From Clostridiales bacterium (GTDB taxonomy: Bacteria > Bacillota > Clostridia > Christensenellales > CAG-314): a stretch of DNA of 64,000 nucleotides. Position numbers and translations under genes: made by a program. The DNA is taken from NCBI GenBank assembly GCA_022508375.1, contig JAFLVJ010000008.1, positions 1 through 64,000 of the forward strand, read 5' to 3'. How positions within the stretch are numbered: the stretch's first letter is position 1; every line of letters begins with the position of its first letter. Below, in pieces: positions 1 through 64,000 of this stretch. The notes beneath the pieces are model-generated. The model was not told the origin of the DNA and did no database searches. It worked only from the letters and a program-made list of their open reading frames with translations.

Positions 1-169
1 CACCGTAACCGCCGCCAATATCATAAATAACAGCAGGTGGTTTTGGTAAATATTCGTTCAACAGTTCCTTTGTACGCTCGAACTCAATTAACCCAATGCC
101 TTCTCGTAAGCGACCACGCTCCACTCCAGCATTATAATCTGCTAAAACTTCTTTATCAATACTTTTCAT
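1..169 (-). CDS. SAM-dependent methyltransferase, N-terminal part (runs off the left edge)
   Basis: Reading leftward from the ATG at 169 there are 56 codons before the window ends. The protein begins MKSIDKEVLADYNAG and reaches a glycine-rich DIGGGYG at about residues 50-56. This is the motif I loop of class I SAM-dependent methyltransferases, where the methionine part of SAM binds, and it sits at the distance from the start usual for small-molecule methyltransferases. The substrate cannot be told because the rest is outside the window. The family call rests on the motif and its position. Confidence 0.72.
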   Translation of the reverse strand, partial: MKSIDKEVLADYNAGVERGRLREGIGLIEFERTKELLNEYLPKPPAVIYDIGGGYG

Positions 170-312
170 ATTTGCTCACTTAATTGTTTTTTTATTGTAG
201 AAAAATTGTAACATAACTACCCAATAAATGCAACTCTAAAACCAACTTGGCACTATGGCGGGTGCTTTTATATAACAAGTGGCTTTCGCGGCATAAACCA
301 TCTGCTTAATAT

Positions 313-341
313 TTGATATGACGCTTACTTTGTGATATAAT
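313..341 (+). promoter_or_regulatory. Sigma-A type promoter of the 71-residue gene
   Basis: TTGATA at 313-318 and a perfect TATAAT at 336-341, spaced by 17 bases, lie 25 bases ahead of the start codon at 367. Confidence 0.75.
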
Positions 342-366
342 GCAAGAAAAATATTAAGGAGAAATT

Positions 367-582
367 ATGAATACATTTTTTGATAAATTGCTTGCCGCAT
401 TAACGGTATTAAATCCTCGTACTACGGAGGAGAAAAGAGTAAAAGAAACGGCTAAACAAATAATTAAAAATCAAAATCTATCACCTTATCACGAAAACAA
501 TTTGATTGCAATTATCGAAAAAGCCCAAAGTCCAGAACAAATGACTGCAGAAATAATTGAGTATGTGAAAATCAATAATTAA
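367..582 (+). CDS. Small hypothetical protein, 71 residues
   Basis: A short gene with its own promoter, a good Shine-Dalgarno (AAGGAG, 7 bases before the ATG) and a hairpin right after the stop, so it is very likely expressed. The product is charged and predicted helical, with an N-terminal amphipathic stretch and a middle rich in Lys and Glu. It has no Cys pairs, membrane segment or motif that I recognise. It stands alone between the methyltransferase gene (opposite strand) and tRNA-Ser. Function unknown. Confidence 0.7.
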   Translation: MNTFFDKLLAALTVLNPRTTEEKRVKETAKQIIKNQNLSPYHENNLIAIIEKAQSPEQMTAEIIEYVKINN

Positions 583-617
583 AAGAACCTAAACCGAGAT
601 GTTCGATTTAGGTTCTT
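583..617 (+). terminator. Hairpin after the 71-residue gene
   Basis: An 11-bp perfect inverted repeat (AAGAACCTAAA at 583-593, TTTAGGTTCTT at 607-617) starts one base after the stop codon. The U-tract is short, so termination may be weak. Confidence 0.55.
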
Positions 618-619
618 AC

Positions 620-711
620 TGGCGGAGAAAGAGGGATTTGAACCCTCGCTACGCTATCCACGTACTACACCCTTAGCAGGGGCGCCCCTTCGGCCACTTG
701 GGTATTTCTCC
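620..711 (-). tRNA. tRNA-Ser(GCT)
   Basis: On the minus strand a 92-nt tRNA with encoded CCA can be folded. Acceptor stem GGAGAAA/TTTCTCC, discriminator G, anticodon GCT in the loop between CCCCT and AGGGG, a long variable arm typical of class II serine tRNAs, and a T-arm GAGGG-TTCAAAT-CCCTC. It reads AGC/AGU serine codons. Confidence 0.95.
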
Positions 712-838
712 AAATTCCGGTACAAACGTTACTATTTTGTTTGCTTGATTATTTTACCACAAAGTTGCGTGTAAGTAAAGTTTTTTTTCTATATTCGTAG
801 CAATTTTTGTTTGATGGGACATATTGTTGCTTTTTTGA

Positions 839-867
839 TTGATTTTTGCCCAGTGATGGGATATAAT
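839..867 (+). promoter_or_regulatory. Promoter ahead of the tRNA-like stretch and tRNA-Ala
   Basis: TTGATT at 839-844 and TATAAT at 862-867 with a 17-base spacer. It sits 10 bases before a copy of the first ten bases of the downstream tRNA-Ala region (878-887), so it probably once drove, or still drives, this tRNA locus. Confidence 0.6.
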
Positions 868-877
868 ATACTTGCAC

Positions 878-957
878 GTGGGGGTGTACTTCGCTTACGC
901 TTCGTGGCGGTCGCAATCTTTGATTGCTTGGCAGAGGGCTAGTTGGTAGTGCGATAC
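878..957 (+). pseudogene. Broken tRNA-Ala-like copy with an insert
   Basis: Positions 878-887 (GTGGGGGTGT) equal 1071-1080 at the 5' end of the real tRNA-Ala. Positions 937-957 match its D-arm (1081-1102) apart from one deletion and one change. Between them lie 49 extra bases that form short hairpins. No matching anticodon arm, T-arm or CCA end is seen downstream, where 958-1050 instead holds further small hairpins such as GGAAC-TTC-GTTCC. I read it as a decayed tandem tRNA copy; chance similarity is possible because the match is short. Confidence 0.4.
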
Positions 958-1072
958 TAGGACGCGTTTTGCTACGCAAATTCGCTGAGGGTCGGAACTT
1001 CGTTCCTCGCACGCAACGCCGTTGCTCACTTAGTTCATGTGCTTTAATTGCTATATCAATATTATTCAATGT

Positions 1073-1148
1073 GGGGGTGTGGCTCAGTTGGTAGAGCGAT
1101 ACGTTCGCAACGTATAGGCCAGGGGTTCGATCCCCCTCATCTCCACCA
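1073..1148 (+). tRNA. tRNA-Ala(CGC)
   Basis: A standard 76-nt cloverleaf. Acceptor GGGGGTG pairs with CATCTCC using two G-T pairs, one being the G3-U70 pair that marks alanine tRNAs. D-arm GCTC-AGTTGGTA-GAGC, anticodon arm ATACG-TTCGCAA-CGTAT with anticodon CGC, T-arm AGGGG-TTCGATC-CCCCT, discriminator A and encoded CCA. It reads GCG codons. Confidence 0.92.
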
Positions 1149-1151
1149 TAG

Positions 1152-1190
1152 CCAACCTAAATCGAACCTATCGAGTTGGGTTGGTTTTTC
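1152..1190 (+). terminator. Terminator of tRNA-Ala
   Basis: CCAACC at 1152-1157 pairs with GGTTGG at 1179-1184, with further inner pairing, followed by TTTTTC. It starts four bases after the CCA end. Confidence 0.75.
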
Positions 1191-1198
1191 TTTATCAT

Positions 1199-1225
1199 AA
1201 AAAGGCAACTTATGGTTGCCTTTTT
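1199..1225 (-). terminator. Terminator of the 254-residue gene
   Basis: A perfect 11-bp stem AAAAAGGCAAC (1199-1209) / GTTGCCTTTTT (1215-1225) with A and T tracts on both sides. It can act in both directions and overlaps the stop codon of the minus-strand gene by two bases. Confidence 0.8.
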
Positions 1226-1988
1226 ATTTTTTAGTTATTATTTCGATAACTTGGTTCAATATATTAGCTTGTCGTAAATACCTAGGGTGATATGTCCAAT
1301 AAGTCAGAACGTTTAAGCCTAGTACAGCTGATATTTCGGAGCAAGGTCTGTTGATTTCTTTGCTAACTTTGGGATAAAAATTTTTCAATTGACCTTCCTG
1401 CAAGCCAAATGCCAATTCAATTGCGTTGTAATATGGATCTCTCGCTCCTACCGCAAAAATTATCACATCAGGTTGTGTAATTTCAATTTCCTTTTGTAAC
1501 AAGGTTCTGCCATCTATACATTTTTGATTTAGCATTTCACGCTCTGCATCATACAAATAATAGACTGCTTTTCTATTTTCACCTTTTCCCTCATAACAAT
1601 TAAACCTTTTTCCACATTCATAACGAACCACTTTCTCTAAGTTGTTCCAGCATGGAAAACAGCCTGCATTGTTTAGTTTTCGTATAAACTGCCAAAACGG
1701 AGACTTGTTCCACTTATATTCATTATGGCAAATATCTAATTGCCGTTCCAAATAATCGGTATTCCATTTTTGCATGGAGATAAGGTTCCATGTATCATAC
1801 TCACAAGTAAGTCCAACTGCCTCTTGACCGATAATCATTACTTTTTTGTCGCTTTCCAAATATTTGTCAGAAACGCCACAACTAAACGGGCAAGATATTT
1901 GTCCTTTGTTGCCTTTCAATATGTAGTCATACATTTTGCTTTTCCATTCTTGTTGTGCAACTAACAGTTTTTCGTTGATTGGATTCAT
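1224..1988 (-). CDS. Hypothetical protein, possibly uracil-DNA-glycosylase fold
   Basis: A 254-residue soluble protein with a strong Shine-Dalgarno (AAGGGGG) ahead of the ATG at 1988. It has an MIIGQEAVG segment near residue 50, a VIIFAVGARDPY strand-turn around residue 175, and a C-terminal WTYHPRYL. A glycine-rich G-x-E motif followed far downstream by a His-Pro motif is the pattern of the uracil-DNA glycosylase superfamily, so a relative of that fold is possible. The match is weak and I do not assign an activity. It is flanked by tRNA-end-like scars (1141-1150, 2173-2182), which suggests it arrived by insertion. Confidence 0.5.
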   Translation of the reverse strand: MNPINEKLLVAQQEWKSKMYDYILKGNKGQISCPFSCGVSDKYLESDKKVMIIGQEAVGLTCEYDTWNLISMQKWNTDYLERQLDICHNEYKWNKSPFWQFIRKLNNAGCFPCWNNLEKVVRYECGKRFNCYEGKGENRKAVYYLYDAEREMLNQKCIDGRTLLQKEIEITQPDVIIFAVGARDPYYNAIELAFGLQEGQLKNFYPKVSKEINRPCSEISAVLGLNVLTYWTYHPRYLRQANILNQVIEIITKK

Positions 1989-2172
1989 AAAATATTCCCC
2001 CTTTACGATTCTACCATTAAATCGATTTTACAACCACGATATTATCGTAAATTTTCAATAAAAATAATAAAGTTAATAATTTCATTTTTGCTTAGATAAA
2101 CTCATATTCAAACATAATAACAAATTATTATGATATATACAAGAAAACAATATTCGTTTTACGTTACCTAGC

Positions 2173-2224
2173 CTCCACCATACGATACCCAGTCGAACCC
2201 TTATAGGTTAGGCTGGGTATTTTC
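2173..2224 (+). other. tRNA 3'-end scar followed by a terminator hairpin
   Basis: CTCCACCATA at 2173-2182 is identical to the end of tRNA-Ala plus two bases (1141-1150). As there, it is followed directly by a hairpin, ATACCCAG (2185-2192) / CTGGGTAT (2213-2220), with a T-rich run. No tRNA body precedes it. Confidence 0.45.
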
Positions 2225-2304
2225 TTTGTAAAGCACACTTCGGGGCGTGTTTTTGTTATTTCAAACGAACGCCACGAAGTACGGCGCCAAATTGATTTTT
2301 ATTC

Positions 2305-2333
2305 TTGTACATATCTAATAGGTATGCTATAAT
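2305..2333 (+). promoter_or_regulatory. Promoter of the 222-residue membrane protein gene
   Basis: TTGTAC at 2305-2310 and TATAAT at 2328-2333 with a 17-base spacer. The transcript would have a leader of about 75 bases before the ATG at 2414. Confidence 0.65.
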
Positions 2334-2413
2334 CCAATATATAATCATCGACAGTTTTTCAGAAAAGTGTTGCTTTTAGCAATTTGATATTAAAAAAAAG
2401 GAGAAAGACAAAT

Positions 2414-3082
2414 ATGAGAATGCTAAAGTTTAAAAAAGCCCCTATCATAGTTGCGCTCGTTATGTGTGCAATCCTTCTCATCGTAGGAATAGTGTTCGCA
2501 TTGCTTCCTGAAGAAACTTATATTAGCTGGGGCGATTACGATTCGGCAAGTACAAGATATTATCCGTTAATCTTTTGCGGATTGTTCGCTTTTATTTTCT
2601 TCTTAATTGCTTGGATAACGGCTACTACACAAATGAAGAGTATTGCAAGAATAAATGAAATGATGCAAAATCTTGGAGAAGATGCAATTATTTTAGGTGG
2701 CGCAATAGTTGACCGCGAAGCCGCTCGTGAAAATGCAAAAAAGACAGCTCTTTCCATTCTAGGCGGAATTTTGTCCGCGTTGATTTTGGGCGTTGGTGTT
2801 TACAGAATACATGGCAATAACAACGCAAGATATTTTATATTGTATAGCGAAGGTATGTATATAGTAAATATGCGAGATAAAAGCGAATTGTTAATCGAGA
2901 AAATGAAAATTAGTGATATTAAAATAACAGAAAAGCCCAATAGTCTGCTTATGGAATTTCTACCTGCGCACTTCACTTTTACCGTAAACACCAGAGGACT
3001 AGATATAAGCGCAGAGGAACTAATCGCCAAATTTAAAGAAGTCTTTACTAATCCTATACCTGATCCGTTTCAAAACGTATAA
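2414..3082 (+). CDS. Hypothetical membrane protein, 222 residues
   Basis: Start chosen at 2414 because AAGGAGAAAG lies 7 bases upstream; an earlier in-frame start at 2384 would put this site inside the gene. There are two N-terminal membrane segments (about residues 9-31 and 52-73), a soluble stretch with Asn/Glu, a third hydrophobic segment near residues 115-135, then a C-terminal domain of about 85 residues that ends with NPIPDPF. The layout resembles small membrane proteins with a PH-like cytoplasmic domain, but I do not recognise the family. It lies alone between two scars. Function unknown. Confidence 0.7.
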   Translation: MRMLKFKKAPIIVALVMCAILLIVGIVFALLPEETYISWGDYDSASTRYYPLIFCGLFAFIFFLIAWITATTQMKSIARINEMMQNLGEDAIILGGAIVDREAARENAKKTALSILGGILSALILGVGVYRIHGNNNARYFILYSEGMYIVNMRDKSELLIEKMKISDIKITEKPNSLLMEFLPAHFTFTVNTRGLDISAEELIAKFKEVFTNPIPDPFQNV

Positions 3083-3142
3083 AGATTTAAGTTAAATTAT
3101 AATTTTCAATTTTGAGTGTGGTTCGACTTTGTTTTGGGGTAG

Positions 3143-3182
3143 TCCACCATAAGACTTGGTTAACATAGCCGAGTCTTTTTTT
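3143..3182 (+). terminator. Terminator of the membrane protein gene, with a tRNA-end-like start
   Basis: AAGACTTGG (3151-3159) pairs with CCGAGTCTT (3169-3177), followed by seven T. The nine bases TCCACCATA at 3143-3151 repeat the CCA end seen at 1142 and 2174. Confidence 0.7.
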
Positions 3183-3232
3183 GTGTGTATCAAATGAGTG
3201 GGAACTATATAAATATCGATTAACAAAAAATA

Positions 3233-3261
3233 TTGAATTGCTTTGGCTATTGTGATACAAT
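3233..3261 (+). promoter_or_regulatory. araBDA promoter
   Basis: TTGAAT at 3233-3238 and TACAAT at 3256-3261 with a 17-base spacer. The predicted start of transcription (near 3268) is just ahead of an inverted repeat. Confidence 0.7.
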
Positions 3262-3273
3262 TACTGTGTAGAG

Positions 3274-3291
3274 ATATGCACGTAAGCATAT
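3274..3291 (+). promoter_or_regulatory. Candidate arabinose repressor operator
   Basis: A perfect inverted repeat, ATATGC-ACGTAA-GCATAT, lies 12 bases after the -10 box, where a bound repressor would block transcription. The shape and the ACGTA core resemble the B. subtilis AraR operator. No regulator gene is present in the window. Confidence 0.5.
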
Positions 3292-3357
3292 TGTGTCACT
3301 AATGGCTTGCTGGATATTAAAGTACCGGGTGTTACACAGTGCAAGGGATAACGATAT

Positions 3358-4890
3358 ATGAGTAAATGTTTAGGTATAGAGTTGGGCTCAACTCGCATAA
3401 AAACAGTCCTGATTGACGAAAAGGCAAAGGTAGTTGCTCAGGGAAATTTCGAGTGGGAAAATACTCTTGTTGACGGGCTGTGGTCATATTCCTTAGAGGA
3501 AGTGGAAAAGGGCTTGCAGACGAGCTACAAAAATATGTTGATCGACTACGGTAAACCGATAGAGCAACTGGATTGTATCGGTATTTCCGCCATGATGCAT
3601 GGCTACCTTGCATTTGACAGCAACAATAAGTTGCTTGTGCCGTTTCGCACTTGGCGCAACACCAATACGCACAAAGCTGCAAAAGAATTGTCTTATCTAT
3701 TCAACTTCAATATTCCTATGCGTTGGAGCGTTGCACATTTCTATCAGGCGGTGTTAAACGACGAACCGCACGTAAAGGACGTTGCGTTCATTACCACTTT
3801 GGCAGGATACGTGCATTACCGTCTGACAGGTAACAAGGTTATCGGCATTGGTGACGCTTCGGGAATGTTTCCAATCAGTAATGGCGCATACGACCAAGAT
3901 ATGTTGGACAAATTTGACGGACTTTTGCGCGCGCACGGACGTCATTGCAAATTTAAAAACATGTTACCGAAGATTATGCTTGCAGGCGATAACGCCGGCT
4001 CACTCACAAGCGAGGGCGCAAGGTTTCTTGACGTAAGCGGTGCGCTCAAGGCAGGCGCAATGCTGTGTCCGCCGGAAGGTGATGCAGGTACGGGAATGGT
4101 TGCAACAAATAGCGTACTACCGCGCACGGCAAACGTTTCCGCAGGAACAAGCGCGTTTTTAATGGCGGTTATGGAAAGACCCCTTGCCCGTCACTATGAT
4201 GAAATAGACGTGGTTACTACGCCCACAGGTGAACCTGTTGCGATGGTGCACGTAAACAACTTTACCAACGAAATCAACGCTTGGGCAAGCGTTTTTGCCG
4301 AGGCAATTGCGCTTGTGGGAGCCAAGTGTGACAAAAGTGAGCTATTCGAAAAACTTTTTGCCTGCTCATTAAATAGCGACGAAGATACAGGTAAACTTGT
4401 AGGGTACAATTTTCTGTCGGGTGAGCCCATTGTCAATGTAGATAACGGCAGACCTTTATTTGCGCGTATGCCCGACAGTAAGTTTACGCTTTCAAACTTT
4501 ATGCAAATGCAGATCTATTCGGCACTGGGAGCGCTTGCAATGGGTCTGGAAATCCTGCGTAGCGAAAACGTTGCAGTCGATAACGTCTGCGGACACGGTG
4601 GTTTTTTCAAGACGGAATTTGTCGGACAAAATGCTATGTCGGCAGCGGTTGGTGCCCCCGTTACGGTCTTGAGCAATGCAGGTGAAGGTGGCGCTTGGGG
4701 TATGGCAATATTGGCGTTGTATGCGCTCAACAAAAAGACGTCGTTATCCGAGTTTTTGCAAAAATTATTTGCAAATACGGCAAAGGTTACGGTTGAAGCC
4801 ACCGCGCAGAAAAAGCAGAAGTTTAGCAACTTCATGAAACTTTACAAACAAGGCTTGTCTATCGCACAAAAGGCATCGGAGGTGCTGTAA
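3358..4890 (+). CDS. araB: FGGY-family carbohydrate kinase, likely L-ribulokinase
   Basis: Phosphorylates L-ribulose to L-ribulose 5-phosphate, the second step of arabinose breakdown. At 510 residues it has the two-domain FGGY/actin-like fold. The N-terminal phosphate-1 loop is [10 protein letters not shown] (residues 6-15), a phosphate-2 region [10 protein letters not shown] lies near residue 258, and an adenosine loop [10 protein letters not shown] near residue 408. It belongs to the divergent group that replaces classical AraB in some gut Bacteroidota and Clostridia, so sequence alone would allow xylulokinase. The next two genes, araD and araA, decide the call. First gene of the operon. 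The stop overlaps the araD start by one base. Confidence 0.85.
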
Positions 4891-5579
4891 TGTTAGAACA
4901 ACTTAAACTAAAAGTTTATCAGCAAAATATCGCGCTGGTAAAGCACAACCTTGTGGTACTTACATGGGGAAACGTAAGCGCAATAGATAGGGAACAAGGA
5001 CTGGTCGTTATCAAACCAAGCGGTGTGAACTATTCGGATATGAAAGCAGAAGATATGGTGGTTGTTGACCTTGACGGAAAAGTAATCGAAGGCAATTATC
5101 GTCCGTCCAGTGACACACCGACGCACCTGTGGTTGTACAAGAAGTTTGCTCAAATTGGCGGAGTTGTACACACGCATTCCACCTATGCAACCGCATGGGC
5201 GCAAAGCGGTAGGAGTATCCCTGCCTACGGAACTACGCATGCGGACGCCTTTTACGGTGACGTGCCTTGTACGCGGGCTCTTACTAAGGAAGAAATCGAA
5301 AGCGAGTACGAGCTAAATACAGGCAAGGTCATTACCGAAACATTTAGCGATGTAGATTCGCTTGCAATACCTGCAGTTCTTGTAAAAAACCACGGACCGT
5401 TTACCTGGGGCGTAACACCGGAAAAAGCCGTAGAAAACGCTGTAACGTTGGAAGAAGTGGCTCGAATGGCTCAACTGACGGAAAGCCTTAACGGTAAAGT
5501 CAAACGGGTGGATCAGCATTTACTAAACAAGCATTACAGTCGTAAGCATGGTAAAAACGCATATTACGGGCAAGAATAA
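4890..5579 (+). CDS. araD: L-ribulose-5-phosphate 4-epimerase
   Basis: Converts L-ribulose 5-phosphate to D-xylulose 5-phosphate, handing arabinose carbon to the pentose phosphate pathway. It is a 229-residue class II aldolase-like protein of full length. Zinc ligands expected for the family are visible: Asp75 in the SSDTPTH stretch, His94 and His96 in HTHSTYAT, and His168 in KNHGPF. The start codon overlaps the araB stop (TAATG), a sign of translational coupling. araA follows after 11 bases with a good ribosome site (AAGGAG). Confidence 0.94.
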
Positions 5580-5590
5580 GGAGCGCTAAA

Positions 5591-6988
5591 ATGAAAAAGC
5601 TATATTTTATTACAGGCAGTCAAGACCTATATGGAAATGAGACGTTGAAGCAAGTTGCAATCGACAGCAAGGAAATGGTTGCATTCTTGAACGAAAAACT
5701 TGGCGATACTATAGCGATAGAGTGGAAACCCACCGTGCTTACAAACGACGGCGCAAAGGACGTTCTTGTTGCGGCGTCGGCGGATAAAGATTGCGTTGGC
5801 GTAATAACATGGATGCACACTTTTTCCCCTGCAAAGATGTGGATAAGGGGCTTAAAGGCGCTAACCAAGCCGATGTTACACTTGCATACGCAATTTAATA
5901 GAAAGTTGCCCTACGATTCCATTGATATGGATTTTATGAATCTCAATCAGTCCGCGCACGGTGACAGAGAGTTTGGTTTCATTTGCACGCGTCTTGGTAT
6001 AAAGAGAGAGGTTGTTTCGGGGTACTACCAAGACGAGCGTATAATCGAGCGCATACGCCGCTTCGCGCATGTATGTAAAGCGCTTGATTTCTCCGACGGA
6101 ATGCGTGTAGCAATGTTCGGCAGTAATATGCGCGACGTTGCAGTTACCGACGGTGACAGGGTAGAAAGCGAAATTCGTTACGGTTGGAACGTAAACTACT
6201 ATGGGGTGGGCGATCTTGTTGACGTAGTCAAGAAGGTCAAGGCAAGCGAAGTGGACGACATGATGGAGTACTACGCAAGTAAATACGACATTAACACCGA
6301 CGATATCGTAGCGGTACGCGAACAGGCGAAGTATCAGGTTGCCTTGGAAAAGTTTCTCAAAAGGAAAGGAATATCCGCCTTCACCGATACATTCCAGGAT
6401 TTGCATGGGCTAAAGCAATTGTTGGGACTAAGTGTTCAGGATGTTATGTCGAAGGGGATTGGATTCGGTCCCGAAGGAGACTATAAAACTAGCGCTTTGA
6501 TGGCTGTAATGTGTAAAATGGCGGAAGGAAAGAAGGGCGCAACAGCGTTTTTGGAAGATTACACCTATGACCTTACCGAAGGCTCCGAACTTGAACTTGC
6601 ATCGCATATGTTGGAAGTTTCCCCCGTATTTGCGGCAACAAAACCCAAGATAGAGGTTCACCCACTTGGAATCGGTGACAGAGAACCGCCTGCCCGTCTT
6701 GTTTTTGACGGAATAGACGGCAAGGCTATTGCCGTATCGATGGTGGATATGGGCACTCACTTCAGACTTATTTGCGCTAACGTCCAATTGGTAAAGCAAC
6801 CGCAAGCAATGCCCAACCTGCCCGTTGCCCGCGTGATGTGGAAGATATTGCCCGACTTTGTAACGGGCACCGAAGCTTGGATTTACGCAGGCGGCGCGCA
6901 CCATGCAGTAGTGTCAACAGCACTGACGGTGGAAGATATACGCCTATTTGCCAAACTGACAGACACCGAACTTATTGAAATAGGATAG
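5591..6988 (+). CDS. araA: L-arabinose isomerase
   Basis: Isomerises L-arabinose to L-ribulose, the first step of the pathway, using manganese. At 465 residues it is a little shorter than the E. coli and Bacillus enzymes (about 495-500). Family landmarks visible are the N-terminal FITGSQDLYG, WMHTFSPAKMW near residue 80, and HLHTQFNRKLP near residue 97. A GFGPEGDYKTSALM segment near residue 293 carries the acidic metal ligand, and HMLEVSP comes near residue 340. Last gene of araBDA, followed by a strong terminator. Confidence 0.95.
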   Translation: MKKLYFITGSQDLYGNETLKQVAIDSKEMVAFLNEKLGDTIAIEWKPTVLTNDGAKDVLVAASADKDCVGVITWMHTFSPAKMWIRGLKALTKPMLHLHTQFNRKLPYDSIDMDFMNLNQSAHGDREFGFICTRLGIKREVVSGYYQDERIIERIRRFAHVCKALDFSDGMRVAMFGSNMRDVAVTDGDRVESEIRYGWNVNYYGVGDLVDVVKKVKASEVDDMMEYYASKYDINTDDIVAVREQAKYQVALEKFLKRKGISAFTDTFQDLHGLKQLLGLSVQDVMSKGIGFGPEGDYKTSALMAVMCKMAEGKKGATAFLEDYTYDLTEGSELELASHMLEVSPVFAATKPKIEVHPLGIGDREPPARLVFDGIDGKAIAVSMVDMGTHFRLICANVQLVKQPQAMPNLPVARVMWKILPDFVTGTEAWIYAGGAHHAVVSTALTVEDIRLFAKLTDTELIEIG

Positions 6989-7054
6989 CAACGGCTTTTT
7001 GATGAGCACATAAGACATGCGCGTTTATTAATGTGACAATTCAAATATAAAATA

Positions 7055-7085
7055 AAGGGCGACCGAATTCGGTCGCCCTTGTTAT
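7055..7085 (+). terminator. araBDA terminator
   Basis: A perfect 13-bp palindromic stem, AAGGGCGACCGAA paired with TTCGGTCGCCCTT (7055-7080). It may also serve the convergent giant gene on the other strand. Confidence 0.85.
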
Positions 7086-7118
7086 TATATATAGCGTTAT
7101 TTATATGGTGGATTACAA

Positions 7119-10100
7119 TTAGATGTTTTTTACAACCATATAGAATTGTCCCCATCCCGCATGAGCAATCTTGTATTCCGTATTGCCAATTGTGATTGCA
7201 GCTTCGTTGTTTTCGCCGGTGATATCGCAATACACGTCACCATTTTGTCCATCTATGATTTCACCGTTGATACTAAAGTGACCATACCACCATTCGCCGT
7301 CTGCATTGACGTTAGTAATGTTGATGTATAGTTTTGCTTCGACATCGCCGATAAGGGTCTTTCCTTCATCGATATAAAGTTTGTCGTTATTGTTAAAATA
7401 AACGAAAGACTTAAGGTCATCTTCGGAGTAGCCTAAATAGAATACTTTGAAAACCATATAGACTTGGTCGCCGGCTTGTTCAAGGGAAGCTCTAACAAAC
7501 GAGAAGCTCTTGGCGCTAGCCGCATTTACAATTATTTGCAATATCCAAGAGGTGCTTTCATCGCATCTAATGCTATATGACTTGTCGTTGGCGGTAACGC
7601 TCATTGGCGTGCCTCCGTAAATGTTTCCATCCCAAAAACCTGTAAAAGGACTACCGTTTAAATACAGGTGGCACCACAGCGCGTTGCCGTTAGCTGTTCT
7701 GTTGGTGATGTTAATGTAGAGATTGTGCAAGATTCCATTGGCGTCATCTTTTTCAATACCCATTAAATCGCCCTTATCACCTACAGTCATATCTTTGACG
7801 TCGTATCCAATGATTTGCGCCGACAACACGAGGTAAACAGTAGTGTCTTCTGCTACAAGACGCGCGCCTGTAATCTTCAATAGAGTAGTGTCGCCAACTA
7901 AGATACCGATTGCTCCCCAGAAACGCGAGCCGTCGCTTCCAACGCCTTCTTCGCCATGCTTGTTTACGATGATGTAGCTCTTGTCGCCTACGATAAAGTA
8001 TTTGCCGTCGATTGTTCTGTTTTCGCTAACCAAATTGTTCGGCTCGCCTCTGAAGTGTGCAGTGTAGGCGGATTTATCAAGATTGGTTATGTCGATCTTC
8101 AGTTCCCAATTGCCATTTTCGGAAACAGTAGCCGTTTTGGTGAGGTCTGTTTTTCTTCCATTCCAGCCTGACGCGCCGGCATCCTTGTTGTGCTCCAAGT
8201 CGAAATACGTCTCAAGTAGAGCAGCCTTCAGGGCGTCAGCGGACGCGTAGTTTTCCGAAGTACCCTTGATAACAAGATAGACAGTGTTGGTATTGTCATC
8301 TTTTACAAGGTCAACGTCAGTTGTAGTAAAAGTGGGGTCGGGTACGTCTATTTCCTCGTCGAAAATGATATTGGAAATGGTGATCTTACCGGATTCGTTA
8401 TCTATGGAACCATCGGGTACGCCGAATTGAATGCTGAGAGTTGCATCAGCGCCTTGTGTAAATTCGAATTCAACCGTTTGCGCTACGCCACTTACAAGGG
8501 TGTAAACGTTACCGTTGATTCTAATGCGGCCGTTAAACTCGGCAAGAAGAGTGAGTTTTACCGTGTGTTTACTGTCTGTTTGGAAGTCGGGATTTTTGTA
8601 GAATAGTTGTGTACACCACCAGTTACCCTTGTTTTCAGTGAAGTTGAATACAAGCGTGCCGTGGTTGTAGGTGCCGTTAGCTCTCTTATTTGCAGAATCG
8701 CCTTCTTCAATGTTGTGGTAATACACCCACAAACCCACTAAGTTTTCATTTGCAACGTAGCTACCTTCTGTGCTGAATCTAAGTTCGTAATTATCGCGAT
8801 CAATGTCAGGGTCAACGGTAATAATCTCACTGATGCGGAATGCGATAACCGTCCAATTGCTGTATAGAATGAACTCATATTTATATGAATTCAGTTCAAC
8901 GTTTTCGCCAACTTGCCAAATACCTTCGTAACGGTCGCCATTAGCTTTGTCGAAGTAGTAAACATTGCTTCCATAGTATCCGCCAAGACTTCCGACGGTA
9001 ATTTCCAATCTGAACGCCCAGGTGCCTTCGCCGTTGTAATCCATGACGAAATTTTTCGTATTTTCAAAGCCGTTTTGATTTTTAGCAGGTATCCAACTTT
9101 CGGGAATAAATACATCCCAAATCAATTCTGTGTTGAGTAGAGTCTTTAAGGCTTCTTCCTCATAGTCGGAGTAGGTGCCACTGTAAACGAAGTAAACCTT
9201 GCCATCTTCTGCCACAAGGCTTGCCTTGGTTAGTGCCCATTCTCCGTCATTGGGTTCGGGATCTTCGCCGCCACCGGTAGTGGGGTAGGTTGCAGTTGCG
9301 ATGAGGACATCGCCGTCATCTGTTGTCTTGTACCAGTCAAAAACGAACTCCGTTTGACCTGCTTTAATATTTACTTGAATACCGTAGTCAATAAGGTAAC
9401 CGCTTCCGGCAGGTACACCCCAAGAAGTGGTGACTCTCTCTTTGTTTACTTTTATGTAACTTGCATTGTCCTTGATATAGTTCAAGTCATCGTCGGATAC
9501 TAACAGTCTAATAAATACTTCGTTGATTACTTCTATACCAGTGATTGTGATAGTACGTGCATCACCGGGTTCGGGGATAATAGGTTCATCGCCGCCGCCA
9601 GAGCTGTTTGGCTTATAGACCGCCGTAGCAACAACTTTGTCGCCATTTACAATCCATTGGAACGCATATTCATCAAGGGTTGTATCTACTACGCGAACGT
9701 GAATCTCGTAATAATTGCCGTTGGGAACGTATCTATATTCTGTAATCGGGTTGCCATTAAGTTTGAGAGTCGTAGTCAAACTGAGATTTACAGTTGAAGT
9801 CGTACCAAAACGGAACCAACCGTCGCCGTAAGTTTCCAAATGTTCCAAAGTCAATGTAACAGGCTCGTCGGGCCACTCGACATCGGAGCCGGAATTGGGG
9901 TTTTCATAAACTGCCGTAGCAATAACTACGTCATCCACAAGCCATTGGAAACTGTATGTTTCGAGATATACGTCAACAACGTGGATATGAATTTCATAAC
10001 CGTCACCGGTAACAACGTGTCTAAACTCTACAGACTTACCATTCATCTTGAGAGTAGTAGTCTTTGTAAGATCCACACTTGAAGTTGTACCCATGCGGAA

Positions 10101-12572
10101 CCATTCACCACCGTAAGTTTCCAGGTGTTTTAGAGTCAGGATAACAGCATCACCGCCTGGTCCGGGTTCTTCGCTGTCTTCTATTTCTACGTTGATAACA
10201 ACTTGACCGTCCTTGATACTAATGGTGTAGGTCGTTTTCTTGTCGTCAGAAGTGTGGGGGCCGCCGCTAACTTCTGTAGGAACGTAATACTGTTCGTTGT
10301 ACATTAGTTTAATTACGTGGTCGCCTGCGGTTGTAAGATACGAGAACACGTTATTGTACATGGGTCTATATTGACCTGCCACACCGTTTGTCTGAACTTC
10401 GTACGGTGTTGCAACAACTTTGTCGTCAATAACAAGTTGGACGTTGTACATATCTTTTTGATCAATATTTGTCGTGTAGATCCATACTCCAAGGATATTG
10501 TAGTCAAAATGCATATTGCCTACGCTTGTAATTGCGCCTTCCGCGCTCTTTGCCTCGGCGGTGATGATGAGCTGCTCGTTGTCAAGACTCATGGTGTATT
10601 TCATGGTATCCGCTTCGTAATCGGACAAACCGATTGCCGTAGGAACGTAATCTTTGCCATGGAATCTAAATGCAATAGTGTGTCTGCCTTCTTCGGTAAT
10701 CAGTAAAGAAATGTCTTTAAACATTGCTCTGAATTGACCTTCGGCGGCAGTTTCGAAGTTATACGGCGTATCGACCGCTTCGCCGTCGATAACGAGTTGG
10801 ACTGCTCTCATATCTTCCATCGTAAGCTTGGTGGTGTTGAACCATGCTGCGATAATATTGCTGTACAGGTCAACTGTATAAGAATTGTCAATTGTACCTT
10901 GGCAGTTTGAGCAGATACCGTTTTCAAAGTTATGTACGGTCTTGGCAATTGTAAGATCGTCGTCTTCGATTTCCGTTGTGCCGTCTTGTGCGAAATTCTT
11001 TTCGCAAACGGTGCAGTGATAGTGACCCTTTGTGCCTTCGTTGTAGCAATCTGCGGGAACTTCATCTATCCAATCTTCTTCAAAGGTGTGACCGTTTGCC
11101 GGTATTTCATCCAGACCTTCGGTGTAGTCGCAGTTAGCGCACTTCTTGCCTGCTGTTGTACCGGGCTCGGTGCAGGTAGCGGGAACTTCATTAACGTCTT
11201 GAAGTTCGTGAGCGAGCTTTTCAATTGTGAGGTCTTCAATTACCTTTTCGTCTATGTCGAAGTTCTGTTCGCAAACGGTGCAATAATAGTGTCCCTTGGT
11301 ACCTTCCATTTGGCAGGTGGCGGGAACTTCATTTATCCAACCGGCTGTGAATGTGTGCTGACCGTCGATTGTTACCGACTTGGTGGCGCTATACGTTTCA
11401 TTGTTGAACTCAACCGAAGCGGAGTACACCCTGTCCTTGGTACAGTTGTTTTGCGTGTCTTCAACGCCTAAATCGTTGTCTGTTACCGTTTGTTCGTGTG
11501 TGCATCTTGTGCAGCTGAATTTAGCGCTGGCTGCAGTGTAGCCGTCATCGTCGTTTCCTGTCCACGTCCATTCGGGCTGTCCGTAGTTGTGACCGAGAGC
11601 GGCAATTTCGCCAAAGCCTTCGGTGTAGTCGCAACGAGAGCATCTCTTGCCTGCAGCAGTACCGGGCTCGGTGCAGGTAGCAGGAACTTCATTAACGTCT
11701 TGAAGATCGTGGTCCAGTGCGGCAATGGTGAGGTCGGTGATTTCCGTTGTTTTGTCTGCGTCAATAATCTTGTCGCATACAGAGCAACAGTAATGTCCCT
11801 TGGTGCCTGCGGTAGTGCAGGTAGCAGGAACTTCCGTTACCCATTCACCAAGTGTGTGACTTACCGGTATTACAATATCGGCAAGTTCCGTCGTGCCGTC
11901 CGGTGCGAAGTTCTTTTCGCATGTGGAGCAGTAGTAGTGTCCTTTAACGCCGCTAGTTGTGCAGTTTGCGGGAACTTCGTTTACCCATGCGCCAAGAGTA
12001 TGTCCGAGAGCATTTAGGGTAACTTCCTTTTTGTCGGTGTAATCTTGGCCGTTAAAGTTTACGGTTGCGGTGTAAACTGTTTTACCGTCGGCGGTGCATG
12101 TTGCATCCGTTGTTGCAGACGTTACGGTTGCGGTTTTCACCTGTTCGTCGTCGTTATCCGTGCAAGTAAACGTAGCCGTTACAGCCGTGTAACCGTCATT
12201 GTTACCCGTCCAGTTCCATACGGGCACGCCGTAGCTGTGACTGTGTTGTTCGCTTACGGTAATTTGGTAAGTGGCAGTCTTATCCTTGTACGTTACAGTG
12301 ACCGTTTGCGTACCTGCAACGCTCATATCGTAGCCGGTAACCGTGTAGCCGGCGGTAACCACGCTGGTGGTCTTGTCGGAGTAATGCGCTGTAACCACTA
12401 GTTTGTCGTAGCTAAATTCATCGCCTACGACGTATGTTGTCTTGACGTTGCCTGTGTAAATCGTAATGCTCTCAAGCGCATTGACGTTATTGTCCACGCA
12501 GGCTGCGAGCACAAGGCACATCACCACAATCATGATTAGCAACGCAAAACCGAAGTTTTTTGTGTGTTTCAT
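7119..12572 (-). CDS. Giant surface lipoprotein with Ig-like, Cys-pair and carbohydrate-binding-like repeats
   Basis: 1817 residues. The N-terminus is a lipoprotein signal with lipobox LAAC (Cys25), so it is anchored on the outer face of the membrane. Domains in order: an Ig-like domain (about 33-107); a run of repeats of about 40 residues built on EVPATC-x(8-10)-GHYYCSVC, each with a CxxC pair (about 110-560); a pair of modules of about 90 residues (near 575-790); a pair beginning LTLEHLETYG (near 800-990); then several beta-rich modules to the end. No LPXTG anchor or catalytic motif is seen. The array suggests adhesion or glycan binding. It has a consensus promoter of its own and is divergent from the BspA-like gene. 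Confidence 0.85.
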   Translation of the reverse strand: MKHTKNFGFALLIMIVVMCLVLAACVDNNVNALESITIYTGNVKTTYVVGDEFSYDKLVVTAHYSDKTTSVVTAGYTVTGYDMSVAGTQTVTVTYKDKTATYQITVSEQHSHSYGVPVWNWTGNNDGYTAVTATFTCTDNDDEQVKTATVTSATTDATCTADGKTVYTATVNFNGQDYTDKKEVTLNALGHTLGAWVNEVPANCTTSGVKGHYYCSTCEKNFAPDGTTELADIVIPVSHTLGEWVTEVPATCTTAGTKGHYCCSVCDKIIDADKTTEITDLTIAALDHDLQDVNEVPATCTEPGTAAGKRCSRCDYTEGFGEIAALGHNYGQPEWTWTGNDDDGYTAASAKFSCTRCTHEQTVTDNDLGVEDTQNNCTKDRVYSASVEFNNETYSATKSVTIDGQHTFTAGWINEVPATCQMEGTKGHYYCTVCEQNFDIDEKVIEDLTIEKLAHELQDVNEVPATCTEPGTTAGKKCANCDYTEGLDEIPANGHTFEEDWIDEVPADCYNEGTKGHYHCTVCEKNFAQDGTTEIEDDDLTIAKTVHNFENGICSNCQGTIDNSYTVDLYSNIIAAWFNTTKLTMEDMRAVQLVIDGEAVDTPYNFETAAEGQFRAMFKDISLLITEEGRHTIAFRFHGKDYVPTAIGLSDYEADTMKYTMSLDNEQLIITAEAKSAEGAITSVGNMHFDYNILGVWIYTTNIDQKDMYNVQLVIDDKVVATPYEVQTNGVAGQYRPMYNNVFSYLTTAGDHVIKLMYNEQYYVPTEVSGGPHTSDDKKTTYTISIKDGQVVINVEIEDSEEPGPGGDAVILTLKHLETYGGEWFRMGTTSSVDLTKTTTLKMNGKSVEFRHVVTGDGYEIHIHVVDVYLETYSFQWLVDDVVIATAVYENPNSGSDVEWPDEPVTLTLEHLETYGDGWFRFGTTSTVNLSLTTTLKLNGNPITEYRYVPNGNYYEIHVRVVDTTLDEYAFQWIVNGDKVVATAVYKPNSSGGGDEPIIPEPGDARTITITGIEVINEVFIRLLVSDDDLNYIKDNASYIKVNKERVTTSWGVPAGSGYLIDYGIQVNIKAGQTEFVFDWYKTTDDGDVLIATATYPTTGGGEDPEPNDGEWALTKASLVAEDGKVYFVYSGTYSDYEEEALKTLLNTELIWDVFIPESWIPAKNQNGFENTKNFVMDYNGEGTWAFRLEITVGSLGGYYGSNVYYFDKANGDRYEGIWQVGENVELNSYKYEFILYSNWTVIAFRISEIITVDPDIDRDNYELRFSTEGSYVANENLVGLWVYYHNIEEGDSANKRANGTYNHGTLVFNFTENKGNWWCTQLFYKNPDFQTDSKHTVKLTLLAEFNGRIRINGNVYTLVSGVAQTVEFEFTQGADATLSIQFGVPDGSIDNESGKITISNIIFDEEIDVPDPTFTTTDVDLVKDDNTNTVYLVIKGTSENYASADALKAALLETYFDLEHNKDAGASGWNGRKTDLTKTATVSENGNWELKIDITNLDKSAYTAHFRGEPNNLVSENRTIDGKYFIVGDKSYIIVNKHGEEGVGSDGSRFWGAIGILVGDTTLLKITGARLVAEDTTVYLVLSAQIIGYDVKDMTVGDKGDLMGIEKDDANGILHNLYINITNRTANGNALWCHLYLNGSPFTGFWDGNIYGGTPMSVTANDKSYSIRCDESTSWILQIIVNAASAKSFSFVRASLEQAGDQVYMVFKVFYLGYSEDDLKSFVYFNNNDKLYIDEGKTLIGDVEAKLYINITNVNADGEWWYGHFSINGEIIDGQNGDVYCDITGENNEAAITIGNTEYKIAHAGWGQFYMVVKNI

Positions 12573-12608
12573 GAATAATTCCCCCTATATTTAATTTATA
12601 TTATATAT

Positions 12609-12637
12609 AAATTACCACCTATAAAAGCCTTTGTCAA
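12609..12637 (-). promoter_or_regulatory. Promoter of the giant lipoprotein gene
   Basis: On the minus strand a perfect TTGACA (12637-12632), a 17-base spacer, and TAATTT (12614-12609). The ribosome site AGGGGG follows, 9 bases before the ATG at 12572. Confidence 0.75.
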
Positions 12638-12994
12638 TACCGATTGTAAATTTTTGTCCGATTATTACGAAAATAATTATAAATAGAGTTACTAGTGCTT
12701 TGTGTTGTAACATAGTAGCAAAACAACGAAAATATAGCAAAAATGTCTAAAAAAAGTAAGAAAAAGCCAGTTCCACTTAAAATATAGTTGCGTTTTTATA
12801 CATTTAGTAATATAATTGTACTTAATTAGTCTGAAACGTAATATTCACAACCAAAATGTGACACAAAACATACAGTTTGTAGTCAAAATGTCGGTTTATT
12901 TGAATGTGTGGCGGGTTAATCTCGCCATTTTTTATAAATCGGCACAACATATAAGTAAGTTATAGCACTGTAAAAAAGTTTTAGGGAGGACACA
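12638..12994. other. Intergenic region between divergent lipoprotein genes
   Basis: AT-rich, with no reading frame worth calling. It holds a terminator-like hairpin at 12909-12932, TGGCG (12909-12913) / CGCCA (12923-12927) followed by five T, about 60 bases before the plus-strand start codon. It may act as an attenuator or block stray transcription. I could not place a convincing -35/-10 pair for the plus-strand gene. Confidence 0.5.
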
Positions 12995-15900
12995 ATGAAA
13001 AAAAGATTGGTAATCTGCATCCTTGCTGTTATCTGTCTGGCAACGGTAGCGTTTAGCGCTTGTTCCGAAACACACAAGGTAACAGTTGTGGCAGAAGACG
13101 GAAGTTCAACCGAATACATCGTTAAGGACGGCGAAACCGTTGACTCCGTTATCGATGCAGACGTTGATTTGTACACCGACGAAGCATGCACACAGCTTTT
13201 TGACCGCAAAACGCCCATCAATGGGGATTTGACTTTGTATGTCAAGAGTAGTAGCTGCACGGTTACGTTTGTTACCAACGGTGGATCGGAAGTTAGCTCC
13301 AGAACCGTCAACAAGGGGGATTCGTTACCTTCCGACGTTGTAACAACCAGGCAAAATTACGCATTTGCAGGTTGGTACTCGGATGAGGCTTTGGAACACA
13401 AGTTTGACGAGGGAACAGCCATCACTAAGTCCATCACGTTGTACGCCAAGTGGACGCGCACTCATTACACGGTAACGCTCAAGGTGTCGGGCAATGAGGA
13501 CGTGAACTTGAGTATTCCCGTTGACAGCAATACGTTAAGTCTTGCAGGCAAAATGGACGGCATGTACTATGACGATTACTCCTACACATTTACGGGATGG
13601 AAGGATGCGTCCGGCAAAGATTACGAAGCAGACGCCACCGTCACCGTAACTGACGACATGGTGCTTACCGCTCAATTTACCTTTAACGACGTGGTGTACG
13701 TACTGGACGACAGCGGTGAGTATTACATTCTCGACAGCATCCTCAATACAACTATTTCAACCTTTACCGTACCCGAAACCTACAATGGACTGCCGGTGGC
13801 TACAATCCGTTCATTTGGTTCGAGTAGCGCTCTCAAGACGGTTATCATCCCTGATAGCGTTGAATTCATCGAATCAAGCGCGTTTGCAAACCTTAGCGGA
13901 TTAGTAACTATTGACGCTCCCTACATTGGTGCATATCTAATTGAGGACCTACCCACAAGTGATGACGAATGGATTGGCTTGGAAGGTATGCTCGGCTACT
14001 GGTTCAACTTCGGCATTGAGCTCAACCCTCGCATTGGTTACTATACGGTGCACAGTCAGACAAAAGCTCTGTACGAAGACGAAGATGGCGAATTTGTCGG
14101 ACGGGCGGAAATTTTCTACCAATTTCCGCAAACACTCAAAAACATCATCATTCGCAACGGTGTAATTCCCGAGTATGCGTTTTACAACGTAACAACCATT
14201 GAGCAAGTTACTCTTGGCGATGGTGTCAAGGCAATTGGACCTAACGCCTTTGCAAATAACTCGTATGTAGAGAATCTTCCACACAACTTCAAAAAATTGA
14301 TTATCAACGAAGATAGCCCCAGCTTTACAAGCTTTGGCGAAAACGCCTTCCGCGATAATTATAGCGTTGAGTACATCTCAGTTCCCAAGCTTGTGGAAGT
14401 GCTCCCCAAGGAAGTGTTTTACAACTGTCTCAAGTTAAAGCAGGTCGATATTCCCGAATATGGTAACCTCAAGGTTATAGAGCAGCAAGCTTTTTACATT
14501 CCCAACTCAACGGCACAAGCTAGCCTTACCTTCATTAACCTGCCGCTCCGGTTGGAAACCATTGGTGTATTGGCGTTTTGTAACTCAGCGCTTACGAAAA
14601 TCGATTTCCCTGCAAGCGTAACGAGTATCGGCGGCGCGGCGTTCATTGGTTCTAAAGCGCTTGGCAAGGTTACGTTTGATGACGGTAACGCAATGACCGC
14701 CCTTGAAAGCAGCGTATTCGAAGGTTGCATATCTCTTACCGAAGTGAAACTTCCCAGTGCTATGCACATACTTGGCGATAGCGTATTTAGCGGATGTAAG
14801 AATCTAAGAGACTTCAGTTATTTTGAAAACATTGACGAGTTGGGTCAAGCAGTATTTAACAGTAGCGGATTTGTAAACGTAACGCTCAGCGGCATTGTCA
14901 AGATGGGTAGCAACACGTTTTCTAACTGCGACGCGCTTGTGTCTGTTGAAATGAACTTCGTCTATAACGACAATATCAACACCAAGCACATGTTTGACGA
15001 CTGCGATGCGTTGACAACGGTCACTTTCCCCACAGGCATAACGGAAATCGGCGACAGCATGTTCCTCAACTGCGACAAATTCGCCCATCTCGTTGTTCCC
15101 GCAACCGTCGTCAGGATTGGCGAAAACGCATGTGGTGGCATGGCAGGCGCAATTGAAACGGTAACGTTCGAACAGGGTTCTGTATTGGAAGAAATAGGCA
15201 ATAGCGCTTTTTGGTCTCGCGAGTTGATTGAAAGTATTTCATTGCCTGCAACCATTACCAAGATTGGCGCAACGGCATTCGCATTTTGCTACAACCTGAC
15301 AACGGTTACCTTTGCCGACGGCGCAAGCGGTATTGAAATTGGCGATTACGCATTTAACCGCAATGTCCGTCTTGAGTCCATCGACCTCAGCGTCGTGACG
15401 TCTTTCGGTAACAGTGCATTTGAAAACTGCATTTCGCTTAGCGACGTTACCATATCCGACTCTGTTACCCAAATGGGCACTTACGCATTTGCAAGAAATG
15501 TCGGAGGTAATTTAAAGGATATACTAAAGAATTTAGGTATGACGATGGATGACGTCAAAGAGCTTACGATACGTCTGGATATGTCTCTTTTGGATGTACT
15601 GGACAACAACTGGCCCAACACCTGGAGCGGCGACGCTATCGTCATCTATGCAGGCGGCGGTGGACTTGTTGTGATTGACGAAACGTGGGAAGGCTTCCTT
15701 GACACTGAAAACTCGGTTGTTTTAATTACTAAGTACATTGGCAGTAATGCACAGATTGTTCTTCCCGACAGTATCCAATACGACGAAGCGGTATATGAAA
15801 TCGTTTGGGCTAAAGGAGTATTCGAAAGCAACACGACAATTACTAAAGTAACCCTGTCATTAGATATGACGGAGATTCCCGATAACTTCTTCAAGGGCGC

Positions 15901-16825
15901 AACAAAGCTTTCGGAAGTAGTGGTACCCCAAGGCTCCAAACTTACCCGTATAGGCAATAGTGCATTTGAAAATGCGGTATCCATGGTTAAGTTTACCAAT
16001 GAAGGTAACGCTGCAATTGCGGAAATCGGCGCATATGCTTTCATGGGTATCGGTGAACCCCGTGACGACAATTACTTCATCATCGACGTTGACGTTGTAA
16101 TAGATATCGACTTTACAAAAGTTGTGACAATTGGCGAAAGCGCATTCGATATGCTTGACAACTGGGTGGCTGCCATCACGCTGACGGAAATCACAACGAC
16201 AATCGGCGCAAGAGCATTTTACCGTTGTACGGCTATATCCATTGTATTTGACGGTGTATTGAGCGGACTTACGCGCATTGAAGCAAGCACGTTCTATAGC
16301 GTAGCCATCTACATTTACGGCGATGACGACAGCTCCGAAACCGACGACGGAATAATGATTATTCCCAATACTGTCACGTATATCGGCGACAACGCGTTCA
16401 ACATGTGCCGTTACGGTAACATTTGCGCACTTATTATCGAAGCTAACAGCGAACTTGTCATCGGTAACTGTGTATTCGGAGGAATGGGTTTCTACAATAA
16501 CAATCCCAAACCAACGCAAAAGTTAGCTTATATATTGATTAAGGGAACTCCCAAGTACATTGGTAGTGAGTTCGCCTCAAATAACTACAGCAGTACAAGC
16601 AGGGCTGTTACTCCAATCTTCTTCGAAGACGTTGAAATAGGTCAATCCAAACCCAACGGTCCCGTTGAAAGTTATCCCGAAGGTTGGAGCTCCGACTGGT
16701 TTGTGCAAAATGTCGGTAATCCTGAGGACGGAAGAGATCCTACCTACCGTCCCGTTTACGGCAAGGGCACGTGGCACTACGAGAACGGCGTTCCCGTTGT
16801 AGGCGCACCCGATACAGACGAATAA
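12995..16825 (+). CDS. BspA-like leucine-rich-repeat surface lipoprotein
   Basis: 1276 residues with a ribosome site AGGGAGG 7 bases ahead of the ATG. A signal peptide with lipobox FSAC puts the lipidated Cys at residue 23. Residues of about 85-155 form a Listeria-Bacteroides (Flg_new/InlB-type) repeat ending AGWYSDEALEHKF...LYAKW, and a second degenerate one follows to about 230. From about 240 to 1230 there is a long array of Treponema/BspA-type leucine-rich repeats (units such as IGDSMFLNC, IGNSAFENA, IPDSVEFIES). Such arrays bind host or microbial surface proteins or glycans. No anchor other than the lipid is visible. It is followed by a bidirectional terminator. Confidence 0.9.
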   Translation: MKKRLVICILAVICLATVAFSACSETHKVTVVAEDGSSTEYIVKDGETVDSVIDADVDLYTDEACTQLFDRKTPINGDLTLYVKSSSCTVTFVTNGGSEVSSRTVNKGDSLPSDVVTTRQNYAFAGWYSDEALEHKFDEGTAITKSITLYAKWTRTHYTVTLKVSGNEDVNLSIPVDSNTLSLAGKMDGMYYDDYSYTFTGWKDASGKDYEADATVTVTDDMVLTAQFTFNDVVYVLDDSGEYYILDSILNTTISTFTVPETYNGLPVATIRSFGSSSALKTVIIPDSVEFIESSAFANLSGLVTIDAPYIGAYLIEDLPTSDDEWIGLEGMLGYWFNFGIELNPRIGYYTVHSQTKALYEDEDGEFVGRAEIFYQFPQTLKNIIIRNGVIPEYAFYNVTTIEQVTLGDGVKAIGPNAFANNSYVENLPHNFKKLIINEDSPSFTSFGENAFRDNYSVEYISVPKLVEVLPKEVFYNCLKLKQVDIPEYGNLKVIEQQAFYIPNSTAQASLTFINLPLRLETIGVLAFCNSALTKIDFPASVTSIGGAAFIGSKALGKVTFDDGNAMTALESSVFEGCISLTEVKLPSAMHILGDSVFSGCKNLRDFSYFENIDELGQAVFNSSGFVNVTLSGIVKMGSNTFSNCDALVSVEMNFVYNDNINTKHMFDDCDALTTVTFPTGITEIGDSMFLNCDKFAHLVVPATVVRIGENACGGMAGAIETVTFEQGSVLEEIGNSAFWSRELIESISLPATITKIGATAFAFCYNLTTVTFADGASGIEIGDYAFNRNVRLESIDLSVVTSFGNSAFENCISLSDVTISDSVTQMGTYAFARNVGGNLKDILKNLGMTMDDVKELTIRLDMSLLDVLDNNWPNTWSGDAIVIYAGGGGLVVIDETWEGFLDTENSVVLITKYIGSNAQIVLPDSIQYDEAVYEIVWAKGVFESNTTITKVTLSLDMTEIPDNFFKGATKLSEVVVPQGSKLTRIGNSAFENAVSMVKFTNEGNAAIAEIGAYAFMGIGEPRDDNYFIIDVDVVIDIDFTKVVTIGESAFDMLDNWVAAITLTEITTTIGARAFYRCTAISIVFDGVLSGLTRIEASTFYSVAIYIYGDDDSSETDDGIMIIPNTVTYIGDNAFNMCRYGNICALIIEANSELVIGNCVFGGMGFYNNNPKPTQKLAYILIKGTPKYIGSEFASNNYSSTSRAVTPIFFEDVEIGQSKPNGPVESYPEGWSSDWFVQNVGNPEDGRDPTYRPVYGKGTWHYENGVPVVGAPDTDE

Positions 16826-16863
16826 CCGATGAAAAATTGTGTGTCAATCAATAGCTAAATAAA

Positions 16864-16894
16864 AAAAAGGCGAACGGTTAACGTTCGCCTTTTT
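16864..16894. terminator. Bidirectional terminator
   Basis: A 13-bp perfect stem AAAAAGGCGAACG (16864-16876) / CGTTCGCCTTTTT (16882-16894) sits between two convergent genes. Confidence 0.88.
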
Positions 16895-16917
16895 GTGTGG
16901 ATTATGTGAAAGTGGTG

Positions 16918-17532
16918 TTACTCCCATAGATTTTTATTGAGATGTATGCTGTCTTGTTCGGTCAGTTTGCGAATAACTCGGCATGGGTTGCCCGCTGCAA
17001 ATACGCCTTCGGGAATATCGCGTGTTACCACCGAGCCGGCTCCGATAACCGAGCCTTGTCCGATAGTTACTCCGCCGCATACGGTAACGTTACTTGCTAT
17101 CCAACAATTTGAGCCGATAACGATGGGCTTTGCGTACTCCTTGTCCGTCAGCACGCCGCGTTCGTTTGTGTACATGTTGCGCTCCTCGCTCAGTAATGGA
17201 TGCACAGGTGTAACTATGCTCACGCCCGACCCGATAAACACGTTGTCGCCTATCTTCACAGGACAGCAATCAAGTATTGTCAGGTTGAAGTTGGCGTAGC
17301 AATTAGTACCGAAAGTGGTAAAGTGTCCGTAGTCGAAGTAGATAGGTCCCTGCAAATATGCGTCGTTGCAGTGTGGTATAAGTTTACTGAGTATCTTTTT
17401 CCTTTTGGGATTATCCTCATCTAATTTGTTATAAGCGTTGCATAGCTTGTGTGCGCACGTGCGCATATGTTGAAGTTCGGCGTCACTTGGGTCGTAAATC
17501 ATCCCCGCAAGCATTTTCTCTTTTTCCGTCAT
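16918..17532 (-). CDS. maa: Maltose/galactoside O-acetyltransferase family protein
   Basis: Transfers acetyl from acetyl-CoA to a sugar hydroxyl. The start at 17532 is preferred because AAAAGGAG lies 7 bases upstream, giving 204 residues, the usual family size. An N-terminal maltose-acetyltransferase helix domain (MLAGMIYDPSDAEL) is followed by a left-handed beta-helix of hexapeptide repeats (GDNVFIGSGVSIVTPVHPL, IGSNCWIASNVTVCGGV, IGQGSVIGAGSVV). His in TPVHPL is the expected catalytic base. It stands alone between two terminators. The exact acceptor sugar cannot be read from sequence. Confidence 0.88.
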   Translation of the reverse strand: MTEKEKMLAGMIYDPSDAELQHMRTCAHKLCNAYNKLDEDNPKRKKILSKLIPHCNDAYLQGPIYFDYGHFTTFGTNCYANFNLTILDCCPVKIGDNVFIGSGVSIVTPVHPLLSEERNMYTNERGVLTDKEYAKPIVIGSNCWIASNVTVCGGVTIGQGSVIGAGSVVTRDIPEGVFAAGNPCRVIRKLTEQDSIHLNKNLWE

Positions 17533-17600
17533 AATGCTCTCCTTTTGTGCTTGTCTTATTGTAACAAAAATATCATGACATAGCAATAACCTAATTTAAA

Positions 17601-17798
17601 CTAATTTAACATTTGATGTATATATATTCCCATAGCTCGTGCAACTCTAAATATAGCAGTCATTCTAACATTTTGATTGTTCATAATTCTTGTCAATGTG
17701 CCGGGACTTATATTGCACATTTTACAAAATTTTACTTTGGATAGGTTGTTTTCTTTTAAATATTGCTACATCAATTCTGTTTTAATTAGTTTTTTCAT
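17601..17798 (-). pseudogene. Small HTH (XRE-type) regulator with an in-frame amber stop
   Basis: From the ATG at 17798, behind a strong ribosome site (AGGGAGG), the frame reads MKKLIKTELM, then TAG at codon 11, then 54 more codons that form a clear helix-turn-helix (NLSKVKFCKMCNISPGTLTR, then a helix with IFRVARAMG). The stop falls just before the first HTH helix. I see no alternative start with a ribosome site after it, so the gene is probably dead unless the TAG is suppressed or is a sequencing error. Confidence 0.6.
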
Positions 17799-17898
17799 AG
17801 TTATATCCTCCCTATTGGTAAGGATATATTAAACAGTGAAAAATGTCTTTGCCGTTACATAAAAGGAACAAAATACAGTATTAAAATATAGTGTAAAA

Positions 17899-17930
17899 AA
17901 AATCTGCAAACAGTTTGGTTTGCAGATTTT
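17899..17930 (-). terminator. serS terminator
   Basis: A perfect 13-bp stem AAAATCTGCAAAC (17899-17911) / GTTTGCAGATTTT (17918-17930) lies 17 bases after the serS stop on the minus strand. Confidence 0.85.
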
Positions 17931-17946
17931 TGGTTATTAGTATTTG

Positions 17947-19230
17947 TTATTTTTTAATTGGTTCAAGTTTTGTCATACCGCCCATGTACTTGCGCAGCAC
18001 CTTGGGGATTGTTACCGAACCGTCGGCGTTTTGGTTTTGCTCCAGTATGGCGGGGAAGACGCGGCTTGTTGCAAGTCCGCTTGCGTTTAGCGTGTGCATA
18101 AATTCCAACTTCTTGTCCGAGTCCTTACGGTAACGCATGTTGCCTCGGCGCGCTTGGTAGTCACGAGCGTTACTTGCCGAGCTTACTTCCTTGTAGATAT
18201 TCATAGATGGGATGTAAATTTCGATATCGTAAGTGCGAGCCATGCTATCCGAGCAGTCGCCTGCGGCAAGCTTGCTAAGTTGATAGTGCAGTCCCAGTCC
18301 TTCAACAAGTCCGCATGCCATATTTACCATTTCTTCAAATGCCTCGTCCGACTTGTCGGCGGTAGTGTATTGGAACAGCTCCACCTTGTTGAACTGATGT
18401 CCGCGTATCATTCCGCGTTCTTCTGCGCGGTAGCTACCTGCTTCACGACGGAAGCATGCAGAGTAGCCGAAGAACTTCTTCGGTAGTTCGCTTTCGGGTA
18501 AAATTTCGTCGCGGTATAAGTTTACAAGAGCAGTTTCCGCAGTGGGGAGCATGAACTTCTTGCCTTCGGCGTTAGCCAGTTGATATACGTCGTCCTCGAA
18601 CTTGGGGAACTGTCCTGCGGTAAGTCCGCATTCGTACGTCAGCATGTAGGGTGGCAACATGAAGGTGTAACCCTTAGCAATGTGGCTGTCGATGAAGTAG
18701 TTGAGGAGCGCCCATTCCAGACGTGCTCCAAGTCCTGTGTAAATCCAGCTTCCGTTACCTGCAAGTTTTGCTCCACGCTCGTAATCGATGAGTCCCAGTG
18801 ACTTAGCCAGGTCAACGTGGTTTTTCGCTTCAAACTTAAATACTGGCTTGGTTCCAAACGTTTTGATAGGTACGTTGTTTTCCTTGCCGCCTGCAAGCAA
18901 ATCTTCGTCGGGAAGGTTGGGCAAGCGAAGCAAAAAGTCGCGTATCTTGTCGTTTACTACGTTGAGTTCGGCATCCTGCTCAGCGATTTTGTCACCCAGT
19001 GCCTTCATTTCGGCAATGGTAGCGGATACGTCCTTTCCTTCCTTTTTAAGCTTGGGGATTTCGCCGGAAACTTTGTTTCGCTCCGCCTTCATGGCTTCGG
19101 TGCTTGCAATCAAAGCCTTGCGTTGTTCGTCCAATGCCAAAAATTCGGTAAAGTCGATATCCTTGCCACGCTTCAAATATCTTTGGCGAATAGCCTCTGC
19201 GTCTTGTCTTATCAAATTTACATCTATCAT
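17947..19230 (-). CDS. serS: Seryl-tRNA synthetase
   Basis: Charges tRNA-Ser (and tRNA-Sec where present) with serine in the cytoplasm. 427 residues, full length. It opens with MIDVNLIRQDAEAIR and the long antiparallel coiled-coil arm (about residues 28-105) that recognises the long variable arm of tRNA-Ser. Class II motif 2 (CFRREAGSYRAEERGMIRGH) is near residues 262-281, and motif 3 lies at the C-terminus (near 375-400). The ribosome site AAGGAG lies 9 bases before the ATG. It is divergent from cysS. I saw no T-box leader in the 210-base gap. Confidence 0.97.
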   Translation of the reverse strand: MIDVNLIRQDAEAIRQRYLKRGKDIDFTEFLALDEQRKALIASTEAMKAERNKVSGEIPKLKKEGKDVSATIAEMKALGDKIAEQDAELNVVNDKIRDFLLRLPNLPDEDLLAGGKENNVPIKTFGTKPVFKFEAKNHVDLAKSLGLIDYERGAKLAGNGSWIYTGLGARLEWALLNYFIDSHIAKGYTFMLPPYMLTYECGLTAGQFPKFEDDVYQLANAEGKKFMLPTAETALVNLYRDEILPESELPKKFFGYSACFRREAGSYRAEERGMIRGHQFNKVELFQYTTADKSDEAFEEMVNMACGLVEGLGLHYQLSKLAAGDCSDSMARTYDIEIYIPSMNIYKEVSSASNARDYQARRGNMRYRKDSDKKLEFMHTLNASGLATSRVFPAILEQNQNADGSVTIPKVLRKYMGGMTKLEPIKK

Positions 19231-19375
19231 AGTGGGTTAACTCCTTATATGTTACAAATGTTTAAATTCAAACCTAGTATAGTATTACATACCGCAATAC
19301 ACGAACCTCATTTATTTTAGCACACCGCTTGGATATTTGCAAATACATTTTTATCAATAGTTGCGTAATGCTTGT

Positions 19376-19405
19376 TTGCTTTTTACAAATGTGGTAGAAT
19401 ATAAT
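19376..19405 (+). promoter_or_regulatory. cysS promoter
   Basis: TTGCTT at 19376-19381 and a perfect TATAAT at 19400-19405 with an 18-base spacer. The leader before the ATG at 19441 is about 28 bases, too short for a T-box. Confidence 0.65.
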
Positions 19406-19440
19406 ACACAAATAGAAAAATTAACTTTTGAGGTAACGAT

Positions 19441-20832
19441 ATGCAACTTAGAGTTTTCAACACTCTCACCCGCAAAAAGGAAAAATTTGTTCCGATAAAG
19501 CCGGGCCAGGTATCAATGTACACTTGCGGTCCCACCGTCTATAAACCCGCAACCATAGGCAACTTGCGCGCGTACGTATTTATGGACGAATTGCGTAGGG
19601 TACTTGAGTACGACGGGATGAAAGTCAAGTCCGTCATGAACATAACCGACGTGGGGCATTTGGTATCCGACGGCGACGACGGAGAGGACAAGATGCAAAA
19701 GTCCGCCAAGGAGCAGGGCTTGACTCCGTTGGAAATTGCCAGCGCCATCACCGCACAATTTATGAAGGATATCGACGCATTGAACATCAAGCGTCCTACA
19801 GTCTGCCCCAAGGCTACGGACAACATCCCCGAAATGATTGCTGTAGTGCAGTCTTTGTTGGACAAGGGTTACGCTTACGAAACGGAAGATGGGATTTATT
19901 TTTCGGTGGAAAAGTTTCCCGCATACGGTAAGCTTAGCGGAATCAACCTCGAGGAACAACGTCACGGCGCGCGCGTGGAAGTCAACAGTTTCAAGCGTCA
20001 CCCAATCGACTTCGCGCTGTGGAAGAAGGCTCAGCCCAATCACTTGCAGCAGTGGGATAGCCCTTGGGGGCGCAGTTTCCCCGGTTGGCACATAGAGTGT
20101 ACCGCCATGAGCGTCAAGTACCTCGGTGAACAATTCGATATTCACACGGGCGGTATCGACCACATTCCCATTCACCACGAAAACGAAATTGCGCAAGGCG
20201 AAAGCTGGCTTGGACACAAGATTGTCAACTACTGGCTACACAACGAGTTTTTGCTTGTAGATGGCGGCAAGATGAGTAAGTCGCTAGGCAACAACTACCT
20301 GCTCTCCGACCTCGAAGCCAAGGGATTTTCACCCCTGGTGTTCCGTTATTTCTGCCTTAACGTTCAATACAGACAAAAGATAAACTTCACGTGGGACGGT
20401 ATGGCGGCTGCAAAGACTGCCTACGACAAGCTTTGCGCTCAACTCGTAGCACACAAAAACAGTCCCGCTGCAACCGACCCCGAAATAATTGCCGACTTTA
20501 AAAAGAAGTTTGAGGAAGCAATCAACGACGACCTCAACATTCCCCTTGCAATGGGCGTGCTGTGGACGATGTTGAAGCAACCCAAGTCCAAGGATATTTA
20601 CAAGCTTGCTCTCGCTTTCGACAAAGTGTTTGCGTTGAACTTCGACAAGGTGAAGGAAGCTCCTAAGGAACAGTTGGACGTTCCCGCGGATATATTGGCG
20701 TTGGCTCAAGAGCGCCTTGTTGCACGCAAATCCAAGAACTGGGCGGAAAGCGACCGTCTGCGCGACGAAATTGCAAACCGCGGTTACCTTATCAAGGACA
20801 CTGTGGACGGATTTGATATTACGAAAAAGTGA
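19441..20832 (+). CDS. cysS: Cysteinyl-tRNA synthetase
   Basis: Charges tRNA-Cys. 463 residues, normal length, class I fold. The zinc site is complete: Cys in TCGPTVY (about residue 28), Cys in HIECTAMS (about 220), then His and Glu in [10 protein letters not shown]. The KMSKS loop is intact ([10 protein letters not shown]). The HIGH-type signature reads TIGN ([13 protein letters not shown]): the first His is replaced by Thr. Binding site and length are otherwise intact, so I expect a working enzyme. It is followed by yabP after a hairpin, the serS-cysS-yab order placing translation genes beside sporulation genes. Confidence 0.96.
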
Positions 20833-20849
20833 CGCGAATATAGATATTG

Positions 20850-20882
20850 CCCCTTGCATATTGTAGTGCAAGGGGATTTTTT
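20850..20882 (+). terminator. Terminator-like hairpin overlapping the yabP ribosome site
   Basis: CCCCTTGCA (20850-20858) pairs with TGCAAGGGG (20867-20875), followed by A and six T (20877-20882). The 3' arm supplies AAGGGGA, the only Shine-Dalgarno for the ATG at 20883. Confidence 0.75.
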
Positions 20883-21134
20883 ATGCCAAGTGAAAAACAT
20901 TCGTTTAGTTTCGACAACAATATTTTTACCGTCAAGGGCGTCAAGCAAGTGATGGAAATAAGTGAAAAGCAGGCGAGTTTCAAGTTGGAAAACAACACGC
21001 TAACCGTCAAGGGCAGCGGGCTCAACGTAATCAAGTTAGATAAGGAACAGGGCGTAGTCGTTCTGGAAGTAAGCTCTCTTACAAGTTTAGGCTACCGTCA
21101 AAGCGGCGTAAGTATCAAGGGACTGTTTCGTTGA
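20883..21134 (+). CDS. yabP: Sporulation protein YabP
   Basis: 83 residues, the usual size. Required for spore cortex formation in Bacillus; it is made in the mother cell and is related to YqfC. Visible features are two short repeated beta units (NIFTVKGVKQVMEIS and NTLTVKGSGLNVIKLD), typical of the YabP/YqfC family. The start at 20883 is the one served by AAGGGGA. The stop overlaps the ATG of yabQ (TGATG), as in other spore formers. Neighbours yabQ and divIC confirm the identity. Confidence 0.92.
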   Translation: MPSEKHSFSFDNNIFTVKGVKQVMEISEKQASFKLENNTLTVKGSGLNVIKLDKEQGVVVLEVSSLTSLGYRQSGVSIKGLFR

Positions 21135-21706
21135 TGCTGGGTGAAGGTATCGAACAACTGCGCGTTTTTGCCGTATTTGTGGCGCTTGGGGTGGGATTTT
21201 GTTGCCTGTACATTTTTTGCGTGGGGCTTACAAGGTCCAGACTTGCCGCCATTATTTTCGACAGCTTATTTGGCGCGCTGTGTCTTTACGTTGTGTGGAA
21301 GGTCAACCTCGAAATCAACAACGGAGAGTGTCGCGCCTTCCTGTTTGTGGGGCTTGCGCTAGGGTCGGCAATATCTTTTGTTACTTGCAAAAGTACGCTT
21401 GACAAACTGTCCTCTTTGCTGTATAATCTGCTTACTATTGAGAGGGCAAACAATGGAACGCATATTTTACAAAAAATGGTCAGCAGCAATATTCGTAATG
21501 GCGATACTGTTAGTGGTGGTACTGATGTGCATGCTACTGGTGAATCTGACGCAGATGTCGTCACTGCGCGCCCGCGCAGACGAGCTCGTGAAACTCATCG
21601 AAGAAGCGAAGCACGACGTACAAAAACAACAAGAACTGCTCGAATACATGCAATCAAACGAGTACGTCAAGGAATGGGCCGAACAAAACGACCTCATCAG
21701 CGGTGA
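21134..21706 (+). CDS. yabQ: Sporulation protein YabQ, with a C-terminus overlapping divIC
   Basis: A multi-pass membrane protein needed for cortex synthesis. Four hydrophobic segments lie in residues of about 8-95 (first FAVFVALGVGFCCLYIFCVG), matching the YabQ family. The frame does not stop there: it runs on for 254 bases inside the next gene in another frame and gives an Arg-rich tail (ARPRRRARETHRRSEARR) typical of an out-of-frame reading. The membrane part is surely real. The tail may be real, or the true stop may have been lost by mutation. Start ATG overlaps the yabP stop. Confidence 0.78.
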   Translation: MLGEGIEQLRVFAVFVALGVGFCCLYIFCVGLTRSRLAAIIFDSLFGALCLYVVWKVNLEINNGECRAFLFVGLALGSAISFVTCKSTLDKLSSLLYNLLTIERANNGTHILQKMVSSNIRNGDTVSGGTDVHATGESDADVVTARPRRRARETHRRSEARRTKTTRTARIHAIKRVRQGMGRTKRPHQR

Positions 21707-21746
21707 AGATGTGTCTTGGATAAATGGTCTAAGTTCGCAAAAATAA
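21453..21746 (+). CDS. divIC: Septum formation initiator (DivIC/FtsB-like)
   Basis: 97 residues from the ATG at 21453 (MERIFYKKWSAAIFVM), behind GAGAGG. One N-terminal membrane helix (about residues 10-32) is followed by a coiled coil (about 35-75, LRARADELVKLIEEAKHDVQ), the architecture of DivIC/FtsB, which binds FtsL and links the divisome to peptidoglycan synthesis. Position after yabP-yabQ is the conserved one for divIC. A longer in-frame start at 21378 would lie deep within yabQ and has no ribosome site. Terminator follows. Confidence 0.85.
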   Translation: MERIFYKKWSAAIFVMAILLVVVLMCMLLVNLTQMSSLRARADELVKLIEEAKHDVQKQQELLEYMQSNEYVKEWAEQNDLISGEDVSWINGLSSQK

Positions 21747-21755
21747 CAAACATAA

Positions 21756-21784
21756 ATCTCTCACCCCGTGTGAGGGATTTTATT
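21756..21784 (+). terminator. Terminator of yabP-yabQ-divIC
   Basis: ATCTCTCAC (21756-21764) pairs with GTGAGGGAT (21770-21778) with one G-T pair, followed by TTTATTTT. Confidence 0.75.
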
Positions 21785-21839
21785 TTGTAATGAAAGTGTT
21801 TACGTGTAAATTTTGGGTAACAATAATTCAGGAGATAAA

Positions 21840-23003
21840 ATGGCTAAGAAAGTTAAACTCGCCAATAAATTTTTAATCGGAGCGGCAATCAATCTGTACG
21901 GTAAGCCCAAGTTTGCCAAGCAAGTCAAGCTTATTACCGACGGTTCGCTCAAGAAACTTAAACCGCCCTTCGTCGTGGTGGCAAATCATGCCAGTTTCGT
22001 GGACGTGGGGGGACTTATCATGTCTATGTACCCCACCTGCGCCAACTTCGTAATATCCGTTACGCAATTGGTGCAGTGGCCGTCCCTCATCAAGAGCATG
22101 GGCGTACTGCCGAAAAAACAGTTTACCGTCGATACATCCCTTATTCGCGATATCAAGTACGTTTTGTCCTGTAACCGTCCGGTGGTAATTTATCCCGAAG
22201 CAAAGCTGTCGGTAGTGGGTACGCCTAATATCATCAAGCCTGCTATTGCCAAGCTTGTCAAGATGCTCAAGGTTCCTCTTGTTACAGTGTGTTTTAACGG
22301 AACGTATTTGCACAAACCGCGTTGGTCCAAGACCAAGCGCAAGGTGCCCGTCCGTCTTGACGTAAAGGTGGCGGTGGCCTCGAACGAAGTGGAAACAATA
22401 ACCGCTGCGGAAATTCACGAGCGTATTGTGCGCAACCTGTCCTATGACGACTACGCGTATCAACTGGATAACAACATTGAAATCGACGTTCCCGACTTGG
22501 TGGAAGGATTGGAAAATATCCTGTACAAGTGTCCCCAGTGCGGGGAGGAATTTGTAATGACGGGACACGGTCACGAACTTACCTGTTCTAAGTGCGGTCA
22601 TACCGTTACGCAAAACAATCTCGGTCAGCTTGTCGGTGGTAAATTCGACAAGGTAACCGATTGGTATCAGTGGCAAACGGAGTGTGTTCGCGAGGAAATT
22701 TCCACCCCAGACTACCGTTTTTGCGCCTCATTCCGCGCGGAAAAGCTCGTAGGCAAGAAATATGTTGACATGGGCGACGCTGAGATCGTCCACGACAAGG
22801 ACGGTATTACCGCAAATTTTGCCGACCAATCCATTCATTACAAGGCAGGCGCTTTTTACACGCTGTCCTTTAACAACGACTACATTTATTTGCCAACAGC
22901 CGAGGCGGTGTACCGTTTCCGTAGGCTTGCTGACGTAGGTTGTACCACCAAGTTAAACCTGGCGGTAGAACAGCAGACAATTATGCTGGAAAACAACAGA
23001 TAA
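21840..23003 (+). CDS. PlsC-like acyltransferase with a C-terminal zinc ribbon
   Basis: 387 residues from the ATG at 21840 (AGGAGAT upstream). Residues of about 40-200 are a 1-acylglycerol-3-phosphate acyltransferase (PlsC/LPLAT) domain, with the catalytic NHASFVD (HX4D) near residue 52 and the VIYPEAK block near 118, the equivalent of EGTR. Residues of about 225-265 hold a four-cysteine zinc ribbon (CPQCGEE...CSKCGHT). A beta-rich C-terminal domain of about 120 residues follows. It probably acylates a lysophospholipid on the inner membrane face. The ribbon and tail are not part of ordinary PlsC, so the acceptor may differ. Confidence 0.85.
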   Translation: MAKKVKLANKFLIGAAINLYGKPKFAKQVKLITDGSLKKLKPPFVVVANHASFVDVGGLIMSMYPTCANFVISVTQLVQWPSLIKSMGVLPKKQFTVDTSLIRDIKYVLSCNRPVVIYPEAKLSVVGTPNIIKPAIAKLVKMLKVPLVTVCFNGTYLHKPRWSKTKRKVPVRLDVKVAVASNEVETITAAEIHERIVRNLSYDDYAYQLDNNIEIDVPDLVEGLENILYKCPQCGEEFVMTGHGHELTCSKCGHTVTQNNLGQLVGGKFDKVTDWYQWQTECVREEISTPDYRFCASFRAEKLVGKKYVDMGDAEIVHDKDGITANFADQSIHYKAGAFYTLSFNNDYIYLPTAEAVYRFRRLADVGCTTKLNLAVEQQTIMLENNR

Positions 23004-23011
23004 TTCTAAAT

Positions 23012-23045
23012 AAATTCGGGCAACATTTTTTTGCCCGAATTTTTA
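23012..23045 (+). terminator. Terminator of the acyltransferase gene
   Basis: AAATTCGGGCAA (23012-23023) pairs with TTGCCCGAATTT (23031-23042), followed by more T. Confidence 0.85.
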
Positions 23046-23229
23046 TACTTTTTTTAGCGTAAAACAGTTTACAATTTTACCGAATAATGTTAAATTATTT
23101 GCGCTTAGTTACTAAGCGGCTAAACAAGATAGCTTTTTTATGAATAAGTTTTGCGCAGTTGGATACAATACCTTAGCAATTATATAAAACCGGCGTAACT
23201 TATTTAATTAACAAACTAACGGAGATAAC

Positions 23230-23721
23230 ATGGGAAAGTACAAAAAATGTCCGCGTTGTGAACTGAACTATATCTTGCAAGATGAGGAAATGTGCGACAT
23301 CTGCAAGGCGGAGTTGGGGCTTGACAGCAGAATAGTGCTGTTGGACGATATTATCGACGACGATGAACCGCTAAAGCTTTGTCCCGTATGCAAAACGTCC
23401 TATATCGGCATGGATGAAGACATGTGCGAAAATTGTCTATCCAATTACAAGCGCGCGGAAACGGGCGAGTTGGACGAAGACAACGACGACTGGCGTACCT
23501 ACCTCGACGACGAAGACACCAAGGATACCGACGAAGACGACATCATTCCTCTTGAAGAAATGGAGGACGACAGCGACTACGACGATGACTTCGAGGATGA
23601 AGAAAATATGAATATGGAGTTGGACGATTATCCCGATGATCTTACGGACGACTTCGAAGATCTTGATGACGACGAGGATTACGACGACGAAGATGAGGAT
23701 GATGACGACGACGATTTTTAG
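23230..23721 (+). CDS. Double zinc-ribbon protein with a strongly acidic tail
   Basis: 163 residues. Two four-cysteine units make the N-terminal 75 residues: CPRC...CDIC (residues 8-26) and CPVC...CENC (residues 53-70), each spaced like a rubredoxin-type zinc ribbon. From about residue 80 to the end nearly every residue is Asp or Glu, ending in a run of seven Asp before the final Phe. A nucleic-acid-mimicking or RNA-polymerase-associated role is conceivable, but I do not recognise the family. Single gene with its own terminator. Confidence 0.75.
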   Translation: MGKYKKCPRCELNYILQDEEMCDICKAELGLDSRIVLLDDIIDDDEPLKLCPVCKTSYIGMDEDMCENCLSNYKRAETGELDEDNDDWRTYLDDEDTKDTDEDDIIPLEEMEDDSDYDDDFEDEENMNMELDDYPDDLTDDFEDLDDDEDYDDEDEDDDDDDF

Positions 23722-23758
23722 TTGAAGTAACATTGTTCAGTAAATAATAATTAACAAA

Positions 23759-23793
23759 AACTTGGGTTACCTATTTGAACCCAAGTTTTTTTT
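23759..23793 (+). terminator. Terminator of the acidic zinc-ribbon gene
   Basis: AACTTGGGTT (23759-23768) pairs with AACCCAAGTT (23778-23787), followed by T. Confidence 0.85.
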
Positions 23794-23883
23794 GAATATT
23801 TTTTTCACCACATGTCAACAATATTGTAAATTTATAACTATGTTTTTCGCGTAGTAATTAGCGTAAAATAAACGGAGTGAATC

Positions 23884-24132
23884 ATGAAAAGTGCGTTGGA
23901 TATAGACGGAGCAAAGAGCTTGGTGCTGAATTTATTGGGACGTAGTGTTGACGTCAAGCTTAATCGCGGACGAAACAAAATAAAGCGCTACAAGGGAGTT
24001 ATCAGTGAGGCACACTCCAACGTTTTTGTGATAAAACTTACCGACGACATCTTTGACAGAATCAGCTGCAGCTATATTGACCTGGTATGTGGCGAAATAT
24101 CATTGCGCGAAATGTCATCATCCATTGTTTGA
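23884..24132 (+). CDS. veg: Veg family protein
   Basis: 82 residues, the usual size for Veg, a small beta-barrel protein linked to biofilm regulation and spore outgrowth in Bacillus. The conserved core GRSVDVKLNRGRNKIKRYKG is present at about residues 19-38, followed by YIDLVCGEI-type strands. The ribosome site is CGGAG, 7 bases ahead. Veg followed by a SPOCS/LysM gene and ispE is a conserved order in Clostridia, which supports the call. Confidence 0.93.
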   Translation: MKSALDIDGAKSLVLNLLGRSVDVKLNRGRNKIKRYKGVISEAHSNVFVIKLTDDIFDRISCSYIDLVCGEISLREMSSSIV

Positions 24133-24242
24133 CACAATTTTTTATAAATCGTCCCCTGCAAAATAAATTTGCTTGGTCTATTGTTGCGAAAATCCCCGTA
24201 TATTACAGTGAAATCGAGCAGCTTTGGGCTAAGGGGGTTTTT

Positions 24243-25721
24243 ATGTCAAACGTGCAATTTGGTAATATGTCCTGTCTTTCACGTAAGTTTATCGGTAAAA
24301 TTCAAACGGCGGAAAGCGTACGTATTTCCGTCAAGACGGATATTCGTGAAGTGTTGTCGGTAGGAGTGGACTCCGCTGTCAACAGCTACGAGTCAAGTCA
24401 GGGCGAAGTATCATTCTATGGCAAAACAAATATTAAATTTTTGTATTCCGACGGTACGACGGTGCTCAGTTCGGGATATAGCGCCGACTTTACGGCAAGC
24501 ATGACAAGCGAACTGTTGGATACCGACAGCAAGCTGACTTTCGATGTGGTAACAGTGGATAGCAAGGTGGATATAAACGCCAACACAGCAATGCTTACCA
24601 TTTTGCTTGAAGTTACGGCATATGCCTATGTATCCGACTCCGTACCGTATATGTTGGGATCCGATGAGGTATTTTGTAAGACGGATGGGGTGGAAATTTT
24701 ACAGTCGTGCAATATTGTCAACTTGCCGATAGTAATCGACGAGGAGCTCAATGCCACTCGCAACATCACCACGGTACTCGTTGCGGAAAGCAACCTGTGC
24801 GCCACCGACTACACTGTCATGAGCGGTGTGCTGCGTATTGCAGGTGACGCTTCGGTGCGCTTGACTTATGTGTCGGAGGGTAAGATAGTGACTGATACGT
24901 TACCCTTCAGCTTTGAACGGGAACTGGACGCTACCGGCATTGATGCCGACAGTCAACTGAGGCTATCGTTAACCGTCAAAAACACCAAGGTGCGCTTGGA
25001 TATATCGGAAAACGAAGTCAACACGGCGTTCACTGTGGAGATAACCGCAAACGCGCGTATCGAAGCAACCAAGATTGGCGTCATAGACGTTGTAAACGAC
25101 GCATACGGCTCCAATTGCGATTTCCTGTTGGAACGCAGAAGCCTTACCACAACCTTACCCTGTGGCAGTACTACCGAGCGTAAGCGCATATCCGCAAGTC
25201 TGCCGCTCGATACCGACAAAACAGTATTGACCGCGGTAAACGTCGGGGCAGTGGTTACCAACTGCCAATCCATGGAACAAAGGGCGCTTATCGAAGGCGT
25301 GGTGTATGCAACGTTGTTGTACGCAACGGACGTAGGCACGGAAAGCGAGCAACTGGAACTGCCTTTCTCCGAAACGGTTGAGGTGGATTACCTTATGCCG
25401 CAGTGCCAATCCTTCGCCGATGTTGCGGTAATGGACTTCGCCGTCAAAGACAACGGCGGTTTGCAAGCGGAAATGGAACTGTGCATCGATATAGTCAGCG
25501 AACGCAACGTAACTTTTTCCGTTGTCGTTTCTGCCGAGGAGCAACCTTTTGACAAATCACAGTTGCCTGCTATCGAAGTGTGTTTAGCTCACAAGGGCGA
25601 AACGCTGTGGCAACTTGCCAAGGGATTACATATGTCGGAGGAAGATCTGCTCGCGACAAATCCCGAAATCACCAACCCGTTGGAGCAGGACGCAAGAATA
25701 GTCATATTTAACAAAATATAA
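24243..25721 (+). CDS. SPOCS (DUF3794)-LysM spore coat protein, SpoVID-like
   Basis: 492 residues from the ATG at 24243, served by AAGGGGG; the open frame upstream lacks a ribosome site and overlaps veg. Two or three SPOCS/DUF3794 units fill residues of about 30-430. The C-terminal 50 residues are a LysM domain (HKGETLWQLAKGLHMSEEDLLATNPEI) that binds peptidoglycan. This architecture is that of spore-coat encasement proteins such as SpoVID. It probably acts on the mother-cell side of the forespore. It lies between veg and ispE. Confidence 0.85.
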   Translation: MSNVQFGNMSCLSRKFIGKIQTAESVRISVKTDIREVLSVGVDSAVNSYESSQGEVSFYGKTNIKFLYSDGTTVLSSGYSADFTASMTSELLDTDSKLTFDVVTVDSKVDINANTAMLTILLEVTAYAYVSDSVPYMLGSDEVFCKTDGVEILQSCNIVNLPIVIDEELNATRNITTVLVAESNLCATDYTVMSGVLRIAGDASVRLTYVSEGKIVTDTLPFSFERELDATGIDADSQLRLSLTVKNTKVRLDISENEVNTAFTVEITANARIEATKIGVIDVVNDAYGSNCDFLLERRSLTTTLPCGSTTERKRISASLPLDTDKTVLTAVNVGAVVTNCQSMEQRALIEGVVYATLLYATDVGTESEQLELPFSETVEVDYLMPQCQSFADVAVMDFAVKDNGGLQAEMELCIDIVSERNVTFSVVVSAEEQPFDKSQLPAIEVCLAHKGETLWQLAKGLHMSEEDLLATNPEITNPLEQDARIVIFNKI

Positions 25722-25743
25722 TCCCGGTAGTCGGGTTTAGGAA

Positions 25744-25785
25744 AAAGCGTCAGGACTTGCGGTCTTGGCGCTTTTATGCTACAAT
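25744..25785 (+). promoter_or_regulatory. Terminator-like hairpin overlapping the ispE promoter
   Basis: AAAAGCG (25742-25749 region) pairs with CGCTTTTA (about 25769-25776), closing the SPOCS gene. Overlapping it, TTGCGG at 25757-25762 and TACAAT at 25780-25785 with a 17-base spacer form a promoter whose -10 ends six bases before the ispE GTG. Confidence 0.55.
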
Positions 25786-25791
25786 ACCATC

Positions 25792-26694
25792 GTGAAAGTA
25801 AAGGTTTATGCAAAACTTAATTTAACGTTGGACGTTTACGCTAAACAGGGCGCGTTTCATCCTATTGACAGCGTGGTGACGTCTGTGGATATATGCGACA
25901 TCGTTGAGGTCGCTGTTCGCACGGACGGACGTATAAACGTTTGCGGAGTACAAGGTGTCGAAATGGAGCGTAACACCGCTTATAAGGCAGCTGTGGGCTT
26001 CAGACGCATGTTTGGACACCTTGTATCAAAAAAGATAAATGGGGTGGATATTTTTGTGCAAAAGGGCATACCGTTTGGCGGTGGACTGGGCGGTTCAAGC
26101 GCGGACGCGGCGGCGGTAGTCTATTGCATGTGTAGGCTGTACGGCGTGGATATATATTCGGGCGAAGTGCACGAGCTTTGCGCAAGCCTCGGTAGCGACG
26201 TCAACTTTATGCTGTTTGGCGGATTGGCACGGATGCAAGGCAAGGGGGATGACGTAACGCTTTACAAGCTGAATCAACCGTTATACTTTGCAGTGACGAC
26301 GTTTGAGCAGGGCATGAATACCGCCGAGGTTTACGCGGCTTTCGACAATATAAATTTAAAGAGAGAGCACAATGCTACACGCAAATCTGACAATCGAGGC
26401 AAGCTTGCAGATGAAACTTTAGCTTTGTTGCAACAGGGCGCAAATAGCGAGGCTATCAAGTTGTTTACCAACGATTTGCAACAGGCAACTATCAGCTTAA
26501 ACAACTACGCCGGTGATTACCTCCATTATATTTCCTCTAACGGTTTGCAGTGTTGTTTGACGGGTAGCGGTAGTGCTTACTACGTGGCATGCGCAACGAA
26601 AGCGCAAGCCGAGCAAGTAGCGGAAAAGCTCAACGCCCGTGGCTTTGCTACTCGCGTGTGCATATCGGTGCCGTATGGAATTGTTGAGATTTAA
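25792..26694 (+). CDS. ispE: 4-diphosphocytidyl-2-C-methyl-D-erythritol kinase
   Basis: ATP-dependent GHMP kinase of the MEP isoprenoid pathway. The GTG at 25792 (protein MKVKVYAKLNLTLDVYAK) is the start that fits the family N-terminus; 300 residues, normal. The ATP loop GIPFGGGLGGSSADAAA is near residues 85-101, with the AKLNLTL motif 1 at 7-13 and a C-terminal LTGSGSAYY motif near 253. There is no Shine-Dalgarno, and the -10 box is only six bases away, which predicts a leaderless mRNA. Confidence 0.92.
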   Translation: MKVKVYAKLNLTLDVYAKQGAFHPIDSVVTSVDICDIVEVAVRTDGRINVCGVQGVEMERNTAYKAAVGFRRMFGHLVSKKINGVDIFVQKGIPFGGGLGGSSADAAAVVYCMCRLYGVDIYSGEVHELCASLGSDVNFMLFGGLARMQGKGDDVTLYKLNQPLYFAVTTFEQGMNTAEVYAAFDNINLKREHNATRKSDNRGKLADETLALLQQGANSEAIKLFTNDLQQATISLNNYAGDYLHYISSNGLQCCLTGSGSAYYVACATKAQAEQVAEKLNARGFATRVCISVPYGIVEI

Positions 26695-26792
26695 AAGAAG
26701 GTGTGATCTTAATAATTTTTTCGTCACTTTAGATGAATATTTTATGCAGACCGAAACAGCAGAGACGAGCTTCCTTTCGACAAATACATTTC

Positions 26793-26833
26793 AAAGTTGC
26801 GTAATTTCTTTTGAATTTGCGCAACTTTTTCTT
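26793..26833 (+). terminator. ispE terminator
   Basis: AAAGTTGCG (26793-26801) pairs with CGCAACTTT (26820-26828), followed by T-rich sequence. The 200 bases between ispE and spoIIR hold nothing else I can name; no SigF promoter could be placed with confidence. Confidence 0.75.
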
Positions 26834-26893
26834 TTGTCTTTTTCCCGGCGCGTCAATAAATAAAACACAAGATATTTTTCGGGAAGGTGCAAT

Positions 26894-27427
26894 ATGAAAA
26901 AGATAGTTTTTGCAGTGCTTGCTCTAGTAGCGTTGGTTGCTGTAATAGCGGTAGTTCCGTCGCAAAAAACAAACGCGGACTTTTTGAGAATACATATTCG
27001 CGCGGACAGCAACGATTCCGCCGATCAGGGCGTTAAGTATCAAGTAAAAAACGCTGTTGTGGATTTTTTAACCCCATATCTGTGTAAAGCTACAACTAAA
27101 CAGAAGGCTATGAGTATTGTCAAGTCGCATTTAGGCGATATCGAGGCGGTGTGTGATAAGGTGCTGTTGCAAAACGGATTCTCCTACAAAAGTCATGCCA
27201 AGCTCACCCAAGAGCAATTTCCCGACAGGGCTTACGGTGACGTGACGCTCGCTGCGGGTGTGTATGACGCGCTCATTATCGAACTGGGAAGCGGATCAGG
27301 CAATAACTGGTGGTGTGTTGTTTATCCGCCGCTGTGCTTTGTCGGAGGCGAAAGCAACGGAACTAATCAGATAATTTACAAATCCAAACTGCAACAAATA
27401 ATAAACGACTGGAAGTCGGCTCGGTAG
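26894..27427 (+). CDS. spoIIR: Stage II sporulation protein R
   Basis: Forespore-made signal secreted into the intermembrane space, where it triggers SpoIIGA to process pro-SigE in the mother cell. 177 residues. A signal anchor lies at residues 4-22. The conserved RIHIRADSNDSADQGVKYQVKNAV block follows, and the WWCVVYPPLCF motif is near residue 139. Ribosome site GGGAAGG. Its last codons enter a long inverted repeat (27426-27528). The position a little after ispE matches other Clostridia. Confidence 0.94.
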   Translation: MKKIVFAVLALVALVAVIAVVPSQKTNADFLRIHIRADSNDSADQGVKYQVKNAVVDFLTPYLCKATTKQKAMSIVKSHLGDIEAVCDKVLLQNGFSYKSHAKLTQEQFPDRAYGDVTLAAGVYDALIIELGSGSGNNWWCVVYPPLCFVGGESNGTNQIIYKSKLQQIINDWKSAR

Positions 27428-27528
27428 TTCGGCTAAAAAAGGCTTCGCTTCGTACACGCATTCTTTGATGATTTATACAAGATACAATTGTATGCGTGTA
27501 CTCGTTGCAGATTATTTTTAGCCGAACT
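27426..27528. repeat. 103-bp imperfect palindrome overlapping the spoIIR stop
   Basis: Outer arms of 14 bp (AGTTCGGCTAAAAA at 27426-27439, TTTTTAGCCGAACT at 27515-27528) and inner arms of 10 bp (GTACACGCAT at 27452-27461, ATGCGTGTAC at 27492-27501) are perfect. It starts inside the spoIIR stop codon. It could be a MITE-like element or a large terminator. Confidence 0.7.
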
Positions 27529-27593
27529 CCCTCGCCTCCCTGTGTACGGTTGTAATACGTTAATTCGGTAAGCCGTAAAAAAACGCCCCATAA

Positions 27594-27622
27594 TTGCATT
27601 TTGATTTAAAATGTGGTATGAT
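27594..27622 (+). promoter_or_regulatory. Promoter of the 209-residue membrane protein gene
   Basis: TTGCAT at 27594-27599 and TATGAT at 27617-27622 with a 17-base spacer. A second TATAAT lies at 27627-27632 without a good -35. Confidence 0.5.
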
Positions 27623-27653
27623 TAGTATAATCTAGATATATTGGAGTATCCGC

Positions 27654-28283
27654 ATGTTCAAAAGAGAATGGACGGTATTTACAATACTTTCGGTATGTAC
27701 CGTCGCGATTACTGTTTTCGCCATTATTTACAAATACGACGGCGCAAGAGTGGAGTGGTTAACTTACGTCGCCGTTGTAGCCATCATCGCTACGTTAGCG
27801 TTCTTGGTGTATTTGTTGTATATCAACGCTAAGCAGAAGTTTGATAGGTTGCTTTCACGTGAGCAATTTGTTGCGAACAAGGAGTATATGTGGGGCAACT
27901 ATAAGCTGTTGATTGACTTCGAAAGTCAACGCCTTGCCAACAACTATCTTTCCACAAGGGCAATTATCCCCTTTAGTGACGTGGCAGGCTATCGTATAGA
28001 AACCTATCACAAAAACGATGACGTAGAGCTGAGTGATGAACATGTTTTTCTAAGCCTTGTAATAACACTCAAAAAAGCCGGCTTCGAATTCGAATATCAA
28101 TATCTGCCTGTATTTGAAATAAAAGTAAATACTGAAGATGTTAACGATATTAAGGAAGTAACGTCGGAATTGGTGGCAAAGTATCCCGAGTTATCCGACG
28201 TGTTGGCATTGCAGGAAGATTTAAGTACAATTCTTCAAACCAACATTGCCCACGGTATCCGTTCTAATATTCACACCAATTAA
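27654..28283 (+). CDS. Hypothetical membrane protein, 209 residues
   Basis: Two membrane helices (about residues 5-25 and 35-58) are followed by a soluble domain of about 150 residues with a long beta-rich stretch (RAIIPFSDVAGYRIETYHKND) and a helical end. The ribosome site TTGGAG lies 9 bases before the ATG. The layout, two helices then a compact cytoplasmic domain, is common in PH-like membrane proteins, but no motif is diagnostic. Single gene between spoIIR and sleB, with its own promoter and terminator. Function unknown. Confidence 0.7.
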   Translation: MFKREWTVFTILSVCTVAITVFAIIYKYDGARVEWLTYVAVVAIIATLAFLVYLLYINAKQKFDRLLSREQFVANKEYMWGNYKLLIDFESQRLANNYLSTRAIIPFSDVAGYRIETYHKNDDVELSDEHVFLSLVITLKKAGFEFEYQYLPVFEIKVNTEDVNDIKEVTSELVAKYPELSDVLALQEDLSTILQTNIAHGIRSNIHTN

Positions 28284-28298
28284 ATAAAAATAGTCCTC

Positions 28299-28336
28299 AC
28301 CTCATCTGGAAATAGACAGATGGGGTGTTTTTTTTT
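28299..28336 (+). terminator. Terminator of the 209-residue gene
   Basis: ACCTCATCTG (28299-28308) pairs with CAGATGGGGT (28317-28326) with one G-T pair, followed by a long T run. Confidence 0.85.
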
Positions 28337-28397
28337 GTATATTACCGCGCGATATTCTCATACTAGCCACAAGACTAGTTATCAAGGAGGATTTATT

Positions 28398-29099
28398 TTG
28401 ACGCAAACAAAGACAGTCAGGATTGTTGCGGTAGTGTTAGCGGTGCTTACGCTTGTAACATTGCTTGTCGTGTTTACCGTGCCTACGGCGGACGCGGCAG
28501 TTGTAAAACAAGGCTCCACAGGCGCAACGGTCAAGACGATACAAACAAAACTTAAGCGTTGGGGTTACTACACAGGTAGCGTTGACGGAATTTACGGCGC
28601 TAAGACAAAAGCCGCAGTGCAGTATTTTCAACGCAAAAACGGTCTGACAGCCGACGGAATCGTCGGTAATGCAACGGCAAAGGCAATGGGAATAACCCTA
28701 TCGGGTACGGCAAGTTCCGGCGGTACAACTACGGCAAGTTCGCTAAGCAACAGCGATTTGTATTTGCTTTCCTGCTGTGTGTACGGCGAGGCGCGCGGTG
28801 AAAGCTACACGGGTAAGGTTGCAGTCGCTGCGGTTATTCTCAACCGCGTAAAGAGCAGCGCTTTCCCCAACAGTATTTCTGGCGTAATTTACCAAGCGGG
28901 AGCTTTTACCTGCGTAAGTGACGGACAAATCAACATGGGCACCAACGACGAATGTACCCGTGCGGCACAAGATGCTTTGAACGGATGGGATCCGACAGGC
29001 GGAGCAATATACTACTTCAACCCTGCAACGGCAACCAGCAAGTGGATATGGTCACGTCCGCAGCTATTAACAATCGGTAAGCATATCTTTTGTGCGTGA
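28398..29099 (+). CDS. sleB: Spore cortex-lytic enzyme SleB
   Basis: Lytic transglycosylase that degrades spore cortex peptidoglycan at germination. The TTG at 28398 is chosen because AAGGAGG lies 8 bases upstream and a secretion signal follows at once (about residues 8-33); 233 residues. A peptidoglycan-binding domain (about 35-95, GATVKTIQTKLKRWGYYTG) precedes the SleB/hydrolase_2 catalytic domain (about 115-233), which contains the catalytic Glu in VYGEARGES. The next gene is its partner ypeB, eight bases on. Confidence 0.95.
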   Translation: MTQTKTVRIVAVVLAVLTLVTLLVVFTVPTADAAVVKQGSTGATVKTIQTKLKRWGYYTGSVDGIYGAKTKAAVQYFQRKNGLTADGIVGNATAKAMGITLSGTASSGGTTTASSLSNSDLYLLSCCVYGEARGESYTGKVAVAAVILNRVKSSAFPNSISGVIYQAGAFTCVSDGQINMGTNDECTRAAQDALNGWDPTGGAIYYFNPATATSKWIWSRPQLLTIGKHIFCA

Positions 29100-29107
29100 G
29101 GTGAACC

Positions 29108-30448
29108 ATGGTAAGACAAAATAAAGTTATAAAAAATTTCTGGATGATATTTTTCGGCGCGCTTGCTGCGCTTTCAATTGCAACCGCGGTTGTTTTAGGC
29201 GTGACGTTAAGTAGCAAGATAGGTAACATGCGTATGTCGCAGATTACTGACGAAAACTATTACAAGCTTAGTCAGGAAAACGGATACAAGCGTTCGCTGT
29301 ACCTTGCATGCGACAGTATGAAAAACCTCGACGCTAACCTTGGCAAGATTGCAATAAGTAACGATACTGCGCACCAAACACAGATGTTGACCTATGTTGT
29401 AATTCACGCCAATGCAGTCAATCAAAGCTTGTCCAACTTGCCCATTGAGGATAGCGACAATCTTGTGGCTGTTCAGACCTTTGTAAACCAAACTCAGGAC
29501 TACGCAACGTATCTGCTTGGCAAACTCAGCAAAGGTGAAAAGTTGGCTCTCAACGAACGCATAGCATTAGATAATCTTGACAACGTTGCAACACGCGTAT
29601 ATGACTTTTTGCAGGCGTATGCCGAAAGCGACAGCGGACTGTTCATTACCAACGGTAACGGATTAAACAACGTCGGCGCCCTTTCCGAAAGTCTCAACGA
29701 TGTGGAGCAAAACGCTTTCAGTTATGAGAAGCTTATTTATGACGGACCTTTTTCCGAAAGCGTTCAGCAAAAAGTTTTGAAGTGCGACCACAAGATTTCT
29801 CACGATATGGGTGCAAAAATCGTATCGGAACTGTTCGGTGAGGGAAGATTTGCAGGCGAAATCAACAACAACGGCGTAATGTACGTGTACGAACTGGAAA
29901 ACGGAAGAGTAATACTTTCTGCCGGCGGTAAAGTGGTTCAATACGAAACGTATAACGAGGCGCAGGGTGAAAGTAAGATGGACTGTGACGGATGTATCAA
30001 CATTGCCGAAGAGTTTTGCGCAAATCTCGGATACAACGTCAAGGGCGTGTGGGTGAGCAAAACTCAAGACTTCATCACCTACGTCAATTGTGCAACCGTA
30101 ATCGACGACGTGATAGTGTATCCCGACCTTATCAAGGTAGCGGTAGATAACACTACAGGCGAAGTGGTAGGCATGGAAGCCAAGGCGTATCTTATCAATC
30201 ATCGTGATTGGGACGTCAGCTTTGGCGAGGTTATGCAAGATGAAGCGCAGGACACATTAAACGATTGGCTAAAGGTCACAAACGTTGCCAAGGCGTTGAT
30301 AGAAAAGAATGACAAATACTATGCTTGTTACGAATTTGAGTGCATGATGGGCGACAGAGAGTACTACGTGTACGTTGACAGCGCCACGGGACAAGAAGTG
30401 GAACTCTTTAAGGTAATCGAAAATACCGAAGGCTACACTGTAATGTGA
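29108..30448 (+). CDS. ypeB: Germination protein YpeB
   Basis: Membrane-anchored partner that holds and stabilises SleB in the dormant spore. 446 residues, full length. One N-terminal membrane helix (about residues 10-34), a helical N-terminal domain, then PepSY-type repeats (about 230-440), the family's C-terminal architecture. Translated from the same message as sleB (8-base gap, AGGTGAACC ribosome site); the two proteins depend on each other. Strong terminator follows. Confidence 0.95.
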   Translation: MVRQNKVIKNFWMIFFGALAALSIATAVVLGVTLSSKIGNMRMSQITDENYYKLSQENGYKRSLYLACDSMKNLDANLGKIAISNDTAHQTQMLTYVVIHANAVNQSLSNLPIEDSDNLVAVQTFVNQTQDYATYLLGKLSKGEKLALNERIALDNLDNVATRVYDFLQAYAESDSGLFITNGNGLNNVGALSESLNDVEQNAFSYEKLIYDGPFSESVQQKVLKCDHKISHDMGAKIVSELFGEGRFAGEINNNGVMYVYELENGRVILSAGGKVVQYETYNEAQGESKMDCDGCINIAEEFCANLGYNVKGVWVSKTQDFITYVNCATVIDDVIVYPDLIKVAVDNTTGEVVGMEAKAYLINHRDWDVSFGEVMQDEAQDTLNDWLKVTNVAKALIEKNDKYYACYEFECMMGDREYYVYVDSATGQEVELFKVIENTEGYTVM

Positions 30449-30455
30449 AAATAAT

Positions 30456-30490
30456 GACGGCTCCCTTATGTAAGGGGGCTGTCTTTTTTT
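30456..30490 (+). terminator. sleB-ypeB terminator
   Basis: A 13-bp stem GACGGCTCCCTTA (30456-30468) / TAAGGGGGCTGTC (30471-30483) is followed by seven T. Confidence 0.88.
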
Positions 30491-30525
30491 ACATACTGTT
30501 GGATTGTAACGACTGTTCATTTGTC

Positions 30526-30554
30526 TTGACGGTTAGGCAATGTTTGGATATAAT
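30526..30554 (+). promoter_or_regulatory. pepF promoter
   Basis: TTGACG at 30526-30531 and TATAAT at 30549-30554 with a 17-base spacer, close to perfect for SigA. Confidence 0.85.
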
Positions 30555-30589
30555 ATACACGTGATAAATTGCAAAAAAGGAGAAATATC

Positions 30590-32374
30590 ATGACTTACAC
30601 AAAACGCAGTGAAATTCCCGAAAAATATACTTGGAACCTGGGTGATATTTTTGCCACGCCCGAGGATTGGGAAAAGTCTTTTGCTGAAATTTCGGAAGAA
30701 TACAAGATGCTTACGACCTATCAAGGCAAGTTGGCTGACCGTGATACTTTGTTGGAATTTTTACGCAAGTCCGACGAAATAGAAAAGAAGTTGGAACGTC
30801 TGTACGGATACGCACACATGGATTACGACACGGACGTTCAGGACGCCGTCAAGCAAGCGCGCTACGCAAGGATTTACGGATTGTTTACACAGTACAGCGA
30901 GGCTATGGCGTTTGTTTCGCCGGAGCTTTCCGCTTTGCCCGACGACCAACTCAAGGCGTTGATTGCCGATCCCGATTATTGCGACTATGACGTTATGCTT
31001 GCCAATATATTGAGGGGCAAGGCGCACATACTTTCGCAAGGTGAGGAAAAGTTGCTTGCAGGCGTTGGCGGATTCAGCGGACAGTTCCACGAAGTATTTA
31101 ACCGTCTGGACAACGGCGATATCAAGTTCGAAAAAATCACCGTTGACGGCAAGCGTATTCAGCTTGGACACGGCACGTACTCCATGTGTTTGCAACACAA
31201 GGATCAAGCCGTACGTAAAAAGGCTTTCAAATCTTACTACAAGTCCTACATCGAAAAAATAAACACCCTTGCGGGACTTTACGAAGGCAGTGTAAAGAGT
31301 GACTGTTTTTCCGCTAAGGCGCGCAACTTCGGTAGTGCAATGGAAAAGGCGCTGTTTTACGAGCAGGTAGATAAGGCTGTTTACGATAACCTTATCAAGT
31401 GCATGCACAACAGCTTTAAGCCTTTGCACAAGTACATTGCTTTGCGTAAGAAGCTAATGGGTGTAAAAAAACTCAACATGTATGACCTATACGTGGCGAT
31501 ATTCGAGGATGCGGATATTTCCTGTGAGTATGAAGAAGCGTGCGACCTTGTATTGAAGGGACTTGCTCCCCTTGGTGACGACTATCTTAAGGTTGTCAAG
31601 GAGGCTTTCGATAACCGTTGGATCGACGTTCACGAAACTCCCACAAAGCGCAGCGGAGCATACAGTAGCGGTGTGACGGGCGTTCACCCATACATGCTGT
31701 TGAACTATCAAAAAACAACGCACGACATCTTTACAATAGCGCACGAAATGGGACACTCCATGCATACCTACTACAGTTGCAAGGCTCAGCCGTACAGCAA
31801 GGAAGGCTACAAGATTTTCGTTGCGGAAGTGGCTTCCACCTGTAACGAGGTACTGCTATTGAAGTACTTGCTTGCTACCGAAAAGGATGTCAACGTCAAG
31901 AAATATCTGTTGCAGTACTACCTTGATATGCTACGCACGACGATGTACCGTCAAGCAATGTTTGCCGAGTTCGAGCAAATATCCCACGCGCTTGTGGAAA
32001 GCGGACAACCCTTAACCGCCGAAGTCATGTGTCAAAAATATCTTGAACTCAACAAGATGTACTACGGACCGGCCGTGACCCACAACGATGAAATCAAGTA
32101 TGAGTGGGCGCGTATTCCGCATTTCTATCGTGCATTTTACGTGTACAAATACGCAACGGGCATCATCTCCGCGGTGTGCATTGCCGAAAAGATTTTGAAA
32201 GAGGGCGCTCCCGCAGTGGAAAACTACAAGAAGTTCCTTTCTTTAGGCGGCTCGATGGATCCCGTATCCGAGCTTAAGGTTGCAGGCGTAGATCTCACCA
32301 CGCAGGAACCTTTCGATATTGTGACCAAGTCGTTTGAGGATACTTTGGCTGAGTTGGAAAAACTTTGCAAATAA
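30590..32374 (+). CDS. pepF: Oligoendopeptidase F
   Basis: Cytoplasmic zinc metallopeptidase (M3B) that cuts oligopeptides of about 7-17 residues. 594 residues from the ATG at 30590, with AAGGAG 7 bases ahead; the upstream in-frame start would include the ribosome site. The active site HEMGHSMH is near residue 385, and the downstream Glu of the third zinc ligand lies in FVAEVASTCNE. The N-terminal helical lobe begins EIPEKYTWNLGDIF, a hallmark of PepF. It is a single gene. Confidence 0.95.
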   Translation: MTYTKRSEIPEKYTWNLGDIFATPEDWEKSFAEISEEYKMLTTYQGKLADRDTLLEFLRKSDEIEKKLERLYGYAHMDYDTDVQDAVKQARYARIYGLFTQYSEAMAFVSPELSALPDDQLKALIADPDYCDYDVMLANILRGKAHILSQGEEKLLAGVGGFSGQFHEVFNRLDNGDIKFEKITVDGKRIQLGHGTYSMCLQHKDQAVRKKAFKSYYKSYIEKINTLAGLYEGSVKSDCFSAKARNFGSAMEKALFYEQVDKAVYDNLIKCMHNSFKPLHKYIALRKKLMGVKKLNMYDLYVAIFEDADISCEYEEACDLVLKGLAPLGDDYLKVVKEAFDNRWIDVHETPTKRSGAYSSGVTGVHPYMLLNYQKTTHDIFTIAHEMGHSMHTYYSCKAQPYSKEGYKIFVAEVASTCNEVLLLKYLLATEKDVNVKKYLLQYYLDMLRTTMYRQAMFAEFEQISHALVESGQPLTAEVMCQKYLELNKMYYGPAVTHNDEIKYEWARIPHFYRAFYVYKYATGIISAVCIAEKILKEGAPAVENYKKFLSLGGSMDPVSELKVAGVDLTTQEPFDIVTKSFEDTLAELEKLCK

Positions 32375-32391
32375 TCAAATACGTCTAATTT

Positions 32392-32425
32392 TTAACCCCA
32401 TGCTACGGTATGGGGTTAATTATTT
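32392..32425 (+). terminator. pepF terminator
   Basis: TTAACCCCAT (32392-32401) pairs perfectly with ATGGGGTTAA (32410-32419), followed by TTATTT. Confidence 0.8.
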
Positions 32426-32430
32426 GGCTA

Positions 32431-32459
32431 TTGAAACTTTCATGTATATATGGTAAAAT
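32431..32459 (+). promoter_or_regulatory. MFS transporter gene promoter
   Basis: TTGAAA at 32431-32436 and TAAAAT at 32454-32459 with a 17-base spacer. It gives a leader of about 100 bases. Confidence 0.65.
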
Positions 32460-32517
32460 AAGCATATATACACATAACCGCTTGGGATTCGAACCAATAA
32501 GGTTTCGGCGGCGCAGT

Positions 32518-32560
32518 GCACAGTTATACTGTACAAGGCTGTGCTTGCAGTATAAGGGAG
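32518..32560 (+). promoter_or_regulatory. Candidate H-type pseudoknot at the ribosome site of the MFS gene
   Basis: Two perfect stems interlock. GCACAG (32518-32523) pairs with CTGTGC (32539-32544), and TTATACTG (32524-32531) pairs with CAGTATAA (32548-32555). The order A-B-A'-B' is that of an H-type pseudoknot. The last arm touches the Shine-Dalgarno GGGAG (32556-32560), so folding could hide it. Confidence 0.45.
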
Positions 32561-32566
32561 TTACTT

Positions 32567-34009
32567 ATGGCAGACTTAGTAGTAAAAAAATCCAACAAGT
32601 TGGGCGCAAAAGTTTGGTTGTCTATTGTGATATTCGGACTGATGGGTCAAATTGCATGGATGGTGGAAAACATGTACTTTTCTACCTATATTCAAAAGCA
32701 GATTACCACCAACGGTTGGGCGACAAGCGCGACGGTTGCGGCAAGCGCGGTGGTGGCGGCGTTGGTTACAATATTCGGCGGCGTACTGTCCGACAGACTG
32801 GGCAAGCGCAAGGTATTCATATCCTGGGGATATATCATCTGGGGTTTGGTTACGGCAAGTTTCGCCTTTTTCGGCAACGAGCATTACAGCGCAAGCGACG
32901 TCGTATGGGTGGTAACAATATTCGTCATTATGGATTGCGTAATGACCCTTTTCGGTTCCATGTCCAACGACGCGGCGTTTTCCAGTTGGGTTACCGACGT
33001 TACCGACATTACCAACCGCGGATTTGTGGACGTAATACTGTCCATAATGCCGGTTGCCGCGCTCATGATAATATTTGTCGGTTTCAACGGCTTGACGGAA
33101 AATGGCAACTGGACGCTGTTTTTCATTATACTGGGCGGTATGACGGCACTGGCAGGCGTGGTTGGTTTGTTCCTCTTGAAGGACAGTCCTAAACTTCAAC
33201 CCGACCGTTCAGGCAAATATATGCAGGAAGTGGTTTACGGCTTCGTCCCCAAAAATATCAAAAAGCACAAGATGATCTACATCTGTCTTGTGGGCATGAT
33301 GCTCAGCGGACTTGCCATGCAGCTGTGGCAACCGTATATGATAATGATACTGCAATACACCCTAGGCTTCGGCGACGGCTTTGTTCTTCCGTTAGCCGCG
33401 GTGATACTGCTTTCGGCGGCAATGGCTGTAGTGGGTGGTAAATTGATGGACAAATACGGCAAAGACAAATTTTTCTACCCTGTTGCGGCATTTGGCGTGG
33501 TGGGCGGTATTCTCGTGTACCTTGTTAAGTTTGTAAATAACAACGTGATTGCAACCTACATCTTGTTTATCGTGGGTGGAACGCTTGTGGAAAGCGCCTC
33601 GTTACTTGCAGCGGGATTGTTCAACGCAACTGCGCGCGACTATACTCCGTCGGAAAAAGCAGGTTGTTTTCAGGGCGTAAGGATAATCATCTATGTAACG
33701 CTACCCATGATTATTGCAAGCGTTGCCTGTCCCTTTATCATACAAGGCTTCGGTCCCGTGGTGGAACAATTTGGTATAGCTCCTGCCAAAGGGTACTTCG
33801 CAATACCGCAGGTTGACGGTGGATATCAGCTTGGCGATAACGTTTATCCGTTCGAATTGTTCCTGTTTGCAGCCATTGTGTCGGCGTTGATGTTTATTCC
33901 CACATACTTTGTTCATCGCGAAAACAGCAAGTTCCGCAATGCTAAGTTGGAGGAAATTCATGCCAACATTTCGTCTGCAGAGCAAGAAAATGAGCAAATT
34001 GAGCAATAA
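32567..34009 (+). CDS. MFS transporter, sugar:cation symporter-like
   Basis: 480 residues from the ATG at 32567 (AAGGGAG upstream). Twelve hydrophobic segments run through the protein. The N-terminal MGQIAWMVENMYFSTYI and the loop SDRLGKRKVFI between helices 2 and 3 are the MFS signature. A cytoplasmic central loop (about residues 205-240) separates the halves. A second DRYGK-like loop (MDKYGKDKFF) opens the C-terminal half. The best fit is the glycoside-pentoside-hexuronide group, so an oligosaccharide or glycoside is a reasonable substrate, but none is shown. Single gene with a structured leader. Confidence 0.85.
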   Translation: MADLVVKKSNKLGAKVWLSIVIFGLMGQIAWMVENMYFSTYIQKQITTNGWATSATVAASAVVAALVTIFGGVLSDRLGKRKVFISWGYIIWGLVTASFAFFGNEHYSASDVVWVVTIFVIMDCVMTLFGSMSNDAAFSSWVTDVTDITNRGFVDVILSIMPVAALMIIFVGFNGLTENGNWTLFFIILGGMTALAGVVGLFLLKDSPKLQPDRSGKYMQEVVYGFVPKNIKKHKMIYICLVGMMLSGLAMQLWQPYMIMILQYTLGFGDGFVLPLAAVILLSAAMAVVGGKLMDKYGKDKFFYPVAAFGVVGGILVYLVKFVNNNVIATYILFIVGGTLVESASLLAAGLFNATARDYTPSEKAGCFQGVRIIIYVTLPMIIASVACPFIIQGFGPVVEQFGIAPAKGYFAIPQVDGGYQLGDNVYPFELFLFAAIVSALMFIPTYFVHRENSKFRNAKLEEIHANISSAEQENEQIEQ

Positions 34010-34044
34010 AGCAAGTATTAATTCCCAACATGGGGTAAAAATTG

Positions 34045-34072
34045 TTGACAAATAATGTTTTTGTAGTAAAAT
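34045..34072 (+). promoter_or_regulatory. Promoter of the Glu-rich-tail membrane protein gene
   Basis: Perfect TTGACA at 34045-34050 and TAAAAT at 34067-34072 with a 16-base spacer. Confidence 0.7.
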
Positions 34073-34109
34073 ATCATATGCAAATACTAGGCAAAATTAA
34101 GGTGAAATC

Positions 34110-34937
34110 ATGGAAGTACTATTGATATTTTTAACTGTTTTCGTAACTTTATTGGCATCAATGTGCACGGCGTTACTCACTCCGTTGAGACAGTTGAGAT
34201 CGCGCGTTGACCCTAATTATTTCAATCGCGTCAAGGTGCCGTTTCCCATCAGCTTGTTGTTCGTAGGCATCGGTGGCAAAAAATCCAAGCAGGGCGACGT
34301 CAGCAAATACGGCGTAATCGTTCCCATGTTTGTACTGCATATTCTCGGATATCTGCTTACGGCGTTTATTTGGGTAATTGTTCCCGTGTTGTACTACAGG
34401 TTTGGTATCGAACTGGACGTACTGTTTGTTATTCCTCTTGCCGTTGCTATTTTCGACGTAATCGTGGTGGTACTTACGGAAGTTATCTGTGTTTCGCACG
34501 TCAACAAGCAACGCGAAGCGGACTACGAACCCGTTGAAGAAGTACCCGTTAAGAAGGTTCCCGTCGTTGCAAAAGTTGAGCAACCTGCTAAACAAGTTGT
34601 AGAAGAACCTGCAGAAGAAGTTCAACCCGTTGCAGAGGCTGAGGCAGAATCCGTTGCGGAAGTGGAACAACCTCAGGTCGAGGAGCAAGTGGAACAACCC
34701 GCAGTAGAAGAAGCTCAATCGGTAGAGGAAGAACCTGTTGCTGAGGAAGTTGTGGAGCAACCTGTTGAAGAAGAACCTGCAACTGAATCTGTTGAACAGG
34801 CTGAAGAAGTTCCCGAAGAACCTGTTACAGAAACAGCGGTGGAAGAAAGCCCTGCTGAAGAAACAACGGAAGAACCTCAAATAGAGGAACAACCTGCTGA
34901 AGAACAACCCGCCGAAGAAGACAAGACGGACAAATAA
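34110..34937 (+). CDS. Membrane protein with a Glu/Pro/Val-rich tail
   Basis: 275 residues. Three membrane helices (about residues 3-22, 70-92 and 102-125) are separated by a basic cytoplasmic loop with GGKKSKQGD. From about residue 140 to the end the protein is a low-complexity repeat of EEP/VEQP units, strongly acidic and likely unstructured, pointing into the cytoplasm or the cell wall. The ribosome site is AAGGTG. I do not recognise the membrane part. The repeat tail resembles spacer segments of wall-spanning proteins but has no sorting signal. Confidence 0.75.
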   Translation: MEVLLIFLTVFVTLLASMCTALLTPLRQLRSRVDPNYFNRVKVPFPISLLFVGIGGKKSKQGDVSKYGVIVPMFVLHILGYLLTAFIWVIVPVLYYRFGIELDVLFVIPLAVAIFDVIVVVLTEVICVSHVNKQREADYEPVEEVPVKKVPVVAKVEQPAKQVVEEPAEEVQPVAEAEAESVAEVEQPQVEEQVEQPAVEEAQSVEEEPVAEEVVEQPVEEEPATESVEQAEEVPEEPVTETAVEESPAEETTEEPQIEEQPAEEQPAEEDKTDK

Positions 34938-34957
34938 TAATTATATTTTTGCAAACA

Positions 34958-34997
34958 AAAATGCGCCCCATTTCCCAATGGAGCGCATTTTTTTTGT
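34958..34997. terminator. Terminator
   Basis: AAAATGCGC (34958-34966) pairs with GCGCATTTT (34983-34991), followed by T. Confidence 0.85.
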
Positions 34998-35022
34998 GTA
35001 AATAAATTGTTTTCAACTAAAC

Positions 35023-35210
35023 CGACAAGTACGGGCGTGTACCGAACTTGTCGTCCTTGCGGGGGTGCTGGGGTATGCGGCTCCCCAGCGAAAGTCAGGT
35101 TAGATAAGGGCGTGCGTCACGCCCTTCCTTGTTAGTCCGACCGTGTGGATGCGTTAGCACACGAAGTGCAAGGTTGCGTTAGTCAACCAAGTCCACGCGC
35201 GTGTGGTCGG
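35023..35210. ncRNA. Candidate structured RNA or GC-rich hairpin cluster
   Basis: 188 bases with no reading frame but dense pairing. CGACAAGT (35023-35030) / ACTTGTCG (35046-35053). GCTGGGG (35067-35073) / CCCCAGC (35083-35089). A perfect 9-bp AAGGGCGTG (35106-35114) / CACGCCCTT (35118-35126). Then a branched domain closed by CCGAC (35137-35141) / GTCGG (35206-35210) and CGTGTGGA (35142-35149) / TCCACGCG (35192-35199), holding hairpins GCAC/GTGC and GGTTG/CAACC. It is more GC-rich than its flanks. No promoter was identified, so the strand is open; on the minus strand it would be the 3' UTR of tex. Confidence 0.4.
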
Positions 35211-35214
35211 GAAA

Positions 35215-37359
35215 CTACAATTTCATCGTCAATGAAATTCTCTTCTTTTCGAGGTCAACGCTAAGCACCTTTACTTCCACGATATCGCCAACCTTTACTA
35301 CTTCAAGCGGATGCTTTACGTACTTGGTTGCGGACAGTTGCGATATATGCACAAGTCCGTCTTGGTGTACGCCGATGTCAACGAACACGCCGAAGTCGAT
35401 TACGTTACGTACGGTACCTTTCAGTATCATGCCTTCCTTGAGGTCCTTCATTTCCAGTACGTCGTTGCGTAGTATCGGCTTGGGCATTTCGTCACGCGGG
35501 TCGCGCGCGGGTTTTTCCAATTCGGATACGATATCGCGAAGCGTTAACTCGCCGACGTCCAACTCTTTTGACAGTTTATCGTAGTCGATACTGGTTTTGG
35601 ACAGTCCCTTTAAATTGCCGATATTTTCCGGAGCGATATTCAGTATGTGCATCAATTTCAAGGTTGCGTCGTAACTTTCGGGGTGGACGCTTGTTGCGTC
35701 AAGGAAGTTGTCACCGCCGCTGATACGCAAAAATCCCGCACATTGTTCGTACGCCTTTGCGCCCAGCTTGTCCACGTTGAGCAGTTGTTCGCGGTTGGTA
35801 AAACGTCCGTGCGCTTCGCGGTAGGTTACAATATTTTTAGCTATGGCGCTTGTAACGCCGGATACGTACTGTAGCAGTGGAGCGCTTGCTGTGTTCAAAT
35901 CTACGCCAACTTTGTTTACGCAGTCTTCTACAACGCCTTCAAGCGTTTCGCCGAGCTTCTTTTGGTTCATGTCGTGCTGGTATTGACCTACGCCAATGGA
36001 CTTGGGGTCGATTTTTACCAGTTCGGACAGCGGGTCCTGAAGTCTGCGGGCAATACTGGCGGCACTACGTTGTCCCACGTCGAAGGTGGGGAATTCTTCC
36101 GTTGCAAGTTTGCTTGCCGAATATACAGACGCGCCTGCTTCGTTTACGATGACGTACTGTACGGGAAGTCCCGTTTCGTGCAACATTTCTACTATTACCT
36201 GTTCGCTCTCGCGCGATGCTGTGCCGTTACCCAAAGATATAAGCGTGATGTTGTAATTTTTGATAAGTTGTTGAAGGGTCAACTTTGCCTTGGCAATCTT
36301 TTCGGGGGTGGTGGGAGCGGTGGGATAAATTACCGTCGTGTCCAACACCTTGCCCGTTGCGTCAACAACGGCAAGCTTACAACCCGTGCGGAATGCAGGG
36401 TCCCATCCAAGTACAACCTGACCGACAATGGGCGGTTGCATAAGCAGTTGCTCGAGGTTCTTGCCAAATACGGCAATAGCGCCTTCTTCCGCCTTTTCGG
36501 TGAGCATGTTGCGTATTTCCGTTGCGATACTGGGTTCAATCAGACGAGAGTAACTGTCGGCAATTGCCTGCTTGAGCAGTTCCTCGGTGTGTACGTTTTG
36601 ACGGGTAATGACGTGGCGCACGAGGTAGTCGTTGATGAGTTCAACGGGGGCGACAATCTTGACGGTCAGTACCTTTTCCGTCTCGCCACGGTTGACGGCA
36701 AGTACGCGGTGACCTTGAATCTTGGTTATATCTTCTTCGTAGCTGTAGTAGTTGTCGTACACGGTTTTTACTTCCGGCTTCTTGGCAACGGAAGTTATCT
36801 TACCCAAACGGAAAGTGAGGTCACGTATTGCCGTGCGGTACGTTGCGTCGTCGGAGATGACTTCCGCAATAATATCCAGTGCACCCTGAACAGCATCCTC
36901 CGCCGTTTCTACGCCCTTTTCGGGATTGATGTATTCAACGGCAGTTTCAATTACCGGTTTGTCTGTAGCCTGCATGAGAATAATATTTGCAAGCGGTTCC
37001 AAGCCCTTTTCCTTGGCGATGGTTGCCCGTGTTCTACGCTTGGGACGGTAGGGACGGTACAAGTCGTCAACGGCAACTTGTGTTTCCGCGTTTTCGATTT
37101 GCTCGCGCAGTTCGTCCGTAAGCATACCTTGCTCCTCGATGCTCTTGAGCACTTGTGCTTTCTTTTCTTCGAGGTTGCGCAGGTAATTCAGGCGTTCGTT
37201 AAGCTTACGCAGTTGTTCGTCGTTCAGCTGTCCCGTGGCTTCCTTGCGGTAACGGGAAATAAAGGGGATTGTGTTGCCTTCGTCAATGAGATTGACCGCA
37301 GCTTCTACCTGCCACTTTGCTACTTGCAATTCTTCGGTAATTTTTTGAATGATGTCCAT
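35215..37359 (-). CDS. tex: Tex family RNA-binding transcription accessory protein
   Basis: 714 residues from the ATG at 37359, behind AGGAGC; the frame extends 43 codons further upstream without a ribosome site. Domains in order: N-terminal Tex helical domain (about 1-190, TIPFISRYRKEATGQL), YqgF-like RNase H fold (about 315-430, GWDPAFRTGCKLAVVD), helix-hairpin-helix pairs (about 480-560, LNTASAPLLQYVSGV), and an S1 RNA-binding domain (about 635-712, GVHQDGLVHISQLS). Tex binds nucleic acid and affects transcription and ribosome-associated RNA handling. It is divergent from the Cys/His-repeat lipoprotein. Confidence 0.96.
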   Translation of the reverse strand: MDIIQKITEELQVAKWQVEAAVNLIDEGNTIPFISRYRKEATGQLNDEQLRKLNERLNYLRNLEEKKAQVLKSIEEQGMLTDELREQIENAETQVAVDDLYRPYRPKRRTRATIAKEKGLEPLANIILMQATDKPVIETAVEYINPEKGVETAEDAVQGALDIIAEVISDDATYRTAIRDLTFRLGKITSVAKKPEVKTVYDNYYSYEEDITKIQGHRVLAVNRGETEKVLTVKIVAPVELINDYLVRHVITRQNVHTEELLKQAIADSYSRLIEPSIATEIRNMLTEKAEEGAIAVFGKNLEQLLMQPPIVGQVVLGWDPAFRTGCKLAVVDATGKVLDTTVIYPTAPTTPEKIAKAKLTLQQLIKNYNITLISLGNGTASRESEQVIVEMLHETGLPVQYVIVNEAGASVYSASKLATEEFPTFDVGQRSAASIARRLQDPLSELVKIDPKSIGVGQYQHDMNQKKLGETLEGVVEDCVNKVGVDLNTASAPLLQYVSGVTSAIAKNIVTYREAHGRFTNREQLLNVDKLGAKAYEQCAGFLRISGGDNFLDATSVHPESYDATLKLMHILNIAPENIGNLKGLSKTSIDYDKLSKELDVGELTLRDIVSELEKPARDPRDEMPKPILRNDVLEMKDLKEGMILKGTVRNVIDFGVFVDIGVHQDGLVHISQLSATKYVKHPLEVVKVGDIVEVKVLSVDLEKKRISLTMKL

Positions 37360-37521
37360 GTTGTTGCTCCTGTTTTTACGTAAATTTTTGTGCCGCTCAA
37401 TGTCAATGCGAGTGGCTGTTTGGTTGAATTGTTGCCAACTTTTATTATAACAAATTATATCTTTTTTTGCAATGGTAAACATATACAAAATACCTATATT
37501 TTTTTATAACTATTTACCTAT

Positions 37522-37550
37522 TTGACAACCTTGGCGGGCATTGATATAAT
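37522..37550 (+). promoter_or_regulatory. Consensus promoter of the Cys/His-repeat lipoprotein gene
   Basis: TTGACA at 37522-37527 and TATAAT at 37545-37550 with a 17-base spacer: a perfect SigA promoter. Its -10 ends seven bases before the ATG at 37558, so the message should begin at or next to the start codon. Confidence 0.85.
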
Positions 37551-37557
37551 ATTAAGT

Positions 37558-38781
37558 ATGAAAAAACTACTGACAATTGTACTGTGTCTGACTCTTGTCG
37601 TTTGTATGGTTGGCGTATTTGTCGGTTGTCAATTCCTGCCGAGCAACACTCCTCCCATCCCGACTCCCGAGCCGGATCCGGACCCGAAACCTAACCCCGA
37701 TCCGAAACCGGATCCTGACCCCGGGCCCGACCCTGAGCCACCGCATCAACATTCGTTTGAAATTGAGTGGACGAGCGACGAGGAGTATCACTGGCACAAA
37801 GCGTTATGTGAACACACCGAACTGATAAGCGATAAGGACAAGCATATCTTTGACGAGAATGGCAAGTGCTCCGTTTGTCAGTATCAGGTGGAGCAGGATC
37901 CCGATCCTGTCAATCCCCAGCCCGAACCGCACAAGCACGACTTCGTGGTGTACGAAATTCGTCTTGACTCTCACTTGATGGAGTGCGAATGTGGCGAAGG
38001 CAATGAGGAAGATCACCTTTACGATGACGACGGTGTTTGCACGGTATGCGGCGCCATGGATCATGAACACGTCTATGAGTACTACACGGACTATATATAT
38101 GACGTGGATATGCACTGCGTCGTGTGTGAATGCGGTGTGGTAGGTTTGTATGAAATGCACGAATATAAACAAGATGAAGACGTTTGTATATTGTGTAACG
38201 CTTTAAGGCATCAACACGACTTGAGTTATATGGGCGAAAGTGACGAACTGTATCACTACATGCAGTGCGCAACATGTTTCAAGTGGCTTTCGCAAGAACA
38301 CGACTGTATTGATGAGGAGCCTTGTTCCGTATGCGGATACGTGCTTCACGAACACATGTGGACGGTGGTGGAAATTGCCAGCGTAGATGAACATATAATT
38401 CAGTGCGATATATGTGGGCTTTTAGACTTGCAAGAGCACGAATTTGGCGAAGACGAAATCTGCTTGCAGTGCGGTTCAGTCAAGCACAATCATCACTGGG
38501 TGTGGAACGAAGAAACGTTTGGCAACATTCACGGTCTGTACTGCGAGGACTGTGGCGGAATATCTTTCGAACAACACGTGTTTGAGGATGACAGTAAAAC
38601 CTGTTCCGTTTGTGGCGCGCCACCGCACGAACATCATTGGGAGTGTAACGGTGAATGCAAGATTACTGACAACTACCATCAGGTGTACTGCGAGGAATGT
38701 GGCGAAAGCGGTTGGCAACAACACACCTACGATATAAACGGCGTCTGTACCAAATGCGGAAAACACAGAAAATACGAATAA
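37558..38781 (+). CDS. Surface lipoprotein with Cys/His zinc-ribbon-like repeats
   Basis: 407 residues. Signal peptide with lipobox VGC at about residues 20-22, then a Pro/Asp-rich spacer (about 30-60). After it come about seven repeats of about 48 residues, each with paired HxH, a central CxxC or CxCG, a His, and a terminal C-S-V-C-G-like pair. The spacing suggests that each repeat can bind one or two zinc ions. The same style of CxxC repeat occurs in the giant lipoprotein at 7119-12572. No enzyme domain. It may bind metal or act as an adhesin or spacer. The start codon follows the promoter directly, with no Shine-Dalgarno. Confidence 0.8.
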   Translation: MKKLLTIVLCLTLVVCMVGVFVGCQFLPSNTPPIPTPEPDPDPKPNPDPKPDPDPGPDPEPPHQHSFEIEWTSDEEYHWHKALCEHTELISDKDKHIFDENGKCSVCQYQVEQDPDPVNPQPEPHKHDFVVYEIRLDSHLMECECGEGNEEDHLYDDDGVCTVCGAMDHEHVYEYYTDYIYDVDMHCVVCECGVVGLYEMHEYKQDEDVCILCNALRHQHDLSYMGESDELYHYMQCATCFKWLSQEHDCIDEEPCSVCGYVLHEHMWTVVEIASVDEHIIQCDICGLLDLQEHEFGEDEICLQCGSVKHNHHWVWNEETFGNIHGLYCEDCGGISFEQHVFEDDSKTCSVCGAPPHEHHWECNGECKITDNYHQVYCEECGESGWQQHTYDINGVCTKCGKHRKYE

Positions 38782-38790
38782 AACTACAAG

Positions 38791-38820
38791 CTTCCCTTGG
38801 TTTAGTCAAGGGAAGTTTTT
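38791..38820 (+). terminator. Terminator of the Cys/His lipoprotein gene
   Basis: CTTCCCTTG (38791-38799) / CAAGGGAAG (38807-38815), followed by five T. Confidence 0.82.
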
Positions 38821-38827
38821 GTATTAA

Positions 38828-38857
38828 AAAAGGTTCCCAATCAAAGGGGAACCTTTT
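38828..38857 (-). terminator. glyS terminator
   Basis: AAAAGGTTCCC (38828-38838) / GGGAACCTTTT (38847-38857). It ends 15 bases from the glyS stop on the minus strand. Confidence 0.8.
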
Positions 38858-38871
38858 ACAATTTGTGTAAA

Positions 38872-40260
38872 TTAGTAAATAAATATCTTTTTCTTCAAGT
38901 AACTCTTGAGGCTGCGAATTGGTACGCGCTCCTGTTGCATGGTGTCACGGTCTCTGACAGTTACGCAACGGTCCACTTCGGTGTCGAAGTCCACGGTGAT
39001 ACAGTAGGGCGTTCCGATTTCGTCCTGACGGCGGTAGCGTTTGCCGATACTGCCTGCTTCGTCGTAGTCGCAGGTAAATTCCTTGAGTAGGCTGTTGTAA
39101 ATCTTGGTAGCTTTGTCGCCCAATTTCTTGGATAGTGGCAACACGCACGCCTTGAAGGGCGCAAGCTCGGGGTGAAGGTGAAGTACAATGCGCGTATCGC
39201 CTTCGCCAACTTCCTCTTCGTCGTAGGCATTGGTAAGGAAAGCAAGGAACGCTCTGTCCGCGCCAAGACTGGGTTCGATTACGTATGGGATATAACGTTC
39301 GTTGGTTACGGGGTCGGTGTAGTCAAGCGTTTCGCCGCTTGTTTCCGAGTGACGGGTAAGGTCGTAGTCGGTACGGTCGGCAATTCCCCACAGCTCGCCC
39401 CAACCGAACGGGAACTTAACTTCGAAGTCGGTGGTTGCCTTGCTGTAGAAGCACAGTTCGTCCTTGTCATGGTCCCTGAGACGCAAGTTTTCTTCCTTCA
39501 TGCCGAGGTCCAGTAGCCACTGTTTGCAGAAGTTCTTCCAGTAGTTGAACCACTCAAGATCCTCGCCCGGCTTGCAGAAAAATTCCAGCTCCATCTGCTC
39601 AAATTCGCGCGTACGGAAGATGAAGTTGCCCGGCGTGATTTCGTTGCGGAAGGATTTACCTATCTGACCGATACCGAAGGGCAGTTTTCTGCGGGTGGTG
39701 CGGCAAACGTTTTTGAAATTGACAAATATTCCTTGCGCCGTTTCGGGACGGAGATATACCGTCGAAGTGGAACTTTCCGTAACGCCGATAAATGTCTTGA
39801 ACATAAGGTTGAACTTACGAATGGGCGTAAAGTCGCACTTTCCGCACACGGGACAGTGAATTTCGTGCTCTTTGATATATTCGGACATCTGTTCGTCGGA
39901 CATACCTGCAACGGTATTGGGCAAATTGTGCTTTGCTTGGTATTCCTCAATGAGGTTGTCTGCGCGGTAACGGGTTTTGCAACCTTTGCAGTCCATCAAC
40001 GGATCGCTGAAACCGCCTAGGTGTCCGCTTGCTTCCCACGTTTTTGGGTTCATGAGAATAGCGGTGTCAAGTCCGACGTTTAACGGATTTTCCTTGACAA
40101 ACTTTCTGTACCACACCTGCTTGATGTTGTTTTTCATTTCTACGCCTAGCGGACCGTAGTCCCACGAGTTTGAAAGTCCGCCGTAAATTTCGCTTCCTGC
40201 GTAGATGAATCCGCGACCCTTGCACAAATTTACCAGTTTGTCCATTGTTAGTTCAGCCAT
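38872..40260 (-). CDS. glyS: Glycyl-tRNA synthetase, alpha2 type
   Basis: Charges tRNA-Gly. 462 residues, the single-chain dimeric form, not the alpha/beta tetramer type GlyQ-GlyS. Class II motif 1 region with [13 protein letters not shown] (residues 24-36), motif 2 [25 protein letters not shown] (near 190-213), and motif 3 in the [12 protein letters not shown] block (near 335). A four-Cys zinc knuckle (CKGCKTRY...CPVCGKCD) lies at about residues 95-145. The ribosome site GAGGAG lies 8 bases upstream. No T-box leader is seen in the roughly 85-base transcript leader. Confidence 0.97.
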
Positions 40261-40343
40261 AATTTTTCTCCTCGTTCATTCTGCGTGTGGCGCAATATTC
40301 TTCGCGCACAACACACAAAACAATTTAAATATATTGTAGTTTC

Positions 40344-40372
40344 ATTCTAAAATCTTGTAACAAATTTGTCAA
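40344..40372 (-). promoter_or_regulatory. glyS promoter
   Basis: On the minus strand TTGACA (40372-40367), a 17-base spacer and TAGAAT (40349-40344). Confidence 0.75.
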
Positions 40373-40426
40373 GTAAGTTATTACAATCTTATACCTATAT
40401 ATTTGCAATGAATGATGTTGTAAGGA

Positions 40427-40455
40427 TTGTATTGTATGGTACAATGTGGTACAAT
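40427..40455 (+). promoter_or_regulatory. Promoter of the DUF2804 gene
   Basis: TTGTAT at 40427-40432 and TACAAT at 40450-40455 with a 17-base spacer. GGTACAAT is repeated directly (40438-40445 and 40448-40455). Confidence 0.6.
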
Positions 40456-40489
40456 AATATTAAACTATACACTGTGAAAAAGGCTGACT

Positions 40490-41497
40490 ATGCAAAACGA
40501 AATTACACAATCTACACAACTACTGGACAAACGGGGCAATCTTGCGACGGCGGGATACGCTACACACATGAATTTTGTCTATAACAAAAAGGACGTAAAA
40601 AGGCAAAACCGTCTAAAGGAATGGGATTTTTACCAAATCCACTTTGACGACAGGTACGTGTTGCAACTGACCTTCGGTCACGTTTCCTATGCTATGCAGA
40701 TTGCGGTTACGCTGTTGGATTTACAAACGGGTGACAAGCGTACATCAGGCAAGATGACGTTAGCAAGTCAAGAGGTCAAGGACAACATGCCCACTAACCC
40801 CGAAGTGGAGCACACGCTCAAGTATTACAGTGACGATATGCACGTTTTGTTTGACGTGACGGACAAATACCGTCGTCTTGCCTTCACTCAAACAGACGCC
40901 TTGGGTGTAAAGGCGGAAGTCAACTTGTTTTTGACCAACGTTAGCAAAACTAAAGAAAAGATGGTAATTGCTACACCGTTTTTCAAAAAAGGTCAATTTT
41001 ACCTCAACTACAAGGAAAATTGTTTTGTTGTAAACGGTCACTGTCGTATCGATGATATGTGTTACCGGATAAACAACGGATTTGGACTGTTGGACTGGGG
41101 TAGAGGCGTTTGGCCATATCACCACAGTTGGATTTGGGGCAATGGTGGGACGCTTGTCAACGGCAAGCACTTCGGTTTCAATATAGGTTGGGGCTTCGGC
41201 AACACCGAGCAAGCTACTGAAAATATGTTTTTCTACAATAATAAGGCGTACAAGCTTGGCACAGTTACCGAAACGAAAGTTGGCGACAATTACCGTTATC
41301 AGGACGATGCAGGACGGTTTGTATTTGACGTGGAGTTTGTTCACGATCACTTTACCAAGACGAAATTGCTTTGGGTCAACAACCAATGTCATCAATTGTA
41401 CGGCAAGTGGAGCGGTTACGTAATTTTAGACGACGGAACCAAGCTGGACGTGCCACCTTTTATAGCTTTCTGTGAACACGCAGACAACAATTGGTAA
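40490..41497 (+). CDS. DUF2804 family protein
   Basis: 335 residues. Members of this family are predicted beta-rich, lipocalin-like cytoplasmic proteins of unknown role. Visible marks are an N-terminal LLDKRGNLATAGYAT, FFKKGQFYLNYKENCFVVNG near residue 165, and the central DWGRGVWPYHHSWIWGNG block near 205, the most conserved part of the family. The end is complete (VPPFIAFCEHADNNW). The ribosome site is weak (AAAAAGG). Single gene; a dispersed repeat begins right after the stop. Confidence 0.82.
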   Translation: MQNEITQSTQLLDKRGNLATAGYATHMNFVYNKKDVKRQNRLKEWDFYQIHFDDRYVLQLTFGHVSYAMQIAVTLLDLQTGDKRTSGKMTLASQEVKDNMPTNPEVEHTLKYYSDDMHVLFDVTDKYRRLAFTQTDALGVKAEVNLFLTNVSKTKEKMVIATPFFKKGQFYLNYKENCFVVNGHCRIDDMCYRINNGFGLLDWGRGVWPYHHSWIWGNGGTLVNGKHFGFNIGWGFGNTEQATENMFFYNNKAYKLGTVTETKVGDNYRYQDDAGRFVFDVEFVHDHFTKTKLLWVNNQCHQLYGKWSGYVILDDGTKLDVPPFIAFCEHADNNW

Positions 41498-41560
41498 TTT
41501 GAGTCGCATAAGCCTTGTAATACTTTGTTAAACTGCGCTTTTATGCAGGATTCGCGTTGA
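41498..41560 (+). repeat. Dispersed 3'-end repeat, degenerate copy A
   Basis: It starts with TTTGAGTCG immediately after the DUF2804 stop and contains GTAATACTTTGTTAAACTGC, the family core. The middle palindrome and right end are missing or too decayed to place, so the end is approximate. Confidence 0.5.
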
Positions 41561-41590
41561 GGTGGGCTTGTTAATTGAAATAAAACGAAT

Positions 41591-41618
41591 GGGTAGAGAT
41601 GAAATGTCTCTACCCTTT
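41591..41618. terminator. Terminator of spoIIID
   Basis: GGGTAGAGA (41591-41599) / TCTCTACCC (41607-41615), overlapping the spoIIID stop. Usable on both strands. Confidence 0.7.
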
Positions 41619-41858
41619 ATATTTACGTTTTGTTGCTTCGCCACCGCGTAGATATCTTGCATCCCAGTTATCTGTCAACACAATCGCAACCTTGTCGTAC
41701 AGTTGTTTGTCAATTTTCGGTAGCCGCTCGCTCAAATCTTTGTGAGCGGTGGACTTGCTAACACAATAAACACGCGCAACGTCCCTCACGGTGCATTTAT
41801 TTTCTAATACGTAATTTGCTACGTCTTGTACCCGTTCGCAAATATATGACTTCATCAT
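41610..41858 (-). CDS. spoIIID: Sporulation transcriptional regulator SpoIIID
   Basis: Mother-cell DNA-binding protein that switches SigE-dependent genes on or off. 82 residues, full length. Helix-turn-helix TVRDVARVYCVSKSTAHKDL (residues 23-42) and the C-terminal basic segment LRGGEATKRKYKG match the family closely. The ribosome site GGAG is close to the ATG pair; either of two adjacent ATGs may be used. It is a single gene, divergent from the rubredoxin gene. Confidence 0.95.
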   Translation of the reverse strand: MMKSYICERVQDVANYVLENKCTVRDVARVYCVSKSTAHKDLSERLPKIDKQLYDKVAIVLTDNWDARYLRGGEATKRKYKG

Positions 41859-41982
41859 CTACTCCGACAGTGTAGTATATTGTCGATATATTCCGAATTA
41901 TGCCATTTTGTTGCAATCGGTTGCTAGTTGCTTACTGTCGTTTGGTTCATTAAATGCAAACGGTACGAAAATTTGCGTAATA

Positions 41983-42026
41983 TTTGTTTAAACAAACTTT
42001 ACAAAATACGTCAATGGTGATATGAT
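41983..42026 (+). promoter_or_regulatory. Rubredoxin promoter with an abutting 14-bp palindrome
   Basis: TTTACA at 41998-42003 and TATGAT at 42021-42026 with a 17-base spacer. A perfect palindrome TTTGTTTAAACAAA (41983-41996) ends one base before the -35. It is a plausible regulator site for an oxidative-stress gene. Confidence 0.6.
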
Positions 42027-42067
42027 AGAATTATCGTAAAAAATACTTTACCAAAGGAGAAACAATT

Positions 42068-42181
42068 ATGAAAAAATGGGTTTGCACAGTGTGCGGTTAC
42101 ATTCACGAAGGCGATGAAGCGCCCGAAGTTTGCCCTCTTTGCGGAGTGGGAGCAGAGGATTTCCAAGAAGTAGAAGAATAG
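42068..42181 (+). CDS. Rubredoxin-like protein, 37 residues
   Basis: A small iron-sulfur electron carrier. It reads MKKWVCTVCGYIHEG and later CPLCGVG: four cysteines as CxxC near residues 6-9 and 22-25, spaced like the rubredoxin domain of rubrerythrins and shorter than free rubredoxins (about 52-54 residues). AAGGAG lies 11 bases ahead. It precedes the reverse rubrerythrin gene by 103 bases and resembles that protein's N-terminal domain, so it may pass electrons to it or be a duplicated domain. Confidence 0.88.
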   Translation: MKKWVCTVCGYIHEGDEAPEVCPLCGVGAEDFQEVEE

Positions 42182-42284
42182 TTTGATGTGGTATAATCTT
42201 CGCAAGACTTTGTGCTCGCTTTTACCACCTTAAACGGAATAACGATATCAATCAAGTTTACAACAATAAAAGGAGAACTAAATT

Positions 42285-42827
42285 ATGAAATTTGTATGTT
42301 CAGTATGCGGATATGTTCACGAAGGAAACGAAGCTCCGGATAAATGCCCTCAATGCAAGGCTCCCAAGGCTAAATTTGTTTCTCAGGCTGAGGAAATGAG
42401 TTGGGCGGCAGAGCACGTTGTTGGCGTTGCAAAGGGCGTTCCCCAAGATATCATTGACGACCTTAGAATGAACTTCAACGGCGAATGCAGCGAAGTTGGT
42501 ATGTATCTTGCTATGGCTCGCGTTGCTTTCCGCGAGGGTTATCCCGAAATCGGTCTGTATTGGGAAAAGGCTGCTTATGAAGAAGCAGAACATGCAGCTA
42601 AGTTTGCCGAATTGCTTGGTGAAGTAGTAACAGACAGCACCGCCAAGAATCTTCAAATGCGTATCGAAGCGGAAAACGGTGCAACAATGGGCAAAACACA
42701 ACTTGCTAAGCGCGCTAAAGAGCTTAACTTGGACGCAATACACGACACCGTACACGAAATGGCTCGCGACGAAGCCCGTCACGGCAAGGCTTTTTTAGGG
42801 TTGTATAATAGATACTTCAAAAAGTGA
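42285..42827 (+). CDS. Reverse rubrerythrin, with a 3' end supplied by an inserted element
   Basis: A non-heme di-iron peroxidase that removes hydrogen peroxide. 180 residues. The rubredoxin domain ([10 protein letters not shown]...CPQCKAPK, residues 4-27) comes first and the ferritin-like domain second, the domain order of Clostridium reverse rubrerythrins. Di-iron ligands are visible in GECSE, EEAEH and DEARH. From 42742 onward the coding sequence lies inside a 5-kb integrative element and includes the last iron motif. The host's own last 28 codons remain at 47694-47779. The join leaves the protein complete, differing only by Leu for Gln in [12 protein letters not shown]. Last codons are more AT-rich than the rest. 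Confidence 0.93.
42742..42763 (+). repeat. Left attachment core (attL)
   Basis: ACGACACCGTACACGAAATG plus GC: 22 bases identical to 47694-47715. After it both sequences stay related but differ at third codon positions. Confidence 0.8.
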
Positions 42828-42853
42828 TTCAATACATAATTTGAATAGTGCAG

Positions 42854-42883
42854 GGGAGTAGGCTCAGTTGCTTACTCCCTTTG
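42854..42883 (+). terminator. Terminator after the rebuilt rubrerythrin gene
   Basis: GGGAGTA (42854-42860) / TACTCCC (42873-42879) followed by TTTG. It belongs to the element. Confidence 0.65.
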
Positions 42884-42893
42884 TTGTTGGAAT

Positions 42894-42960
42894 AAAAGTG
42901 GAAAGTTGTTAATCTACTTTACTGAATTTGCCCCAAAAGTGGAAATTGAAAAAGTGGAGA
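42894..42960 (+). repeat. Left-end repeats, candidate integrase arm sites
   Basis: AAAAGTGGAAAGT at 42894-42906 is identical to 47579-47591 near the right end. A related AAAAGTGGAAAT lies at 42935-42946. GAAATTGAAAAAGT at 42942-42955 occurs inverted at 47546-47559. Confidence 0.55.
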
Positions 42961-43107
42961 GTGGTTGTAAGCAATTCTTTGGTTGCTTAGCAAGGTTTTT
43001 TGCCTTGCGGTGGTGGTCTGATAGAATAGTTGACTAAAAGTTGTTTGTTCATATTTTTCCTCCTGTTTTGTAATAAAAAAGACAGCTAATTTTGCTGTCT
43101 TATACGG

Positions 43108-44223
43108 TTAGTTTATCTCTATAATTTGCTTTGCAAGTTCGTTTCTTATACTAAAATAGCAATCTTTTATTTCTTGCTGGCTTATCATTATATTTCCTGT
43201 TTCTTTCCTGATTTTGTCGCCGATTGCTTTAATAATATCATTCTTTCGCTCTTTATAATTATGTCCTCTAAAAGTGCTATGAGTGTTTGCTGTGTCAAAC
43301 TCATATTTATTTTTTGCAGGTAATTGAGCTAATACCTTTTGATTAACTGCTAATCTTTTTTCTTTTATAATCTTTTGAATTTCAGTTGCATTCATTCCAC
43401 CAAAGATATTGCTATATTCTTCCTCTATATCGTTAATTAACGCTATTCTATAATTAGAATATAGATATTCAAAACCCTCTGCTATAAGTTGCTTGTTTAC
43501 TTGTTCCTTAAAATAATCAAACCCATATTCTTCAACAAAAGCGTGTTCAGAGGCGCAATTATTCGATTCTAATATGTCTTTTTTAACATCTTGGATAATA
43601 TCTTCTTCTGCAACGTTTGCAGGCAGGTGTTGATTTGAGGGCGTGTCAAGGTAATGAATCATTGAACATTTGGAATGTTCAATTTTTCCCTTTTTTGCCA
43701 AATAATCTAATCCACGCTTAAAGCCTTGATGAACAATTTCAAAAATACTACTTTGTAATTCATTGTAAATGGCTTCTTCAAGTTCATCGAGGTCTTCGGG
43801 CTTATAAAACCAATCATTGGTTAGTCCAAATACATTAAAGAATGAATATCTACTACCAAGAATAACATTATAAAGTATAGTAAAATTTGAATTGAGTTTG
43901 CCAGTGAGTAGTGCAACAATAATACAATAGAAAGTATCGGCGTAAACTGAGGGATAATTCCTTGTCTGTTTTTCGAGTTCCTTTGGCTCATCATATATTT
44001 CTCTGATTTCAAAGGTATAGGTGTTGCCCTTATAACCACAATCGCAATATCGTCCTAACTCGTTTATAATGGCAGTCTTTGAGTCGTGTGAGGCTTTACT
44101 ATAATCCAATTCTAATATTGAACATATTTCACCAAATTTGTATTCTTTAATGCCATTGTTAAAATTATTTTTTAAAATGCAGAAATTTTTCTCGATATTC
44201 TCTCTTTTATCAGCTTTTACCAT
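43108..44223 (-). CDS. Element protein of unknown function, 371 residues
   Basis: The largest cargo gene. AT-rich, with an AAGGAG ribosome site ahead of the ATG at 44223. The protein is soluble and mostly helical, rich in Lys, Glu, Asn and Ile. Its N-terminal 60 residues (MVKADKRENIEKNF...FGEICSILELDYSKA) could be a winged-helix-like start. No nuclease, helicase, kinase or Rep motif is visible. A row of TTAGGAT-like boxes lies right upstream and could be bound by this protein. A regulator or replication-type role is possible but unproven. Confidence 0.65.
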   Translation of the reverse strand: MVKADKRENIEKNFCILKNNFNNGIKEYKFGEICSILELDYSKASHDSKTAIINELGRYCDCGYKGNTYTFEIREIYDEPKELEKQTRNYPSVYADTFYCIIVALLTGKLNSNFTILYNVILGSRYSFFNVFGLTNDWFYKPEDLDELEEAIYNELQSSIFEIVHQGFKRGLDYLAKKGKIEHSKCSMIHYLDTPSNQHLPANVAEEDIIQDVKKDILESNNCASEHAFVEEYGFDYFKEQVNKQLIAEGFEYLYSNYRIALINDIEEEYSNIFGGMNATEIQKIIKEKRLAVNQKVLAQLPAKNKYEFDTANTHSTFRGHNYKERKNDIIKAIGDKIRKETGNIMISQQEIKDCYFSIRNELAKQIIEIN

Positions 44224-44246
44224 TTTTTAATTCTCCTTTTATTCAA

Positions 44247-44375
44247 TTTAGGATAAATTGCACGATTATACCATAGAATAGGATATTAGTTATATGCCAA
44301 TTTTAGGATGAATTAGATGAAATTAACAACATAATACATTATTAAATAATATAACGTACAAAATATCCTAAAATT
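44247..44375. repeat. Array of four TTTAGGATA-like boxes
   Basis: TTTAGGATAAATT (44247-44259), ATAGGATATT (44278-44287), TTTTAGGATGAATT (44301-44314) and, inverted, AATATCCTAAAATT (44362-44375). They cover the promoter side of the 371-residue gene, as operators or replication iterons do. Confidence 0.6.
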
Positions 44376-44778
44376 ATCATATCATAGAATCCCCCTCTTG
44401 TCAAGTTTTCAAACAGTTTGTTTTTGCTGAGTGAAAAGGCGCTGTTCGCTTCGCTCACCGCTACACCGCTACGCTGCCATTACATATCGCAAGTGCTAAC
44501 GCACTTCGACATCAAGCCTTTAAGCCCATAGTGTAATTTACATTTTCGTCATTATAGAAAATTGCATTATATGCCGTATTTAACCGTCCAAAGACTTAAC
44601 CCATTTTTCTACTTTTGGTGGTGTAGAGAGCTATTTCGAGGCTCAAATGCGGTAATAGGTGGTAGTTGTCCAGAGACTTATGTCATTTTTCGAAAAATTG
44701 GTTTTATTGTCCGTGCCATAGTCTTACGAAAAATGACAAGCTGTTTACAGCTTGGCGTTTTTCGCCTTTCTCCAAACC
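44376..44778. other. Noncoding part of the element with hairpins and repeats
   Basis: No credible gene. It holds small hairpins (AAGTGC-TAAC-GCACTT near 44491-44506). A direct repeat pair AGACTTAacCCATTTTTC (near 44592) and AGACTTATGTCATTTTTC (near 44674) is present. A 12-bp inverted repeat TGTCATTTTTCG (44681-44692) / CGAAAAATGACA (44727-44738) is followed by CAAGCTG-TTTA-CAGCTTG and a GGCG-TTTTT-CGCC hairpin. It could be an origin or a double terminator. Confidence 0.4.
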
Positions 44779-44808
44779 TTGACAAGTGAATTGAAATTAT
44801 GCTAAAAT
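44779..44808 (+). promoter_or_regulatory. Promoter of the structured RNA
   Basis: Perfect TTGACA at 44779-44784 and TAAAAT at 44803-44808 with an 18-base spacer. It predicts a start at about 44814-44816, right at the first base of the RNA's closing stem. Confidence 0.7.
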
Positions 44809-44814
44809 CTTAAT

Positions 44815-44947
44815 GCTACACAGTTTAATAATCAAAACACGGAGTACCATAGCCAATTAGTACTTCCTTAATTCTCGTGTTTTGAGAGCTGTGTAGCAAC
44901 TGCGGAAAGTGCTATTGGAGTGCGTTCTGCAAGGGGCGCACTTTTTT
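44815..44947 (+). ncRNA. Candidate structured RNA of about 133 nt
   Basis: Starts at the predicted transcription start. A long arm is closed by GCTACACAG (44815-44823) / CTGTGTAGC (44889-44897), continued by CAAAACACG (44833-44841) / CGTGTTTTG (44876-44884) and AGTAC (44843-44847) / GTACT (44860-44864). A terminator AGTGCG (44919-44924) / CGCACT (44937-44942) with six T ends it. GGGGC (44933-44937) could instead pair with GCCCC (44951-44955), an antiterminator-like alternative. It may be a free regulatory RNA or an attenuator of the two genes that follow at 45015. Confidence 0.6.
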
Positions 44948-45014
44948 ATTGCCCCAAAGAATTATGGAATTAACGCTTTTGCGCTAATGATAAATTATTT
45001 GGGAGGATTTACAG

Positions 45015-45440
45015 ATGTTTAAAAGAAATGACAAGGCACTACTGACATCAAGAATAATCATAATGGTGACTATCGGAATAATTGCAGTTCTGTCGCTTGT
45101 TGCTGGGATTCTGCTTGCAGTAGACAACGAATCGGGCGTGTATATTTTAGTTACCTTTGCTGGTTGGTTTTTATGTTGGATAATGTGGGTTTTTGCAAGG
45201 CTCTATTTGTCTTATCTCGTTGATATAAAGCTGATTCGCAACAAGCTTTATGGGGAAAATAAAGACGTTTTAGACGTGTTTTTAAAGGCTAAGGAAGAGA
45301 GAAGTAATAGCCCTGTAATGCAAGAGAACAAGCAAATGGTTAACGCCGAAATAGAGCATTTGCAACAGCTTTTACACTCGGGCGTAATAACTCTTGAAGA
45401 ATATGAAAATCGCAAAGAAGAATTGACAAAGGGGAATTAA
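45015..45440 (+). CDS. SHOCT-domain membrane protein
   Basis: 141 residues, ribosome site GGGAGG. Two membrane helices (about residues 13-35 and 43-68) and a C-terminal SHOCT motif (IEHLQQLLHSGVITLEEYENRKEELTKGN), a short helical hairpin common at the ends of small membrane proteins of mobile elements. SHOCT units are thought to mediate assembly. The next gene starts three bases after the stop, so both form one operon, placed behind the structured RNA and its terminator. Confidence 0.8.
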   Translation: MFKRNDKALLTSRIIIMVTIGIIAVLSLVAGILLAVDNESGVYILVTFAGWFLCWIMWVFARLYLSYLVDIKLIRNKLYGENKDVLDVFLKAKEERSNSPVMQENKQMVNAEIEHLQQLLHSGVITLEEYENRKEELTKGN

Positions 45441-45443
45441 ATT

Positions 45444-46031
45444 ATGACTAAAAAAATTCAAGATGAGATAATTTCATCTCAAAATATTCTTTTCCCTGTG
45501 AATGTTGCAAAGTGGGAAATCTATAAGGTAAAAGACCTTGACAAATACTATGCAAAGGTTTATTTTCGGAAGACTGACAATTCTGTTAAAGAGTTCTCAA
45601 TAGACATCGATTGTTACTCTGAATCGGGTGAAAAGATTGACGTCCAATCGAATATCAGTATAACGGATATTAATGAAAAAGCTGATGAGTTTTTTAAGAT
45701 TATTCCGTTAAATGGGAAAGTCGAACAACTAAATATAAGCATTGTAAAATGTACGGCAGACGCTCCTAAAACGCAAAATAAACTTGTAAAAGGAATAGGC
45801 GTGTATGAACTTATTACATATATCATCTCAGCCATAACGGTGCTGTTTTATGTGTTTGTAACGCCATTTTGGAATGGAATTGTATCAATCTTATTGCTAA
45901 TGGTTTTATCAGCCTGTGCCGTTGGACTATTGATTTATTTGCTAATTAAGAAAAAGCTGAATTGCATTATGCAAATTCTTCTATCGGTTATGGCTGTATT
46001 GTTTATACTTTCATTAAGAACAGTAATTTAA
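45444..46031 (+). CDS. Membrane protein of unknown function, 195 residues
   Basis: An N-terminal soluble domain of about 120 residues (beta-rich, KVYFRKTDNSVKEFSIDIDCYSES) is followed by two or three closely spaced membrane helices (about residues 128-190). No catalytic motif. It is co-transcribed with the SHOCT gene three bases upstream. Such pairs of small membrane proteins in mobile elements are sometimes exclusion or immunity functions, but nothing here proves it. Confidence 0.72.
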   Translation: MTKKIQDEIISSQNILFPVNVAKWEIYKVKDLDKYYAKVYFRKTDNSVKEFSIDIDCYSESGEKIDVQSNISITDINEKADEFFKIIPLNGKVEQLNISIVKCTADAPKTQNKLVKGIGVYELITYIISAITVLFYVFVTPFWNGIVSILLLMVLSACAVGLLIYLLIKKKLNCIMQILLSVMAVLFILSLRTVI

Positions 46032-46064
46032 ATACGCCGAAGAATAGTAAAGCATAAAACGAGA

Positions 46065-46092
46065 GGCTGTCGCATTGAGCGATAGCCCCTTA
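46065..46092. terminator. Terminator between the membrane-protein operon and the microproteins
   Basis: GGCTGTCGC (46065-46073) / GCGATAGCC (46079-46087), followed by CCTTATTG. Only weakly T-rich, but the stem is perfect apart from one G-T pair. Confidence 0.65.
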
Positions 46093-46100
46093 TTGTTTGA

Positions 46101-46166
46101 TTAAATGTGTATATCGTGTATAGCCAAAAAGAATAGAATAAGTAAACTAATTATTCCGAAAATCAT
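46101..46166 (-). CDS. Membrane microprotein, 21 residues
   Basis: A 22-codon frame, MIFGIISLLILFFLAIHDIHI, starting at 46166 behind a perfect ribosome site AGGAGG with 7-base spacing. It is almost wholly hydrophobic, long enough for one membrane span, with a short polar end. It lies 15 bases after a similar frame and downstream in the same direction. The strength of the two ribosome sites argues that these are translated. A type I toxin-like or regulatory membrane peptide is possible. Confidence 0.55.
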   Translation of the reverse strand: MIFGIISLLILFFLAIHDIHI

Positions 46167-46181
46167 AATTGCCTCCTATTG

Positions 46182-46250
46182 TTAGTGATAATTTTTAATA
46201 ACCCAAATGATTGCATAAATGCCTGCAATCCATAAAAGTAAAAACATCAT
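46182..46250 (-). CDS. Membrane microprotein, 22 residues
   Basis: Frame MMFLLLWIAGIYAIIWVIKN-YH starting at 46250, with AAGGAG 7 bases ahead. One hydrophobic span with aromatic residues and a positive C-terminal end. It precedes the 21-residue frame by 15 bases on the same strand, and follows the integrase gene (stop at 46300) by 49 bases, so all three may be one transcript. Confidence 0.55.
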   Translation of the reverse strand: MMFLLLWIAGIYAIIWVIKNYH

Positions 46251-46299
46251 ATTGTTACTCCTTGAATAAAAATAGTATTTTATTGACTTTCAAATGCGG

Positions 46300-47514
46300 T
46301 CATAAGTTGTCGATTTTGTCTTTAAGTAGTTCTATACCGCTTTTAGATACAGCAAGATAGTATTGTTCTGTTACCTTTCCGCTACCGTGCCCCATTTGGT
46401 TACATAGCAGATGTGTAGGCGTGTTAAGTTCTGCAAGTCGTGTGCCGTAGGTATGACGTAGCCAATGGTATTTAAAGCTGATTCCCAATGTCCTCTTGAT
46501 TTCCCTTGCGTGGTACTTCATAGAGTTTACGGTCTGAATTTTGCCGTTAGGGAGTGTATTAACAAGAATGGTGCAAGAGGCTAAATTGCCGTTGGTATTC
46601 ACTATCATTGTTTGGTTTTGTAGCCTTTGGGCGGTAAGTGTTTTTTCTGCCTGTTGGTACTGCTCGTAGGCTTTGAGTAGATACTCTTTCAGCTTGTCGC
46701 ACATATAAATTGTGCGCTTTGCGTTGCGTGTTTTGAGCGGTACTAACTTGATTAAGCCCTCTTGATATTGCATTTGCCTTTCTACTCTGATACAGCTGTT
46801 CTCAAAGTCTAAATCCGCCCATTTCAGCCCGTAGCACTCGTTTATACGGAGTCCACAGTATCTGCCAAGCATATAAGCCGTTTCCGCATTAGTGCCCTTG
46901 AAATAGCCGTCAAGGCGTTGTAATTCGTCTTGACTGAATACCACAATATCGGTATCTTCGTCAATCTTCATCTTAGGCATAGTTATTCTTGTGTTCTTGT
47001 TTACGCACAGGGTATTGTAGATTTCAATATCAAGATAATTTCTTGAATAAGCCTGTCCGAATATCAAATAGAACATTTTTAAGAATCCCTCAACATACTT
47101 GTAGGCTCTGCCCTCGTCATAGTAGAGGTAGGCAAGATAATCGTTTACTTCCGATACGCTAATGTCGTCTATGTAGCGTTTCCCGAATTTGTTTTCAATG
47201 TGGTTGCGCCATAGGCTGTCTTGCTTTCTGATAGTGGCGTAGGCTTTGCCTGTTCTGCCTGTCTGACAGTATTCCTTATAGACTTCCTTAACGGTCATAC
47301 GGGGCTTTTCAGACCTTTTGTAGAGGTTGCTATATTCTAACCTGATAGCCATTTCTCTTGCCTTGATTGCGCTGTTAGTCGTTTTGAGTGGTTGCCCGAA
47401 TTCGTCTTTTGTTCTTTTAATGTCTGTTTTCTTTCCATTGATGTTAATGGATATTCTGAATCCCCAATTTCCGTTGGGTAGTTGGTAAATGCCTTTTTTA
47501 CTGTTTTTTGTCAT
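46300..47514 (-). CDS. int: Tyrosine recombinase (integrase) of the element
   Basis: Catalyses site-specific insertion at the rubrerythrin 3' end. 404 residues from the ATG at 47514, behind GGAGGT; a start five codons earlier has no ribosome site. An N-terminal arm-binding domain (YQLPNGNWGFRISI, about 8-60), a SAM-like core-binding domain (about 75-175) and the catalytic domain (about 195-400). It has Arg in RYCGLRINE, a Lys in the beta-hairpin, HWLRHTYGT, a GHGSGK box and the nucleophile in TEQYYL. All six active-site positions appear intact. The gene sits 180 bases from the right attachment core, as is usual for Tn916-type integrases. Confidence 0.95.
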   Translation of the reverse strand: MTKNSKKGIYQLPNGNWGFRISININGKKTDIKRTKDEFGQPLKTTNSAIKAREMAIRLEYSNLYKRSEKPRMTVKEVYKEYCQTGRTGKAYATIRKQDSLWRNHIENKFGKRYIDDISVSEVNDYLAYLYYDEGRAYKYVEGFLKMFYLIFGQAYSRNYLDIEIYNTLCVNKNTRITMPKMKIDEDTDIVVFSQDELQRLDGYFKGTNAETAYMLGRYCGLRINECYGLKWADLDFENSCIRVERQMQYQEGLIKLVPLKTRNAKRTIYMCDKLKEYLLKAYEQYQQAEKTLTAQRLQNQTMIVNTNGNLASCTILVNTLPNGKIQTVNSMKYHAREIKRTLGISFKYHWLRHTYGTRLAELNTPTHLLCNQMGHGSGKVTEQYYLAVSKSGIELLKDKIDNL

Positions 47515-47545
47515 AAAAATGACCTCCAAAGTGTGATTTTAGTGG

Positions 47546-47591
47546 ACTTTTTCAATTTCTCTAATTTGACAAATGCGGAAAAGTGGAAAGT
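47546..47591 (+). repeat. Right-end repeats, candidate integrase arm sites
   Basis: ACTTTTTCAATTTC (47546-47559) is the inverse of 42942-42955, and AAAAGTGGAAAGT (47579-47591) equals 42894-42906. Confidence 0.55.
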
Positions 47592-47612
47592 AACTTTCTC
47601 GTAAAATACGAA

Positions 47613-47649
47613 AAAACAAGGCAAAATCAATGATTTTACCCTGTTTATA
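47613..47649. terminator. Hairpin between integrase and right end
   Basis: AAACAAGGCAAAATC (from 47613) pairs with GATTTTACCCTGTTT (to about 47646), with one mismatch. It may shield the integrase gene from chromosomal transcripts. Confidence 0.55.
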
Positions 47650-47693
47650 GGCTGTTTTTATTAAATTTTAACGACTTTCATTCCATAGGCTAA

Positions 47694-47779
47694 ACGACAC
47701 CGTACACGAAATGGCGCGCGACGAAGCTCGTCACGGCAAGGCTTTCCAAGGTTTGTACAATCGCTATTTCAAGAAGTAA
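47694..47779 (+). pseudogene. Displaced 3' end of the host rubrerythrin gene, with the right attachment core (attR)
   Basis: It starts with the 22-bp core (47694-47715) and continues in frame as [17 protein letters not shown], then [10 protein letters not shown], then TAA. It has no start. It matches the rebuilt end at 42742-42827 except for synonymous changes and Gln for Leu. Its codons resemble the host gene more, so this is the ancestral end pushed away by the insertion. Confidence 0.85.
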
Positions 47780-47904
47780 TTTGAGCCGATTATATACTAC
47801 GGTATGCTTTGTTCTGCTTCGTTTTTGCTCAGTCATTTACGTTTAGTAAACTCCTTCGCAAAATCCTAGCACGCCTCGCCTACCTTGCATCTAATCGCCT
47901 CAAA
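47780..47904 (+). repeat. Dispersed 3'-end repeat, copy B
   Basis: 125 bp with inverted ends: TTTGAGCCGATTA at the left and TAATCGCCTCAAA (47892-47904) at the right. It contains GGTATGCTTTGTTCTGCTTC and GCTCAGTCATTTACGTTTAG. It begins at the base after the old rubrerythrin stop. Confidence 0.8.
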
Positions 47905-47930
47905 TCTTCGATTAAATTACAATAATTCAT

Positions 47931-47967
47931 AAAAAGGTTTCCCTGTCAACAAGGGAAGCCTTTTTTA
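47931..47967. terminator. Terminator
   Basis: AAAAAGGTTTCCCT (47931-47944) / AAGGGAAGCCTTTTTT (47951-47966). Confidence 0.8.
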
Positions 47968-47977
47968 TTCGCATATC

Positions 47978-48006
47978 TTGCAACTTGTGGGATATTGTAG
48001 TATAAT
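47978..48006 (+). promoter_or_regulatory. Promoter of the patatin-like gene
   Basis: TTGCAA at 47978-47983 and TATAAT at 48001-48006 with a 17-base spacer. Confidence 0.75.
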
Positions 48007-48093
48007 ATATATGTAAAAATATATACTTATGGGTTTGTTGCCTATTTCTTAGACGGATTTTGTGTACTGCGCTTTACTAAATGAGGTTTACTT

Positions 48094-48906
48094 ATGAAAA
48101 GTCTTCCTGTTTTGCATAAAAAAGAAAACACTCGCAAGCTCAAGTTTAAGCTTGGTTTAGCGCTTTCCGGTGGTGGAACGCGCGGATTTGCGCATATCGG
48201 AGTATTGAAAGCCTTCGAGGAGGAGCGTATTGCTTTCGATTGCGTTGCGGGGACAAGCATAGGCAGTCTTATCGGCGCACTGTACTGCGCAAATGTCAGC
48301 GTGGAGCAAATGATCGATCAAGCCAAGCGCGTAACACGCAAGGATGTTGTTAACCGTTTTTGGATCAATTCCAATTCGGCAAATATTGCTAACTTAGCCA
48401 ACAGATTGCTACATGATATGACCTTTAACGAGCTTACTACGCCATTTTCTGCCGTTGCGGTGGATCTTGTGGACGGTCAGGAAGTTGTGCTAAACGGTGG
48501 AGTCGTGGCTCAGGCGGTATCCGCATCGTGCGCGGTACCTGCGTTGTTCAAGCCCGTGGAAATGAACGGTATGATGCTTGTGGATGGCGGATTGCTCAAC
48601 AACATGCCTGCGGACGTATGCCGAACCATGGGCGCGGAGATTGTTATCGGCGTGGATCTTAATCATCACCGCGGAGAGGGTACAACTTCGAAAAAACTTG
48701 CCAACACTCTCCTTGCCTGTTGGCAGATTGTGTCCAAGTCCACTATGTATAAGGGATTGCATAATAGCGACGTGGTAATCGAGCCGGAACTTAAAGAGTT
48801 TGCTCGCACAAGCCTCAGTAATATTGACGAAATGGTTGAGGAGGGCTACCGTGCGGCTAAGGATAAAATGGCAGAAATAAAGGATTTACTTTGTATAAAA
48901 GATTGA
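48094..48906 (+). CDS. Patatin-like phospholipase, NTE/RssA family
   Basis: A serine hydrolase that probably cleaves phospholipid acyl chains. 270 residues. The oxyanion hole GGGTRG (about residues 27-32), nucleophile elbow GTSIGS (about 54-59) and catalytic DGGLLN (about 166-171) form the Ser-Asp dyad of patatins in the right order. No signal peptide, so it acts in the cytoplasm or on the inner membrane face. Ribosome site GAGG. The next gene starts 16 bases after its stop and may be co-transcribed. Confidence 0.92.
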   Translation: MKSLPVLHKKENTRKLKFKLGLALSGGGTRGFAHIGVLKAFEEERIAFDCVAGTSIGSLIGALYCANVSVEQMIDQAKRVTRKDVVNRFWINSNSANIANLANRLLHDMTFNELTTPFSAVAVDLVDGQEVVLNGGVVAQAVSASCAVPALFKPVEMNGMMLVDGGLLNNMPADVCRTMGAEIVIGVDLNHHRGEGTTSKKLANTLLACWQIVSKSTMYKGLHNSDVVIEPELKEFARTSLSNIDEMVEEGYRAAKDKMAEIKDLLCIKD

Positions 48907-48922
48907 CAGGAGGTTGGGACAA

Positions 48923-51016
48923 ATGAAAAAAACACTTAAATTAGCACTTGCATTGTTGTGTTGTGCGATCGTATCGGTAGTGTTAATGGTGGCGTGCACG
49001 CCTGCAAAAATCACTGTTACATTTGATCCCAACTACGAAGGCGCAACAATGCTACCGCGAACGGGTAGTTCGGGCAATTTGTTCGAGGCGCCGACTGTTA
49101 CGCGAAATGGCTATGAGTTTGACGGATGGTACAAAAACAAAGCATTGAGCGGTACGCCGGAGGTTTTCCCTCAAAGGCTTACGGAAAATACTACTTTTTA
49201 CGCCAAGTGGAATCAAATAACGTCCAAGCCTGACCCAACACCTACGCCTACTCCCACGCCTGAGCCTGTCGTACTTGTGAGTATATCCGCTGTTTACTCC
49301 GGTGACGAGCTATTAATAGGTGCAACTTTAAACGAAAACCTCGTGAGCGTTATTGCCACCTATTCGGATAACAGCAGTAAACAAGTTAGCGGCTTTAACC
49401 TGTCTGCTATTACGTTCGAAGTAGCGGGAACGCACACTGTTACCGTCACATATACGGAAAATGAAGTAACAAAGACAGCAACATTTACAGTTACAGTTGT
49501 CGAACCTGTTGTGTTGCAAAGCATAACGGCAACCTACAGTGGCACAAACGTTATTGTAGGCAACCAGCCCGACCAAGGGTTACTTATGGTTACCGCCCAT
49601 TACAGCAACGGCAGTAGCAAAAACGTAACTAACTATGCAGTGGGATCTTTTGACAGCTCAACGGTTGGCGAAAAGGACTGGGAAATATCCTACACGGATG
49701 GTGGCATAACCAAATCAGTCATTGTCAAGATAAACGTGATTGAACCTGTTGTACTGCAAAGTATAACGGCAACCTACAGTGGCGCAAACGTAATTGTAGG
49801 CAACCAGCCCGACCAAGGATTACTTACGGTTACCGCCCATTACAGCAACGGCAGTAGCAAAAACGTAACTAACTATGCAGTGGGACCTTTTGACAGCTCA
49901 ACTGTTGGCGAAAAGGATTGGGAAATATCCTACACAGATGGTGGCGTAACCAAATCGGTCATTGTCAAGATAAACGTGATTGAGCCGAAGGAGCCGCAAG
50001 AGAACGTTTACGATGTCGAAGTAATCAGTAACGAAAACCTATCCATTCATTTCCTCGAGTTGGGTAACGGTAGTATTGGTGACAGTATTTACATCAAGGC
50101 GGGCGAAACGGATATTTTGATAGATGCCGGCTCCAAGAGAAACAGTGCTCCAACGTTGGCAAATTATATCAATCAATACTGTGAAGACGGCATACTCGAA
50201 TACGTCATCGCAACCCACGCGCACGAGGACCATATTGCGGGCTTTGTGGGAGAGGGTTCGAACAAAGGTATATTTGACCTGTTTAAGTGTGGCGTCATAA
50301 TAGATTTCACACGTAAAAACACGACCTCAATCGTATCTGCTGACTACATTACCAAGCGTAACAAAGAGGTTGAAGAAGACGGTGCAAAGCACTATACCGC
50401 TAAGGACTGCATTGACAACACAAACGGAGCAAGTAAAATTTACGAGCTTGCAGATGGTATCACCATGGAAATACTTAATCAAAAGTATTATCACCAGAGC
50501 ACGTCAAATGAAAACGATTACTCCGTGTGCGTGCTTATTTCGCAAGGTGACAACCATTATCTGTTTACCGGGGACCTTGAAAAAGCCGGCGAAGAGTCGT
50601 TGGTTCAGCTGAACCCCAATCTTCCGCAGGTGGAACTTTACAAGGGCGGACATCACGGATCCAGCACGTCGTCGAATGAAGTTCTGATGAAAAAGATACA
50701 ACCCAAATGCGTATGTGTTTGCAGTTGTGTGGGTAGTGTAGAGTATTCTCAAAACGTGTATTCGGGAACCTTCCCCACGCAGGACTTTATCAACAGGGTA
50801 GCACCTTATACGGATAAGGTTTATGTCACGACGTACATGAGCGTGAAAAATAATGGCAACTCTTATTCCAACGACAAGTATTCGTCCATGAACGGAAATA
50901 TCGTGTTCGCATGCACAGATGGACAGATAACCATGTATTTCAGCAACAACAACTTAAAGCTCAAGGATACCGATTGGTTCAAACAATATCGCACGTGTCC
51001 GTCCCAGTGGCTTTGA
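48923..51016 (+). CDS. Surface lipoprotein with Ig-like repeats and a ComEC-type metallo-beta-lactamase domain
   Basis: 697 residues from the ATG at 48923, with AGGAGG upstream. Lipobox MVAC at about residue 25. Then a Listeria-Bacteroides repeat (about 30-95, FDGWYKNKALSG), a Pro/Thr spacer, three Ig-like domains of about 80 residues (about 112-355) and a metallo-beta-lactamase domain (about 365-697). That domain has the metal motif HAHEDHIAGF near residue 432, a distal HHGSSTSS and GDLEKAG. It resembles the competence-type (ComEC C-terminal) hydrolases, so a nucleic acid or phosphodiester substrate outside the cell is possible. Two of the Ig units are near-identical copies. Tandem paralogue follows. 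Confidence 0.88.
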   Translation: MKKTLKLALALLCCAIVSVVLMVACTPAKITVTFDPNYEGATMLPRTGSSGNLFEAPTVTRNGYEFDGWYKNKALSGTPEVFPQRLTENTTFYAKWNQITSKPDPTPTPTPTPEPVVLVSISAVYSGDELLIGATLNENLVSVIATYSDNSSKQVSGFNLSAITFEVAGTHTVTVTYTENEVTKTATFTVTVVEPVVLQSITATYSGTNVIVGNQPDQGLLMVTAHYSNGSSKNVTNYAVGSFDSSTVGEKDWEISYTDGGITKSVIVKINVIEPVVLQSITATYSGANVIVGNQPDQGLLTVTAHYSNGSSKNVTNYAVGPFDSSTVGEKDWEISYTDGGVTKSVIVKINVIEPKEPQENVYDVEVISNENLSIHFLELGNGSIGDSIYIKAGETDILIDAGSKRNSAPTLANYINQYCEDGILEYVIATHAHEDHIAGFVGEGSNKGIFDLFKCGVIIDFTRKNTTSIVSADYITKRNKEVEEDGAKHYTAKDCIDNTNGASKIYELADGITMEILNQKYYHQSTSNENDYSVCVLISQGDNHYLFTGDLEKAGEESLVQLNPNLPQVELYKGGHHGSSTSSNEVLMKKIQPKCVCVCSCVGSVEYSQNVYSGTFPTQDFINRVAPYTDKVYVTTYMSVKNNGNSYSNDKYSSMNGNIVFACTDGQITMYFSNNNLKLKDTDWFKQYRTCPSQWL
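49502..49981 (+). repeat. Two tandem 240-bp units encoding Ig-like domains
   Basis: The units 49502-49741 and 49742-49981 differ at only a handful of positions, several of them silent. This shows recent duplication within the coding sequence. Repeat length is exactly 80 codons. Confidence 0.9.
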
Positions 51017-51070
51017 TGAGACTAAACTCACGCTTAAACTAGATAATTTATAATGTAAGGGATTATAGAA

Positions 51071-52408
51071 ATGGCAACCAAAAAGACTTCATCAAGTGGA
51101 AAAAGCTCTGCAAAAACCAACGTTAAGAGAGTTGCAACCGCAGTAAGCAAATACGACACAAGTAAAAGCGTCAGGGATAACTCCGAAGCAATAAAGGGCG
51201 TTGTATCGGCAACGGCTACAAGCGCTCGGCGTTCCGGCAACAAAAAACAGAAAACGTTTTTTACCGTGTTGCTTATCATACTTATAATTGCGATATTGGC
51301 AACTCTTATATATGGCTACTATAGCGGTTGGTTTGATTCCGTTATAGGCTACGGTAATCGTGATTACGACAGCAAGACGTATAGCGTTGCAGCCATACAA
51401 AATGAACAGTTGTCTATACACTTCATGCAATTAAACAACAAGTCCAACGGTGACAGCATTTACATAAAAGCAGGCGATACGGATATCTTAATTGACGCAG
51501 GTTCCGAAAAGGCGAGTGCCAAGTCCATCGGTGACTACATTGACAGATATTGCACCGACGGCATCTTGGAATACGTCATTGCTACCCATGCCGATGAGGA
51601 CCACATTGCTGGCTTTGTGGGAACAACGGTAGCCAAGGGTATTTTCGACAGATACGAATGTAAGAATATCATTCAATTTGCCCGCACCAACAAAAACACT
51701 AAGGTTTATCAAAGTTATTGCGAAAAGCGCGACGCCGAAAAAGCCAACGGTGCAAACGTATATACGGCGTTGCAGTGCTACAACAATGAAAACGGCGCCA
51801 AACGCATTTACGAGCTTGCAGACGGTATCACAATGGAGATACTGTATCAAAAATACTACGAAACAACCACGTCTAACGAAAACGACTATTCCGTTTGTCT
51901 GCGTATTTCCCAAGACTATCTGGAAGACGGCGAAATTAAAACAAATCACTATATGCTACTTGGTGATTTGGAAGAGGACGGCGAAAAGTCCTTGGTCGAA
52001 AACAATCCCGATTTGCCCGAGGTTGTATTGTACAAGGGCGGACATCACGGCTCCAAAACAAGCGGTAACACGGTGTTGCTTGACAAGATAAAACCTCAAA
52101 TTGTATGTATATGCTGTGTTGCAGGTAGTGTGGAATACACTCAAGCATTGGAAAACACCTTTCCCACGCAGGATTTCATCAATCGTATTGCCCAATACAC
52201 CGACGCAGTATATGCAACGGACGTGGCAACAGTTGATAAGAACTCATCAGGTAAGTACAAAAATACAGGTTTCGACGCGCTAAACGGAGATATAGTATTT
52301 GCGTGTACTAATGGAGAGGTTTCCATGTATTTCAGCAACAACGACACCAAACTCAAGGATACCGAGTGGTTCAAGCAAAACCGTACATGCCCGCAAGCGT
52401 GGGTTTGA
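51071..52408 (+). CDS. Membrane-anchored ComEC-type metallo-beta-lactamase protein
   Basis: 445 residues, paralogue of the previous gene over its C-terminal 330 residues. The N-terminus differs: a basic, Ser/Lys-rich cytoplasmic head (about 1-60), one membrane helix (about 62-85), then the metallo-beta-lactamase domain outside the cell. The metal motif reads HADEDHIAGF near residue 173: HxDxDH, the form usual in ComEC, whereas its partner has HxHxDH. The distal GDLEEDG and HHGSKTSG blocks are conserved, and both proteins end with a WFKQ-x-RTCP-x-x-W tail. Its TGA stop is part of dispersed repeat C. Confidence 0.88.
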   Translation: MATKKTSSSGKSSAKTNVKRVATAVSKYDTSKSVRDNSEAIKGVVSATATSARRSGNKKQKTFFTVLLIILIIAILATLIYGYYSGWFDSVIGYGNRDYDSKTYSVAAIQNEQLSIHFMQLNNKSNGDSIYIKAGDTDILIDAGSEKASAKSIGDYIDRYCTDGILEYVIATHADEDHIAGFVGTTVAKGIFDRYECKNIIQFARTNKNTKVYQSYCEKRDAEKANGANVYTALQCYNNENGAKRIYELADGITMEILYQKYYETTTSNENDYSVCLRISQDYLEDGEIKTNHYMLLGDLEEDGEKSLVENNPDLPEVVLYKGGHHGSKTSGNTVLLDKIKPQIVCICCVAGSVEYTQALENTFPTQDFINRIAQYTDAVYATDVATVDKNSSGKYKNTGFDALNGDIVFACTNGEVSMYFSNNDTKLKDTEWFKQNRTCPQAWV

Positions 52409-52524
52409 GACGGTGATATGAGTTGGTATGCATTGTCAAGCTACGCTTTCATGCAAGTCACGTACGCCTAGTACACACTCATTTCAATTGCTCGCTTGCC
52501 TAGTTTGCATCTGACCGCCTCAAA
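52404..52524 (+). repeat. Dispersed 3'-end repeat, copy C
   Basis: 121 bp, left end TTTGAGACGGT, right end ACCGCCTCAAA (52514-52524). Contains GGTATGCATTGTCAAGCTAC and CACGTACGCCTAGTACAC. Its first TGA is the stop codon of the metallo-beta-lactamase gene. Confidence 0.8.
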
Positions 52525-52550
52525 TAAGTGTGAAATTTGTATTAAATAAT

Positions 52551-53588
52551 ATGATAAAATTCCAATTTAACGGTACATCGCACGGCGAAGGATACAGCGG
52601 GGTAATCGAAGGATTGCCCGACGGTTTTACTTTCGACGTGGAAGAAATAAACAAACAGCTATCGGAACGTAAGCGCGGTTTGGGACGTAGCGCGCGCCAA
52701 ACATACCCCGATACGGTAGTTTTCGAAGGATTTACCAATCAAGTTACTGTAAACGGTAAACTGTACTTTACCATTGCCAACAGTTCGGTAGAAAGTCGGG
52801 CGGAAATAACCGCCTTGCGTAGCGGTCACAGCGATGTAGTGGGACGTGCGCGCTATCCTTCGTTGACTGTGCGTGAGATTGCGGAACTGTCATCGGCTCG
52901 CAACAGCGTATGCTACGTTGTGTTGGGTGCAATTTGCAAGCAGTTGTTGGCTCAAATGGGTATTTACACCTACCACTACGTGGAAAAGATTGGCGGGATA
53001 ACTTCCCGCAACCGTTATCGCTTCGGCGTGTCGGAAAAGGAAGAACACTTTGCTCTGCTTCATTGCCCCTGCCGTTACGCAACCAAACTTATGTGCGAGG
53101 CCATCGAAAAGGCGAAAAATGTCGGCAACAGTCTTGGCGGAACAGTGGCTGTCGGCGCAACCGGAGTTCCGATGGGGCTTGGCGAAATATTGCCGTATGA
53201 TCAGCGAATGGACGCGCAAATTGCGTGTAACCTGATGGGCATACCGTCGGTCAAAGGCATAACATTTGGCATAGGCGACAAGTACGCAAGCCTTGACGGG
53301 GTATCGGCTCACGACAAACTTGAAATAAAGGATGGACAAATAGTTTACGCAACCAATAACTGTGGCGGAATTGTTGCAGGTATTACAACGGGCGAAGATA
53401 TACTGTGTCATTTGACAGTTAAACCAATACCGACAATCCAAGGCGTCGAAACGTTAGACAGTGTTACCAAACAAGTTGTTGCTCAACACTACGAACGCGC
53501 CGACGTGTGCGTCGTTCCCAACGTTGGCGTCATTGCGGAAAATATCCTTGCCTACGTTATAGCCAATCAAATCTTGAAACAACAATAA
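52551..53588 (+). CDS. aroC: Chorismate synthase
   Basis: Last step of the shikimate pathway, making chorismate from EPSP with reduced FMN. 345 residues, normal. The start at 52551 gives MIKFQFNGTSHGEGYSG, matching the family N-terminus with the signature HGE; an upstream GTG at 52530 is possible. There is no ribosome site at either. Other blocks: RHALRSGHSD-like ALRSGHSD near residue 90, LGGTVAVGATGVPMGLGE near 207, and NCGGIVAGITTGED near 266. First gene of the aro cluster; aroB follows after seven bases. Confidence 0.95.
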   Translation: MIKFQFNGTSHGEGYSGVIEGLPDGFTFDVEEINKQLSERKRGLGRSARQTYPDTVVFEGFTNQVTVNGKLYFTIANSSVESRAEITALRSGHSDVVGRARYPSLTVREIAELSSARNSVCYVVLGAICKQLLAQMGIYTYHYVEKIGGITSRNRYRFGVSEKEEHFALLHCPCRYATKLMCEAIEKAKNVGNSLGGTVAVGATGVPMGLGEILPYDQRMDAQIACNLMGIPSVKGITFGIGDKYASLDGVSAHDKLEIKDGQIVYATNNCGGIVAGITTGEDILCHLTVKPIPTIQGVETLDSVTKQVVAQHYERADVCVVPNVGVIAENILAYVIANQILKQQ

Positions 53589-53595
53589 AGAAAAT

Positions 53596-54519
53596 ATGAG
53601 TAACATAACCTTTGAAAAATTTAATTTAGACAAGTACTCCGACTGCGTCGTCGTTACGGACGACAAGATTGCATCCTTGTACAATATAGCAGGCGATAAC
53701 GTTTATCTGTTACCACAAGGGGAAGCGGCAAAGAGTTTCGAGCACGTTCGAGCGCTATGCAGTTGGTTACTGTCACGCAACGTAGGCTCCTGCGACAAGG
53801 TAGTGGCGATAGGCGGTGGCAGCATTGGCGATACAGTGGGGTTTACCGCAAGTATTTACAAACGCGGTGTGCAGCTGTTGCACGTTCCCACAACGCTACT
53901 TGCGCAAATTGACAGTAGTATCGGTGGTAAAACTGCAATCGATCTTGACGGTATTAAAAACGCCGTTGGAACCTTTTACGAAGCCGATACGCTCATTGAC
54001 GTTGATTTCCTAAAAACTCTCGACTCCGAGCAGTTGGTGAGCGGTCAGGGCGAGGTACTTAAATACCGTATGCTTAGTAGCGACGTTGATAGTGTATATA
54101 ACTACGGAAAGGGAAACTTGTCCGATGTTATCAAGGCGTGCGTACTGTACAAGCAGGCAATTTGCGATACGGACCCATTTGACAAAAGTATTCGCAGTAT
54201 GCTCAATTTCGGTCACACCGTCGGACATGCGTTGGAGCTTAGTTACGGCATACCTCACGGGGTTGCGGTGGCAAACGGTATCTACTACGAAACGTTGTTG
54301 GCAAGCCAACTCAACGTTTGTTTCAGTGAGTACGCCGATAAGTGGATGAAGGTTGTAACAAGCGGGTTTCCTATTTATCCGCTTGCAAAGAGCGTGTTGC
54401 CATTGATGCTAAATGACAAAAAGAATACAAACGGTAAGGTGTGCTTTGTACTGCCGGGAAGCTTTGGTAAGGTATATTTGTCATTGGACGAAGTCGAGGA
54501 ACTACTGCTGAATGATTAA
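53596..54519 (+). CDS. aroB: 3-dehydroquinate synthase, short form
   Basis: Turns DAHP into 3-dehydroquinate using NAD and a metal. 307 residues, about 50 fewer than the common form, yet all key blocks are there: GGGSIGDTVGF (about 74-84), PTTLLAQIDSSIGGKTAID (about 97-115), GQGEVLKY (about 151-158), zinc-binding Glu and His in NFGHTVGHALE, and DKKNTNGKV near the end. The shortfall is mostly at the N-terminus, where the first nucleotide-binding strands are trimmed, and around the C-terminal helices. The stop overlaps the next gene by eight bases. Confidence 0.93.
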   Translation: MSNITFEKFNLDKYSDCVVVTDDKIASLYNIAGDNVYLLPQGEAAKSFEHVRALCSWLLSRNVGSCDKVVAIGGGSIGDTVGFTASIYKRGVQLLHVPTTLLAQIDSSIGGKTAIDLDGIKNAVGTFYEADTLIDVDFLKTLDSEQLVSGQGEVLKYRMLSSDVDSVYNYGKGNLSDVIKACVLYKQAICDTDPFDKSIRSMLNFGHTVGHALELSYGIPHGVAVANGIYYETLLASQLNVCFSEYADKWMKVVTSGFPIYPLAKSVLPLMLNDKKNTNGKVCFVLPGSFGKVYLSLDEVEELLLND

Positions 54520-56512
54520 CTTTACAGGACAGTTCAATTTAAAAACAGACGTCTGTTGTGGCGACAAATCCATTGCTCATCGCGCGTTGATACTTGGTTC
54601 GCTTGCGCATGGAACAAGCGTTATTCGCAACGTGACACCGTCGAAAGACGTGATCAGCACGGCAAATTGTTTGCGTGCCTTGGGCGCTGACATTACCTTT
54701 AGCGGTACAACTGTCACCGTTGAACCTATCACAAAACTACCGAAAAAAACGGTAACTCTTGATTGCGGAAACAGTGCAACGACTGCAAGACTGCTTGCAG
54801 GTGTGGTTGCGGGATTGGGAGTGAAAGCAAGATTCGTCGGCGATGAATCATTGACAAAACGCCCCATGCAGCGCGTAATAGAGCCGCTGACTGCTATGGG
54901 TGCCAAGTTTGTATTGAAACGCAACTGTTTATTCGAATTGCGCGCCTCTAAACTTCACGGAGCGACAATAAATGCATCGGTAAATTCGGCGCAGGTAAAA
55001 AGCGCCGTTTTGCTTGCAGGACTGTTTGTCGAGGAGACTACACGCTACGTTGAACAGTTGCCTACACGCAATCATACGGAACTGATGTTACGCTCACTTG
55101 GGGCAAATATAGACGTTTGCGGTAACCAAATCACAGTTTGCAAAAGCGTATTGCGTCCATTGGATATAGATATTCCCAATGATACGTCCAGTGTGGCGTT
55201 TGGCGTGGCGTTGGCGGTGGCAAAGGGAGTGAAAGCAACATTCCCAAGCGTGCTGCTAAATGAAACCCGATTAGGGTTTTACCGCGTGCTACAGCGTAGC
55301 GGCGCAGATATATCATTTGATAACGTCCGTGAAGTCGGTGGTGAACGTGCGGGTGATATTGTAGTTAACGGCACGGGTGATACAAGCGTGTTGAAACCGA
55401 TTATTGCAACGGCGCAGGATGTAATCGACTGCATTGACGAGGTAACGCTACTTGCAACGCTTGCCTTGACTGTTGAAGGTGAGCACAAGTTTAGCAACGT
55501 TTGTGAACTTCAACACAAGGAGTGCAACCGAATACAGGCAATACAGCATATAGCCGAACAGTGTTCACAACAGGCGATATTTGACGGCAAAGACTTGACG
55601 GTGATATCTAACGGCAAATTGCCGAAAAACAGATATTTCACAAGTTTCGACGATCACCGAATAGCCATGTGCGAGGCTATCCTGTCGATAAGTGTCGGCG
55701 GTGGTAGCATAGATAAGGCACCGTTTAATATTTCCTTTCCACAGTTTTTGTTTATGCTGGGTATTTCGCCCAAAAGATTCGGACTTATAGGCGAAAACGT
55801 GTCTGACAGTAAATCTCCGCGACTTATGGCGCATTTGGCAAGTCAAGCAGGTATTTGTTGCAGTTACGACACAGTTAACTTACCAAGGGATATATCAGAC
55901 GACAAGCTGTTGGAAGTAATATCCGCCTTCGACGGGTTAAACGTAACCATGCCCTTCAAAAACAGGGTTGCAACATTGTTAAATGCCCAGTGCCCAACTG
56001 TCAATACAGTTGGCAGAAATATTGAGCCGCAATCCACCGACGGATATGGGATAATGCAATCGTTGCAGTCGCACGCAATAGACATACACAACAAGTCACT
56101 GTGGATAGTAGGCGCAGGCGGCGCTGCGGAGGCGTGTATAAGGGAACTTGTTGGGCGCGGTTGTAAGTTACAGATATTGAACCGTACTAAATCCCATGCA
56201 GTGAGACTTTGCGATAAGTACGGTATATCCGGTGAAGTAAGTAACCCCGAAGGAATACTCAGTTTCGTTCCGCCCTGCCAGTTTGAAGAGCGCCTGCCAT
56301 TTCCCGGTAGCGTAAAGTTTGTTTTAGTTGCAGACTACAAGGGATACAGCAACCTTCGCACTGTTGCGCTTGAATGTGAGTTACCCGTGATAGACGGGTT
56401 GGAAATGCTGTATCATCAAGGCGCCAAGAGTTTTGCCCTGTGGACGGACACGCCCGTGCAGTGCGAATGTAGGGATTTTTTGGAAATTATAGATAAGGAT
56501 ACGGTACAATGA
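54512..56512 (+). CDS. aroA: Fusion of EPSP synthase (AroA) and shikimate dehydrogenase (AroE)
   Basis: 666 residues carrying two complete enzymes. Residues 1 to about 415: EPSP synthase, with the catalytic Lys in CGDKSIAHRA (about 17-26), GNSATTARLLAG (about 88), LPTRNHTELM (about 188) and DDHRIAM (about 383). Residues from about 422 to 666: shikimate dehydrogenase, with SDSKSP (substrate Ser), NVTMPFK (catalytic Lys), STDGYGIM (catalytic Asp), GAGGAAEACIREL (NADP loop), LNRTKS and the end DGLEMLYHQGAKSFALWT. The frame is continuous with no stop between them. It performs two non-consecutive pathway steps. Overlaps with aroB (8 bases) and aroQ (4 bases) show tight coupling. Confidence 0.93.
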   Translation: MINFTGQFNLKTDVCCGDKSIAHRALILGSLAHGTSVIRNVTPSKDVISTANCLRALGADITFSGTTVTVEPITKLPKKTVTLDCGNSATTARLLAGVVAGLGVKARFVGDESLTKRPMQRVIEPLTAMGAKFVLKRNCLFELRASKLHGATINASVNSAQVKSAVLLAGLFVEETTRYVEQLPTRNHTELMLRSLGANIDVCGNQITVCKSVLRPLDIDIPNDTSSVAFGVALAVAKGVKATFPSVLLNETRLGFYRVLQRSGADISFDNVREVGGERAGDIVVNGTGDTSVLKPIIATAQDVIDCIDEVTLLATLALTVEGEHKFSNVCELQHKECNRIQAIQHIAEQCSQQAIFDGKDLTVISNGKLPKNRYFTSFDDHRIAMCEAILSISVGGGSIDKAPFNISFPQFLFMLGISPKRFGLIGENVSDSKSPRLMAHLASQAGICCSYDTVNLPRDISDDKLLEVISAFDGLNVTMPFKNRVATLLNAQCPTVNTVGRNIEPQSTDGYGIMQSLQSHAIDIHNKSLWIVGAGGAAEACIRELVGRGCKLQILNRTKSHAVRLCDKYGISGEVSNPEGILSFVPPCQFEERLPFPGSVKFVLVADYKGYSNLRTVALECELPVIDGLEMLYHQGAKSFALWTDTPVQCECRDFLEIIDKDTVQ

Positions 56513-56946
56513 ACATTTTGCTTTTAAATGGTGTAAACCTCAACATGCTCGGCAAGCGCGACAGCGCTCACTACGGCACGGATACATTGAAGCAACTGGA
56601 AGACAAGTTGACCAGATACGCGTTGGCACATGGTGTTTCGCTAGAGTGCGTACAAAGCAACGTCGAAGGCGAGCTAATTGACATTCTTCAGCAAACGGAT
56701 TGTGACGCGGTAGTGTTAAACGCAGGTGCGTACAGTCATTACAGCTACGCCTTGCGCGACTGTATCGAGTGCATTGACCCGCCCGTTGTAGAGGTGCACA
56801 TGTCCAATATTTACGAAAGGGAAGCGTTTCGTCACAACGACGTATTAGCGGACGTGTGTATTGCGCGTTTCTACGGTAACGGTATCAACAGCTACAAGGA
56901 AGCAATTGATTTCCTGATTAAACACGCGCACCGCAATAATGTATAA
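56509..56946 (+). CDS. aroQ: 3-dehydroquinate dehydratase, type II
   Basis: Makes 3-dehydroshikimate. 145 residues, the normal size of the dodecameric type II enzyme. NGVNLNMLGKRDSAHYG at residues 6-22 holds the active-site Tyr and loop. NAGAYSHYSYALRDCI near residue 75 and VEVHMSNIYEREAFRHN near 97 complete the site; the His in VEVHMSN is the catalytic one. The start overlaps the AroA/AroE stop by four bases (ATGA). Confidence 0.95.
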   Translation: MNILLLNGVNLNMLGKRDSAHYGTDTLKQLEDKLTRYALAHGVSLECVQSNVEGELIDILQQTDCDAVVLNAGAYSHYSYALRDCIECIDPPVVEVHMSNIYEREAFRHNDVLADVCIARFYGNGINSYKEAIDFLIKHAHRNNV

Positions 56947-57015
56947 TAAACGAAATGCCGAAGGTGAGGGTGTTAAGTTACAAAACAATATGCAACAAGC
57001 GACTATTATTGGAAT

Positions 57016-57567
57016 ATGAAGTATAAATATAACTCAAGCGAAGTGAAGCCGTTATTAACGAAATACCCGAAGCGAATTGTTTTGATTGGCTTTGCCACCG
57101 GTTACAAGACATCAGTTGGCAAATTGTTGGCAAGTAGGCTTAATTGCGCCTTTGTAGATACAGATGCGCAGATAGAAAATACGCTTGCAAGCAGCGTACA
57201 ACAAATATTCGAAACGTATGGCGAGGAGTATTTTCGGCAAGCGGAAAGTAAGTTACTTCGTCAACTAAACGAGGACAACATCGTCGTGGCGTGCGGTGGC
57301 GGCAGTGTGTTGGCGGACGGCTTTGACGAGTTCGCGCGTGACAGTATAGTTATTTGGCTGACGGTGGAGGCGGCGACGGTGCGTTCCAGACTAGGCAACA
57401 CGCAACGTCCGTTATTCGATAAACTGACGGTAGAAGAACTGGAAGCCTACATAAATAAACGCGCTCCGTTGTACGCCAAGTACGCTAGTGTCAAGTTTTC
57501 CACCGATGGCAAAACTCCCCAAGAGGTTACCGCACAGGTTTACGATTGGTTGCGTAGGTTATTATAA
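57016..57567 (+). CDS. aroK: Shikimate kinase
   Basis: Phosphorylates shikimate. 183 residues. DTDAQIE (about 48-54), the Arg in EEYFRQAE, CGGGSVLADG (about 93) and the lid Arg in TQRPLFD are all in place. The P-loop is odd: GFATGYKTSVG has Tyr in the position before the Lys where the Walker A consensus has Gly. An N-terminal extension of about 18 residues precedes it. The gap to aroQ is 69 bases with only a weak ribosome site (TTGGA). Cluster end, followed by a terminator. Confidence 0.9.
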   Translation: MKYKYNSSEVKPLLTKYPKRIVLIGFATGYKTSVGKLLASRLNCAFVDTDAQIENTLASSVQQIFETYGEEYFRQAESKLLRQLNEDNIVVACGGGSVLADGFDEFARDSIVIWLTVEAATVRSRLGNTQRPLFDKLTVEELEAYINKRAPLYAKYASVKFSTDGKTPQEVTAQVYDWLRRLL

Positions 57568-57656
57568 ATGAATATTACTTGTAATATATAATATACGATA
57601 TAATATATACGGCAGATTCATAATTCATATTTATCTAATAGATATACCAACATAAT

Positions 57657-57682
57657 AAAGCCCCTTTTACAAGGGGCTTTTT
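57657..57682 (+). terminator. aro cluster terminator
   Basis: AAAGCCCCTT (57657-57666) / AAGGGGCTTT (57671-57680), followed by TT. Confidence 0.85.
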
Positions 57683-57725
57683 GTATAATAAATCACCTGT
57701 TTGAATTCCCAGTAGTTTGGTAAAT

Positions 57726-57758
57726 AAAAATGGCGCAACAGTTTGTTACGCCATTTTT
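57726..57758 (-). terminator. Terminator of the 908-residue surface protein gene
   Basis: AAAAATGGCG (57726-57735) / CGCCATTTTT (57749-57758), 19 bases after the minus-strand stop. Usable on both strands. Confidence 0.85.
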
Positions 57759-57776
57759 TTGCTGATTATAATTAGT

Positions 57777-60503
57777 TTACGCAGCTTTTATCTTTTTGTT
57801 TCTGTTTTTGTACAGTTTGATAACGAATACAACAAGGAGAGCAGCTACCAGTGCGATACTGGAGATTACCGAGAACAGAAGTCCCAAGTCAACGTCGCTA
57901 GGTGTTTTTTCTGTAGTCGTGTCGTTGTTGTTGTCGTCAGGTTCTTCCTTTTCGGGGATGAGTTTCATTGCTTCCCACTCATCAGCGTCGGGTTGAACGT
58001 AATCGATTCCCCACGCTTCAAGCCAGCTCTTACCTTCGGTTGTGCTTTCCTTTTCGAGGAATTCACCGAAGTTTTCGCCGTACTTTTCGATGTTAGCCTT
58101 GGAAGAACTGCTGTAGAAACGGTTATCCGTCCAAACTACTTTGTAGTTAGTTTCGTAGTCGGGATTTTCGGCCTTTTCGTCATCGTCAGCCTCAACCATA
58201 GAGTAGGTTGCAAGCGTGCGCATTTCTACCATGTCGTAGTAGATTGTTCCGGTTTGTGTAACTGTACCGTCGATACTGCCGTTGAACAAAGCCAGGCTTG
58301 CGGTAACGGATTCGTTGCCTGTAACAATTACCATGTAGTAACGCGTCCAACCGTTGCCAAACGAATTGTAAGCGTAGCCGAGCAATCTTGCCGTGTCGTC
58401 GTTGAGGCTTTGAGCGCCGTTAACGGAAGTGATGATTCTTTCCGCTCTGTCGGTGATGGTGGTGTCCATATTCAACAGATAGATGAAGGGTTTAAGAGCC
58501 TCGTTCTCCGTCTTGTACATTACGGAAATAACGTAAGCTGTTTTAGCGGAAAGTGAAATATTTGACGAGTAGTAACCGTAGCTTGTAGCAACGTTGTTTT
58601 TGATTTGAAGAACATTCTTTTGCTCGTCGTCTAGCACGATGTCCTTGCTAGCGTGTTTAACGGGAGCTTCGAAGCCTTGGATTGTTCCGCTGCCTTCGAT
58701 TGAACTAGCCAATCTGTCAAGATCGGAAAGGTTGCCTTGACCGTCCTTGAAGATGGAGTTGTCTCCGCCGAAAGCGCCCGTCCAGTTGGAAGGTTGACGT
58801 CCCGAACTGTCAAGGGTGGAGAAACTACCGTTTGTAACGGTGGTGGAAGCGGACGTTCCGACAAGGTCAAGTTTCTTTACGTAGCTACCGCTAGATGCGG
58901 AGTTGTAATCGTTGTATGCAATATTTTCGTAAGCGGGACTTGTAACGTACATGCTACCGTTGGGTACAAGACCGAGATCTTGTTCTTCCTGATTGTAGCC
59001 GTCCTTGTTACCGAATACGAACAATACGCTGAGAGTCTCGGGGTTAGCGGACGGTTTGAGATAGATGTCGTATTTTACCCAACCGCAGTTTGCATCCTCT
59101 TCAATATCCTGACTTGTGGTGACAAGTGTCCAAGATGCGTTGTTCAAGTCTTCCCATTCGCCGTCAACTTGCTTTTGAACATAAACGCTTGCGTAAGCTG
59201 CCTTGTTCTTTTGTTCCACTCTTATCCAAAAGCTGAGGTGGTGGTGGTCCTTCAAGATAAGACTTGACTTAACGTCCTTAAGTTCGTCTGCGGTCAGTCT
59301 GAATGCAAGGTTGCCGCTTATTGGCGAGCCGTTATGCGAAAGTTTGTAAATGGTAAATCCGGTGTTTACGCCATCTTCATCAAGGAAGTCGTCACGGTCG
59401 GTAAAGGGCGACGAATCGTTTGCTGTAGAAGCGTACGCTTCGGAAGTCACATAAGTATCCTTAAACGTTACTTCGTTGTCAACTACGGTTTTGCTGTCGG
59501 TTACCAACTCAAGATACTTGGATTCGTCCGTGATATCCTCGTTTTCGATGATCTTGAACATGGTGCTGTCTTTTGCACCTTCGGCGTCAACAACCTTGCG
59601 GTAGTCGTTAGCTGTAACTGTTTCGTAAGTGATATCGTCAACAAACAGGATACCTTCGCCGGTGATGGGTTCGTCGGCGTTTTCAAGTTCGAGACCTTCT
59701 TCGCCGCTGTAAACGTTACCAATACCTATGCTTACGCGGATGTATTTAGTGCTGGCTTCACGGTTGAAGATGTAGAACTCCAACTTTTGCCAACCGCTTT
59801 CGTCCTTTTCATATTCGGAAGTAGAGTCGATTTCGAAGTCGTAAGCATACCAGTTGGTTTGCTTAGCGGAAACGGTGGACTTTTGAATCATTACCACTGC
59901 CTTGCTACCTTCCGCAAGTTGAGCGGTGTTGAGCCAAATGGTAATCTTCACCGACGCGCCACTGGATACCGACGCACTGTCTGACAAAATGCTGGCAACG
60001 GTGGGTTCGCCCTTGGTAGCAATCATGTATATATTGCTGTTGTCGTCATTGCCATCCTCAATACCCTTGTGTAGGCCGGGGTTTTTGATGGAAGTGATAC
60101 CTTCCGCCTTGAGGTCGTTAACAACGGTGTTCCAGTTGTTTTCGTCTTTGTCATCGTTGGACACATTGACGATACCCATTAGGGCCTTGTTGCTGTCGCT
60201 GATGGAATTGAAGTCGTGCGACGAACCGCTTGCTTTCTTGTAACCGTATCTCGTCCAGTTTTGAGCGGTCTTGGGGTAAGCAGTATCGTTCGAGCTGACG
60301 TATTCGAAGTCACCGTTACGGATAGACAACGAACTTGATCCTGAGCTAGAGCTGGATTCGTCATCGGGAGTCAACGCTGTCGGTTTCAAAATCAGAGCCA
60401 GCGCAACGGACAGTATGATAACTGCAACCACGACGATAGCGGCAATGATTATTGCCTTGCGTGTGTTCTCTGATAAGGGTTGTACTGTTTTGTTCTTGTT
60501 CAT
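57777..60503 (-). CDS. Large surface protein with two membrane anchors
   Basis: 908 residues. A short cytoplasmic head (MNKNKTVQPLSENTRK) is followed by an N-terminal membrane helix (about 16-40) and a Ser-rich spacer. Then come at least three jelly-roll-like, carbohydrate-binding-type modules (near 60-300, 330-540 and 545-755; units start NGDFEYV, NGSFSTLD and contain WQKLEFYI, WTRYYMVI). A Glu/Pro/Asn/Thr linker leads to a C-terminal membrane helix (about 875-895) and basic end. No enzyme motif. It probably displays binding modules outside the cell while being tethered at both ends. Single gene with its own terminator. Confidence 0.82.
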   Translation of the reverse strand: MNKNKTVQPLSENTRKAIIIAAIVVVAVIILSVALALILKPTALTPDDESSSSSGSSSLSIRNGDFEYVSSNDTAYPKTAQNWTRYGYKKASGSSHDFNSISDSNKALMGIVNVSNDDKDENNWNTVVNDLKAEGITSIKNPGLHKGIEDGNDDNSNIYMIATKGEPTVASILSDSASVSSGASVKITIWLNTAQLAEGSKAVVMIQKSTVSAKQTNWYAYDFEIDSTSEYEKDESGWQKLEFYIFNREASTKYIRVSIGIGNVYSGEEGLELENADEPITGEGILFVDDITYETVTANDYRKVVDAEGAKDSTMFKIIENEDITDESKYLELVTDSKTVVDNEVTFKDTYVTSEAYASTANDSSPFTDRDDFLDEDGVNTGFTIYKLSHNGSPISGNLAFRLTADELKDVKSSLILKDHHHLSFWIRVEQKNKAAYASVYVQKQVDGEWEDLNNASWTLVTTSQDIEEDANCGWVKYDIYLKPSANPETLSVLFVFGNKDGYNQEEQDLGLVPNGSMYVTSPAYENIAYNDYNSASSGSYVKKLDLVGTSASTTVTNGSFSTLDSSGRQPSNWTGAFGGDNSIFKDGQGNLSDLDRLASSIEGSGTIQGFEAPVKHASKDIVLDDEQKNVLQIKNNVATSYGYYSSNISLSAKTAYVISVMYKTENEALKPFIYLLNMDTTITDRAERIITSVNGAQSLNDDTARLLGYAYNSFGNGWTRYYMVIVTGNESVTASLALFNGSIDGTVTQTGTIYYDMVEMRTLATYSMVEADDDEKAENPDYETNYKVVWTDNRFYSSSSKANIEKYGENFGEFLEKESTTEGKSWLEAWGIDYVQPDADEWEAMKLIPEKEEPDDNNNDTTTEKTPSDVDLGLLFSVISSIALVAALLVVFVIKLYKNRNKKIKAA

Positions 60504-60636
60504 AGCTTTTTTGTTACCTTTTCTAAAGTTTTGTTCTTATTTGTATATATAAATACATACGTACACCTATTTTAATACAAACTAAAATAAAAATCAACAA
60601 AAAAAGGGTACTGAAAATAAATTAAGGAAAGAAAAA

Positions 60637-61002
60637 ATGAATCTGACGGCAAAAAGTAAATGGATACTACTGGGTTTTTCCGCTTTGGCAGGATTTATAA
60701 ACGGTTTTTTAGGTGGCGGTGGAGGTGTGCTGATAGTTGCTTTGCTGCTTGCAGTGGTCAAACTGCACCAAAAACACGCTCAGGCTACAGCACTTCTGGT
60801 GGTGTTGCCACTCACTATTGTCAGTGCAATAGTGTATCTTGTCAAGGGGAACGTCGATTGGATTCCCACTCTTTGGGCGACGCTAGGGGTTGTTGTCGGC
60901 GGAGTTGTCGGTGCTTTGCTGCTGTCCAAGCTTAAAGGTAACGTTGCAAAGATTATTTTTGCCGCGGTGCTTATAGCCGGCGGCATCAAAATGTTTTTTT
61001 GA
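60637..61002 (+). CDS. TauE/SafE permease, half-size (first)
   Basis: 121 residues with four membrane helices. The N-terminal FINGFLGGGGGVLIVALLL is the TauE/SafE signature in its first helices. Normal family members have about 250 residues and two such halves. Ribosome site AAGGAAAG. The gene ends inside dispersed repeat D. A second half-size member starts 230 bases on, so the two may form one transporter, for sulfite, sulfonates or another anion. Confidence 0.85.
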   Translation: MNLTAKSKWILLGFSALAGFINGFLGGGGGVLIVALLLAVVKLHQKHAQATALLVVLPLTIVSAIVYLVKGNVDWIPTLWATLGVVVGGVVGALLLSKLKGNVAKIIFAAVLIAGGIKMFF

Positions 61003-61122
61003 GACGGTGTAAGCGTCGCAATACTTTGTTGCACTTGCGTTTCGGCTCAGTCATGTACGCCTAGTACACTCCTGTCGCCTCATCCGCGTGCGCCTCGTCT
61101 TGCTCGCTTCTGCCGTCTCAAA
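60998..61122 (+). repeat. Dispersed 3'-end repeat, copy D
   Basis: 125 bp, left end TTTGAGACGG, right end CCGTCTCAAA (61113-61122), a perfect 10-bp terminal inverted repeat. Contains GCAATACTTTGTTGCACTTG and GCTCAGTCATGTACGCCTAG. Its first TGA is the stop codon of the permease gene. Confidence 0.85.
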
Positions 61123-61231
61123 ACCAGTGGAATATTAAGTTGGAGTAGCACAATTTTACCTTGTAAAGGGAAGTTGTCGCCGAGAAATGACTTATTGGAT
61201 TGTAAATAATAACGAAATTTAGGAGTAAATT

Positions 61232-61681
61232 ATGACTACGTTTTTACTGATACTATTTGGATTTCTCGCCGGTATAGTGGGCGGAATGGGCATGGGCGGA
61301 GGAACGGTACTCGTACCGTTGCTGTCATTCCTCGATATTCCGCAAAAGACGATACAGGCAATCAATTTGGTAAGCTTTTTGCCTATGTGTTGCGTTGCGC
61401 TTGTCTTTCACGCCAAAAACAAACTTGTTCAAACCAAGCACGTATTGTGGTTGATTGCGCCTGCGGTTGTCTTCGCCGTAGTGGGTGCGCTTGTGGCGGA
61501 CGCGGCGGATAACAAGGTTCTTAGACTGTGTTTTGCCTGCTTTTTGATTGCGGTAGGCGTGTGGCAACTGTTTGTCGCCATCAAGTTTATCGTCAATAAA
61601 AAACGCGGTCAAGTTGCCGATAGTAATCCTGCCGACACGGGTGTGTTGGTCCAAGATGAGCCTACTGATAGTGAGCAGTAG
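61232..61681 (+). CDS. TauE/SafE permease, half-size (second)
   Basis: 149 residues with four membrane helices and a polar C-terminal tail of about 30 residues. The GIVGGMGMGGGTVLVPLL motif near residues 14-31 matches the other half of TauE/SafE proteins. Ribosome site TAGGAG. It pairs with the previous gene, from which it is split by 229 bases containing a dispersed repeat. Confidence 0.85.
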   Translation: MTTFLLILFGFLAGIVGGMGMGGGTVLVPLLSFLDIPQKTIQAINLVSFLPMCCVALVFHAKNKLVQTKHVLWLIAPAVVFAVVGALVADAADNKVLRLCFACFLIAVGVWQLFVAIKFIVNKKRGQVADSNPADTGVLVQDEPTDSEQ

Positions 61682-61695
61682 GCTCTTTTCATATT

Positions 61696-61745
61696 ATTTG
61701 ACACTTCCATAATTATTTGACACTTTTTGCTAAATTTGTTAATAT
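61696..61745 (+). promoter_or_regulatory. Promoter of the exonuclease-hexokinase operon
   Basis: TTGACA at 61717-61722 and TAATAT at 61740-61745 with a 17-base spacer. The -10 ends seven bases before the ATG at 61753, predicting a leaderless mRNA. ATTATTTGACACTT occurs twice, 22 bases apart, the second copy containing the -35. Confidence 0.75.
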
Positions 61746-61752
61746 ATAGCCG

Positions 61753-62697
61753 ATGAAATATTTGGCTTTTGACATAGAGGCGGCAAACGGTTACATGCCA
61801 TCCAGCATATGCAGCATTGGTGTAGTCATTGCCGACGAACAATTCAATATTTTGAGCCGCGAAAACATCTGGATAAATCCCAAGACAAAGTATAATCTCA
61901 ACGGAACTCGCGCGAATGTGGGTATCGATCTTCATCTGGACAAGGAGCTACTGGACGCTTCGCCGGATTTCAAGGAGGTCTATCCCAAGATTTCGGCATT
62001 GCTTACCGACCCGCAATACGTAGTGTTGGGGCACGCTGTAGATAGTGACGTGCGTATGCTTAACAAGGCGTGTGAACGGTATCGATTACCATCTATCAAC
62101 TTCGAATTTATCTGTTCGCAACTGTTGTACAGACTGTACAAGGACGAAAAGGAAGTAAAGGGGCTAAGCAAAATCGCCGACGAACTGGGCGTAACGTTTT
62201 GTCAACACAACTCGGAAGAGGACGCCTACGTATCCATGCTTACGTTGAAGTATCTTGTTTCGGACAGTGGTTTGACGGTGGATCAACTGTTGGAAAAATA
62301 TCACGTGCGTAAGGGCACCAATCACAACTTTGCGCTGTTCCGTCCTGCGTCACTCACAGGCCAGGTATCCAAGAAAAAAATGACCCAAGTCGCGATTGAC
62401 AAGATAAAGGAGTACGTTACCACGGTAAAAAAGACAAGTGGCGAGTACAACAATATTGCGTTTTGTCTGGCGCGTTCGTTGGAGTTGTCCGACAGCACCG
62501 AGCTATACGCTGTGCTTAAATCCATTGTAAAAAGAGGCGGTCGCTACACGGCGAAGCTCTTTAAGGGCAACGTTTACGTACAGGTAAGCTCGCCGACAGA
62601 TCAGGACGTCATGCGTGAAAAGCGCGTTGCCGAACTGCACGAGCAGGGATTGCTTAGAGTAGTAACAATACAAGACGTATTAGAGGGAAAACTATGA
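61753..62697 (+). CDS. DEDDh 3'-5' exonuclease with a C-terminal BRCT-like domain
   Basis: 314 residues. Residues 1 to about 175 are a DnaQ/RNase T-type exonuclease: ExoI FDIEAANG (Asp7, Glu9), ExoII GHAVDSDVRML (near 99-109), ExoIII HNSEEDAYV (His and Asp spaced by four). About residues 225-300 (NIAFCLARSLELSD...GGRYTAKLFKGNVYVQV) fit a BRCT domain. This architecture occurs in bacterial DNA-repair and proofreading-type nucleases. There is no Shine-Dalgarno, and the gene directly follows its promoter. The stop overlaps the hexokinase start by four bases. Confidence 0.87.
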   Translation: MKYLAFDIEAANGYMPSSICSIGVVIADEQFNILSRENIWINPKTKYNLNGTRANVGIDLHLDKELLDASPDFKEVYPKISALLTDPQYVVLGHAVDSDVRMLNKACERYRLPSINFEFICSQLLYRLYKDEKEVKGLSKIADELGVTFCQHNSEEDAYVSMLTLKYLVSDSGLTVDQLLEKYHVRKGTNHNFALFRPASLTGQVSKKKMTQVAIDKIKEYVTTVKKTSGEYNNIAFCLARSLELSDSTELYAVLKSIVKRGGRYTAKLFKGNVYVQVSSPTDQDVMREKRVAELHEQGLLRVVTIQDVLEGKL

Positions 62698-63941
62698 CGG
62701 GAAAGGAATTTTTGTTGGCTCACGGCCAAAGCGCGGAAAACATAGATATTCAAAGTTCGCTACGTAACTTTTGGCAACAGATGCAACTGGGATTGGAAGG
62801 CAACGGCGGTATGCCAATGATACCGACTTATCTCATGAACATCGACCGCTCCAAGATAAAGCTCAACGAAAAGCACATTATTATCGACGCAGGCGGAACC
62901 AATTTCCGTTGTGCGCTAGGGTACTTCGACGATCAGGGGCAAGTAGTGATAGAACGTCAAAAAAAGACTATCATGCCCGCTTCCGACCGGTTGCTTACTA
63001 AGTCGGAGTTTTACGGTACGATTGCGTCAAATATTGCAAGACTGTTGCCCGCGGGTAAAAACGTCGGATTTTGCTTTTCCTATCAGGTAGATATGAACGC
63101 CGACCTTGACGGTAAGGTGGTTATGTTCAGCAAGGAAGTAAAGGCGCCTGAAGTTATCGGAACCCAAGTAGGCAAGGAAACGCTTTCCGCTTGCAAACAG
63201 TACGACAAGACGAAGCGCAAGATAGTTATCCTCAACGATACCGTTGCAACGTTACTTGGTGGATTGGCTTTGAACGACGAAAAGTTCGGCGCATATCTGG
63301 GATATATCTACGGCACGGGTACTAACGTTTGCTACATAGAGGACACTTCCAAGATAACCAAGGTTAACGGGCTCCCCGCAGGGAAAATGCTTATCAACAC
63401 CGAATGCGGCAACTTTGACGGATTTGCGCAGGGCGACTTCGACAAGATTACCATAGCCCGTACAGCCGTACCCGACAAGCAACTGTTTGAAAAGATGACC
63501 AGCGGCAAGTATCTTGCGGATATCATTTACGAAGCGCTAAGCGTAGCGGAAAGAAACGGACTTTTCGCCGGCAAGACAGATATTGTTCCGTTCACTCTCA
63601 AGGACGTATCCACCTTCTTGACGGATAATAACTTCTGCGGTCTGTTTGAGGACGAGCAGGATATGCAATTTGTAAGAGAAATTTGTGTAGAACTTATCCG
63701 CCGCTCGGCAAAGATGGGCGCTATTGTAAATTCGGCTTTGGCGATAGCTTCCTGCCAAGACAAATCTCTCCCCGTTGCTATAGTTGCGGAAGGTACAACC
63801 TTTAACAAGTTGCCACATTACCGCGAGTTCTTTGAACAGTATCTGACGGAAATTTTGGGAGCTTGGGGGCTAAAATACAAGATTTTGCAAGGCGAAGATC
63901 TTAATATGGTCGGCACACTTATGGCGACGATGGTGCTGTGA
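62694..63941 (+). CDS. Hexokinase of eukaryotic type
   Basis: Phosphorylates glucose or another hexose with ATP. 415 residues, the size of a single eukaryotic-type hexokinase unit, larger than bacterial ROK or Glk glucokinases. Phosphate-1 loop IDAGGTNFRCALG (about 65-77), substrate site FSYQVDM, the catalytic Asp in LNDTVATLLGG (about 182-192) and GYIYGTGTNVCYI (about 203-215). The NTECGNFDGF block matches the hexokinase NIEWGAF-type motif. Second gene of an operon with the exonuclease, an odd pairing. The stop lies in dispersed repeat E. Confidence 0.9.
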   Translation: MTGKEFLLAHGQSAENIDIQSSLRNFWQQMQLGLEGNGGMPMIPTYLMNIDRSKIKLNEKHIIIDAGGTNFRCALGYFDDQGQVVIERQKKTIMPASDRLLTKSEFYGTIASNIARLLPAGKNVGFCFSYQVDMNADLDGKVVMFSKEVKAPEVIGTQVGKETLSACKQYDKTKRKIVILNDTVATLLGGLALNDEKFGAYLGYIYGTGTNVCYIEDTSKITKVNGLPAGKMLINTECGNFDGFAQGDFDKITIARTAVPDKQLFEKMTSGKYLADIIYEALSVAERNGLFAGKTDIVPFTLKDVSTFLTDNNFCGLFEDEQDMQFVREICVELIRRSAKMGAIVNSALAIASCQDKSLPVAIVAEGTTFNKLPHYREFFEQYLTEILGAWGLKYKILQGEDLNMVGTLMATMVL

Positions 63942-64000
63942 GCGGCTATATGCATCGGTATGCTTTGTTGTACTTGCGTTTGCGCCTACCTCGCATCTAC
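63939..64000 (+). repeat. Dispersed 3'-end repeat, copy E (cut by window end)
   Basis: Begins TGAGCGGCTATATGC at the hexokinase stop codon and contains GGTATGCTTTGTTGTACTTG. It seems to lack the middle palindrome and reaches the window edge. Confidence 0.6.

Follow-up and report, generated by a model that had tools for sequence, protein, structure and literature searches.

Within the 64,000-nucleotide stretch of clostridial DNA analysed here (the window), the gene for rubrerythrin, an enzyme of oxygen and peroxide defence, is interrupted by a 4.9-kb AT-rich insertion that lies between two copies of the gene's own 3' end. What put the insertion there, and which of the two ends is the original one? 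We are confident that a small site-specific element with a tyrosine integrase entered the 3' coding end of the gene, most likely bringing a replacement for the tail that it displaced.

The interrupted gene and its insert

Direct repeats of 91 nt (42739-42829 and 47691-47781; 86% identity) bracket the insert, which has a GC content of 0.354 compared to 0.462 and 0.457 for the flanks. A first-pass annotation of this DNA had reported a 22-bp identical core within the rubrerythrin frame at 42742-42763 and 47694-47715 (+ strand); repeat and block comparison confirms it and places both copies inside the 91-nt repeats. The same annotation stated that the frame runs on after each core with nearly the same protein, and this is indeed the case: the left copy stops at TGA (42825-42827) and the right copy at TAA (47777-47779), and both repeats translate in the rubrerythrin frame into a 24-letter sequence that differs by one residue. 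In our judgement, chance does not account for an exact 22-bp match inside 91-nt coding repeats that are 86% identical and lie 5 kb apart. Two more stretches are identical between the copies, one of 11 bp (42765-42775) and one of 17 bp (42777-42793), so the 22-bp block is one of several candidate cores.

The interrupted gene (42285-42827, +) encodes a "reverse" rubrerythrin with an N-terminal rubredoxin domain (RUBY_RBDX at residues 3-31, Rubrerythrin at 60-114) and is probably chimeric, with a 5' part from the host and a 3' end from the element. Upstream lies a host ORF for a 37-residue rubredoxin-like protein (42068-42181, +; RUBY_RBDX, E 4.6e-18), and a RUBY_RBDX-like match precedes rubrerythrin in 23/23 other same-genus loci. 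The right copy is followed by a host dispersed repeat of about 145 bp (47780-47925, +), as the first-pass annotation had noted. Of the candidates scored, 17 others in this genome match the repeat; the same-genus loci that were tested have no match. Beyond it is the gene for a patatin-like phospholipase (48094-48906, +), the host neighbour of rubrerythrin at empty sites.

The insert itself encodes a tyrosine integrase of 404 residues (46300-47514, - strand) that belongs to the Pfam family Phage_integrase (4.1e-17; SAM_3, 1.2e-6) and is transcribed away from the right junction. All matches of this integrase in phage and plasmid collections have less than 60% identity, with 21.9-25.6% among the 20 matches listed; the phage collection accounts for 324 records, all below 60%, and for at most 25.6% among 10 matches listed. 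A single-protein search gave no close integrase relatives in viral contigs, and an alignment search gave one at 23%. The other ORFs, of 371 residues (43108-44223, -; a possible regulator with a very weak HTH-WYL match), 141 residues (45015-45440, +; a SHOCT-like C-terminus slightly under the Pfam cut-off) and 195 residues (45444-46031, +), have no solid family assignment. The 371-residue ORF has no Pfam family over the cut-off and no NCBIfam or PHROG family, and a distant relative occurs in locus L039 (27% over 252 residues); the L039 and G024 elements carry relatives of both smaller ORFs. Conjugation families are absent from the four ORFs of the window element (Pfam, NCBIfam), which places it outside the ICEs, and no relaxase was found in the part of all element ORFs that was scanned. 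Among elements elsewhere, those of L044 and L194 encode replication-initiator-like proteins and that of L048 an HNH nuclease. RNA families gave no match up to E 0.1. All tRNA genes in the window lie at 620-1148, which rules out a tRNA as the target.

An integrase family found at rubrerythrin genes

The first-pass annotation predicted that related genomes would have empty sites, and these were found, with rubrerythrin joined to the same patatin gene as in the window. Of 22 unoccupied loci from the genus, 11 have the two genes 125-382 nt apart and one more has them 912 nt apart; the comparison is at genus level and across species, the nearest relative being about 87% identical in the rubrerythrin gene. 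Another suggestion of that annotation, that homologous integrases might mark the same site, is borne out as well: 34/34 integrase loci are located at a rubrerythrin gene or tail, a set that excludes an end fragment at a contig edge (L058), the 23% viral match (L071) and two repeat fetches (L133 and L135). Two extra loci (L130 and L194) were recovered from the rubrerythrin side. In 27 of the 34, a displaced tail precedes the integrase start by 10-275 bp, while L052, L148 and L149 have no tail next to the integrase and a full-length gene 1.5-5 kb past its other end. These three loci count against our reading, as does a 65-residue fragment of the integrase family (L158) that has no rubrerythrin tail in 3 kb. 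In its favour, further integrases encoded by these genomes (L159-L162) have no such tail within about 1.5 kb, where all hits are weak (E 0.025 or more) and fall in different regions of the protein.

The frame continues to a stop at the left junction in 19/19 pairs for which both copies were recovered by motif, and the tails of these pairs differ at 64 synonymous versus 18 nonsynonymous codons. Ten full-length rubrerythrin genes were checked and have no internal stops. Partial duplication of the gene via ordinary recombination, with no integrative element involved, would fit those sites that retain just a short integrase-less insert and a partial 3' copy (in G557 the tails are about 0.4 kb apart), but it is hardly credible given the empty sites, the displaced copies beside an integrase in most loci, and the recurrence of insertions in several clostridial families. 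The rubrerythrin target is a trait of the integrase family and is used in many gut and rumen Clostridia. Our literature search returned no description of rubrerythrin as an integration target, and its 3' end apparently is an undescribed one.

In the site-specific insertion that we favour, the integrase would recognise the conserved coding sequence at the 3' end of rubrerythrin, and an attP site with a copy of that end would recombine with attB. Strand exchange would most likely take place in or beside GAR-GC within the D-E-A-R-H-G codons. At attL, the 5' part of the gene would then run on in frame into the tail carried by the element, and the old tail would be stranded beyond the integrase (attR); the integrase presumably excises the element as well. 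Carriage of its own tail copy by the element would keep the rubrerythrin reading frame intact.

Crossover position and origin of the two tails

The likeliest crossover zones are codons D162-E163-A164-R165-H166-G167 at attL (42768-42785, +; GAC GAA GCC CGT CAC GGC) and their counterpart at attR (47720-47737, +; GAC GAA GCT CGT CAC GGC). The first-pass annotation had put the crossover within the 22-bp block, so that the last 28 codons, including the whole DEARH motif, would come from the element. In the window this block is the longest stretch of identity, and among 32 displaced copies, chosen by a motif which itself contains GARGC, rubrerythrin similarity starts at -14 (GARATGGC) in 11 and further left in 10; left out of the 32 are L048, L056, L146 and L147, in which similarity extends further left, and tails too altered for the motif. 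However, five of the 32 (L042, L070, L090 and two from L125) resemble rubrerythrin only from +2/+3, at the GARGC of the D-E-A-R-H-G codons and thus to the right of the block, a junction shared by two additional L125 tails. At the four mismatched positions that separate the block from GAAGC, attL of L045 has the host allele, and change-point likelihoods against relatives also put the crossover right of the block, with a right limit that is not fixed. Crossover within the block is therefore unlikely, and its left copy is probably integrase-arm or flank homology. While the earlier claim that an element entered the gene holds, a crossover right of the block leaves the proposed exchange of 28 final codons, with DEARH complete, unsupported as stated. 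More likely, the element supplies roughly the last 15-17 codons, from the Ala/Arg codon onward; the ligand His would then probably be element-supplied and the ligand Glu host-coded. Left of GARATGGC, about ten of 25 element arms show a hairpin, but only 6 of the 25 have z <= -2 versus shuffles.

We are less sure how far right the crossover may lie and where the left tail came from. Pooled over eight relatives, the change-point scores prefer a far-right switch (x=48-51), which would make the left tail host-derived. Rubrerythrin would then be native up to its stop, the crossover near the stop codon, and the displaced copy the element's mimic of the gene end. Left tails are indeed roughly as host-like as right tails, the displaced tail of L051 appears foreign and the left tail of L053 has a host-like GC content. 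By contrast, the nearest relative alone puts the switch in the window between positions 9 and 26, and neither the window nor L053 has an identical block of at least 6 bp near the stop. Moreover, the native protein end of the nearest relatives is found in the displaced tail of L053 (12/12 residues matching L164-L166) and is absent from its left tail, whose protein end is unlike it. The codons of the L053 displaced tail are AT-rich and unlike those of the relatives, and the change-point signals for this locus are contradictory. Taken together, a gene that is native to its stop is quite improbable.

We thus regard 42777-42827 (+, with stop TGA) as the putative element-carried replacement end, and 47729-47779 (+, with stop TAA) as the probable displaced original, such an end being joined to the patatin gene in empty-site relatives. 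The first-pass description of the left tail as AT-rich and the right as host-like agrees with their GC contents (0.378 versus 0.467; 0.467 versus 0.60 at third positions), figures that weigh little for tails of 45 nt each. Against this reading, the leucine of the window's left tail is also what most unoccupied loci of the genus encode natively (15 of 22). Across loci, the similarity of left tails does not follow that of the integrases (partial Mantel 0.08, p 0.29), which gives no clear sign of co-travel and points to exchange or conversion of tails after arrival.

Tail cassettes and known integration systems

In other genomes, integrase-less cassettes are stacked between rubrerythrin tails. 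G1014 has three cassettes of 0.55-0.75 kb with one bacteriocin-like precursor each, and G316 has four rubrerythrin tails. A Nif11-like label for the G1014 peptides was dropped, Pfam and NCBIfam having given no confirmation. Tentatively, the rubrerythrin 3' end could be a shared docking platform, at which integrases act in trans on integrase-less tail cassettes, build integron-like arrays (G1014, G316) and repeatedly rewrite the C-terminus of a diiron peroxide-defence enzyme. Different families of anaerobes from the gut and rumen share the target, and the enzyme-gene tail allows short elements and their remnants to be delimited. The end of a redox enzyme seems to be rewritten by a mobile element at codons that specify a metal-ligand motif, which makes it directly testable how element-borne tails affect peroxide reduction. 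Dependence of the host on element sequence for peroxide defence, as put forward in the first-pass annotation, is a conjecture. Cassette arrays could also reveal how small peptide genes spread without a recombinase of their own.

Chromosomal integrons likewise gather small cassettes in a row at one site. The likeness to the rubrerythrin-tail arrays is one of resemblance only: the sites here are rubrerythrin tails, and the integron integrase IntI was rejected for the window protein, which scores 27.6 against a cut-off of 265 bits on TIGR02249 (NCBIfam). Closer in kind are the CIMEs and tandem accretions described in PMC5704250, in which integrase-less segments with att sites pile up at one ICE/IME site, as do the stacks in G024, G1014 and G316, although the att sites here are enzyme-gene tails.

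The first-pass annotation considered reuse of a coding 3' end uncommon. This holds for the present target, which is unusual, and not for protein-gene 3' ends as such, which are common targets of these elements: 30 of 73 streptococcal tyrosine-integrase ICEs use one in the survey of PMC4701971, and ICEs and IMEs are described at the 3' ends of guaA, rpsI, rplL, rpmG, lysS and trmE (PMC4701971, PMC5704250). The word rubrerythrin is absent from the main texts of both papers. Like these, the window element has a tyrosine integrase and direct repeats that restore a conserved protein-gene 3' end (PMC4701971, PMC5704250); unlike them, it has no relaxase or conjugation gene among the ORFs scanned.

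The account of the Escherichia coli prophage e14 in PMC11148124 has it sitting in the icd coding frame with the old 3' end displaced and a replacement end of 54 codons with 12 nucleotide changes and two conservative residue changes. The gene, hosts and element differ here, the tail is shorter, and the scanned ORFs of the rubrerythrin elements (3.3-8.7 kb) include no recognisable gene for phage structure. In both cases, the frame of a metabolic enzyme has been entered, a replacement 3' end carried in and the old end displaced (PMC11148124), and replacement of a coding 3' end is thus an already known strategy, exemplified by e14 in icd.

The interrupted rubrerythrin gene and empty sites in the genus

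The 3' end of the rubrerythrin gene (42285-42827) is repeated 4,952 bp downstream as a 91-nt repeat, with copies that are 86% identical and share a 22-bp exact block (42742-42763 and 47694-47715). Each of the two tails reaches a stop in frame, and the insert between them has a GC content of 0.354 versus 0.46 in the flanks, bearing out the first-pass annotation's observation of two in-frame rubrerythrin ends with a 22-bp identical block around an AT-rich insert. The rubredoxin domain is N-terminal, an arrangement known as "reverse rubrerythrin", and the DEARH stretch aligns to an ExxH of the solved rubrerythrin 9fj2. Such residues are iron ligands in rubrerythrins.

The insert carries a tyrosine integrase on the reverse strand (46300-47514; Phage_integrase, E 4.1e-17) and three ORFs that match no family solidly: ORF371 (43108-44223, reverse), ORF141 (45015-45440, forward) and ORF195 (45444-46031, forward). 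Several operator-like TAGGAT/ATCCTA inverted repeats (44247-44382) lie directly upstream of ORF371. Past the right copy lies a dispersed repeat of approximately 145 bp (47780-47925), for which 17 further matches are listed in the same genome and for which self-folding is possible, and then a patatin gene, approximately 315 nt from the displaced stop.

The rubrerythrin gene is present in 23 of the 24 other genomes of the genus. One of these, G024, is occupied by a 2.7-kb insert in which no family integrase was found, but which has ORF141, ORF195 and the left arm of the displaced copy in common with the window. Among the remaining 22 loci, the patatin gene lies 125-382 nt past the rubrerythrin stop in 11 and at 912 nt in one, and is absent within 1.3-1.5 kb of rubrerythrin in 10. 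The empty site predicted for relatives is thus found at genus level, with 11 of 22 loci joining rubrerythrin to the patatin gene.

A survey starting from rubrerythrin detected, by DNA match, an additional partial 3' end close to the gene in 13 of 159 genomes having the gene (3/44: G000, G024, G052; 2/17; 4/35: G510, G552, G557, G549; 4/63: G514, G1014, G1008, G981), a count from samples centred on occupied genomes and with diverged tails missed. Ten integrase-bearing genomes each have one close full-length rubrerythrin copy, some with more distant or partial extra matches. Locus L196 (G988:C30) has two full-length copies approximately 3.2 kb apart, and in G549:C26 (L129) and G571:C20 (L132) rubrerythrin-like tails lie on a contig other than that of the full gene. 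Related ORFs of approximately 120-290 aa are found upstream of rubrerythrin in 15 of 20 loci; four upstream ORFs were scanned, two in this set and two at other loci, and all four are FUR family members.

A target common to the integrase family

Twenty relatives of the integrase were found among GTDB species genomes, with titles including Lachnospiraceae, Oscillospiraceae, Eubacterium and others. At E 1e-60, relatives occur in 5/391 genomes of the class, 2/41 of the taxonomic family and 2/70, 2/16 and 11/397 genomes of further samples; all five samples overlap and have their centre genomes counted in. The idea that integrase homologues would occupy the same site holds throughout: a rubrerythrin gene or tail is the site of all 34 distinct loci examined, including those of three integrases only 32-38% identical to that of the window. 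In 27 of the 34, the integrase start has a displaced tail 10-275 bp upstream, on the other strand. Full-length rubrerythrin is upstream on the same strand in three (L056, L057, L124), three (L052, L148, L149) have only a rubrerythrin gene 1.5-5 kb past the other end of the integrase, and in one (L125) the integrase sits within a tail array whose closest member is approximately 2 kb away. At L056, L057 and L124, the integrase is at the attL side (the end now joined to the gene) and runs in the direction of the full-length rubrerythrin; its direction is opposite at the other loci. Two more integrase loci, L130 and L194, were found from the rubrerythrin side.

No rubrerythrin tail is present within approximately 1.5 kb of four other integrases from the same genomes (L159-L162) or, over 3 kb, near a 65-residue family fragment (L158). 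In a tree, a supported branch parts the 31 family rows from three of these four other integrases; L124 and L151 form long branches of uncertain placement. Across 15 loci, integrase and rubrerythrin identities are hardly correlated (Spearman 0.16): between the window and L039, the integrases share 86% identity but the rubrerythrins 61%. This suggests that elements moved between hosts.

Point of exchange and origin of the tails

The crossover had been placed in the 22-bp block, with the last 28 codons, including all of DEARH, replaced. Counting from the first base of the D codon in D-E-A-R-H-G, identical blocks of at least 7 bp span positions 3-7 (GARGC) in 17 of 19 attL/attR pairs, a joint maximum along the repeat with positions 45-46 (likewise 17). 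Rubrerythrin similarity in 32 distinct displaced copies starts at -26 to -19 (n = 10), -14 (n = 11), -11 to -2 (n = 6) or +2/+3 (n = 5); GARGC is present in all 32 because the motif used to pick them demanded it, and the set excludes copies whose similarity extends further left. The +3 junction also occurs in two L125 tails outside this list. In the L045 genus, four mismatched positions lie between the 22-bp zone and GAAGC, at each of which attL has the majority host allele; L053 has no identical block past position 17, so that the exchange there should be at or left of 17. Likelihood against the nearest relative disfavours the block compared to the best point (difference 3.2 in the window, 8.0 in L045 and 3.2 in L053), while leaving the right limit of the crossover unset.

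The most economical reading is an exchange in GARGC or just to its right (42771-42785), in which case the element supplies approximately residues 164/165-180. A crossover in the 22-bp block is not borne out, given the likelihoods and the five of 32 copies that are similar only from +2/+3. The replacement is probably shorter than claimed; it would include His166, as proposed, but probably not Glu163. Small hairpins with differing stems lie left-adjacent to GARATGGC in the attR element arms of L043-L047, L050, L053, L122, L123 and L150, only some of which beat shuffles.

Evidence on the origin of the left tail points both ways. The L053 displaced tail codes VALKGLLERYFK, as its relatives L164, L165 and L166 do, and the present end of the gene is RALEGLLKRYFG; this counts for element origin, as does part of the alleles of the window's nearest relative, G023, which has those of the displaced copy at positions 26-28, 38, 42 and 58 and those of the left copy at 47, 53 and 62. 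Against it count the AT-rich codons of the L053 displaced tail, unlike those of L164-L166, with a left tail of host-like GC; the foreign look of the L051 displaced tail; and the tails of L146, identical from position 27 to past the stop, and of L144, nearly so. Left tails do not track integrase similarity. From these patterns we infer that tails were exchanged after element arrival, which could have proceeded, for instance, by recombination or mutual conversion of the repeats or by repeated integration and loss. Over approximately 30 bp around the core, attL and attR of L144 and L146 differ, mainly by synonymous changes; this patch may have been left by integration and later loss, if the two exchanges fell at different positions. 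The frame is kept to the stop at all 19 left ends, and most codons that differ between attL and attR tails do so synonymously (64 versus 18 nonsynonymous codons; 20, 11 and 78 mismatches at codon positions 1, 2 and 3); therefore, both tail copies derive from working genes.

Element contents, tail arrays and known systems

Elements with integrase and both ends measure 3.3-8.7 kb. Five (L044, L045, L047, L050, L053) encode similar 202-aa serine recombinases near attL, at the opposite end from the integrase; that of L045, the only one of the five scanned, matches Resolvase (E 3.8e-31), and L048 and L049 have related recombinases. Replication-initiator-like proteins occur in L044 and L194, a WYL regulator in L049 and an HNH nuclease in L048. 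No relaxase or conjugation gene was found among the element ORFs scanned, which are part of all ORFs of all elements.

Some loci hold several tails. In L193 (G1014:C98, 1872-3990), rubrerythrin is followed by three further tails spaced 0.55-0.75 kb apart, and each interval has one gene for a peptide whose leader-like part terminates in a double glycine (VSGG, VSGG, VAGG) and whose core differs. From their sequences these peptides appear bacteriocin-like, a label confirmed by no profile. L125 (G316:C8, 136-6232) has four tails around a decayed integrase, three with a common left junction, the arm CAAGTCCCATTGT immediately before GAAGC. Short integrase-less inserts are found in G552, G557, G549, G052 and G981. 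Decayed elements (CIMEs) are known to accrete, according to passages of PMC5704250, and such accretion could explain most of the arrays and short inserts; a bolder reading is that the integrase builds arrays by acting in trans on small cassettes.

We found no description of rubrerythrin as an integration target in the open-access literature, subscription journals being mostly outside this search. Passages of PMC5025042 and PMC9674144 do not name it as one, and PMC7760498, PMC4886054 and PMC11204068 have different subjects, judging by title and start of abstract. The rubrerythrin 3' end thus apparently is a new target for elements of a known kind: conserved protein-gene 3' ends are established integration targets, as stated in parts of PMC4701971 and PMC5704250, and e14 in icd, as described in PMC11148124, likewise inserts in a coding frame and replaces the 3' end.
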